Positions 1 to 32,665 of a stretch of DNA of 32,665 bases are shown one piece after another. The notes below the pieces were generated by a model that did no database searches, was not told the origin of the DNA, and worked only from the letters and a program-made list of their open reading frames with translations. The DNA comes from Candidatus Eiseniibacteriota bacterium (lineage in GTDB: Bacteria; Eisenbacteria; RBG-16-71-46; JACRLI01). The stretch covers positions 1-32,665 of the forward strand of contig JANXVU010000157.1 of the NCBI GenBank assembly GCA_025351485.1, written 5' to 3'. The translations under genes were made by a program, and so were the position numbers. How positions within the stretch are numbered: the stretch's first letter is position 1; each line of letters starts with the position of its first letter.

Positions 1-704
<704 letters not shown>

Positions 705-713
705 AGGTTTTCC

Positions 714-1574
714 ATGGCGACCCTTCGCGATATCAAGCGGCGCATCAAGAGCGTCCAGAGCACCAAGCAGATCACCAAGGCGATGGAGATGGTCGCCGCG
801 GCCAAGCTGCGCAAGGCCACCCAGCGGGCGCTGGAGGCGCGGCCCTACGCCAACGGCATGATCGAGGTGCTGGGCGCGCTCAGCTCTTCGGCCGCGGCCC
901 AGGCGCATCCGCTGTTCCAGCGGCGCGAGGTCAAGAAGAAGGCGCTGATCGTGGTGTCGTCCGACCGCGGCCTGTGCGGCGCGTACAACTCGAACCTCAT
1001 GCGGGCCACCGAGATGTACCTGAAGGCCCAGACCGTTCCGGTCACCCTGTATGTGGTGGGGCGCAAGTCCGCGGAATACAACACCCGGCGCAAGCGCGAG
1101 ATCGCCGGCCGATTCACCGAGCTGCCGGCCAACGCGGATTTCGGCACGGCCCAGGGCATCGCGCGCCAGGCCATGGACGACTTCCTGGAAGGCCGCGTGG
1201 ACGAAGTGGACCTGATCTACACCCACTTCATTTCCACGGCCAACCGCAAGGTGCTGACCGAGACCTTCCTGCCCATTTCGGGGGAGGCGGTCAAGGGCGC
1301 GGCCCCGCAGAAGTCGCGGGATTTCATCCTGGAGCCCAGCCCGGAGCAGATCTTCGAAGCCCTGCTTCCGCGCTACGCCAACACCCGGATCTACGTGGCC
1401 ATCGCCGAGGCGTACGCCTCCGAGCACAGCGCCCGGATGATCGCCATGGGTTCGGCCACCAAGAATGCCGGCGAAATGATCAACACGCTGACGCTCACGC
1501 GCAACCGCCTGCGGCAGGCGGCGATCACCAAGGAACTGGCGGAAATCGTCGGCGGAGCGGACGCGCTCGCCTAG
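714..1574 (+). CDS. atpG: ATP synthase F1 subunit gamma
   Basis: Gamma is the rotating central stalk coupling the c-ring to conformational change in the alpha3beta3 head. The 286-residue protein has the usual family length and both conserved ends: N-terminal ATLRDIKRRIKSVQSTKQIT followed by KAMEMVAAAKLRKA, and C-terminal ASEHSARMIAMGSATKNAGE followed by LTLTRNRLRQAAITKEL. These two helices form the coiled-coil axle. The middle contains SSDRGLCGAYN, the family's Rossmann-like core. The ATG start lies 9 bases after the atpA stop. An 81-base gap with no gene follows before atpD. Nothing is missing or unusual. Confidence 0.98.
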   Translation: MATLRDIKRRIKSVQSTKQITKAMEMVAAAKLRKATQRALEARPYANGMIEVLGALSSSAAAQAHPLFQRREVKKKALIVVSSDRGLCGAYNSNLMRATEMYLKAQTVPVTLYVVGRKSAEYNTRRKREIAGRFTELPANADFGTAQGIARQAMDDFLEGRVDEVDLIYTHFISTANRKVLTETFLPISGEAVKGAAPQKSRDFILEPSPEQIFEALLPRYANTRIYVAIAEAYASEHSARMIAMGSATKNAGEMINTLTLTRNRLRQAAITKELAEIVGGADALA

Positions 1575-3053
<1,479 letters not shown>

Positions 3054-3084
3054 TCGCTCCGGCGACCACTTCGAGGATCCCGAC

Positions 3085-3498
3085 ATGGCCAGTCTATTCA
3101 AGCTGACGATTCATACTCCCGAATCCACCGTCCTTTCCGAGGACGTGATTTCGGTGACGGCGCCGGGCGCCGAGGGCTACCTCGGCGTGCTGGCCCATCA
3201 CGCGCCGCTGATCACTTCGCTGACGCCGGGCAAGCTTTCCATCCGAAAGGCCGATGGCCAGATGGACGAGTACGCGGTGAGCGGCGGGTTCCTGGAAGTG
3301 GCCGACAACCACGCCACGCTGCTGGCCGACTCGTGCGAGCACACCGCGTCGATCGACGTGGCGCGCGCCCACGAGGCCGAGCGGCGCGCCCGGCAGCGGC
3401 TGCATTCCCGCGAGAGCGCGGTGAACGTGGCCCGCGCCGAAGCGGCGCTCAAGCGGGCCGTGAACCGGCAGCGGCTGGGGGACGGCAAGGGGAAGTAG
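3085..3498 (+). CDS. atpC: ATP synthase F1 subunit epsilon
   Basis: Epsilon joins gamma to the c-ring and in many bacteria inhibits ATP hydrolysis through its C-terminal helices. The 137-residue protein has the N-terminal beta-sandwich (FKLTIHTPESTVLSEDVISV, PGAEGYLGVLAHHAPLITSL) and a C-terminal two-helix domain from about residue 88 (RAHEAERRARQRLHSRESAV). The typical length implies that both domains are present. It is the last gene of the operon, and a strong stem-loop follows at 3530. The short gaps between the genes imply one transcript from upstream of the window. Confidence 0.96.
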   Translation: MASLFKLTIHTPESTVLSEDVISVTAPGAEGYLGVLAHHAPLITSLTPGKLSIRKADGQMDEYAVSGGFLEVADNHATLLADSCEHTASIDVARAHEAERRARQRLHSRESAVNVARAEAALKRAVNRQRLGDGKGK

Positions 3499-3529
3499 GC
3501 GGCTCCGGTTCGCGTAAAATGAACTGACC

Positions 3530-3566
3530 AGGGCGGGGCGCACATCGCGCTCCGCCCTCTTCGTTT
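3530..3566. terminator. Intrinsic terminator after the ATP synthase operon
   Basis: Bases 3530-3541 pair with 3547-3558 in a 12-bp stem containing one G-U pair, with a 5-base loop. A T-containing tract (CTTCGTTT) follows on the plus strand. It sits between convergent genes (atpC and the minus-strand gene ending at 3592), so it may work both ways. Confidence 0.8.
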
Positions 3567-3591
3567 GTCGCTGCGTGGAGCGGCCGGGTTC

Positions 3592-4014
3592 CTACCGGAT
3601 CCTTCGCCACACTTCCTTGCCCTCGTCGGGGCCGGGGGGGCGCGACTGGTAGAGCGTGTTTCCCTTCACCTCCACGTGGAAACCCTGCACTGTGCCCGCG
3701 ATGCCGGCGGCCCCGCCGGAGGCGAACAGCAACTGCTCCTGGTAGGACTTTCCCTCCAGGGCATAGCCCCCGCCGCCGGAGGCCAGGGGGGCATGGGTCT
3801 CGACATTCCACGTGGTCCAGGTGAAACGGTTCGCGGTGATCAGCTTCATCTCGCGCGTGCCCGGGGCGGGCTCCGGCCACACCAGTTCCCAGGCGCCCTG
3901 GATGGATCTTGCATACGGAGAGCGTGTGGAGGCCCGGTGTCCAGGCTTGGCGGCGGCCGAAATCGACAAACACATGCACAAAACAAACATAATCCAGATC
4001 GGGCGATTTGACAT
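3592..4014 (-). CDS. Exported lipocalin-like small protein
   Basis: This is a 140-residue protein of unknown specific function. I start it at the ATG at 4014, preceded by GAGGAAA at good spacing, rather than at the upstream ATG at 4059. Residues 1-22 (MSNRPIWIMFVLCMCLSISA) form a signal peptide. The mature part begins with a GAWEL motif and continues with beta-strand-rich segments (MKLITANRFTWTTWN, GGGYALEGKSYQEQLLFAS, QGFHVEVKGNTLYQS). This pattern of GxW, then FxW, then GxYxLxG recalls small lipocalin-like domain proteins of Bacteroidetes (DUF4488-like), which form short beta-barrels outside the cytoplasm. The family assignment is from memory of the pattern. It is the downstream gene of a minus-strand pair, 108 bases after the FlgO/CsgG-like gene, but the AT-rich gap could carry its own promoter. 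Confidence 0.72.
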   Translation of the reverse strand: MSNRPIWIMFVLCMCLSISAAAKPGHRASTRSPYARSIQGAWELVWPEPAPGTREMKLITANRFTWTTWNVETHAPLASGGGGYALEGKSYQEQLLFASGGAAGIAGTVQGFHVEVKGNTLYQSRPPGPDEGKEVWRRIR

Positions 4015-4140
4015 GGGTTTCCTCAAATCATTAACCTGCAACAGTCTAAAACAACACAACGTATTTAAGTAATATCTGCTATTTATATATACCTACTATT
4101 GCATTTTCATATATGCATATACTTAATGTATATCTACAGG
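4015..4140. other. AT-rich island
   Basis: This stretch is strikingly AT-rich in an otherwise high-GC window. It covers the gap between two minus-strand genes and the last codons of the upstream one. It contains the 12-base palindrome TATATGCATATA at 4110-4121 and runs of alternating TA. No T-run follows a clear GC stem, so I see no intrinsic terminator for the upstream gene. It is likely a promoter or DNA-melting region for the gene starting at 4014, but no single convincing -35/-10 pair stands out. Confidence 0.6.
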
Positions 4141-4719
4141 ATCCAGCACGTGCAACAGGTCGAAGCATAATGAATCCGGTCTATTGACCGGCTCATTCCG
4201 GTGGGCCGTTCCCAGGTAATGTCCCGAACTTGGATCCACCACCTTGGCGTCCGTTTCCATGCGTCCGGCCAGGATCGAATAGCTTCCGACCACGAACCGG
4301 GTGGCCCCGATCGCCGAGGCGACTTTCAGTGCGAGCGAGGGCGCGATGTGCCCCTGGCCGGAGTAGCCCTGGGCGCGAAGGGATGAGTCGACGGCGCCGG
4401 GGGATATCACCCGCAGCGCCTTGCGCCCGGCGAGTGCCGCCACGATCCGGCTTCGAAGCGTGTCTCCCGCAGCCGCCGGCTCCTCCGGTCCTTCGAACGG
4501 GAACACCGCCACCACCCGCGATCTGGCCGGCACCATCTCCGGGAACGGGTTCTTCTGCGACGACAGGTACTGTGCCAGGAACAGCGCCGCCCCCACCCCG
4601 GCCAGGAAGTACCATTTCAAATTTTTCGGAATGTTGAAGACGGCTTCCTTCGCGGGGGGTGTGGCCGGCCCGGTGGGGGCAGGCCCCTCCGGACCCGTGT
4701 CCCGGGGAGAATCCGTCAT
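4123..4719 (-). CDS. Membrane-anchored FlgO/CsgG-like (TolB N-terminal-like) protein
   Basis: This 198-residue protein has a Pro-rich N-terminus, a single membrane segment at about residues 36-52 (WYFLAGVGAALFLAQYL) and a soluble domain. The domain reads VVAVFPFEG, then LRSRIVAALAGRKALRVIS, SSLRAQGYSGQGH, VASAIGATRFVVGSYSI and AKVVDPSSG. This order of 'VaVlpF', 'l.....v.s.vd..L..qG', 'lg.alga..vv.Gs....g' and 'a.lvd..tG' is typical of the FlgO, CsgG and TolB-N-terminal fold, which is used in envelope assembly and in stand-alone sensors. The function here is unknown. No Shine-Dalgarno precedes the ATG. Instead the ATG overlaps the stop of a 13-codon ORF (see 4716-4757), suggesting translational coupling. 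The last residues are encoded in AT-rich DNA, so the C-terminus may have been altered. Confidence 0.7.
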   Translation of the reverse strand: MTDSPRDTGPEGPAPTGPATPPAKEAVFNIPKNLKWYFLAGVGAALFLAQYLSSQKNPFPEMVPARSRVVAVFPFEGPEEPAAAGDTLRSRIVAALAGRKALRVISPGAVDSSLRAQGYSGQGHIAPSLALKVASAIGATRFVVGSYSILAGRMETDAKVVDPSSGHYLGTAHRNEPVNRPDSLCFDLLHVLDPVDIH

Positions 4720-4757
4720 CGGCAGTCCGTCCGATGCGAGAGCTGAGTCATGTCCAT
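4716..4757 (-). CDS. Possible leaderless 13-codon upstream ORF
   Basis: On the minus strand, ATG at 4757-4755 opens a 13-codon frame (MDMTQLSHRTDCR) whose TGA at 4718-4716 overlaps the ATG of the FlgO/CsgG-like gene as ATGA. A -10-like TAGAAT lies 6 bases before the ATG, so transcription would start at about the first codon. The main gene lacks a ribosome-binding site, which makes re-initiation from this ORF a reasonable inference. The peptide resembles nothing I know. Confidence 0.4.
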   Translation of the reverse strand: MDMTQLSHRTDCR

Positions 4758-4763
4758 GGCGGC

Positions 4764-4791
4764 ATTCTAGACCAATCCGCTTCGTTGTGCC
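4764..4791 (-). promoter_or_regulatory. Predicted promoter for the minus-strand FlgO/CsgG-like gene
   Basis: The -10 TAGAAT is read on the minus strand from 4769 to 4764. The -35 (GGCACA at 4791-4786, spacer 16) is weak. It overlaps the -35 of the opposing promoter for the gene at 4821, so the two would compete for polymerase. Confidence 0.4.
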
Positions 4792-4813
4792 CGCCCGGTA
4801 AAAGGCGTAGGAT
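4785..4813 (+). promoter_or_regulatory. Sigma70-type promoter giving a leaderless phosphatase mRNA
   Basis: TTGTGC (4785-4790), a 17-base spacer, then TAGGAT (4808-4813). The ATG at 4821 lies 7 bases after the -10, so the start point would be at or next to the initiation codon. There is no Shine-Dalgarno sequence before that ATG, in agreement with a leaderless message. Confidence 0.6.
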
Positions 4814-4820
4814 TTACCCC

Positions 4821-6143
4821 ATGAACGAACCCCAGAACCCTATGGTTCCGCCCCTGGGCCCGGTCACCAACTCCGGACTTTTCCGTCTCCAGACGGAGAT
4901 CGTGGAGCTGCGCGAGAGCATCAAGCAGCTGACGGTTCTGAACGACATCGCGCAGGCCCTTTCCACGGCCAACGACGCCAACGCGGTCCTGGACGTGCTG
5001 GTGTCCAAGACACTCCAGTACATGGGCTCCGAGCAGGGCGTGATCTGGCTGTTCACCGAGGACGAGAACAATCCGCTCAAGACCCAGATCCGCCGCTCCG
5101 AGGGCGCGGCCGGTGGCCCCATGCGCCTGCGGCCCAGCCTGGCGGGATGGGTGAGCAAGCATCAGCAGACGCTGGTGGTGGACGACCTGGCGACCGATCC
5201 GCGCTTTCCGGGGATCGCCAGGGACACCAGCGGCGTGAGGTCGGTGCTGGCGGCGCCGCTCCGTTCGCACGACAAGCTGATCGGAGTGCTGGCCCTGTTC
5301 AACAAGCGGGAAGGCAAGTTCACGCGCTCCGACGAGCAGCTCGCCACCATCCTGGGGGCGCAGTCGGCGCAGACGATCCTGAACGCCCAATTGACCGACC
5401 AGCAGCGCCAGCAGGATGCGCTGGAGCGAGACATGAAGCTGGCCAGCACCGTCCAGCAGCAACTGCTGCCGCGCAAGCAGCCCGCGTGGGCAGGCTTCGA
5501 GGTGGCCGGCAAGAACATCCCGGCCCGCGACGTGGGCGGAGACAGCTTCGAGTTCCTGGAACTGGGCGAGGGGCTCGTGGCGCTTTCCATCGCCGACGTT
5601 TCGGGCAAGGGCGTTCCGGCGGCGCTGCTTATGGCCAGCCTGCACGCCACGCTCCAGTGCCTGTCCCAGACCGGTGGACTGGTGAGCGAATGCGTGAGCC
5701 GCATCAACCGGATGGTCAGCGAAGCCACCACGCCGGGCCGCTTCGCCACCATGTGGTACGGCACCATCGATTTGGCCACACGCCGGATCACCTACTGCAA
5801 CGCCGGCCACAATCCGCCGCTGCTGCTGCGCGCGGACGGTACGGTGGAGCATCTGGAGGCGGGCGGCGTGCCCGTGGGCTTCATGCCCGAGTGGAAGTAC
5901 GAGCAGGCTGAGGCGGAGCTGCGCACCGGCGATCTGCTGTTGCTCTACTCCGACGGCCTGTCCGAGGCCGAGAATCCCCGCGGAACCCAATTCAGCGACG
6001 AGGGGGTGGAGGTGCTGCTCAAGAGCCTCGCGCACCTGCCGCCCGACCAGATCGTCGAGCAGATGCTCCTCATGGTGAAGCGCTTCTCCCAGGGTGCGCC
6101 CCAGACCGACGACCAGACCCTGGTGGTCCTCAAGGCCCTTTGA
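4821..6143 (+). CDS. GAF domain plus SpoIIE/RsbU-type PP2C phosphatase
   Basis: This is a 440-residue cytoplasmic Ser/Thr phosphatase of the type that usually dephosphorylates an anti-anti-sigma factor. A GAF sensor domain spans about residues 35-190 (LNDIAQALSTANDANAVLD to LATILGAQSAQTILNAQL), with VRSVLAAPLRSHDKLIGVLA as its typical core. A short coiled coil (about 191-215, with VQQQLLPRKQP) follows, then the SpoIIE domain (about 225-440). The PP2C metal motifs are all present: RDVGGD (236-241), ADVSGKG (258-264), NAGHNPP (327-333), LYSDGLSEAEN (375-385) and DDQT (430-433), so it should be active. I chose ATG 4821 because of the promoter just ahead and because the frame upstream of it reads as non-protein-like. 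No anti-sigma kinase or STAS partner is encoded in the window. tsaD overlaps its stop. Confidence 0.9.
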   Translation: MNEPQNPMVPPLGPVTNSGLFRLQTEIVELRESIKQLTVLNDIAQALSTANDANAVLDVLVSKTLQYMGSEQGVIWLFTEDENNPLKTQIRRSEGAAGGPMRLRPSLAGWVSKHQQTLVVDDLATDPRFPGIARDTSGVRSVLAAPLRSHDKLIGVLALFNKREGKFTRSDEQLATILGAQSAQTILNAQLTDQQRQQDALERDMKLASTVQQQLLPRKQPAWAGFEVAGKNIPARDVGGDSFEFLELGEGLVALSIADVSGKGVPAALLMASLHATLQCLSQTGGLVSECVSRINRMVSEATTPGRFATMWYGTIDLATRRITYCNAGHNPPLLLRADGTVEHLEAGGVPVGFMPEWKYEQAEAELRTGDLLLLYSDGLSEAENPRGTQFSDEGVEVLLKSLAHLPPDQIVEQMLLMVKRFSQGAPQTDDQTLVVLKAL

Positions 6144-7150
6144 ACGTCCTCGGCATCGAATCCTCCTGCGACGACACGGCGGCGGGCGTATCTCGTGACC
6201 GGCGCATCCTTTCCAACATCACTTCCGCGCAATCCGTGCACTGGGAGTACGGCGGCGTCGTGCCCGAGCTGGCCTCGCGGGCCCACCTGGAACTGATCCT
6301 GCCCGCGATCGATGCCGCGCTGGGCCAGGCCGGCCTGGACTGGAAGGGCGTGGACGCCATCGCCGTCACCCGCGGGCCGGGCCTGGTAGGGAGCCTCCTC
6401 GTCGGCCTGTGCACCGCCAAGGCGCTCGCGCTGGCGCACCACAAGCCGTGGCTGGGCGTGAACCACCTGGAAGGGCACGTGTGGTCGGTGTGGGGCACGG
6501 ACCCCGGGTGGTCGGCGCCGTTCGTGTGCCTGATCGCTTCCGGTGGCCACACGGAAATCGTGCATGTGAAAGGATTCGGCCAGTACGCGCTGATGGGCTC
6601 CACCCGCGACGACGCCTCCGGCGAGGCGTTCGACAAGGTGGCCCAGCTGCTGGATCTGCCCTATCCCGGCGGGCCCGAAGTGGACAAACTGGCGCGCTCC
6701 GGCGATCCCGGAGCCGTGAAGCTGCCGCGCGCGCTGATGAACGAGCCCGGATTCGAGATGAGCTTCAGCGGGCTCAAGACCGCGGTTCGCCTGTACATGG
6801 AAAAGAACCCCGCTCTCTCCGCCCAGGGGCGCGCCGACCTCGCGGCCAGCTTCGAGGCCGCCGTGTCCGACGTGCTCACCGGCCGCACCCTGGACGCGGC
6901 CCGCTCGGCCGGCGTGGACCGCGTGGCGGTGGTGGGGGGCGTCTCGCTCAACACCGGCCTGCGCGCCTCCATGGATAAGGCCTCGCAGGCCGCCGGAATC
7001 CGGTGCATCTTTCCGCCTCCCCGCCTGTGCGGGGACAACGGGGCCATGATCGCCCTGGCGGGCGCCGAACGCCTGGAGCGGGGCGAGCGCTCGGGGGACG
7101 AGACCACCGCCACGCCCGCCCTGGATGAAATGAGCTTCTTCCTGCCCTGA
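6140..7150 (+). CDS. tsaD: tRNA N6-adenosine threonylcarbamoyltransferase
   Basis: TsaD transfers the threonylcarbamoyl group to A37 of ANN-decoding tRNAs, working with TsaB and TsaE. The 336-residue protein has the ASKHA-fold signatures: VLGIESSCDDTAAGV at the N-terminus, YGGVVPELASRAHLE, TRGPGLVGSLLVGL, the metal ligands in NHLEGH (His109 and His113), SGGHTEIVHV, GEAFDKVAQLLDLPYPGGP, GGVSLNTGLR and GDNGAMIALAG. The start is a TTG at 6140 whose bases overlap the TGA of the phosphatase gene (TTGA). This indicates translational coupling and no separate ribosome-binding site. TsaB and TsaE are not in the window. Pairing tsaD with a stress-type phosphatase is unusual and may just reflect operon drift. 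Confidence 0.96.
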   Translation: MNVLGIESSCDDTAAGVSRDRRILSNITSAQSVHWEYGGVVPELASRAHLELILPAIDAALGQAGLDWKGVDAIAVTRGPGLVGSLLVGLCTAKALALAHHKPWLGVNHLEGHVWSVWGTDPGWSAPFVCLIASGGHTEIVHVKGFGQYALMGSTRDDASGEAFDKVAQLLDLPYPGGPEVDKLARSGDPGAVKLPRALMNEPGFEMSFSGLKTAVRLYMEKNPALSAQGRADLAASFEAAVSDVLTGRTLDAARSAGVDRVAVVGGVSLNTGLRASMDKASQAAGIRCIFPPPRLCGDNGAMIALAGAERLERGERSGDETTATPALDEMSFFLP

Positions 7151-7361
7151 CCCGCCGCATCGGACACCCGCTCCTGCCAAAGATGCTCCTGATGGCCCAT
7201 TCGGTCTCCCGGCGGAATTTGTTTCGGTGTTACGCCGGGGTAAAGGCCCGCCCCCGGCCGGCCGATATTCCCCCTAACGAACTCATGCAGTTAGCCATGC
7301 GGCGGAGGCTCCGTGCAGCCATCCGTCCGCATGCTTCTTCCCCCCAGATCCGGAGCTCCGT

Positions 7362-8330
7362 GTGCAGGCATCGCGCGTCAATCGCATCCTTGTGGTGGAG
7401 GACGACGAACACCTCGTGGAATTGCTGAAATTCCATCTCCGGGCCGAGGGGTACGAAGTCCTGGTCGCACTGAACGGCCGGGCCGGCGTGGAGTCTGCCC
7501 GGGCCCAGTCTCCCGACCTGGTGCTGTTGGACCTGATGATGCCGGAAATGGACGGCTACGAGGTGCTGCGCCAGCTGCGCGACTCCTACCGCACCCGCTA
7601 TCTTCCCGTGATCGTCGTGACCGCGCGCTCCCAGACCTCGGATCGCGTGCACGGGCTCGAGAGCGGCGCCAACGACTACGTCAGCAAGCCCTACGTCTTC
7701 GCGGAACTCCTGCTGCGCATCCGAAACCTGCTCAACTGGACCCGCGACAACCGCGACATGAACCCGCTGACCGGCCTGCCCGGCAACGTGTGCATCGAAA
7801 AGGAAGTCACCCGGCGCCTGGAGACCGGCGAGCGGTTCGGCTTCCTGTACGTGGACGTCAACAACTTCAAGGCCTACAACGACCACTACGGCTACGCCCG
7901 CGGCGACATGGTGATCCGCGAAACGGCCAGCCTGATGGGGAGCATCCTGCAGGAGATGGGCCGCGAGTCGCACTTCCTGGGCCACATCGGGGGCGACGAC
8001 TTCGTGATCCTCACCGACGCCGACGTGGTGGAGGAAATGGGCGAGCGCTTGCTGCAGGCCTACGCCCAAACGGTGCCGCACCTGTACGACCCAGAGGATC
8101 GCGCGCGCGGATACATCGAGGTTTCCAACCGCAAGGACGAGATGGAGCGCTTTCCGTTCCTGACCCTGACCGTGGCCGCGATCGCCTCCGACCAGTTTGC
8201 CACCACCCACGCCGCCGAACTGTCCGTCCGGGCCGCCGAGCTGAAGAGCCACGGAAAAACCAAGCGGGACAACGTCCTGGTCACCGAGCGCCGCCGCGCC
8301 CAGGACCTGGCGGAACGGAAGGTCGGCTAG
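7362..8330 (+). CDS. Response regulator with GGDEF-family output (GGDDF site)
   Basis: This 322-residue protein pairs a receiver with a diguanylate-cyclase-like domain. The receiver (7-124) is complete: acidic pocket VEDDE, phosphoacceptor Asp57 in VLLDLMMP, Thr87 and Lys109. The GGDEF domain begins at NPLTGLPGN (134-142), has YVDVNNFKAYNDHYGYARGD (163-182), and its signature reads GGDDF (210-214), so the usual Glu of the fourth position is Asp. The inhibitory-site pattern before it (RxxD...R) reads RESH...H, so product inhibition is probably absent. Whether it makes cyclic-di-GMP is uncertain. The start is a GTG at 7362, with GGAG 6 bases upstream, and the next conserved residues follow at once. 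Its TAG at 8328-8330 directly abuts the ATG of the next gene. Confidence 0.87.
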   Translation: MQASRVNRILVVEDDEHLVELLKFHLRAEGYEVLVALNGRAGVESARAQSPDLVLLDLMMPEMDGYEVLRQLRDSYRTRYLPVIVVTARSQTSDRVHGLESGANDYVSKPYVFAELLLRIRNLLNWTRDNRDMNPLTGLPGNVCIEKEVTRRLETGERFGFLYVDVNNFKAYNDHYGYARGDMVIRETASLMGSILQEMGRESHFLGHIGGDDFVILTDADVVEEMGERLLQAYAQTVPHLYDPEDRARGYIEVSNRKDEMERFPFLTLTVAAIASDQFATTHAAELSVRAAELKSHGKTKRDNVLVTERRRAQDLAERKVG

Positions 8331-9752
8331 ATGATCCTGGTCTTCGCCATCATCACGCTGGTGCTCGTGCTGGGCCTGGTGGCCACGCAGTTGAAGCTGC
8401 GCATGGTCGAAGAAACCTGCCAGACCGAAAAGGTCCGCAACGACGCGCAGCGCGCCCAGTTCGACCGGGACACGCTGAACCTGCGCACCGAGTGCGAGGG
8501 CCACACCACCGCCTCCGAGGCGCGCGCGGAAAGATGGAAGTCACTCTACAAGCACGGCCTGGACCTGGCCTCCTCGTCGGCCGCCGACGGCTGGCCGCGC
8601 ATGGCGGCGCTGTTCGCCGCCGCGGGCCACTTCCGCGTGGCGGCCATCCGGGTGCGCGACGAGGACTCCGGCTCCTTCCTGCTGGAGCACCTGGTGGGCC
8701 TGCCGGCCGATGTGGCGGCCCGCCTGCGGGAGGCGCGCGTGCCGCAGCCGGTGCTGACCGAATGGATGAACCCGCGAAACGCTTTTGGATCGGGGTTCGT
8801 GCTCAGGGCCAAGGGCCTCCAGGGCGGTGCCGTGAATTCCCCGGGCGCCGCGCTGGAACCACAGGATGCATGGCTGATCCCCCTGATGGACGCCGAGCAG
8901 CAGGTGTGCGCGTACGTGTCCCTGGCGCAGCCCAACCCGTGCCGCCTGCCGGACTCCGACGAGCTGGCGTTCTACGACGCCGCCCGCATTTTCTGCCAGT
9001 CCATTTTCGAACTGCAGCTGCGCGAGGTGAACCTCTCCCGCCGCACGCGCGACCAGCTCCGGACCACCCAGCTGGAGGCGGCCTCCCTGTCCGCCTATGG
9101 GAACACCCTGCGGAACATTTCGGAGCGGCTGCGCACCGGCCTGGGGCACATCGAGGGCTACGCCCAGACCATCCTGGAATACGGCCGGGACCTGCCCTGG
9201 GACGAAGAGAAGCGCCTGGCCCAGGTGGTGGTGGACGAGTGCTCGGAAATCCTCGAGGACGCGCTCCTGGTTGGCGATATGGCCGACATCACCGACCGCG
9301 ACGGCGGGGCCGACGTGCAGGCCGTGGAGTTCTCGAATCTTTTCGCCGAATCCCTTCAGTTCCTGGGTAAGCGAGCCGAAAACAAGGGCGTGACGCTGAA
9401 CGGGCCTCCCCTGCAGGGCGGGCTGTATCTGCGCCAGCCTTCGGGGGCGCTCAAGCGGCTGCTGGTGCTCGTCTCGGACGAGCTCCTCGCCGGCTGCCTG
9501 CGCGGAAACGAAGTTTCCCTGTCTGCATGGCAGGACAGCGATGAAGTCCACATCCACTGGAGAGCTTCGGGGCGCGGGATGGATCTGAGCGCCGAAGAAG
9601 TCCGGTCGCCGCGGTGGCACGCGGCTCAGGCGGTGGCGCTCGCGCTCGGGGGATCGCTCAGGGAGAGCACTCTCGGCTCGGACAACCGGGCAGTCACGCT
9701 GACCATACCGCTGTCCCGAAAGGATGCCGGCCCGCAGCTGCGGGCCGCCTGA
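8331..9752 (+). CDS. Histidine-kinase-like protein lacking the phosphoacceptor His (pseudokinase)
   Basis: This 473-residue membrane protein has one N-terminal transmembrane helix (residues 1-20), a coiled coil (about 21-75), a GAF-like sensor region (about 76-225), a dimerisation helix pair (about 240-320) and a C-terminal ATPase-like domain (about 330-462). The helix that should read SHELRTPL reads SERLRTGL (264-271), so the phosphoacceptor position 265 is Glu. The ATPase domain is also worn: the N-box region (RLLVLVSDELLAGCL, 376-390) lacks the usual Asn pair, and the G1 box DxGxG reads ASGRG (412-416). It therefore probably neither autophosphorylates nor transfers phosphate, and may act as a scaffold, sensor or inhibitor for the flanking receiver proteins. 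It starts immediately after the preceding stop and ends 20 bases before the next receiver gene. Annotation pipelines would likely call it a sensor histidine kinase. Confidence 0.78.
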   Translation: MILVFAIITLVLVLGLVATQLKLRMVEETCQTEKVRNDAQRAQFDRDTLNLRTECEGHTTASEARAERWKSLYKHGLDLASSSAADGWPRMAALFAAAGHFRVAAIRVRDEDSGSFLLEHLVGLPADVAARLREARVPQPVLTEWMNPRNAFGSGFVLRAKGLQGGAVNSPGAALEPQDAWLIPLMDAEQQVCAYVSLAQPNPCRLPDSDELAFYDAARIFCQSIFELQLREVNLSRRTRDQLRTTQLEAASLSAYGNTLRNISERLRTGLGHIEGYAQTILEYGRDLPWDEEKRLAQVVVDECSEILEDALLVGDMADITDRDGGADVQAVEFSNLFAESLQFLGKRAENKGVTLNGPPLQGGLYLRQPSGALKRLLVLVSDELLAGCLRGNEVSLSAWQDSDEVHIHWRASGRGMDLSAEEVRSPRWHAAQAVALALGGSLRESTLGSDNRAVTLTIPLSRKDAGPQLRAA

Positions 9753-9772
9753 GGGCTCAAGGAGGTGAGCAC

Positions 9773-10174
9773 ATGAAGAAGGGCAAGATCCTGGTGGTGG
9801 ACGACGAAGTCTACATCGTTCATATCCTGGACTTCAGCCTGGGCATGGAAGGCTACGAAGTCGTCACGGCACTGGACGGCGAAGAGGCGCTCGCCAAATC
9901 GCTCGAACACAAGCCCGACCTCATCGTGCTCGACATCATGATGCCCAAGATGGACGGCTACGAAGTCTGCAAGCGCCTGAAGGCCGACGACGCCACCCGC
10001 GGCATTCCCGTGATCCTGCTTTCGGCCAAGGGTCGCAACGTGGACCAGAAGATGGGCTTCGAGGCGGGCGCGGAAGACTACATCACCAAGCCGTTCAGCC
10101 CGCGCAAGCTGGCGGAGCGCATCAACGCCCTGCTGAACACGGGCGTGCCCCAGCCGCGCCAGGAAGCGGTCTAA
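9773..10174 (+). CDS. Single-domain response regulator
   Basis: A 133-residue stand-alone receiver. It has a complete active site: Asp10/Asp11 in VVDDE, phosphoacceptor Asp54 in IVLDIMMPKMDG, Ser84 in ILLSAKG and Lys106 in TKPF. There is no output domain; only a short Gln/Pro tail follows. The ATG at 9773 has a very strong ribosome-binding site (AAGGAGGTGA at 9759-9768), stronger than those of its neighbours, so it is probably made in excess over the pseudokinase encoded just upstream. It would act as a CheY-like messenger or phosphate sink. Its phosphate donor is not encoded nearby, because the adjacent kinase-like protein lacks the acceptor histidine. Confidence 0.9.
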   Translation: MKKGKILVVDDEVYIVHILDFSLGMEGYEVVTALDGEEALAKSLEHKPDLIVLDIMMPKMDGYEVCKRLKADDATRGIPVILLSAKGRNVDQKMGFEAGAEDYITKPFSPRKLAERINALLNTGVPQPRQEAV

Positions 10175-10249
10175 CCCGCCGGACCGCCCTGCGCGGAAAC
10201 CGGATATCCGGACAGCGCGCGCCGGCACGGGCGCCCTGGCTCCGGTGAA

Positions 10250-10363
10250 ATGAGAGCCATCATGCGACTCGCGGTGCTGCTGTTCTTCGCGCTCTCGGTC
10301 TTCGCCACGCTCTTTTGCCGCGAACGGCGCCGCGTGGCCGTGCGCGTGAAGGAAGAACGCTAG
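10250..10363 (+). CDS. Putative 37-residue single-helix membrane protein
   Basis: A small ORF, MRAIMRLAVLLFFALSVFAT followed by LFCRERRRVAVRVKEER, with one hydrophobic helix and a strongly basic tail that would face the cytoplasm. The start could be the first or the second ATG (10262). Neither has a strong ribosome-binding site. Its TAG overlaps the stop of an opposing small ORF within the palindrome CTAG. The 12-base palindrome CCGGATATCCGG lies upstream at 10200-10211. The function is unknown, and it may be a chance ORF. Confidence 0.35.
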   Translation: MRAIMRLAVLLFFALSVFATLFCRERRRVAVRVKEER

Positions 10364-10524
10364 AAGCGCTTCCACCGGCCCGCTCCCGCGCGCCGGGCCG
10401 CCTCCCGCTCGATCCACTCCCGGTCTTCCACCTGCCGCAGCTGCGGGTTCAGGAGCCCTATCCCCGCCCATAGCGCCACCGCCAGGCCTGCCACCGTCAC
10501 GATGTGACGTTCGGTCGCGGCCAA
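10360..10524 (-). CDS. Putative 54-residue membrane protein, TTG start
   Basis: Read on the minus strand from TTG at 10524 (ribosome-binding element AAAGGA about 6 bases upstream). The product begins (M)AATERHIVTVAGLAVALW and continues AGIGLLNPQLRQVEDREW, then IEREAARRAGAGRWKRF. One transmembrane helix (about residues 8-26) is followed by an amphipathic charged helix, the layout of small division- or secretion-associated proteins. I do not recognise a family. A -10-like TATAGT (minus strand, 10563-10558) lies about 34 bases upstream, inside the region also used by the priA promoter. It is too short, and its start too unusual, for default gene callers. Confidence 0.5.
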   Translation of the reverse strand: MAATERHIVTVAGLAVALWAGIGLLNPQLRQVEDREWIEREAARRAGAGRWKRF

Positions 10525-10557
10525 TTTCCATCCTTTCGGCAGAGCCGGGCCGAGTCT

Positions 10558-10565
10558 ACTATAAT
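10558..10565. promoter_or_regulatory. Bidirectional -10 region between priA and the small minus-strand ORF
   Basis: On the plus strand TATAAT (10560-10565) lies 6 bases before the priA ATG, which would make the priA message leaderless; no Shine-Dalgarno precedes that ATG. On the minus strand the overlapping TATAGT (10563-10558) could serve the 54-residue ORF. The -35 elements are poor in both directions. Confidence 0.5.
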
Positions 10566-10571
10566 CGCCCC

Positions 10572-12581
10572 ATGACTCTGATCCGCGCAGTTGTCCTTTC
10601 CCCGGTCCCGGGGCTCTTCCACTATTCTCTTCCCAACGAACTGCAGGCCGTGGCCCGCCCGGGATCGCGCCTGCGGCTGCCCTTCGGGCGGTCCTCGCGC
10701 GAAGGGTTCCTGGTGGACTTCAAGGGCGAGGAAAAGCCGGGGCTGAAGGCCGTGGCGGAGGTGTTGCCCGAGGAGCTCTCGCTTCCCCCGGACCTGCTCG
10801 AACTGACTTCGTGGGCCGCGGATTACTATTTCGCGCCGTGGGGCGACGTGCTGATGGCGGCCGTGCCCTCGGGCGTGGGAAAAGGCCGCGCGCGAAAGAA
10901 GAAGGCCCCGGAGGAGGACGAAGCCCGCCTGCGCCCGGACTCGCCGGCGCCTGCCTCCACTCACCTGCCGACGGACGAGCAGGCCGCGGCCATTGCGGCC
11001 CTGGATCAGGCGCTGGCAGCGGGAGGCTACTCGACCTTGTTGCTGGAGGGCGTGACCGGCAGCGGCAAGACCGAGGTGTACCTGCGCGCGGCCGAGAGGG
11101 CCATCCAAGCGGGTGGCCAGGTGCTGGTGCTGGTCCCTGAGATCGCCCTGTCGCCGCAGCTGGAGACCCGCTTCGCCTCCAGGTTCCCCGGGCGCGTGGC
11201 GGTGCTGCACAGCCGCCAGACCGACCGCGAGCGCCGCGAGGCCTGGCTGCGGACGCGCCGCGGCGAGGCGGCCGTGGTGCTTGGAGTTCGCGCGGCGGTG
11301 TTCGCCCCGCTTCCGAATCTGAAATTGGTGGTGGTGGACGAGGAGCACGAGCCTTCCTACAAGCAGATGGAGGGTTTTCGCTACCACGCACGCGACCTGG
11401 CGGTGAAGCGCGCCCAGCTCGCCGGGGCGGTGGCGCTCCTGGGCTCCGCCACCCCCAGCCTGGAATCCCGCGCCAACGCCATCCGCGAGCGCTACCAACT
11501 GCTCCGCCTCACCCGGCGCGTGGATTCGAGACCGCTCCCCGACGTGCGCCTGGTGGACATGCGCGACCGCACGGTGCGCCAGCGGTCCACGCTGCTGTCC
11601 GAGCCGCTGCTCGAGGCCATGGAAGAAAAACTCGGGCTCGGCGAGCAGATCATCCTGTTCCTGAACCGCCGCGGATTTTCCTCCACCATGCAGTGCCGCG
11701 CGTGCGGCGAGATCTGCAAGTGCCCGCGGTGCGACGTGCCGCTCACCGTGCACCGCAACCCGGGCGAGATGCGCTGCCACTACTGCGACTTTCGCATGCC
11801 CGAGCCCACCGTGTGTCCCGCCTGCCAGTCCATCGAGATCAAGCTGGCGGGCGCCGGAACGCAAAAGGTGGAGTCGGAGCTGGGCCGGCTGTTCCCGGAT
11901 TTCCCGATCGTCCGGATGGACCTGGACACCACCCGCGGGCGCACCTCGCACGCCGACCTGCTGGGCGAGTTCGCCGACCGGCGCGCCCAGATCCTGCTGG
12001 GCACCCAGATGGTAGCCAAGGGCCACGACTTTCCCGGCGTGACACTGGTGGGGGTGATCCTGGCCGACGTCGGACTCTACATCCCGGACTTTCGCGCCTC
12101 GGAGCGGACCTGGCAGTTGCTCACCCAGGTCTCCGGAAGGGCCGGCCGCGGATCACAGCCCGGAACGGTGCTGCTCCAGACCTATTTCCCGGACCATCCG
12201 GCGGTGCGGGCGGCGCTGGTGACCGGGAGCGAAGCCTTCGCGGAACTGGAACTGGCCGAGCGCACCCTGTTTCACTACCCGCCGGCGGTGCGCCTGGTCA
12301 GCCTGCGGCTCAGCGGCAAGGACGAGACCGAAGTGCGGACGGCGGCCGAGGAAATCGCGGGCCGGGCGGCCGCGCACCCGGAGGCCGACAAGGTGGGCCG
12401 GCTCGGTCCAGCGCCGGCGGCGCTGGCCCGGCTCCGGAACCGGTTTCGCTACCATCTGCTGCTCCGCTCTGGTGACCTGCGGGCGCTGCGGGCCATGACC
12501 CGCGACCTGGCCCAGGCCGGCACCGGCGGTCGCCGGGCGGTCCGGCTGGAAGTGGACGTGGACCCCGTGGAGACGCTCTAG
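10572..12581 (+). CDS. priA: Primosomal protein N' (replication restart helicase PriA)
   Basis: PriA recognises stalled forks, unwinds the lagging arm 3' to 5' and recruits the primosome. The 669-residue protein is somewhat shorter than the E. coli enzyme but complete. It has an N-terminal 3'-end-binding domain (about 1-100), a charged linker (101-130), Walker A GVTGSGKTEVY (160-170), Walker B DEEH (256-259), GSATPSLESR (291-300), and the zinc-binding insertion with nine Cys between 375 and 418 (CRACGEICKCPRC, then CHYC, then CPAC). Helicase motifs VKxGTQMVAKGHDFPGV-like and QVSGRAGRG follow, then a C-terminal domain that is normally the primase/SSB contact. The start is ATG 10572, directly after a -10 box. 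It is transcribed apart from the upstream signalling genes. Confidence 0.96.
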   Translation: MTLIRAVVLSPVPGLFHYSLPNELQAVARPGSRLRLPFGRSSREGFLVDFKGEEKPGLKAVAEVLPEELSLPPDLLELTSWAADYYFAPWGDVLMAAVPSGVGKGRARKKKAPEEDEARLRPDSPAPASTHLPTDEQAAAIAALDQALAAGGYSTLLLEGVTGSGKTEVYLRAAERAIQAGGQVLVLVPEIALSPQLETRFASRFPGRVAVLHSRQTDRERREAWLRTRRGEAAVVLGVRAAVFAPLPNLKLVVVDEEHEPSYKQMEGFRYHARDLAVKRAQLAGAVALLGSATPSLESRANAIRERYQLLRLTRRVDSRPLPDVRLVDMRDRTVRQRSTLLSEPLLEAMEEKLGLGEQIILFLNRRGFSSTMQCRACGEICKCPRCDVPLTVHRNPGEMRCHYCDFRMPEPTVCPACQSIEIKLAGAGTQKVESELGRLFPDFPIVRMDLDTTRGRTSHADLLGEFADRRAQILLGTQMVAKGHDFPGVTLVGVILADVGLYIPDFRASERTWQLLTQVSGRAGRGSQPGTVLLQTYFPDHPAVRAALVTGSEAFAELELAERTLFHYPPAVRLVSLRLSGKDETEVRTAAEEIAGRAAAHPEADKVGRLGPAPAALARLRNRFRYHLLLRSGDLRALRAMTRDLAQAGTGGRRAVRLEVDVDPVETL

Positions 12582-12636
12582 CCCGGACAACGCCCCGCCC
12601 CCACGAGGCGTCCTAAACGTGAACGCTCCGGGGAGA

Positions 12637-12703
12637 GTCTCGGGCCCTGAAGCTTTAACCGAAGGTGGCATAGCCACTTGGCGGCGCAAACCGCGCCCGA
12701 GAC
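12637..12703 (+). ncRNA. Candidate structured 5' leader (three-way junction) of the PDZ gene
   Basis: Closing stem: GTCTCGGGC (12637-12645) pairs perfectly with GCCCGAGAC (12695-12703). Inside are a 7-bp hairpin with an ATA triloop (12663-12669 with 12673-12679) and a 4-bp hairpin GCGG/CCGC with loop CGCAAA (12681-12694). The latter stacks with no gap on the closing stem. A 17-base single-stranded segment (12646-12662) joins the first two stems. The ribosome-binding site of the PDZ gene is 28 bases downstream. The compactness suggests a cis-regulatory RNA. It matches no riboswitch class I know. Confidence 0.4.
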
Positions 12704-12743
12704 CCGTCCGCCCGACCCGGGTGGAATCCCTGGAGGAAAGCCC

Positions 12744-13781
12744 ATGAGACCCCTTGCCAACCGATGGATCGCCCCGGCCTTGGTGACTGCCCTGGCCTTG
12801 GCCGCTGGCAGCGCCTTGGCCAAGAGCTCCACCCGCACCTACACGCACACCCAGAGCCGATCGGACGAAAAGAAGGCCACGGTGTCCTCCACCGGCCACG
12901 ACGGCTGGATGGGGGTGTACTTGGAAGACCTCGGCCCGATCACCCGCTCCGCGCTCGGCCTGGCCGAGGACGAGGGCGTGGCCATCACCGGCACGGTCAA
13001 GAGCGGTCCCTCCGCGGCCGCCGGGCTCAAGCGGGGCGATGTGATCCTGCGCGCCGGAGGCGCCAAGGTGGGCTCCGAGACGGACTTGCGCGAGCAGCTC
13101 CGCGGCAAGGCCAGTCAGGCCCTGAAGGTGGACGTGATGCGCGCCGCCCACACCCAGACCTTTGAAGTGAAACTCTCGGACAAGCAGGGCCAGATGGGAG
13201 ACGACGAGGACAGCGACTACTACGCCCCCGATGCGCCGGAAGCTCCGGACGCCCCCGATGCCCCGGAAGCACCGGAGGGTCCTGAAATCCAGGGCCTTCC
13301 GCGGGATATCACCATCATGACCGGTGGCGGAGCCTTCCTTGGAGTGGAGCCGCAGGACTTGAACCGGGAACTTGGCGAGAGTTTCGGTGTGCCTGATGGC
13401 AGAGGCGTGCTCCTGTCCCGGATCGTCCCGGGCAGCCCGGCCGAAAAGGCGGGCATGAAGGCCGGCGACGTGCTGGTGGGCTTCGACGGGGAGCGCCTGG
13501 AGTCGTCCTCCGACCTTCGCCGCCAGCTGCGGAAGATCGACTCGCGCAAGAGCGCGGTGATCGAGGTGATCCGCAAGGGGGAGCGGCGCAAGTTCACCGC
13601 GGAGCTGAACGGCTCGTCCCAGCGCCGGACGTCCCGCGTCACCCTGCCCGACATGGGCCAGTGGCGCTGGAATTTCGACTCCAGCCGCGACCAGTTGAGG
13701 TCCGAGATCAAGGACATGCGGCAGGAGTTGAAAGAGCTCCGCACCCAGCTCAAGGACATGATGGAGCGCGAAAAGCGCTAG
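12744..13781 (+). CDS. Periplasmic protein with two PDZ domains and a C-terminal coiled coil, no protease domain
   Basis: A 345-residue exported protein. I start it at ATG 12744, which has GGAGGAAAG just upstream, followed by a signal peptide (residues 1-26, ending SALA). PDZ 1 covers about 54-145 (WMGVYLEDLGPITRSALGL, then GPSAAAGLKRGDVILRAGG). An acidic Pro/Ala linker of DAPEAP-type repeats covers about 153-182. PDZ 2 covers about 196-290 (FLGVEPQDLNRELGESFGV, then GSPAEKAGMKAGDVLVGFDG). A heptad-like helix occupies 312-345 (RSEIKDMRQELKELRTQLKD). The PDZ pair resembles that of HtrA/DegP, but no trypsin-like domain precedes it. It is therefore probably a periplasmic adaptor that binds protein C-termini and oligomerises through the coil. 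It stands alone between priA and a terminator-rich gap. Confidence 0.83.
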   Translation: MRPLANRWIAPALVTALALAAGSALAKSSTRTYTHTQSRSDEKKATVSSTGHDGWMGVYLEDLGPITRSALGLAEDEGVAITGTVKSGPSAAAGLKRGDVILRAGGAKVGSETDLREQLRGKASQALKVDVMRAAHTQTFEVKLSDKQGQMGDDEDSDYYAPDAPEAPDAPDAPEAPEGPEIQGLPRDITIMTGGGAFLGVEPQDLNRELGESFGVPDGRGVLLSRIVPGSPAEKAGMKAGDVLVGFDGERLESSSDLRRQLRKIDSRKSAVIEVIRKGERRKFTAELNGSSQRRTSRVTLPDMGQWRWNFDSSRDQLRSEIKDMRQELKELRTQLKDMMEREKR

Positions 13782-13937
13782 CAAACCCGAACTTTGGAAG
13801 ACACGGGACGCCTCGGCGTGCCGCTGGAAAACCCCGGGGCGCCCGCTCCGGGGATCAAGGGAAGGGCCGGTAATTGGATTGGCGCGGCCTTTCCCGAAAT
13901 GCCCGGACCCCTCACGGGGAGGTGTCCGGTGAATACA

Positions 13938-13995
13938 GCAGAGGGGCGACCTGGTCAAACTCCCTTGAGCAAGGAGCAGGTCGCCCTCTGCTTTT
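13938..13995 (+). terminator. Strong intrinsic terminator
   Basis: GCAGAGGGGCGACCTG (13938-13953) pairs with CAGGTCGCCCTCTGC (13977-13991) with one bulged G. TTTT follows at 13992-13995. The 23-base loop contains its own short CTCC/GGAG hairpin. It isolates the TPR gene from upstream transcription. Confidence 0.85.
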
Positions 13996-14023
13996 CCACC
14001 TCCGGCGCCCGGCAAAGTGGGGC

Positions 14024-14052
14024 TTGACCAACCGCCTTTCCCTCCATAACTT
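14024..14052 (+). promoter_or_regulatory. Predicted promoter of the TPR gene
   Basis: TTGACC (14024-14029), a 17-base spacer, then TAACTT (14047-14052). The -35 is close to consensus and the -10 is moderate. It lies just after the terminator and leaves a leader of about 105 bases before the ATG at 14165. Confidence 0.5.
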
Positions 14053-14164
14053 ATGAGCTTCGAAGGATGTTGTGGACGGCAGCCAACCCGGCGGACCCCG
14101 CGTCCATCCAATGGAGCGAGGCACCGCGAGTGGCGCGGCTTCAGAGAGAGAGGAAGAAATCCCC

Positions 14165-15433
14165 ATGAGATCCAGGATCTGGCTCGGACTGGTCGTCTGC
14201 GGTCTCGCGCTGTTGCAGGGAGTGGCGCTGGCTGGACCGATGTACACCGGCATGAAGGTCTACATCGGGCAAAAGAACTGGGAAAAGGCAGCCATGCGGG
14301 GACCGCAGGCCATCGCCGAGGACCCAGAGAACTCGGACGTCTACAACAAGTTCGGCATCGCCCTGGCCGAGTTGGACTCGCTCGAGCATGCCGGCGAGGT
14401 GTTCGCGAAGGGGCTGCAGCTGGCCGAGGCGCAGAAGGAAGACGAGATCGCCAAGGACATCAAGCAGAACCGCCAGCACTACTACGCCGCGCACGCCAAC
14501 AGCGGCTACCAGATCCTGAGCGATGCCACCAATCTGCTGGATTCCCTCGGCACCAAGGCCGACGACAAGAATCCGGCGGTCAAAGCCGTCAAGAAGCAGG
14601 CCATGGACGGGTTCAACCGCGCCGTGGGCGAATACAAGAAGGCGCTGGCCCTGAAGCCCGACGACGAAAAGACCTGGGCCCAGCTGGGAGTGGCGTACTC
14701 GAATCTTGAGCGGGACGAGGACGCCATGGCCGCCTACCAGCAGGCGCTGAAGATCAACGGGGACTACAAGACCGCGCGGGACAACATCCGCTCGTCCAAG
14801 ATTCGGGCCGCCGAGAGAGCCAAATTCAACAAGGACTGGGCCAAGGCCACCGTGATCTACACCGAGCTGGTGGACGCGGGCGACACGACCTCCCTGCTGG
14901 ACCTCGGCGACGTTTCGTTCACCCGGGCCAAGGAAGCCGCACCGGCCGACACGGCCACCCGGCTCGGCAATATGCGCAAGGCCGCCGGGTATTTCGGCCG
15001 CTACGCGGACATGCACCCGGAGGACACCACCGCCACGTTCAACTACTTTGTGGCGCTCCAGAACGCGCGGGACACCACCGCCTCGGTCACCATCGCGAAG
15101 AAGATCCTGGGCCGCGACCCGTACCGCAAGGACTACCACCAGAACCTGCTGGCGGCGCTGGTGAACGGGCACAACCAGGGCGCGAAGATCGCCGAACAGT
15201 GGTCGATGCAGGCCCTGGATCCGGCGAAGGGCAAGCTGCTGCCCGCCGCGCCCAAGGTCCCCGCGGCCACCGAAGCGGGCAAGCTCCTGGCGAGGCTGGG
15301 CCAGCCCACACGCGTCTACAGCTTTACGGAGAGTGGCGGCGCGTGCTCGGTCTGGTTCTACGCCAAGACCGGCGAGACCTACGCATTCGTGGGCGAAAAG
15401 GTGGTCGGCAAGTCGGGCTGGACGCCGCAGTAA
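14165..15433 (+). CDS. Exported tetratricopeptide-repeat protein
   Basis: This is a 422-residue protein. The start at ATG 14165 is chosen because it opens a clear signal peptide (MRSRIWLGLVVCGLALLQGV, cleavage near ALA-GP) and follows GAGAGAGGAAG. TPR-like helix pairs run from about residue 30 to 330, for example WEKAAMRGPQAIAEDPENSD, YKKALALKPDDEKTWAQLGV and DAMAAYQQALKINGDYKTAR, with later repeats more degenerate. The C-terminal 70 residues (RLGQPTRVYSFTESGGACSV, then WFYAKTGETYAFVGEKVV) look like a small separate beta domain. Such proteins scaffold envelope complexes in the periplasm, but no partner can be named. It ends at a perfect stem-loop before the IlvC-like gene. Confidence 0.82.
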   Translation: MRSRIWLGLVVCGLALLQGVALAGPMYTGMKVYIGQKNWEKAAMRGPQAIAEDPENSDVYNKFGIALAELDSLEHAGEVFAKGLQLAEAQKEDEIAKDIKQNRQHYYAAHANSGYQILSDATNLLDSLGTKADDKNPAVKAVKKQAMDGFNRAVGEYKKALALKPDDEKTWAQLGVAYSNLERDEDAMAAYQQALKINGDYKTARDNIRSSKIRAAERAKFNKDWAKATVIYTELVDAGDTTSLLDLGDVSFTRAKEAAPADTATRLGNMRKAAGYFGRYADMHPEDTTATFNYFVALQNARDTTASVTIAKKILGRDPYRKDYHQNLLAALVNGHNQGAKIAEQWSMQALDPAKGKLLPAAPKVPAATEAGKLLARLGQPTRVYSFTESGGACSVWFYAKTGETYAFVGEKVVGKSGWTPQ

Positions 15434-15487
15434 CACCGGGCGGCGAACCCGCCCGCGCGGACGCGCACCGAAGCCAGAATCCTTCCG

Positions 15488-15516
15488 TTTCCCCGGCCGC
15501 CGAGCGGCCGGGGAAA
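15488..15516. terminator. Perfect 13-bp stem-loop between the TPR and IlvC-like genes
   Basis: TTTCCCCGGCCGC (15488-15500) and GCGGCCGGGGAAA (15504-15516) form a perfect stem with the loop CGA. The downstream sequence CTTGTTTCC is only partly T-rich. The ribosome-binding site of the next gene begins 9 bases later, so it could be a terminator or an attenuator-like leader element. Confidence 0.65.
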
Positions 15517-15534
15517 CTTGTTTCCGGAGGTCCC

Positions 15535-16500
15535 ATGCTCCCGCGCTTTGGAACCGGCGATGCCCCGATCGAGCCGTTGCTGGGCCGGACGGTGGTGGTG
15601 TTTGGCTACGGCAACCAGGGCCGGGCCCAGGCGCTGAATCTTAGAGATTCGTGCGTGGATGTGCGCGTGGCGCTGCGCGAGGGAAGCCGTGGCGCGGCCG
15701 CGGCGCACGCAGACGGGCTTGCGTGCGTAGGGCTCCATGAAGGGGCGGCACTGGCCGAAGTGGCGGCCCTGCTGGTGCCCGACGATGCCATGCCCGAGCT
15801 GGTCCAGGAACTGCGGACGGGCTTTCGGCCCGGCGTGGTCCTGCTTATCGCGCACGGGGCCAATGCCGCGCGTGGACGGGTCAAGGCGCCCGCCGGCGGG
15901 GGCCTGGTCTGCGTGGCTCCCGCGGGCCCGGGCGTGCAGGTGCGGGAGCGCTTTCTTGCGGGCGGGGGAGTCACCGCCTTCCTGGCCCTGTCCGATCCGG
16001 CCGATGCGCGCCTGCGTTCGCTGGGCCTGGCCTACGGCGCGGCCATCGGCTGCGCCCGCGCCGGGATCTACGAGTGCACCTTTGCCCAGGAAACGGACGT
16101 GGACCTCTTCGGGGAGCAGGCCGTTCTATGCGGCGGCCTCGGCGCGCTCCTCACCACGGCTTTCGATACGCTGGTGGCTGTGGGATACCCGGCTGAGATG
16201 GCCTACCTCGAGTGCGTGCACCAGGTGAACCTCACCGCCCGTTTGATCCACGAGGGCGGGCTGGAGGGGATGCGCGACCGCATCAGTCCGGCCGCGCTCC
16301 TTGGGGACCTGACCCGGGGACCGCGCATCGCACAGGCGCTCCAGCCGGTGTTCGAGGAAATCCTGCAGGATATCCGGAGCGGCGCTTTTGAGCGCGAGCA
16401 GGACGAAGCGGCTTCCGGGGGGCCGGCGGAGATGGCCCGGCTCCGGGCGGCCGCGCGGCATGCGGGGCTTGAAGCCACGCGCAGGGAACTGGGGCTTTAG
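15535..16500 (+). CDS. Ketol-acid reductoisomerase (IlvC)-like protein with altered active site
   Basis: The 321-residue protein aligns along its length with class I ketol-acid reductoisomerase, the NADPH enzyme of branched-chain amino acid synthesis. The Rossmann part has VVFGYGNQGRAQALNLRDS and VALREGSR. The catalytic half keeps AHG (His107), DLFGEQAVLCGG (Asp190, Glu194), AYLE (Glu226) and a Ser at 251. However, APKGPGH reads APAGPGV (Ala130 for the active-site Lys, Val134 for His), and the second Glu of the ECLHE-type motif is Gln230. By family knowledge the Lys and both Glu pairs are needed for magnesium-dependent catalysis, so I infer it is not a normal IlvC. The start at ATG 15535 follows CGGAGG. 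No ilvB, ilvD or leuA neighbour is present. A true ilvC is probably elsewhere in the genome. Confidence 0.8.
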   Translation: MLPRFGTGDAPIEPLLGRTVVVFGYGNQGRAQALNLRDSCVDVRVALREGSRGAAAAHADGLACVGLHEGAALAEVAALLVPDDAMPELVQELRTGFRPGVVLLIAHGANAARGRVKAPAGGGLVCVAPAGPGVQVRERFLAGGGVTAFLALSDPADARLRSLGLAYGAAIGCARAGIYECTFAQETDVDLFGEQAVLCGGLGALLTTAFDTLVAVGYPAEMAYLECVHQVNLTARLIHEGGLEGMRDRISPAALLGDLTRGPRIAQALQPVFEEILQDIRSGAFEREQDEAASGGPAEMARLRAAARHAGLEATRRELGL

Positions 16501-16619
16501 TCCCGCGTCTTCCCCGAACCCGTCCGCCTCGCCCGCATCACGAAATCCTCCCCGCACCCCATGGCCAGCCCGGAACCCCGGGCTGCGCGGATTTCTCCCG
16601 GAACCCATCGCACAAACGA

Positions 16620-16645
16620 AAGGGGCGGCCCGTGGGCCGCCCCTT
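16620..16645. terminator. Bidirectional terminator between convergent genes
   Basis: AAGGGGCGGCCC (16620-16631) pairs perfectly with GGGCCGCCCCTT (16634-16645) over a 2-base centre. On the minus strand TTTCGTTTGT follows the stem, so it mainly ends the OmpA-like transcript. Bases 16501-16619 hold no recognisable gene. Confidence 0.8.
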
Positions 16646-16681
16646 CGCGGTGTTGCTGTTTCGCGCGGTGCTCCGCGGAAA

Positions 16682-18106
16682 CTACTGCTTGGTGACCTTG
16701 GCTTCCACGCGGCGGTTCTTTGCGCGGCCGTCCGGGTTGTCCTTGCCCTTGATCTTGTTCGGTGCGACCGGCTTGGACAGGCCCATGCTCTTGGTGCCGA
16801 GGCGAGCGGCGTCCACGCCCTTGGAGACCAGGTAGGCCTTCACGGCGTCGGCGCGGCGCTGGCCGAGCTTCATGTTGTAGGCCGCGGTGCCCTTGCTGTC
16901 GGTGTGACCGACCAGCTCGAGCTCGGCGGTGGGACAATCCTTGATGAGCTTGTCGGCCAGGTCGTTCAGGCCGGGGTTGAATTCCGGCTTCACCTCCGAC
17001 TTGTCGAAGTCGAAGTACAGGCCTTCCAGCGAACCTTCCTGGATGCACGGGCCCGAACCGCGGACGTTGAACGCCTGGTTCAGGTGTGCCTCGCGGCCGT
17101 CGGAGCAGGTCACGTACGCGTCGTACATGCCCACGTCGGCGCCCTTCAGGTCGAATGAGCCGGCGGCTTCGCCATCGCTGACCCAGTGCGAGCCCGTTCC
17201 ACGGATGGTCTTACCACCGCGGCGGAGCTCCAGGGTCGGCGGGTTACAGAAACCCTTGCCGGTGAACGTGATGTTCATCGGGCCGGTGTTCGGTCCGGTG
17301 CCCGGGTTCACGGCGGTCAGCTCCATCGCAGCCGGAGCCGGCGCGGGTGCGGGCGCGGGCGCTGGAGCAGGAGCGGGGGCCGGAGCCGGCATCGGGGCCG
17401 GAGCGACCGCGATCGAGCTCGCGCCGCCCTTGCTGTACCAGTTGATCCCGACGGTTGCCATCCACAGGCGGTTGTTGTTGTCGTTCAGGCCGACATCGGT
17501 CAACTCGTTGTGGAAACCGGAGTAGCTGAAGCGGGCCTCGAACGAGTGGTTGCGCTCGGCGGCTGTCTCGCCACCAAAGAAGGCTTCCACGCCGGCTCCG
17601 ACGGTCCACATCGGGTCGGCGTTCTCGAGCTTCTTTCCGACCGAGGTGCCCTTGGTGCCGGTGGCCGTGCCGCGGGTGGCCTCGGAGCTGTCCTTGGACG
17701 TGTTGGTCCAGGAGAGCACGCCGCCACCGATGGTGACGAACGGAACCACCTGGTTGTCGGGCGAAAGCGGGAAGATCAGGTTCAGCGAGAGCGGGCGCAC
17801 CACGGTCCGGAAGTTTTCCTCGCCGGCGAGCTTGCTCTTGTTGAATCCATAGTGGAACCGGGCGATTTCAAGGGTCGTGTGCTTCCACATGCCCCAGCGA
17901 AGGCTGATCGGCATGATGTGCAGGCCGATCGAGCCGTTGGACGCGTCCGGAATGCCGTTCTGGATCGAGTCGCGGCCGCCAGCGAGGCCGTAGATTCCGC
18001 CTCCCAGGCCGAGACCGATGCGCCCGGTCAGGTCGTCCGCCCACACCGCCCCGGCCGATATGGCGACCAAGGTCAGTGCGAGTAGAACCATCCAGGTTTT
18101 TCTCAT
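16682..18106 (-). CDS. OmpA-family outer-membrane protein with Ala-Pro hinge
   Basis: A 474-residue outer-membrane protein. It has a signal peptide (1-23, ending VWA) and an N-terminal eight-strand-type barrel (about 24-228) with alternating hydrophobic strands. An Ala-Pro hinge follows (235-260), then an Ig-like IPT/TIG-type module (about 263-350, with NITFTGKGF) and a C-terminal OmpA peptidoglycan-binding domain (about 362-474). In the last, LYFDFDKSEVKP, LVGHTDSKGTAAYNMKLGQR, RADAVKAYL and NRRVEAKV are canonical. It links outer membrane and cell wall. The Ig-like module inserted between hinge and OmpA domain is less common. ATG 18106 has AAGGAG upstream. It is monocistronic, with a terminator at 16620. 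Confidence 0.93.
   Translation of the reverse strand: MRKTWMVLLALTLVAISAGAVWADDLTGRIGLGLGGGIYGLAGGRDSIQNGIPDASNGSIGLHIMPISLRWGMWKHTTLEIARFHYGFNKSKLAGEENFRTVVRPLSLNLIFPLSPDNQVVPFVTIGGGVLSWTNTSKDSSEATRGTATGTKGTSVGKKLENADPMWTVGAGVEAFFGGETAAERNHSFEARFSYSGFHNELTDVGLNDNNNRLWMATVGINWYSKGGASSIAVAPAPMPAPAPAPAPAPAPAPAPAPAAMELTAVNPGTGPNTGPMNITFTGKGFCNPPTLELRRGGKTIRGTGSHWVSDGEAAGSFDLKGADVGMYDAYVTCSDGREAHLNQAFNVRGSGPCIQEGSLEGLYFDFDKSEVKPEFNPGLNDLADKLIKDCPTAELELVGHTDSKGTAAYNMKLGQRRADAVKAYLVSKGVDAARLGTKSMGLSKPVAPNKIKGKDNPDGRAKNRRVEAKVTKQ
17327..17404 (-). repeat. Ala-Pro dipeptide repeat in the OmpA-like protein
   Basis: Bases 17327-17404 encode residues 235-260, an almost pure Ala-Pro run built of degenerate 6-base units. 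Such hinges extend away from the membrane to let the OmpA domain reach peptidoglycan. The repeat may vary in length between strains. Confidence 0.85.
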
Positions 18107-18375
18107 TCCTCGACTCCTTTCGTAAGTTGCCCACCCCGGGGCGATTTCAAATCCGTATCACTAAGCATCAAACGTCAATTCTTATCGTCGAAGGCAGAAA
18201 GTTCGACAAACAGACCCACTATGGCTAACATGGCGCAACCCGGCCTGTCAATCGGGATTACGCCGGGGAAGAGTGGTTGCGCGCGGCCCCTGGAGCATCG
18301 GCACGCCGGCGGGGCGGAGAGAGCGGGGCACGCCCGACCCCAGTTTTCCACTTTATCTAGAGACAGGGAATTCAA
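18107..18375. other. Divergent promoter region
   Basis: This 269-base gap separates the minus-strand OmpA-like gene from the plus-strand envelope operon. On the minus strand, TTGACA (18251-18246) and TTGACG (18178-18173) are the best -35 candidates, without a clear -10 at ideal spacing. On the plus strand, TATCTA (18354-18359) is a plausible -10 for the TTG at 18376. No gene is seen. Confidence 0.4.
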
Positions 18376-19299
18376 TTGCCGCCACCCAGGATACAAGTTC
18401 ACCGAACAAACTTCGTCCCGGGCAAGCGGCTCGGCGGGTCCGCGATCGGGTTCGCCCTGCTCGGGCTCGTCCTGTTCGTTCCGGTTTCAGCTTATCCAGC
18501 AACCCCTGCCGGGCGGGGCCCTGCGCCTCCCACGCTGGCCCTGGAAGACACCCTGCCGGTGCCCAGGATCCAGCTCCGGGAGGTCGAGGTCCGGGCCGGG
18601 CGCATGAGCCTGGACCAGATCCTGGACCGCATCGTGGCCGGGGAGGCTCGCCGGGACTCCCTGATCCACGACGAGGTGTTCGACGTCTACGTCCGGATGC
18701 TCGCGCGCGATCCGGGCGCGGAATCGCCGGTACGGACCCTGGTGAGCCAGGTGTCCCGGGTGTACCGCCAGCAGCCCCGCCTGAAACGCGAGATCATCGT
18801 GAAGCGCTCCGGGCGCGAGGACATGGAAATCTCCGCGGGACAAGGCATGCGCGAGAGAATCATCAAGTTCGCCTTTGACCCCGCGCTTCGCAAGCTGTAC
18901 AGGTTCAGGATCGTGGGCCGCGACTTCGCGGGCGGGCACATCGTCTACCGGATCGAATTCGAGCCGCGGTCGGACTTCTACAAGCTCCCGACCGGCCGGC
19001 TGTGGGTGGACACCAACGAATTCGTGATCCTGCGCGAGGAGTTCTGGTACCGGGGCTCTTCGCCGGCGCCGCTGGTGTTCAAGTCCCTGGACAACTTCGT
19101 GGTGGAGCGCACCCGGGTGGACGGCCGCTACTGGGTGATCAGCCGGGTCATGGGACGGGTCACTTTCGCCCTTCCGATCCTGGGGATTCCGCCGCAGGGA
19201 GACATGGTGATCTCCTACCACAACTACCGCATCAACCAGGGCATCGACCCGAAGATGTTTGCCGGAGCCCGGCAGGAACAGGCGGAGGTCGAGGAATGA
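18376..19299 (+). CDS. Exported LolA/LppX-like envelope protein
   Basis: A 307-residue protein starting at TTG 18376, with AGGGAA 6 bases upstream; no ATG or GTG fits before the hydrophobic segment. A signal peptide covers about residues 17-43 (GGSAIGFALLGLVLFVPVSA). After a linker, about 75-300 looks like the half-barrel fold of LolA/LppX-type proteins or the outer part of DUF5686-type proteins: FRIVGRDFAGGHIVYRIEFE, GRLWVDTNEFVILREEFWYR, then FVVERTRVDGRYWVISRVMG. Its stop overlaps the start of the next gene, an outer-membrane barrel, as ATGA. In Bacteroidetes DUF5686 proteins a comparable soluble part and barrel are one chain, so I infer that the two products work as a pair in the outer membrane. 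The function is unknown. Confidence 0.7.
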   Translation: MPPPRIQVHRTNFVPGKRLGGSAIGFALLGLVLFVPVSAYPATPAGRGPAPPTLALEDTLPVPRIQLREVEVRAGRMSLDQILDRIVAGEARRDSLIHDEVFDVYVRMLARDPGAESPVRTLVSQVSRVYRQQPRLKREIIVKRSGREDMEISAGQGMRERIIKFAFDPALRKLYRFRIVGRDFAGGHIVYRIEFEPRSDFYKLPTGRLWVDTNEFVILREEFWYRGSSPAPLVFKSLDNFVVERTRVDGRYWVISRVMGRVTFALPILGIPPQGDMVISYHNYRINQGIDPKMFAGARQEQAEVEE

Positions 19300-20642
19300 G
19301 AGGGAACCAGGCTTTGAAGTGGATGGGCGCCGCCGTGGCGGTGCTGGCCGCGGCCGCCCTCGCGGGAGGCGCGCGCGCGCAATCGGCCCCCTCCGCGGCC
19401 GACACCAGCTTTCACTCCTACCTCGGGGGCCTGTCCGATTCGAGCCGCGCGATGTTCGGCGCCGACACCCTGGATTTCGACACCACCGGGGTGGACTCCC
19501 TGGGGCGCTACTACGCCGCGCACCCGGAGCTCGCGCCGCACACGCCGCGGGATTTTGATCCAAGGTCGCAGGGGAGCGAGAACGCGCCGGTGAGCCGGCT
19601 TTCCCGGGTCGAGGGCCAGTTCGTCGGGGCGAGGCTGCAGCTGAACGGCATCGAACGCGGGCCGGGGGCGCTGTCGCTGGAGGGCGGATACAGCTTCGGG
19701 CAGAAGCAGGGCCGCTACGCCGTGGGGCTCACGCGCGCCTTTCGCACCGAAGACCAGGCCTTCTCGCTGCATCTATCAGGGTTCCGCAGCACCGAACACC
19801 GGGACGCGCTGCAGGCCGAACCGGATCCAGGCTTTCGCTCTCCGCGCCTGGTGCAACGTCCGGGAGATCTGGCGTATCGGCGCGAGGGATGGCGCGCCCG
19901 CGCGCTGCTGCAGCGGCGGCTGTTCGCGCTGGAAGGGACTTTTCGGGACGAGCAGGCGCACTCCATGGGCTACCCGGGCGATTTCAAGTACTACCTTCTG
20001 AGCGGAACGCCCGAATCGCGCCGGGCCGCTGCCGGCACGGTGCGCTCTCTCGGGGGCATGCTGGCATTCGGGGCGAGCCCCGAGGATGGGCTGATCAAGG
20101 CGCGATTCGACCACGCCGGATTCGGGGGCAAATTCGAGTTCAACCGGGCCCGCCTGGACCTGGGCCGTATTTTCCGGGTGGGAAGCTCGGCGCTGTTCGC
20201 CCTGCAGGCCGAGTGGAGCGCGGCGGATTCCGGGGCGCCGGCGCAGGAACTATCGTATGCGGGCGGCGGACACGGGCTGCAGGGCTACGACGCGGGGGCG
20301 CTCCAGGCGCGCCAGCTGTATTTGGGGCGGGCCACCGCGGTGTTCGGGCCCGATATTCTTGCCTCGCTGAAGATCCCGCACCCCTCCCTTCTCACGCTCT
20401 CGCTGGCGCTCTTTGCCGAGGCGGGGGCGGCGCCGGCGCTCGAACCCGGCGACGGACTTTCGCCCAGGAAACCCGCCGGGGGCGACTGGGTGAGCGATGT
20501 GGGGGCGGGGCTGTGGTACGGCCCGGGGCTGCTGGATCCGGAGGCCTGCATGAAGCTCTCGGCGGCCGTGCCGCTGGGACCGAGGAGCGACCACAAGGTG
20601 AAGTGGGCCTTCACGTGGACCCGCGTGCTGGACTGGTTCTAG
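19296..20642 (+). CDS. Outer-membrane beta-barrel protein, BamA/ShlB-like
   Basis: A 448-residue protein starting at ATG 19296 inside the previous stop (ATGA). The signal peptide runs to about residue 28 (ALAGGARA-Q). The rest is rich in alternating-strand segments, and the chain ends in aromatic residues (TRVLDWF), the C-terminal Phe signal read by the BAM complex. Near the end, LSYAGGGHGLQGYDAGALQA recalls the conserved loop motif (GG.G.lRGY) of Omp85/ShlB-type barrels, followed by strand runs such as PSLLTLSLALFAEAGAA. No POTRA domain precedes it; the soluble role may be filled by the gene before it. HIT and VOC genes follow within a few bases, probably on the same transcript. Confidence 0.68.
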   Translation: MRGNQALKWMGAAVAVLAAAALAGGARAQSAPSAADTSFHSYLGGLSDSSRAMFGADTLDFDTTGVDSLGRYYAAHPELAPHTPRDFDPRSQGSENAPVSRLSRVEGQFVGARLQLNGIERGPGALSLEGGYSFGQKQGRYAVGLTRAFRTEDQAFSLHLSGFRSTEHRDALQAEPDPGFRSPRLVQRPGDLAYRREGWRARALLQRRLFALEGTFRDEQAHSMGYPGDFKYYLLSGTPESRRAAAGTVRSLGGMLAFGASPEDGLIKARFDHAGFGGKFEFNRARLDLGRIFRVGSSALFALQAEWSAADSGAPAQELSYAGGGHGLQGYDAGALQARQLYLGRATAVFGPDILASLKIPHPSLLTLSLALFAEAGAAPALEPGDGLSPRKPAGGDWVSDVGAGLWYGPGLLDPEACMKLSAAVPLGPRSDHKVKWAFTWTRVLDWF

Positions 20643-20649
20643 GAGATCC

Positions 20650-21111
20650 ATGAGCGAGTGCCTCTTCTGCAAGATCGTGGCCGGCGAGATCCCGAGCTTT
20701 CGGGTGTGGGAGGACCAGGACCACCTCGCGTTTCTCACGCCGTTTCCCAGCACCCCCGGGTTCACCGTGGTGATCCCCAAGGCACATCATCCAAGCTATG
20801 TGTTCCGGTTGCCGGATGAAGTCTTCGAGGGGCTCGCCCGGGCGGCGCGCGCGGTGGCGCTCAAGATCGATGCGGCCTTCGACGATGTGGGCCGGACCGG
20901 GATGATCTTCGAGGGCTTCGGGGTGGACCACGCGCACGCCAAGCTGTTCCCCATGCACGGTACGAGTTCCGAAAAATGGGAACCGATCCGTTCCGGCGTG
21001 GACAAGTTCTTTGAACGCTACGAGGGCTACATGTCGACCCACGACGGCCCGCGCGCCGATGACCGGGAGTTGGAGGAGATCGCGCGCCGGATCCGGGAGG
21101 CGCGGGCGTGA
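20650..21111 (+). CDS. HIT-family nucleotide-binding protein
   Basis: A 153-residue histidine-triad protein, 7 bases after the barrel gene. The N-terminus CLFCKIVAGEIPSFRVWED and the core GFTVVIPKAHHPSYVF are standard for the family, whose members hydrolyse or transfer nucleotidyl groups. The triad segment is HAHAKLFPMH (94-103): the first and the catalytic second His are present, while the third is Lys98. This H-A-H-A-K variant occurs in a recognised bacterial subgroup, so activity is plausible. It contains only the first Cys pair of the Zn site. Its stop overlaps the GTG start of the following VOC gene. Confidence 0.9.
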   Translation: MSECLFCKIVAGEIPSFRVWEDQDHLAFLTPFPSTPGFTVVIPKAHHPSYVFRLPDEVFEGLARAARAVALKIDAAFDDVGRTGMIFEGFGVDHAHAKLFPMHGTSSEKWEPIRSGVDKFFERYEGYMSTHDGPRADDRELEEIARRIREARA

Positions 21112-21533
21112 ACGAGGACCTGCGCACCCACCGTGTCCTCGAGACCGCCCTGTACGTGGAGGACGTGGACGCGGTCATCGCATTCTACCGCGACAAGCTC
21201 GGGTTTCCGGTAATCGCGGGCGATGGCGGGCGCATCACCGGGCTGGATGCGGGCGGGGCGACGGTCCTGCTGGTGTTCAAGAGGGGCGGTTCGGCTCGCG
21301 GAGTGGAGTTCTCCGGCGGCAGGATCCCGCCGTGCGACGGGCAGGGCCCGACGCACCTGGCCTTTGCGATCGGCGCCGACGAGTTCGAAGAGTGGGAAAA
21401 GCTGCTGGTGCAGCGCGGCGTCCCGATCGAAAGCCGGGTGACCTGGGAGCGCGGCGGGCGGAGCCTGTATGTGCGGGATCCGGCAGGGAACTCGGTGGAA
21501 CTGGCTACGCCGGGGGTGTGGAGCACGTACTAG
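21108..21533 (+). CDS. VOC-superfamily (glyoxalase/bleomycin-resistance-like) protein
   Basis: A 141-residue protein starting at GTG 21108, overlapping the HIT stop by four bases (GTGA). It has the paired beta-alpha-beta-beta-beta units of the vicinal-oxygen-chelate fold: LETALYVEDVDAVIAFYRDK, LGFPVIAG, then THLAFAIGADEFEEWEKLL and the closing YVRDPAGNSVELATPGVW. Candidate metal ligands are His358-like (the His of THLAF) and the Glu of SVELA; the first-unit position reads ETALYV instead of the usual H. The substrate cannot be told from sequence. It is the last gene of the 18376-21533 run. Confidence 0.87.
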   Translation: MNEDLRTHRVLETALYVEDVDAVIAFYRDKLGFPVIAGDGGRITGLDAGGATVLLVFKRGGSARGVEFSGGRIPPCDGQGPTHLAFAIGADEFEEWEKLLVQRGVPIESRVTWERGGRSLYVRDPAGNSVELATPGVWSTY

Positions 21534-21563
21534 CAAGGCGGTTCAGGCTTAGGGATCGAAACC

Positions 21564-22736
21564 ATGAACTATCTCTTCGCTGCACTACTCACCCTGCACG
21601 GCCTCATTCACCTGGTGGGCGCGGCCCGCGCGCTTGGCTTCGCCAAGGCGCCGGGCCCGACGCAGCCGATATCCCGTCCCGTCGGACTCCTGTGGTTGTT
21701 GGCGGCGGTGCTGTTCCTTGCGACCGCCGCGGCGCTGTTCGCCTGGCCAAGGGGTTGGTGGGCGGTCGGCGCGGTCGCGATCATCCTGTCCCAGGTCGTG
21801 ATCCTCACCTCGTGGAAGGATGCCCGGTTCGGCAGCGTCCTGAACGTCATCGCGCTCGTGGGTGTCGCCTTCGGGTTTCTCTCGCAGGGTCCATTCAGTC
21901 TGCGCGCGGAGTACGACCGGAACGTGGTCCGCTCGCTCCAGCGCGCAGCCGCGTCGCCGTTGCTCACCGAGCAGGACCTGGCGCCCCTGCCACCCGTGGT
22001 GCAGCGATACGTCCGGATCTCCGGGGCCGTCGGGCAGCCCCGGGTGCGAAGCTTCTGGGTCCGGATGCATGGGCGCATTCGCCGTGGAGAGGACCAACCG
22101 TGGATGGCATTCACCGCGGAGCAGTACGACTTCCTCGATCCCAATTCCCGGTACTTCCTGATCGATGCCGCCATGTTCGGGATTCCGTTCCAGGCCCTGC
22201 ACATCTACATCGGGCCGTCGGCCAGCATGCGGGTAAAGGTGGCCGCCTTCCTGACCGTGGCCGATGCCCGGGGGCCGGAAATGGACGTTTCCGAGACTGT
22301 GACCCTGTTCAACGACATGTGCCTGTTCGCTCCGGGATCACTGGTGGATCCCGCCATTCGATGGCAGCAATCGAACGCGCGCACGTCCACGGCCTCATTC
22401 ACCAGCGCCGGCCACGCGGTGACGGCGACACTCTTCTTCAACGACGCCGGAGAACTGGTGGACTTCGTTTCCGAGGACCGTTTCGGCTCGTCCCCCGACG
22501 GCAAGTCATTCAGTACGATGCGCTGGTCGACACCAGTTCAAAACTATCGTTCGTTAGGTTTTCGAAGAATTATTGGCAGCGGTGAGGCCCGGTGGCATGC
22601 CGCGAACTCCAGTTACGAGTACATCAAATTGGAACTGGACGAGATACAGTACAATCCATCCCCGGATTTCCAGACTCTTTCCAGGCTCCCTGTCCAATCC
22701 CCGCTTTACCCACCTCATGGCGGCTCAACCCCTTAA
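21564..22736 (+). CDS. Membrane protein, DUF6544-like
   Basis: A 390-residue protein with about four N-terminal transmembrane helices (MNYLFAALLTLHGLIHLVGA, LLWLLAAVLFLATAAALFAW, GAVAIILSQVVILTSW, NVIALVGVAFGFL). These are followed from about residue 115 by a soluble domain: PLPPVVQRYVRISGAVGQPR, VRMHGRIR, SETVTLFNDMCLFAPGSLVD and FFNDAGELVDFVSEDRF. The motif order and the GEARWH.....YEYIKLELDEIQYN ending are what I recall for DUF6544 proteins, of unknown function. ATG 21564 follows AGGGATCG, 30 bases after the VOC gene, so read-through is possible. The last 200 bases become AT-rich and run into the AT island, so the C-terminus may be ragged. Confidence 0.78.
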   Translation: MNYLFAALLTLHGLIHLVGAARALGFAKAPGPTQPISRPVGLLWLLAAVLFLATAAALFAWPRGWWAVGAVAIILSQVVILTSWKDARFGSVLNVIALVGVAFGFLSQGPFSLRAEYDRNVVRSLQRAAASPLLTEQDLAPLPPVVQRYVRISGAVGQPRVRSFWVRMHGRIRRGEDQPWMAFTAEQYDFLDPNSRYFLIDAAMFGIPFQALHIYIGPSASMRVKVAAFLTVADARGPEMDVSETVTLFNDMCLFAPGSLVDPAIRWQQSNARTSTASFTSAGHAVTATLFFNDAGELVDFVSEDRFGSSPDGKSFSTMRWSTPVQNYRSLGFRRIIGSGEARWHAANSSYEYIKLELDEIQYNPSPDFQTLSRLPVQSPLYPPHGGSTP

Positions 22737-23131
22737 TACAAAGCAATATGCTAACTAAAGCGGTATGTAAATATTCCATTATTCTATTATACTTTTTACG
22801 CCCACAAACTGTGATTTTCATCTTTACAAACCGCACAAATCCGCTATAGTAATTACGCTCAATAAACACCCTACCTCACTCACACGCAGATCTGGAGGGT
22901 CGGCCCGGAATCCAGGGTCGATCAAGCCGGTTCCCGCGTGGCAACCCGCTGGCGAGACCGACGGGTTCCTCCCGTCAGACAGCAGTGCGATCGCATCCGC
23001 GGGATGTTCGAAACCGTCGAGCCTCCTTCGGATGAGTTCCAGAGAGTTCCGCCCGCGCTCGTGGCGACGTGTCCGAGAACACACCGTGCGCACGCCAACC
23101 ATCCCAAGCAGACCGCAAGGAGGTTGCACCG
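22737..23131 (+). other. AT-rich island and long leader of the beta-helix gene
   Basis: No gene is seen in these 395 bases. The first 130 are very AT-rich and contain the promoter at 22823-22850. From about 22857 to 23131 lies a predicted leader of about 275 bases with a hairpin GACGGG/CCCGTC (22962-22978) and the 14-mer GCATCCGCGGGATG (22993-23006), which folds as CATCC-GCG-GGATG. The strong ribosome-binding site AAGGAGGT (23117-23124) ends the region. The leader matches no riboswitch I know. Confidence 0.5.
22823..22850 (+). promoter_or_regulatory. Sigma70-type promoter of the beta-helix gene
   Basis: TTTACA (22823-22828), a 16-base spacer, then TATAGT (22845-22850). Both boxes are close to consensus and lie in an AT-rich island. 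Predicted transcription start is about 22857. Confidence 0.6.
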
Positions 23132-26100
23132 ATGACTCCGTTCACCCGACTTTGGAAACCTTTCCTGGGCGTTTCCGCCGCCGCAGTGGCGCTCCTCGTC
23201 CTCGTGGCGAACGCAACTGCAGCCCGCATCCACGAACCGTCCAGCCGGGTCGGACAGGTTTCCAACCTTGCGAAGGCACGCGTCGCCACTCCCAATCATG
23301 TCAACTCCGCGCCCGCGGTAACGGCCGCCAACATTGCGTGGGCCGGTAGCGGCAACGGCAGCACGGTGCTCGACGCATTTCCGCACAGCTACACCTTCGG
23401 AACGGACGGCTTTGCCACCATCCAGGAAGCCATCGACGCGGTGGCCCCGGGCGGCACGGTCTACGTCTACCCCGGCACCTACAGCGAGACGGCATCGGCC
23501 CGCACGCCCGCCTACATCCCGGGCTTGTACAACTTCGGGCTGTTCTTCTCGGTCGCCCAGGGTGCCCTGCATCTCGAGGGCGTGGACGCCGCGCGCAACC
23601 CGGTTCTTTCGGCAGCCGGCGCGCTGGCCACGATCAAGACGAACTCCGACGCCAACTTCGGCCCCGATGGGTTCTACATCGAGGGTGACGGCGTGACCAT
23701 CGAGGGCGTGCGGCTCGGCACCAACTCGCTCGGCCAGAACAAGACCGCCGAAATAAGCGGCGACAACTTCACGTTGAAGAACTGCGACCTGGCCGACATC
23801 GGCGGGTCCATCTACTTCAACGACATGGCGTACGATGTCGGGACCAGCACCTCGCACATCCAGACCTACACCATCCAGGGCAACAATTTCCAGGATGGAT
23901 TGAGCATCGACCTCACCAGTGGCGCGGGCTATTCCGGACCGCCCAGCGGCCGCGTCGTGACCGGCAACACGTTCACCAACCTGGCCGGCTCCTACTGGCC
24001 GTGCATCAGCTTCAACGGCTCCGGCACCGGCGTGCCGTGGTTCGTGTACTCGGTGGGTGGGGCGGTCATCACCGGCAACACGTTCATCAACGCCGATCCC
24101 ACCGGGCAGCACATCCGCGCCCGGGGCACGTACGACAATTCCCAGTTCGACTGGGCCTCCTACTTCAACGGGAACAACTACAACAAGGCCGTGTGCGTCG
24201 GTCCGGCCCCTCCGGCGAATCTCGAAACCTACTCCTACGTGGGTTTCTATGGCACGTACAACACCGTCCGCCGCATCGGCGCCATCATCCAGGGCGAGGT
24301 GGACCACGGCCTCGCGGGTGACCAGGTGCTGGTCAAGGGCGGAACCTACGTGGAGCAGGTGGCCGTCGACGGCAGGAACCTGACCATCCAGGGCGCCGGC
24401 CGCACCTCGACGATCATCAAGTCGCCGGCGATGCTGGCCACCCAGTTCACCACCAGCGGCCCGAACAAGCCGGTGCTGTTCTGCGCCAACGCCGCGGACA
24501 TCGAGGTTAAGGACCTCACCGTGGACGGCGACGGCCAGGGCAACGCCAACTACCGCATCTACGGAGTTGCGTACTGGAACGCCGGGGGCAAGCTCCTCAA
24601 CTGCGACGTGGTGCACGTACGCGAAACGCCTTTCAACGGCGACCAGCACGGCGTGGGCATCTTTGGCGGCACCAACACCACGCCCTTCTCGCTCGAAGTC
24701 GGAGGCGTCAATGTCACCGACTTCCAGAAGAACGGAACGGTGTTCACCGGCGCCGGCTATAGCGTCAACATGCACGACTGCACCGTCACCGGTCAGGGCA
24801 TGACGCCGCTCAACGCCGAGAACGGGATTGAGTACATCAACGGAGCCGCCGGCAGCATCACCAACTGCGCGGTCTCCGGGTCGTACTACACGGGACCCAC
24901 CTACACGGCCACCGGCCTGCTCCTTTACAGCGCGGGCACGGTCAATGTGTCCGGCGGCTCGATCACGGGCTGCCAGTCGGCTGCCTACTTCATCGACTGC
25001 AACGGCTCGGTGGCGGGATCGAGCCTCTCCACCCCGACGCTCGGGGGCATCGGCGCCTGGGGCGTCCTCAGCTACAACAGCCAGTTGACCCTGCTCGCCA
25101 CGAGCCGGCCGCTGGGGGCGAGCGCCTCCACGCGGCCGATGGGCGTGAGCGCCTCCGCACGTCCGCTGCCCCAGCCCATGGACGCCGGCGTGTCCCAGAA
25201 AGGAATGCGCCCGCAGTCCATCGGATCCGCCCCGCTCTCTCTCACCGTCACGGGCGGATGCATGACCGGCCCGGGCGGTACCCCGGGGAACGGCTCCGAA
25301 GGAGTGGACGTCTTCTCCGAGGGCGCGGGTCTCAACGCCACCATCACCGGCGTCGAGATCAGCGGCTGGGACTGGGGCATCGGCTCCGGTGGCCCGGGCG
25401 GTGTTGCGGTGAATGCGAACCACAACTCGCTCACCGGCAACCTCACCGCCGGCTATGACAACTACGCCCCGCTGGTGAACACCAACACCAACCTCGCCCA
25501 GCTGAACTGGTGGGGCAACGCGGGCGGTCCCGGCGTGGGTGGAGCGAACCCGGTCGTGGGCGCCGCCGTGGTTTCGGCCCCGTGGCTGATCACGGGCACC
25601 GACGCCAACCCGGGCTGCGGCTTTGCGCCGCTGGCCGACAACACCGTCAGCGTCGGACCGGCGCCGAGCTGCATCTCGGTGCTCAACGACTGCGTCACCA
25701 TCCCGGTGAACATCGCGCGCACCACCTCGGACAACGTCCGCGGCTACAGCGTGAAGCTGACCCTGTCCTCGAACCTGGCGCTATGCACCGGCCCCGGCAG
25801 TGTCACCCAGGGCACGTACCTGTCTGCGGTGAGCGGGACCAGTTTCCAGGTGAGCGGCACCTACCCGAACTACACGGTGGACTGCGCCATCCTGGGCACG
25901 CCCTGCGGCGCCACGGCGGCGACGGGTAACCTGTTTAACCTGGGCGTGAAGAAGAACGGCCCGGACGGAACCGGCACCATCACTATTACCCTGGTCAAGC
26001 TGCGTGACTGTGCCAACGGCCCGGTGGCCGCCACCGCGGGTGCGCCGCTGAGCATCACGATCGACGCCGACGGACCGGTGGCGATCGCCAACCTGGGCGC

Positions 26101-27352
26101 CGCGCAGGTGACCTCGGGCAACAGCCACCTGGTGGACACGACCGGGGTGACGATCACTTTCACGGCTCCTGGCGACGGGATCACCCGCGAGGTGTACCGC
26201 GCTCCGTGGGGCGGCGGCGCCGGCGGCAGCTACCCGCTGTACACCGGCTCGGCTCCCTCGGTCCCCGGTTCCTACCCGCCGGGCGGCCCGTGGACCCTCT
26301 CGCCGGTCACGACCACCGGTGGCGTCGACCACCCGCCGGTGCGCGGCTGGTGGTACTACGTGGTGTACACCAAGGACGCCTGCGGCAACGTCTCGGCGGT
26401 CTCCAACATGACCGGCGGGTGCCTGAACTACTTCCTGGGCGACGTGGCCAACGGCTGGCCGTTCCCGGGCAAGGGCGACAACCTGGTCAACACGGTTGAC
26501 ATCTCGGCCCTGGGCAGCCACTACGGCACGTCTTCGGCCGGGTTCCTCTACCTGGATGTCGGTCCCACGACCACCTTCCTGCCGAGCGGCCGGCCGGTGC
26601 CGGACGCGATGATCGACTTCGAGGACCTGATCATCTTCTCGATCAACTACGGGGCGGTCAGCAAGCCGGGGATCCTCACCGGTCCGCGCTCGGCCTCGGA
26701 CGTGCTCCGCACGGAAGTCTCCGAGGACGGCGGGGTGGTCACGGCCCGGCTGGGCTTTGAAGGCACCGGAAGGGTCCAGGGCATCTCGACCCGGTTCACG
26801 TGGAACCCGAAGGTGGTCGAGCCGACCGGCTATGCGGCGGGCTCGATGCTGGACTCGCAGAACGGGGTGGCGTTCTCGCCGGCGCCGGGCGCGGTGGACG
26901 CGGCTCTTCTGGGCGCGCGCACGCTGGGCCTGACCGGCACGGGGACGCTGGCCACGGTCACCTTCCGCCGGATCGGCGAGGGCGACCCTGGGATCGCGCT
27001 GGCCAGGGCGGACGCGCGTGACTCGAACAACCAACCGGTGGAGCTGGGCAAGGTGGTCCGTGGCGTGGCGGGCGCGGCGACGCGGCTGAATGCTCCGGCC
27101 CCGAACCCGTTCCGCAGCGGCACGACGCTGAACTACAGCATGGCGACGCGCGGCTCGGCGGAGCTGTCGATCTACTCGGTGGACGGCCACCGGATCCGCA
27201 CGCTGTACAAGGGCACCCGGGAGGCCGGCAGCTACAGCGGATCCTGGGACGGTCGTGACGAAGCCGGCCGGACGGTCGGGCAGGGCGTGTTCTTCGCCCG
27301 GCTCCTCACCGCCCAGGGCAGCTTCTCCAGGACCCTGACCTTCCTGAAATAG
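23132..27352 (+). CDS. Very large secreted beta-helix protein with cohesin-like, dockerin-like and FlgD-like C-terminal modules
   Basis: A 1406-residue exported protein. ATG 23132 is preceded by AAGGAGGT and opens a signal peptide (1-31, ending ANATA). A parallel beta-helix (pectate-lyase/NosD-like) runs from about 85 to 830, starting at FATIQEAIDAVAPGGTVYVY and continuing with repeated 'v.GNtf.n' and 'itnC.v.Gs' turns. It is interrupted at about 655-690 by a Ser-Arg-Pro-Leu repeat. Next come a cohesin-like domain (about 836-980, YSVKLTLSSNLALC), an FN3-like domain (about 980-1095), a dockerin-like pair of EF-hand loops (about 1103-1174, GDNLVNTVDISALGSHYG and AMIDFEDLIIFSINYG), a second cohesin-like domain (about 1190-1310) and a FlgD-Ig-like tail (about 1315-1406, NPFRSGTTLNYS, then SWDGRDEAGR). 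The tail is of the type used as a secretion or surface-sorting signal. The role may be adhesion or polysaccharide binding; no catalytic residues are evident. Confidence 0.85.
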   Translation: MTPFTRLWKPFLGVSAAAVALLVLVANATAARIHEPSSRVGQVSNLAKARVATPNHVNSAPAVTAANIAWAGSGNGSTVLDAFPHSYTFGTDGFATIQEAIDAVAPGGTVYVYPGTYSETASARTPAYIPGLYNFGLFFSVAQGALHLEGVDAARNPVLSAAGALATIKTNSDANFGPDGFYIEGDGVTIEGVRLGTNSLGQNKTAEISGDNFTLKNCDLADIGGSIYFNDMAYDVGTSTSHIQTYTIQGNNFQDGLSIDLTSGAGYSGPPSGRVVTGNTFTNLAGSYWPCISFNGSGTGVPWFVYSVGGAVITGNTFINADPTGQHIRARGTYDNSQFDWASYFNGNNYNKAVCVGPAPPANLETYSYVGFYGTYNTVRRIGAIIQGEVDHGLAGDQVLVKGGTYVEQVAVDGRNLTIQGAGRTSTIIKSPAMLATQFTTSGPNKPVLFCANAADIEVKDLTVDGDGQGNANYRIYGVAYWNAGGKLLNCDVVHVRETPFNGDQHGVGIFGGTNTTPFSLEVGGVNVTDFQKNGTVFTGAGYSVNMHDCTVTGQGMTPLNAENGIEYINGAAGSITNCAVSGSYYTGPTYTATGLLLYSAGTVNVSGGSITGCQSAAYFIDCNGSVAGSSLSTPTLGGIGAWGVLSYNSQLTLLATSRPLGASASTRPMGVSASARPLPQPMDAGVSQKGMRPQSIGSAPLSLTVTGGCMTGPGGTPGNGSEGVDVFSEGAGLNATITGVEISGWDWGIGSGGPGGVAVNANHNSLTGNLTAGYDNYAPLVNTNTNLAQLNWWGNAGGPGVGGANPVVGAAVVSAPWLITGTDANPGCGFAPLADNTVSVGPAPSCISVLNDCVTIPVNIARTTSDNVRGYSVKLTLSSNLALCTGPGSVTQGTYLSAVSGTSFQVSGTYPNYTVDCAILGTPCGATAATGNLFNLGVKKNGPDGTGTITITLVKLRDCANGPVAATAGAPLSITIDADGPVAIANLGAAQVTSGNSHLVDTTGVTITFTAPGDGITREVYRAPWGGGAGGSYPLYTGSAPSVPGSYPPGGPWTLSPVTTTGGVDHPPVRGWWYYVVYTKDACGNVSAVSNMTGGCLNYFLGDVANGWPFPGKGDNLVNTVDISALGSHYGTSSAGFLYLDVGPTTTFLPSGRPVPDAMIDFEDLIIFSINYGAVSKPGILTGPRSASDVLRTEVSEDGGVVTARLGFEGTGRVQGISTRFTWNPKVVEPTGYAAGSMLDSQNGVAFSPAPGAVDAALLGARTLGLTGTGTLATVTFRRIGEGDPGIALARADARDSNNQPVELGKVVRGVAGAATRLNAPAPNPFRSGTTLNYSMATRGSAELSIYSVDGHRIRTLYKGTREAGSYSGSWDGRDEAGRTVGQGVFFARLLTAQGSFSRTLTFLK
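25103..25172 (+). repeat. 27-bp tandem repeat encoding SRPLGASAS-type units
   Basis: Two full 27-base units (25103-25129, SRPLGASAS; 25130-25156, TRPMGVSAS) and a partial third (ARPLPQP) follow one another in frame. They sit in the beta-helix of the large secreted protein and read as a flexible loop, unlike the surrounding Gly/Asn/Thr-rich coils. Confidence 0.75.
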
Positions 27353-27357
27353 ACTGC

Positions 27358-27376
27358 GCGCATCCGCGGGATGCGC
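27358..27376. terminator. Stem-loop directly after the beta-helix gene
   Basis: GCGCATCC (27358-27365) and GGATGCGC (27369-27376) form a perfect 8-bp stem with loop GCG, six bases after the stop. No T-tract follows. It shares the 14-mer GCATCCGCGGGATG with the leader of the same gene (22993-23006). Confidence 0.5.
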
Positions 27377-27379
27377 CAA

Positions 27380-27409
27380 GGGGGGCGGTCGCCCACATGA
27401 CCGCTCCCC
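27380..27409. terminator. Second stem-loop between the convergent secreted-protein genes
   Basis: GGGGGGCGGTC (27380-27390) pairs with GACCGCTCCCC (27399-27409) with one G-U pair and an 8-base loop. GCTTCATG follows, so there is no strong T-tract. Confidence 0.55.
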
Positions 27410-27445
27410 GCTTCATGTCCGCGCCGCCGTGAGGGCGCCATGAAG

Positions 27446-27483
27446 GAAGAGCCCCCGTCCGCAAGGGCGGGGGCTCTTCTGTT
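27446..27483. terminator. Strong terminator with GCAA tetraloop between convergent genes
   Basis: GAAGAGCCCCCGTCC (27446-27460) pairs with GGGCGGGGGCTCTTC (27465-27479) over a GCAA (GNRA) tetraloop, a 15-bp stem with one G-U. TGTTT follows on the plus strand. It lies 20 bases from the stop of the minus-strand phospholipase-D-like gene and may serve both genes. Confidence 0.8.
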
Positions 27484-27502
27484 TGCGGCCCGCGGACCGG
27501 GG

Positions 27503-29917
27503 CTACCGCACCATCACCAGTTTGCGCGTGAGCACGTCGCCGCCCGAGGCCAGGCGGTAGAAGTACACGCCGCCCGCGACCGCGCGGCCGGCCGCGTCGC
27601 GCCCATCCCAGCGGGCCTCGTGCGCGCCGGCCGTAACCGATCCGCTCGCCAGCCTTCGAACGAGCCTGCCGCCCAGGTCGTACACGTCAAGGCTCACCGG
27701 GCGGGTGGTGGGGAGCGAGTAGCGGATCAGGGCCGTGCCGCGGGTGGGGTTGGGCAGACTCTGAAGTAGCGAGACCTGTCGCGGATTCACGCCGCCTCCG
27801 ATCCCCAGCACCGCCGTGCCGCCCGACTCCTTGTAGCGGGCCCAGAACTCCTGGAAGTACACATTGGCGATGTTGTAGTCGTGGATCACCACGGTGTTCT
27901 CGTCGTTGGTGGTGTTGGCGGCGTTGCTGAAATTGTGGGAGCCGGTCATCACCACCGGGTTCTGCTGTCCCTCGTCCAGGATCTGGTACTTGTGGTGCAG
28001 CAGGGAGAACACCGTCGACCCGTCCTGCAGGACGTCCGCGCGCGGGTTCCAATAGTCGGCGCAGGAAGCCTGCCCGTCCAGCTTGCACCACTCCGAGAAG
28101 GCGTCGATCGAGGAAGGCTCGAAGCAACCGCGCACCACGTACCCGGGGATCGAGTCGCGGTGCGCCTTCATGGAATGGCTCAGCGAGTCGCTGGTGAAAT
28201 CCAGGATGCAGAATTGGTCCGAGAACTGCGACTGCCAGATGTTCTCGATCATGTGTTTCTCGGTCTTGTCGCTGGGGCTCATGTACACCTGGATCGGGAT
28301 CCCGCCCACCAGGTACTGGTGGAAGATCACGTCCACCTTGCGCGATCCCATCTTGGAGGCGTTGCCGTCCGGCACCGTAGTGGCGCTGCCCCACATCTGG
28401 TTGAAGTCGCCGGTGTAGGCCTGCGCCACGCCATAGTCGTGGATAACCAGGGTGTTGTTGCAGTCGCTTTGCCCCGAAACGGAGCAGTTCCAGGAACCGG
28501 TCCACACGTACGCGTCGTCCTTGTTGCCCGTGTTGGCGTCGATCGCCAGGTATTTGCTGTGCATGATGCCGAAGGTCTGCGCCTGTCCGTGGTTCCCGGC
28601 GTAGGTGCTGGTGATGTAGGGAATCCCGTTGGTCTGCAGCCGGGTGGCCTGGGTGGTGGAGTTGCCGGCGTCCTGGATCAGGCGCACCGTCACGCCCCGC
28701 GCGTGGGCGGCAATGAGCGCGTCCGCCACGTCCGACAGGCTGAAGCTGTACAGGGCGCAATCCAGGGACGACTTGGCGGCGTTGATCCGGTTGATCAGTT
28801 GCTGGTGCACGTCCACGTTGCCCTGGGCCTTCGGGACGCCGACCCTGGCCACGGTGGTGTCCACGCTGAAGTTGAAGTAGAGGGCGATGTCACCCGGCGT
28901 GCCCGGCGAGGGGTAAGTCACCAGCACCTGGTCCGGGTAAGCGCAGGTCCCGGCGCCGTCGGTGGACTTGGCCGAGAAGTGGTACACGGTGCGCGGCGAA
29001 AGCCCGGTCAGGGAAAGCGTGTGCACGGTGATGAGCGTGGCATCCGTCACGCTGTCCGTGTAGGCGCCGGTGAGCCCATAGCGCAGGGTCGAACTGGACG
29101 GGGTGTCGGTGCCCCAGGTGATGGTGGCGGCGAGGCTGTCGATGTAGACCACCGCCGGCACGGAGACATAGGTGGGCCCGGGGCAGGCCGGCGCCACGTC
29201 GCTCTTGAACCGCGGGATGATCTCGTAGCCCGTGGTGTAGGGACTGGTGCTGTCGAACTGCTTGATGATCCCGACCACGTCGAACTTGGCGCCCGGGTCG
29301 GGCGAGCCGTTCAGCGGGCAGGCCTTGGGAATGAACAGCGTGGTGGAGCCGGTGGAGTCGGCGATGGTCAGGGTCACGTTGACCGAGCCGGCAGAGACCG
29401 GCCACGAGCCCGCGGTGATGTGCACGCCCGAAAGGCGCAGCAGCCGCCCCTCCAGGCCGTCGTGGTTGTCCGCCTTGTAGGCGTTGGCGACGTCAAAACA
29501 GTGGTAGTTGAGCGGTTCCGGATTGACCGTGGCCGGTCCCAGGTGGGTCACGATCAGTTGGGCCACGGACGAGTCGATCTCGGCGGTGCCGTTGAAGTGC
29601 TTGACGAAACCGCTCACCTGGACGCTGTCCCCGTAACCGAAGTGGAACGACCCGATGCCGGCGGAAGCGAACACGTTGCAACCGCCCGAGGCGTCCATGA
29701 TCCACACGTCGGTGTTGGTGACGCTGGAAATGGAATCCGGGGCCACCACGGTGCCCTGCACCGTGATGCGCCGGCGCGGCAGCTGCGTGGCCAGGACCGG
29801 GATGCCGTTGGAACTGTTGTAGTGAAGGCTGTCGATCGGGGTGATGAGCTGGGCCCTGGCCCCGCCCGCGCAAAACGGCAGCAGCAGCAGGCCAAAGAGA
29901 ACACGGGCAAGTCGCAT
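27503..29917 (-). CDS. Secreted phospholipase-D-superfamily protein with OB-fold-like N-terminus and FlgD-like tail
   Basis: An 804-residue exported protein. It has a signal peptide (1-22, ending GGARA), then OB-fold-like segments (about 48-130 and 150-240, with ITVQGTVVAPDS and FDVVGIIKQFDS), as in secreted nucleases of the YhcR type. An FN3-like domain (about 250-337, ITWGTDTPSSSTLRYG) is followed by a phospholipase-D catalytic region (about 368-695) with both HKD motifs intact: His453-Lys455-Asp460 (HSKYLAID, then TGSWN) and His641-Lys643-Asp648 (HHKYQILD, then TGSHNFS). A FlgD-Ig-like tail (about 715-804, PNPTRGTALIRYSL, RWDGRDAAGRAVAGGVYFYR) follows. The OB-fold neighbours suggest a phosphodiesterase acting on nucleic acid at least as much as on lipid. 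ATG 29917 has AGAGGAGA upstream. It is convergent with the beta-helix gene, whose tail is of the same type. Confidence 0.88.
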   Translation of the reverse strand: MRLARVLFGLLLLPFCAGGARAQLITPIDSLHYNSSNGIPVLATQLPRRRITVQGTVVAPDSISSVTNTDVWIMDASGGCNVFASAGIGSFHFGYGDSVQVSGFVKHFNGTAEIDSSVAQLIVTHLGPATVNPEPLNYHCFDVANAYKADNHDGLEGRLLRLSGVHITAGSWPVSAGSVNVTLTIADSTGSTTLFIPKACPLNGSPDPGAKFDVVGIIKQFDSTSPYTTGYEIIPRFKSDVAPACPGPTYVSVPAVVYIDSLAATITWGTDTPSSSTLRYGLTGAYTDSVTDATLITVHTLSLTGLSPRTVYHFSAKSTDGAGTCAYPDQVLVTYPSPGTPGDIALYFNFSVDTTVARVGVPKAQGNVDVHQQLINRINAAKSSLDCALYSFSLSDVADALIAAHARGVTVRLIQDAGNSTTQATRLQTNGIPYITSTYAGNHGQAQTFGIMHSKYLAIDANTGNKDDAYVWTGSWNCSVSGQSDCNNTLVIHDYGVAQAYTGDFNQMWGSATTVPDGNASKMGSRKVDVIFHQYLVGGIPIQVYMSPSDKTEKHMIENIWQSQFSDQFCILDFTSDSLSHSMKAHRDSIPGYVVRGCFEPSSIDAFSEWCKLDGQASCADYWNPRADVLQDGSTVFSLLHHKYQILDEGQQNPVVMTGSHNFSNAANTTNDENTVVIHDYNIANVYFQEFWARYKESGGTAVLGIGGGVNPRQVSLLQSLPNPTRGTALIRYSLPTTRPVSLDVYDLGGRLVRRLASGSVTAGAHEARWDGRDAAGRAVAGGVYFYRLASGGDVLTRKLVMVR

Positions 29918-30253
29918 GGGGTCTCCTCTGGAGCGTTCGTGGTCCTGAAGGGTTCACGCTTGCGCCGGCCTGCGGAACGGCCTGTTGGCCGGGGGAGTCC
30001 GCTGGGCAGGTGCGATGACGACCGGGTGCGTTGCGGGCGTCCCGCGCCCTCGACCAACGGAGAGATATTCGCTGTAAACTCAACAATAGCAGCATTATAT
30101 CATGTTTAGAGAGCCCGCGTCAACGGCCCGGAGCCCCCTGGCCCAACCGGTTTGGAACAAGGACCGCCCGCCTCACGTACCCTTGTTCCGACACTCATGC
30201 CGCCCCAAGGGGCGGCGCGGGAAGCGAAAATCAGGAATCCGGAGGAGCGCAAG
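29918..30253. other. Divergent intergenic region with leader and hairpins
   Basis: No gene is seen in these 336 bases. On the minus strand, 30087-29918 is a predicted leader of about 170 bases for the phospholipase-D-like gene, behind the promoter at 30094-30123. On the plus side, a 9-bp inverted repeat GGAACAAGG/CCTTGTTCC (30154-30162 with 30181-30189) and a perfect GCCGCCCC/GGGGCGGC stem (30199-30206 with 30209-30216) precede the AIM24-like gene. They could be an operator and a leader hairpin. Confidence 0.5.
30094..30123 (-). promoter_or_regulatory. Sigma70-type promoter of the phospholipase-D-like gene
   Basis: Read on the minus strand: TTGACG (30123-30118), an 18-base spacer, then a perfect TATAAT (30099-30094). 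It is one of the best promoters in the window. Transcription would start at about 30087. Confidence 0.7.
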
Positions 30254-31054
30254 ATGCCTGGAATGGATGTAGTGGACTACGAGATCCTCGGCGATGACAT
30301 GCAGTTCGTGAAGATCGAGCTGGACCCGGGCGAGGCTCTGGTGGCCGAGGCTGGAGCCATGATGTACATGGAGGACGACATCGCCCTGGAGACCATCTTC
30401 GGCGACGGCTCGCAGCAGCAGGGCGGAATCATGGGCGCGCTCCTGGGGGCGGGCAAGCGGCTGCTCACCGGGGAGTCCCTGTTCATGACCGTGTTCCAGA
30501 ACCAGGGCCGGGTGAAGCGCAAGGCCGCCTTCGCCGCGCCCTACCCGGGCAAGATCGTTGCCATCAAGCTCCCGGAGCTGGGCGGGGAACTGCTGGCGCA
30601 GAAGGATTCGTTCCTGGTGGCGGCCAAGGGCGTGAGCATCGGGATCGCGTTCACCAAGCGGTTCGGCGCCGGGCTCTTTGGCGGCGAGGGCTTCATCCTG
30701 GAAAAGCTGCAGGGCGACGGCCTGGCCTTCGTGCACGCGGGCGGCACGCTGGAAGAGCGCACCCTGGCCGCCGGGGAAACGCTGCGCGTGGACACCGGCT
30801 GCATCGTGGCCATGCAGAACACCGTGGACTACGACATTCAGATGGTGGGGGGAATCAAGACCGCCCTGTTCGGCGGGGAAGGCCTGTTCTTCGCCACCCT
30901 GAGGGGCCCGGGGCGGGTGTGGCTGCAGTCGCTCCCCTTCAGCCGCCTGGCAGGCCGCATCTACGCCGCCGCTCCCCAGACCGGCGGGAGGCGCCGCGAG
31001 GAGGGCTCCATTCTGGGCGGGCTCGGCAACCTGCTGGACGGCGACGGAAACTGA
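30254..31054 (+). CDS. AIM24 / TIGR00266 family protein
   Basis: A 266-residue cytoplasmic protein of the AIM24 (TIGR00266) family, whose molecular function is unknown; the fold is a beta-sandwich related to TRAP-like proteins. ATG 30254 is chosen because GGAGGAG ends 6 bases before it. Family signatures are [20 protein letters not shown] near the N-terminus, the Gly-rich [79 protein letters not shown] and the closing [20 protein letters not shown]. The last residues are Gly/Asp-rich ([12 protein letters not shown]). It is a single gene with its own promoter region; the next gene has its own -10 box 70 bases downstream. Confidence 0.9.
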
Positions 31055-31123
31055 TCGGGACGGGCGGGGGTCGGGCTGCGCCACCCCGCAGGCACGCCGC
31101 GCGCCCGTCCCCGCGGGCCGTGA

Positions 31124-31129
31124 TATACT
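31124..31129 (+). promoter_or_regulatory. -10 box before the class-V aminotransferase gene
   Basis: TATACT lies 21 bases before the ATG at 31151, which leaves a leader of about 15 bases containing GGAGGAA (31137-31143). No good -35 is visible in the GC-rich sequence upstream. Confidence 0.45.
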
Positions 31130-31150
31130 GGGCCGTGGAGGAACGACTTC

Positions 31151-32596
31151 ATGGCTTTTCAGAGAAAGCACAGTGAATCGATGGTGCCCGCCGCGGGGCC
31201 GCGCCTGCCCATCGCCGACATTCGAAGGCAGGTGGTGGGCCTGCGCTGCAGGGTACCGGTGCTCTCCGGAGCGCTGCGCCGTTACGTATTCCTGGACAAC
31301 GCCGCCAGCACGCCGACCTTAAAGCCGGTCCTGGAACAGGTGGATCGCTTCATGGACTGGTACGCCAGCGTTCACCGGGGCGCGGGCTTCAAGTCGCTGC
31401 TGGCCACGCGGGTGTTCGACGAGACCCGTGAGATCCTGCTTCGCTTCCTGGGCGGCGATCCCTCGCTGGATACGGTCATTTACTGTCTCAACACCACCGA
31501 GGCCATCAACAAGCTGGCGTACCGCTACCCGATGAAGCCGGGCGACGTGGTGATCACCACCCAGATGGAGCACCACTCCAACGTCCTGCCCTGGCGCGCC
31601 GTGGCGCACGTGGTGCCCGCGCCGGTGGACGATCGCGGCGCGCTCCAGCTTACCGAGATGGGCCGCCTGATCAACCACTACCGCGGGCGCTTGCGGCTCG
31701 TGGCCGTCACCGGCGCGGCCAACGTGACCGGCTACCTCAACCCGATCCATCACATCGCGCGCCTCGCGCACGAGGCGGACGCCGAGATCCTGGTGGACGC
31801 GGCCCAGATGGCCCCGCACCGCTCGCTGGACATGAAGCCGCACGGAGATCCCGAGCACCTGGACTACGTGGCGGTCTCGGCGCACAAGATGTATGCGCCC
31901 TTCGGAACGGGCGCGCTGGTGGGGCACGCCAAGCTGTTCGACCAGGGGATCCCGCTCTCCGTGGGCGGCGGCACGGTGAGCTTCGTGACCGACCACTCGG
32001 TGCAGTGGGCCGCGCCCCCCGACAAGGAGGAGGCCGGAACGCCCAACGTGGTGGGAGCGGTGGCCATGGCCGCCGCGATCCGGGTGCTGGAGAGCGTGGG
32101 CATGGACGAGGTGGCCCGTCACGAGGCGCACCTCACCCGATACGCGCTCGAGCGCCTGAAGAAGATCAAGGAAGTGGAGCTTTACGGGGACATCGACCTG
32201 GAAACCGTGGAGCAGCGCGTGGGCGTGATCGCGTTCAACGTACGGGGCATGCACCACGCGCTGGTGGCGGCCATCCTGAGCGTGGAGGGCGGAGTGGGAG
32301 TGCGGAACGGCTGCTTCTGCGCCCACCCCTACATCAAGCGGATCCTGCGCTGCAACGACGAGTCCGCCGCCAGGTACGGCCGCCAGATCGCCGACGGCTA
32401 CCGGGCCGAGCTTCCCGGCGCGGTCCGCCTGAGCTTCGGCATCTACAGCAACGAAGAGGACGTGAACCGTTTCCTCACCGCCCTGCGCATGATCGTGCGC
32501 AAGCGCTGGAAGGGCGAGTACACCATCGACGAAGGCACGGGCGAGTTCCGCTGCAAAGGGTTCGAGCCCTCGCCCGGGGAGTTCTTCTCGTTCTGA
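31151..32596 (+). CDS. PLP-dependent class-V aminotransferase, SufS/NifS-like fold
   Basis: A 481-residue enzyme of the fold used by cysteine desulfurases and related lyases. The N-terminal FLDNAASTPTLKPVLE (47-62), EHHSNVLPW (140-148), LVDAAQ (Asp216, pairs with the PLP ring nitrogen) and SAHKMYAPFGTG with the PLP-binding Lys246 are all present. In the active-site loop, where SufS has RTGHHCAQP, the protein reads RNGCFCAHPY, with Cys388 and Cys390. The C-terminal part has VRLSFGIYSNEEDVNRFLTA and an extra 30-residue tail (FEPSPGEFFSF). The substrate could be cysteine, or another amino acid as in relatives with a similar Cys-x-Cys loop. No sufBCD or iscU neighbours are seen. ATG 31151 has GGAGGAA 7 bases before it. 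Confidence 0.85.
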   Translation: MAFQRKHSESMVPAAGPRLPIADIRRQVVGLRCRVPVLSGALRRYVFLDNAASTPTLKPVLEQVDRFMDWYASVHRGAGFKSLLATRVFDETREILLRFLGGDPSLDTVIYCLNTTEAINKLAYRYPMKPGDVVITTQMEHHSNVLPWRAVAHVVPAPVDDRGALQLTEMGRLINHYRGRLRLVAVTGAANVTGYLNPIHHIARLAHEADAEILVDAAQMAPHRSLDMKPHGDPEHLDYVAVSAHKMYAPFGTGALVGHAKLFDQGIPLSVGGGTVSFVTDHSVQWAAPPDKEEAGTPNVVGAVAMAAAIRVLESVGMDEVARHEAHLTRYALERLKKIKEVELYGDIDLETVEQRVGVIAFNVRGMHHALVAAILSVEGGVGVRNGCFCAHPYIKRILRCNDESAARYGRQIADGYRAELPGAVRLSFGIYSNEEDVNRFLTALRMIVRKRWKGEYTIDEGTGEFRCKGFEPSPGEFFSF

Positions 32597-32665
32597 GGAA
32601 GGCCCGGCCTTCCCGCGAGAAGTCCCAGCCTTGAATCCATCCGATCGGCGCACGCGGCGGCCGGC
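32597..32665 (+). other. Window end: short stem-loop and uncertain next frame
   Basis: GGAAGG/CCTTCC flank a GC centre at 32597-32613, directly after the aminotransferase stop, without a T-tract. A TTG at 32631 opens a frame that runs off the window (MNPSDRRTRRP), too short to judge. Confidence 0.35.

Follow-up and report, generated by a model that had tools for sequence, protein, structure and literature searches.

A probable degenerate histidine kinase between two intact receiver genes in an operon of Candidatus Eisenbacteria

Results

Gene row and the flanking receivers

The window, by which we mean the whole 32,665-nucleotide stretch of contig JANXVU010000157.1 analyzed here, carries a row of three genes on the plus strand between tsaD (6140..7150, +) and priA (10572..12581, +). 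The row consists of a gene for a REC-GGDEF response regulator of 322 aa (7362..8330, +; Pfam Response_reg 3.2e-29, GGDEF 1.2e-15), a middle gene of 473 codons (8331..9752, +), and a gene for a single-domain response regulator (9773..10174, +; Pfam Response_reg 7.7e-31). tsaD holds the same place in the loci of Eisenbacteria and Krumholzibacteriota and thus anchors the synteny, to which priA conforms downstream in the loci of relatives. A gene for a GAF-SpoIIE (PP2C-type) phosphatase (4659-6143) lies directly upstream of tsaD and is absent from that position in the loci of relatives.

An initial sequence-only reading had described the three genes as tightly packed and both receivers as complete, and these descriptions were accurate. 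No base separates the REC-GGDEF gene from the middle gene and 20 bases separate the latter from the lone REC gene, which is preceded by AGGAGGTGA. The REC-GGDEF protein possesses the acidic pair, D57, T87, and K109, and the lone REC the corresponding DD/D/S/K set; it is 72-81% identical to its orthologues in families f2, f5, and f8. The REC-GGDEF gene was found in nearly all of the 46 genomes of the same class (Candidatus Eisenbacteria) at 43-50% identity. Its signature reads GHIGGDDF in the window, and GH[IV]GGDDF is conserved across the class. This form, in which His is present and Asp takes the place of the usual Glu, is near-invariant in a family that was encountered in the window and approximately 580 loci from many phyla, and that occurs widely among Actinobacteria, Chloroflexi, Omnitrophota, and Firmicutes.

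Loss of kinase motifs in the middle protein

Regarding the middle gene, the claim that its product had lost the motifs of a histidine kinase was borne out and made exact by an alignment to 20 intact orthologues of a kinase referred to below as kinase B. The codon at the acceptor site (9123..9125, +) is GAG, which encodes Glu265, while His occupies this site in 20/20 intact orthologues; the H box SHELRT has become S264-ERLRT, in which the catalytic Glu is also replaced, by Arg266. The former N box (9471..9494, +) reads LVSDEL in place of (N/H)LxxNA, with Glu384 for Asn, and the former G1 box (9564..9581, +) reads ASGRGM in place of DTGIGI, with Ala412 for Asp. The F box, the ATP lid, which is missing after the G1 position, and the G2 box (GxGLGL) are deleted. 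Pfam detected neither HisKA nor HATPase_c in the middle protein, even at an E-value of 1, whereas both were found in 20/20 intact orthologues; NCBIfam returned weak kinase matches alone (PnpS, 1.5e-5, residues 261-418). The protein therefore has none of the H, N, G1, and G2 boxes of an active HisKA kinase and belongs to the pseudo-histidine-kinases, which lack the acceptor His and/or the ATP-binding residues. The binding of ATP is very unlikely because all nucleotide contacts have been lost, as expected from what is established about the GHKL fold. A sequencing error or frameshift was rejected as an explanation, given five motif losses within one open frame of normal coding composition. In addition, no out-of-frame kinase remnant emerged at the locus when all six frames of the entire genome were searched with HATPase_c and with an intact orthologue.

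Domain organization and structural models

The middle protein is predicted to begin with a hydrophobic helix, a likely membrane anchor (residues 2-20; 8334..8390, +; MILVFAIITLVLVLGLVAT), which is also helical in the structural models. This is followed by a putative GAF-like sensor domain (approximately residues 84-205; 8580..8945, +), which aligned to the GAF1 region of the 20 orthologues, 18 of which scored with Pfam GAF there, and by a DHp-like helical hairpin that contains the former H box (residues 209-325; 8955..9305, +), modeled by AF2 as helices 209-287 and 290-325. The AF2 model based on the orthologue alignment comprised a long N-terminal helix, a coiled coil, the GAF-like domain, the DHp hairpin, and a lidless CA fold, at an overall pLDDT of 75 and approximately 80-88 in the CA core, figures to which the alignment may lend confidence because it consists mostly of intact kinases; a model from the single sequence was poor (pLDDT 43). 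Foldseek matched the AF2 model to histidine kinase structures, among which DivL was the second match in the PDB (E 1.2e-12, target TM 0.71) and the closest compact one. A histidine kinase fold (DHp and CA) is thus recognizable from the model, from Foldseek, and from a kinase B profile (E 1.7e-15), and the lost motifs, the membrane-type N terminus, and the DHp and CA homology together support the proposal that the protein is a membrane-anchored pseudo-histidine-kinase.

The ancestral operon and descent of the middle gene

Forty related loci were compared. The order in relatives is tsaD, REC-GGDEF, kinase A, kinase B, REC, and priA, and both kinases are GAF-HisKA-HATPase_c-GAF-HD-GYP proteins. 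Kinases A and B were both present at 15 loci, B only at six, A only at seven, and neither at ten, with the remaining two contigs ending too early. In Krumholzibacteriota, five loci (L154-L158) have the same order, and the kinases have His wherever the H box is readable; two of them (L155 and L158) have an additional REC gene, located between those for kinases A and B. Judging from these loci, Candidatus Eisenbacteria and Krumholzibacteriota share an ancestral order that runs from tsaD through REC-GGDEF, one or two GAF-HisKA-HATPase-GAF-HD-GYP kinases, and REC to priA. The gene immediately upstream of REC-GGDEF in Omnitrophota and certain other phyla encodes a stand-alone kinase that is intact.

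The middle protein scored 59 bits (E 1.7e-15) with the kinase B profile and 23 bits with that of kinase A. When it was searched against 99 relatives, the best match was at the operon's own B kinase in 17/25 genomes, and the matches that covered the GAF region were all at the operon, with a single exception, the contig of which is probably the continuation of a broken one; a search against named genomes found no relative. The middle gene lies between the REC-GGDEF and REC genes and its product is homologous to kinase B along GAF1, DHp, and CA, but stops after the CA domain without the C-terminal GAF and HD-GYP of kinase B. Its placement in a tree was set aside because the branch was too long to trust; orthology is therefore based on synteny and on the profile scores. 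On these comparisons and the model, the middle gene is almost certainly a degenerate orthologue of kinase B that occupies the same site with the same N-terminal architecture, at approximately 20% identity. In the lineage of the window, kinase A would have been lost, and kinase B would have shed its GAF2-HD-GYP half, acceptor His, catalytic Glu, N, G1, and G2 motifs, and ATP lid, while its membrane helix, coiled coil, GAF-like domain, DHp hairpin, and CA-like fold would have been retained.

Two expectations of the sequence-only reading did not survive this comparison. Close homologues with an intact acceptor His had been named as evidence against it, and all 20 intact B orthologues are of this kind; the pseudokinase state of the middle protein itself stands, but its conservation does not, and the dead state is that of the lineage, not of the family. 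Glu265 was found in the genome of the window only (family f1), the order of which comprises 21 genomes, all the others belonging to family f2. A REC-GGDEF/pseudokinase/REC module had also been envisaged as a signaling unit, whereas relatives show an active HK-GAF-HD-GYP protein between the two receivers or the receivers alone, and in the loci compared this arrangement is specific to the lineage of the window.

Erosion of kinases in relatives

The ten kinase-less genomes belong to families f3, f6, f9, f10, and f11, and both receivers persist in them. In genus g14, kinase A is also a pseudokinase: His is replaced by Thr (VATELRSPL), DxGxG has become DEGPP, and GxGLGL is lost, such that the three motifs read ATELRS, DEGPPL, and ASRLGL. 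This case represents one lineage, sampled by two MAGs with near-identical proteins (L085/L153 in G019 and L086/L177 in G018). As in the window, a dead kinase lies in the same operon; however, it is an independent event in the other kinase, and GAF2 and the HD-GYP motif have been kept. The kinase A proteins of genera g4 and g12 retain His and Asn and have DxGPP at G1 and GTR(L/V/I)(G/A)L at G2; the ATP binding of these proteins (L063, L072, L074, L077, L078, and L084) may be partly lost. Since kinase A is dead or eroded in g14, g4, and g12 and ten genomes have no kinase, kinase activity is, to judge from these genomes, clearly expendable at this locus. A kinase B with SRELRT (His to Arg) and frame breaks in the kinase region (L069 in G016, approximately 5937-9357) represents a pseudogene or an assembly error. 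The phosphorylation sites of the receivers are kept in nearly all loci; at one (L068 in G001, 6676-7071), Glu replaces the Asp of the phosphorylation site in the lone REC (DDESK), a possible pseudo-receiver that lies beside an intact kinase B.

Rate of change and coding composition

The rapid change is confined to the middle gene. Its identity between the genome of the window and f2 is 19.7%, against 48.7% between f2 and f8, while the corresponding values are 47.0 and 50.4 for REC-GGDEF, 47.7 and 48.2 for tsaD, 47.3 and 38.6 for priA, and 76.8 and 80.4 for the lone REC; REC-GGDEF, tsaD, and REC show no speed-up. In the tree, the branch of the middle protein measured 5-6 changes per site, whereas end branches had a median of 0.21. 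Nevertheless, its GC contents at the three codon positions (0.711/0.462/0.878) and its coding score (0.463, against 0.443 for tsaD and 0.446 for priA) resemble those of working genes despite the fast change, and we accordingly read the middle protein as probably being maintained by selection for a role other than kinase chemistry.

Phosphate donors elsewhere in the genome

The view that the true phosphate donor lies elsewhere is in agreement with our results, in that any phosphate on the flanking receivers must come from outside the middle protein, and 33 matches to HATPase_c in the genome exceed the family cut-off. Since the receivers outlive the kinase in ten genomes, further donors or partners must exist for them. 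A search of the whole genome detected no full-length GAF-HisKA-HATPase-GAF-HD-GYP copy, and the relocation of an intact kinase A or B to another site was rejected accordingly. An orphan membrane histidine kinase with an intact AAHELRTPM and no adjacent receiver (C28:41292-42761 in G000; L231) is a possible candidate donor for the receivers of the operon; its identification as the missing donor was not adopted because it is generic, the A and B profiles matching it alike at 216 and 196 bits.

Discussion

The likeliest role of the middle protein, inferred here at a probability of roughly one half, would be that of a membrane sensor, phosphorylation-independent in its action, that docks one or both receivers, with other kinases of the cell phosphorylating them. 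The protein would read the phosphorylation state of the receivers, as DivL reads DivK~P, or would alternatively hold them at the membrane. DivL, the best studied precedent, has no kinase or phosphatase activity and controls CckA. It, too, is a pseudo-histidine-kinase anchored in the membrane, in which the DHp and CA folds are present and the acceptor His is substituted. It requires R553, T557, and Y562 to bind DivK~P (PMC4211667); counted from the acceptor position, R268 and Y277 of the middle protein align with R553 and Y562, and the counterpart of T557 is Gly272. The layout is also similar, with a DivK-like lone receiver and a PleD-like REC-GGDEF protein on either side of the middle gene, and divK of Caulobacter is in an operon with pleD, which encodes a receiver-GGDEF protein (PMC7003649). 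On the other hand, DivL is from another phylum, has PAS domains, carries Tyr (rarely Ala in its family) in place of the acceptor His, and keeps the ATP lid and weak ATP binding, whereas the middle protein has Glu265 there, derives from an HK-GAF-HD-GYP kinase, and is encoded inside the operon; Pfam and the alignment detected no PAS domain in it, but a GAF-like region instead. The parallel would accordingly be one of function and layout, not of descent.

The part of the middle protein most similar to kinase B is DHp helix 1 (residues 261-280), in which 5 of 11 near-invariant B columns are kept, against 12 of 40 in the GAF domain and 8 of 31 in CA. This retention is only weakly telling because kinase B is itself best conserved in helix 1, and a statistical claim of special protection of the docking helix was dropped because the difference between these fractions is too weak.

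The main alternative to receiver docking is that the middle protein partners another kinase, the autophosphorylation of which it would lower by DHp pairing or by binding to the kinase core. RetS of Pseudomonas, which shares a degenerate HATPase and acts without autophosphorylation, inhibits GacS through the kinase core (PMC5992135); the DHp and CA-like folds that such a role would use are retained in the AF2 model, and the genome holds many other kinases, including C28:41292-42761. However, no candidate partner lies adjacent, and RetS keeps its H box (HExxT), has two receivers of its own, and targets GacS; since HExxT corresponds to ERLRT in the middle protein, a RetS-type phosphatase action is unlikely. 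We regard inhibition of another kinase in this manner as a rather unlikely alternative. No more probable is the reading of the gene as a remnant of kinase B in decay, which would do little or nothing and be heading for the kinase-less state of the ten relatives. The very long branch, the lost domains and motifs, and the complete disappearance of the kinase from five families are what such decay would leave behind; nonetheless, the frame is still open, the spacing tight, and the composition by codon position like that of essential genes, and a gene drifting neutrally would lack the contrast between GC2 and GC3.

A role restricted to membrane sensing or structure and unrelated to both receivers appears improbable. 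The membrane helix, coiled coil, and GAF-like domain would suffice for it, and the residues substituted in the H box would interfere with a normal receiver interface, but the gene has kept its place between the same two receiver genes without a gap, and R268, T269, and Y277 of the docking helix are retained. We give hardly any credence to a remaining kinase or phosphotransfer activity through another His or phosphorylation in trans: although His273 lies in the same helix eight residues past Glu265, it is off the aligned position, where orthologues have Ala, Ser, or another residue, and the nucleotide-binding motifs and lid are all gone.

To our knowledge, few pseudo-histidine-kinases are understood. 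The class itself is already recognized, and the conserved operon and its repeated erosion represent the more interesting part of our findings. The acceptor His is missing in 0.9% of sampled HisKA domains (PMC12632262). At one syntenic place, an intact ancestor, a dead descendant, a second dead relative, and a kinase-less state are found together, and, thus, the operon allows us to ask what a pair of receivers does after the death of its kinase. Through the REC-GGDEF protein and the HD-GYP-fused kinases, it also joins domains for the synthesis and breakdown of c-di-GMP in one row, an arrangement of which no description was found in the literature searched. Receiver docking by the middle protein, combined with the losses in relatives, leads us to the broader and tentative suggestion, which we consider more doubtful than docking itself, that an old c-di-GMP operon repeatedly sheds its kinase chemistry (Glu265 in the window, Thr in g14, and complete loss in five families) and leaves a reversed circuit of pseudokinase and receivers that is convergent with DivL, DivK, and PleD. 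If true, a membrane pseudokinase would be read out by, or would itself read, the two receivers that its ancestor accompanied as an active kinase.

Follow-up and report, generated by a model that had tools for sequence, protein, structure and literature searches.

What could a secreted protein do in which cohesin-like and dockerin-like modules share one chain and no enzyme domain is found? Few non-covalent protein pairs bind as tightly as cohesins and dockerins, which have been studied mostly in cellulose degraders. The question is raised here by a single gene in a 32,665-nucleotide stretch of DNA (hereafter the window) from a member of the Eisenbacteria. Our preferred answer, to which we would give a probability of roughly 45%, is that the gene product is a scaffoldin-like, non-enzymatic surface protein whose dockerin docks on separate, anchored cohesins.

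Domain organization of the protein

On the basis of the ORF list and its translation, the gene (positions 23132..27352, + strand, as are all features given below) encodes a secreted multidomain protein of 1406 aa. A probable Sec signal peptide at about residues 1-31 (23132..23224) was recognized by eye from a basic start, a hydrophobic stretch and the sequence ANATAA. The N-terminal region (about residues 75-825; 23354..25606) is probably a right-handed beta-helix: it gave a weak and partial NosD match (E 3.3e-5) and shared 53% identity over 748 aa with that of a relative (L047), which is among those relatives whose N-termini were called as Beta_helix by Pfam; no such call was made on the window protein. 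Residues 829-1406, for which a module model with a mean pLDDT of 89.8 was obtained, comprise cohesin C1, an FN3-like domain, a dockerin-like domain, cohesin C2 and a type IX secretion system (T9SS) tail. The order given in the preliminary description was thus confirmed, the beta-helix and FN3-like parts being weakly supported and the dockerin-like part supported by sequence profile.

The FN3-like, or X-module-like, domain (residues 978-1094; 26063..26413) appeared as a conserved domain in both the alignment and the module model, and residues P207, Y209, P214, W226 and R243 of this part were invariant. The fn3 Pfam model matched none of the 26 FN3-like homologues, and a search of the PDB with the FN3-like profile gave nothing significant, the best match being a chitinase A1 chain (E 0.055). 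Its identity as an FN3 domain is weakly supported.

The C-terminal part (residues 1315-1406; 27074..27349) had been described as a sorting-type tail, and this held up well. FlgD_ig scored 27.2 bits against a cut-off of 27, the tail in the module model resembled the PorU C-terminal domain (CTD) in fold (6za2_B, Z 12.0 over 90), and the genome contained both SprA (498 bits, cut-off 200) and the PorU sortase (439 bits, cut-off 420), neither of which was found above its cut-off in any of 14 control genomes. The Por_Secre_tail model (TIGR04183) stayed under its cut-off in the window protein (20.6 versus 23 bits). The tail is a T9SS type A CTD with its machinery encoded in the same genome, and export itself is predicted.

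No catalytic Pfam domain was found in the window protein up to E 1, and no CBM was called by Pfam. A pectinesterase match at residues 398-441 (E 0.033) was set aside as a resemblance to beta-helices. The structural or adhesive role that had been suggested for a protein with no visible enzyme active site fits, because a single chain holds both cellulosome halves and no enzyme domain could be recognized in it.

Cohesins C1 and C2

C2 (residues 1183-1310; 26678..27061) was identified by profile. The Pfam Cohesin model (PF00963) matched residues 1198-1279 at 22.6 bits (E 1.3e-4), just under its cut-off of 24.1, and C2 exceeded this cut-off in three of six relatives scanned whole (45.2, 35.5 and 38.1 bits in L039, L043 and L047, respectively). 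When the C2 family profile was compared with the PDB, solved cohesins were matched (best E 1.7e-8), and 31 of the 32 PDB sequences up to E 1 were cohesin or scaffoldin chains by molecule name or entry title.

C1 (residues 834-981; 25631..26074) had no Pfam Cohesin match in the window protein. In the module model it showed the cohesin jelly-roll fold (best match 6kgc_A, Z 16.0, rmsd 2.2 over 134), it matched C2 in a profile-to-profile comparison (E 3.3e-9), and C1 of a paralogue on another contig of this genome (C150) was over the Pfam Cohesin cut-off (30.5 bits). The C1 profile alone matched no cohesin in the PDB; its only matches were two fimbrial proteins (E 0.0033), which we read as chance because one short stretch was involved. 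In a Foldseek search with the whole module the top two rows were Ig-like adhesin chains (8beg_B and 6xi3), and the top rows were a mixture of adhesins and scaffoldins. It should be noted that the structure search with the whole module (VIA) was taken up by hits to C1 and so hardly probed C2 or the FN3-like and dockerin-like domains. C1 and C2 are cohesins with a putative ability to bind dockerins. A fold check of residues 836-1310, as proposed earlier, supported the cohesin fold, by structure match for C1 and by profile for C2; for the dockerin-like part, whose isolated model was poor and without match, an EF-hand fold is a prediction from sequence.

A divergent dockerin with enlarged loops

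The dockerin-like domain (residues 1090-1180; 26399..26671) was defined by its family profile and by hhalign comparison with canonical dockerins. Dockerin Pfam models, including PF00404, matched none of its 33 homologues. Against 30 canonical dockerins hhalign gave a score of 25.7, compared with best values of 15.6 for 200 template shuffles and 19.6 for 200 query shuffles, and the profile thus beat all 400 column shuffles. After removal of two loop inserts the score rose to 38.6 (E 1.4e-7) with both repeats spanned; this comparison is post hoc, and when two blocks were deleted at random, 3 of 120 trials reached the same score. The domain's two halves could also be aligned to each other (E 2.5e-4), with the key Asp invariant.

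The first calcium-loop-like segment extends from D1104 to D1123 (26441..26500), as placed by column counts and the dockerin alignment, and the second from D1142 to D1165 (26555..26626), as placed by column counts and the alignment after insert removal. Column counts indicated that the first exceeds the canonical length by about 8 residues, which lie before D1116, and the second by about 12, which lie before D1158. The canonical 12-residue spacing was absent from both loops, the extra residues lying between the first and fifth loop positions. Judging by sequence, two F-hand repeats with Asp-rich loops are present, and the domain is best described as a putative divergent dockerin, both calcium loops of which carry additional residues. 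These enlarged loops might fail to bind calcium.

Within the module model the dockerin-like part contained helices at 293-301 and 335-343 (model numbering), and its ten-residue blocks had pLDDT values of 73-94; modelled alone, the domain was poor (mean pLDDT 65.8) and had no fold match, which is no argument against an EF-hand fold. The dockerin-like segment was the most conserved of the three, with a mean column identity of 62% (33 sequences aligned) versus 51% for C1 (26 sequences) and 38% for C2 (33 sequences).

Occurrence in this genome and in relatives

The cassette recurred in Eisenbacteria and Krumholzibacteriota. We examined 62 distinct dockerin genes, namely those in retrieved loci, which are a subset of all dockerin matches; in 61 of them C2 and the tail lay downstream of the dockerin, the remaining one being cut, and the dockerin was found only in chains that also held a cohesin. 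Two or three upstream cohesins occurred in 5 of the 50 genes that had an upstream cohesin.

Stand-alone cohesin genes were first spotted as neighbours with the C2 profile and then represented by two profiles, S and T, of 13 sequences each. Of 39 named loci, 27 carried such genes next to the cassette gene and on its strand, a count in which seed members score by construction, since every S seed and several of the T seeds came from the counted loci or the same contigs; in the other 12 none was found at the score used. The gene-order count shows for each cluster only the cassette nearest S or T; additional cassette genes in L038, L040 and L057, a second T gene in L050 and gene fragments do not enter it. 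Some stand-alone cohesins carried the motif WGx[LIVM][KR]xxYR at the C-terminus, which was also found class-wide. It is apparently undescribed; a literature search on choice-of-anchor and sorting signal yielded nothing relevant, only an unrelated plant paper.

It had been proposed to look for other dockerin- or cohesin-bearing genes in the genome, and the search was fruitful: four dockerins of this kind and three stand-alone cohesin genes, on contigs C88, C150 and C180, were present. The one on C150 sits between two cassette genes and that on C88 next to a cassette piece cut by the contig end; none flanked the window gene. Closely spaced paralogous cassettes occurred on C150, and relatives, L038 among them, have such groups too. 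The window protein, the two C150 cassette genes and the pieces on C145 and C88 that are cut by contig ends gave no enzyme domain call, and none of the four dockerins was seen on an enzyme. Literature searches on cohesin and dockerin in Eisenbacteria, type IX secretion in Eisenbacteria and cohesin in Krumholzibacteri, with thin coverage of subscription journals, found no paper.

Possible roles of the cassette

We propose that the protein would be exported by the T9SS via its CTD, which would display the N-terminal beta-helix outside the cell, probably at the surface, and that the cohesin-FN3-dockerin-cohesin cassette beside the tail would serve as the assembly unit. The dockerin with its enlarged calcium loops would dock, presumably in a calcium-dependent manner, onto a separate cohesin anchored at the surface. 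Its partners are likely to be small proteins of the stand-alone cohesin kind, whose genes adjoin cassettes in relatives, and in this genome the candidates are those of C88, C150 and C180; C1 and C2 would be free for further dockerin-bearing copies or paralogues. Docking on separate anchored cohesins is favoured because stand-alone cohesin genes occur at 27 of the 39 loci and three are present here. Several points speak against it: in the genes examined the dockerin-like domain was confined to the cassette, whereas cellulosomal dockerins are portable; the window gene, like 12 of the 39 loci, has no stand-alone cohesin neighbour; the predicted model of the isolated dockerin-like domain was poor and without a fold match; and the C1 profile alone found no PDB cohesin, with two Ig-like adhesin chains leading the Foldseek rows.

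The same restriction of the dockerin-like domain to chains with C2 and the tail would also suit a rigid stalk: with calcium stabilising the contact, the dockerin-like domain would pack on a neighbour in the same chain (the FN3-like domain, C1 or C2) and bind nothing in trans. The higher pLDDT of the domain inside the module than alone and the invariant residues of the FN3-like part point in this direction as well. However, a stalk gives no reason for stand-alone cohesin genes next to the cassette, and the X modules in the XDoc pairs of scaffoldins likewise pack on the dockerin, which still binds in trans; we consider the stalk rather unlikely. The preliminary description had suggested that both halves of a cellulosome-type interaction in one chain could allow head-to-tail assembly. 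The halves themselves were upheld, the cohesins by fold or profile and the dockerin by profile, whereas their co-occurrence alone is no argument for self-assembly, being known in scaffoldins as far as PMC3413522 describes them. Surface fibres in which each dockerin pairs with C1 or C2 of a neighbouring copy or paralogue keep a small probability, because the dockerin occurs only in cohesin-holding chains; the closely spaced paralogous cassettes and the few genes with two or three upstream cohesins are in their favour. However, separate cohesin genes adjoin the cassette, for which reason self-assembly was demoted from sole reading to rival, and the account in PMC3413522 has the scaffoldin cohesins of Acetivibrio cellulolyticus pair with dockerins of other proteins.

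It could also be that the cohesin-like and dockerin-like parts are mere fold relatives serving as spacers in an ordinary T9SS-exported beta-helix adhesin. T9SS-type tails and beta-helices are common in the FCB group, the best Foldseek rows were Ig-like adhesin chains, and Peer is said to have reported in 2009 that non-cellulosomal cohesin-like and dockerin-like modules are widespread. However, the dockerin-like segment being the most conserved of the three would be odd for a spacer, and cohesin genes cluster beside the cassette, so we regard this as very improbable.

A conserved cohesin-dockerin system free of enzymes in uncultured Gram-negative phyla, based on a dockerin type that is missed by Pfam and on cohesins from the same gene clusters, would indicate that such coupling also builds cell surfaces; it would further supply protein engineers with new orthogonal parts and offer a set of partners that can be tested directly. 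More broadly, and tentatively, Eisenbacteria and Krumholzibacteriota may possess an enzyme-free Gram-negative cohesin-dockerin surface architecture, with an operon of large display proteins and small single-cohesin receptors delivered by two C-terminal signals, the T9SS domain and the class-wide, previously unnamed WGx[LIVM][KR]xx[YF]R.

Comparison with known systems

The occurrence of cohesins and a dockerin in one secreted chain is a scaffoldin trait and is present here, secretion being read from the signal peptide recognized by eye. The scaffoldin chains 4fl4_I and 3kcp_A aligned to the module with outermost aligned model residues 5 and 351 for the former (Z 15.6) and 8 and 351 for the latter (Z 15.4). 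We take these entries to be the C-terminal cohesin-X-dockerin trimodule of Clostridium thermocellum CipA, which has the same order of cohesin, Ig-like X module and dockerin. In contrast with this trimodule, the window protein adds a second cohesin and a T9SS tail after the dockerin, has longer loops in its dockerin and gave no CBM call, and the genome yielded no enzyme bearing this dockerin.

According to the part of the P. gingivalis literature represented by PMC9143113, type A CTD cargo and PorU (6za2) likewise have a C-terminal beta-sandwich sorting domain, with sortase and translocon in the genome; that organism belongs to a different phylum, and the window protein falls under the TIGR04183 cut-off. 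The sca cluster of A. cellulolyticus is described in PMC3413522, so far as that account goes, as four scaffoldin genes, some of them anchoring, and its scaffoldins, like the window protein, hold both module types in one chain. That bacterium is Gram-positive, SLH-anchored and cellulolytic, whereas the present system has T9SS tails or a short C-terminal motif. For Ca. Stygibacter (Cloacimonadota), PMC8542988 describes, within what it covers here, a cellulosome-like system with a cohesin scaffold bearing a conserved C-terminal surface-attachment domain, so that both systems have dockerins, cohesins and a scaffold with a C-terminal attachment domain. However, the dockerins of Ca. Stygibacter are on enzymes and its scaffold has tandem cohesins and CBMs (PMC8542988), whereas the window protein combines dockerin, cohesins and a beta-helix in a single, enzyme-free chain.

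The cassette gene and its distribution

The gene at 23132-27352 (plus strand) is a whole open reading frame whose translation gives a protein of 1406 aa carrying the cassette, that is, cohesin C1, an FN3-like domain, a dockerin-like domain and cohesin C2, before a T9SS tail (residues 829-1406). Up to E 1, two Pfam families and no others were found in this protein: FlgD_ig, with 27.2 bits against a cut-off of 27, and, below its cut-off of 24.1, a cohesin with 22.6 bits at residues 1198-1279. A search of relatives matched residues 829-1310 (482 aa), fully or partly, in 20 of 39 genomes, the window's own genome being counted. By scanning contigs of one genome per species, 39 distinct cassette loci were obtained (out of 41 of 68 pattern-matching stretches), of which, by record title, 25 came from Candidatus Eisenbacteria, 5 from Krumholzibacteriia/Krumholzibacteriota and 2 from Gemmatimonadota/Gemmatimonadetes. 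The N-terminal parts differed among cassette proteins: Pfam assigned a beta-helix to four of six relatives scanned, FG-GAP repeats to the protein of locus L040 and Ig repeats to that of L065, and, of 39 other proteins compared with the window protein, 11 had a homologous N-terminus (that of L050 weakly so). The convergent neighbour in the window (27503-29917, minus strand) has two stretches of phospholipase-D-like domains and a T9SS-type tail above the TIGR04183 cut-off.

The fetched loci contained 62 distinct genes encoding this dockerin, and domain order was counted in these. Each had exactly one copy, followed in 61 by C2 and the tail, the remaining gene being cut at a contig end. Upstream of the dockerin, the FN3-like domain was present in 60 genes and a cohesin in 50, of which 45 had one, 3 had two and 2 had three; six genes were cut less than 260 residues upstream, and six showed no upstream cohesin in the 272-501 residues visible, all six frames being cut at the locus start.

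Predicted structure of the cassette

The structure of residues 829-1406, predicted from an alignment of 33 sequences, had a mean pLDDT of 89.8 and a pTM of 0.71. The cohesin-like modules of the preliminary description were borne out: C1 resembled solved cohesins (Z up to 16.0, rmsd 2.2, 134 aligned residues), and C2 was confirmed as a cohesin at the level of sequence profiles, with a best E of 1.7e-8 against PDB and 31 of 32 sequences up to E 1 being cohesin or scaffoldin chains by name or entry title. The C1 and C2 profiles also matched each other (E 3.3e-9). The FlgD-like tail held as well, both by its FlgD_ig match and by its fold, which resembled the PorU CTD (6za2_B; Z 12.0, 90 aligned). 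The FN3-like part had no significant family or PDB match. In Foldseek, the top two rows for this model were Ig-like adhesin chains; next came 2w1n, a double module of cohesin and FN3 (E 3.2e-9), and 3kcp_A (3.7e-9). Judged by their end residues, the alignments to 4fl4_I (model residues 5-351, Z 15.6, 197 aligned, rmsd 6.3) and 3kcp_A (8-351, Z 15.4, 195 aligned, rmsd 6.7), which we take to be the CipA cohesin-X-dockerin trimodule, started in C1 and stopped where the dockerin-like domain ends; because these ranges show only first and last residues, most of the aligned residues may belong to C1.

A divergent dockerin by sequence profile

Across 33 homologues, D1104, D1123, D1142 and D1158 were invariant, and Asp was found at D1116 in 25 and at D1165 in 31. 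The family consensus reads DNxVxxxD and then DNxVxFED, each motif being followed by a predicted helix (model residues 293-301 and 335-343), and loop positions 1 to 5 span approximately 8 (first loop) and 12 (second loop) residues more than the canonical loop. Pfam dockerin models matched none of the 33 homologues, a PDB profile search gave two hits in all, neither of them significant (E 0.5 and 0.68) and each from a type II cohesin-X-dockerin entry, and the domain modelled alone gave a poor model with no structural match. On the other hand, Dockerin_1 matched 44 times in class genomes, and when the profile of the domain was aligned with 30 of these matches by hhalign it scored 25.7, compared with maxima of 15.6 in 200 template shuffles and 19.6 in 200 query shuffles. 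With the loop inserts removed, the score rose to 38.6 (E 1.4e-7) and both repeats were covered; this score was reached by 3 of 120 random two-block deletions, and the best of 120 column shuffles was 16.7. Given a score above shuffles and no dockerin model match, we therefore call this domain, from its sequence, a divergent dockerin outside Dockerin_1, so that the dockerin-like module described earlier is upheld by profile and not by Pfam or the isolated model.

Related genes in the same genome and stand-alone cohesins

The dockerin profile matched in 23 of 47 class genomes. The search for further dockerin or cohesin genes suggested earlier was productive in the own genome: besides the window gene, it has three dockerin copies by profile (two on contig C150 and one on C145) and three separate genes with a cohesin and a T9SS tail (T kind). 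The pieces on C145 (query 186-477) and C88 (query 10-183) look like one gene split by a contig break.

Such small cohesin genes near cassettes were seen by scanning loci with the cassette profiles. A second, S kind is mostly 185-240 aa, lacks the tail and ends in WGxxKxxYR or similar; both matched C2 by profile (S, E 3e-18; T, E 9.3e-10). At a score >150, S was present in 14, T in 26 and either in 27 of the 39 named loci, with a weaker S in L046. These genes are on the strand of the cassette gene. Taken from stop to stop, their frames start at positions ranging from 834 bases before the preceding frame ends to 200 bases beyond that end. The most frequent orders were cassette-T (10 of 28 clusters, that on C150 included) and cassette-S-T (9 of 28). 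None of the three T genes of the own genome lies beside the window gene: one on C150 (L083:9407-11608) lies between two cassette genes and joins its cohesin to InlB B-type repeats (Flg_new_2) as well as to a tail of FlgD_ig/T9SS type, one on C88 adjoins the contig-cut cassette piece, and that on C180 has no cassette on its contig. An S-type gene at L061:5467-6576 has two tandem cohesins and the C-terminal end GWGAWKAQFGG.

The 8-kb contig C180 also encodes a GH9 cellulase (L169:5882-7957). This protein has a CelD_N domain and weakly matches a T9SS-type tail; no dockerin was called on it. Elsewhere in this genome, L167:3281-7975 (C46) combines Dockerin_1 above cut-off with PKD-like domains, and L168:1582-4341 (C142) a sub-threshold Dockerin_1 with a T9SS-type tail.

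Export machinery and a C-terminal motif

The own genome has SprA (498 bits; cut-off 200), which was found in none of 14 control genomes, as well as the PorU sortase, with 439.2 bits against a cut-off of 420; most of the 51 PorU-model matches span only the C-terminal part of the model and mark other tail-bearing genes.

The DNA pattern for WGx[LIVM][KR]xxYR immediately before a stop matched 13 times in this genome (contigs C21, C42, C47 (two), C60, C84, C91, C117, C129, C145, C163, C167 and C180; loci L147-L159) versus 0 for the reversed control, and 682 times versus 5 in the 47 class genomes, 44 of which have it. All 13 ORFs start, by eye, with a signal-peptide-like stretch; their bodies are mostly unrelated, those on C42 and C145 looking mutually related, and one bearer has an NCBIfam choice-of-anchor W domain. 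The motif has the look of a C-terminal sorting signal that has apparently not been described.

Proposed working and comparison with known systems

We propose that the cassette protein would be secreted by T9SS and then held at the surface, with the beta-helix displayed outward from the cell. The cassette would serve as a coupler, in which the dockerin may bind, presumably with calcium, an anchored cohesin, while C1 and C2 may bind other dockerin-bearing copies. Two rivals were weighed against this scheme. The cassette might form an intramolecular stalk instead of coupling in trans, or copies might assemble head to tail with each other, as the preliminary description had suggested; the latter is kept as a rival, and coupling of the dockerin to an anchored cohesin is preferred.

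Cohesins and a dockerin in a single chain are common to cellulosomes and the cassette protein, and clustered scaffoldin genes are likewise known from cellulosomes (PMC3413522). In Cloacimonadota, dockerin enzymes have been reported together with a cohesin scaffold whose C-terminal domain serves attachment to the surface (PMC8542988). The literature searched contained no report of a system of this type for Eisenbacteria or for Krumholzibacteriota. The general kind is already known; what is new in the present variant is the dockerin with enlarged loops, together with the fixed cassette and the stand-alone cohesins encoded next to it.
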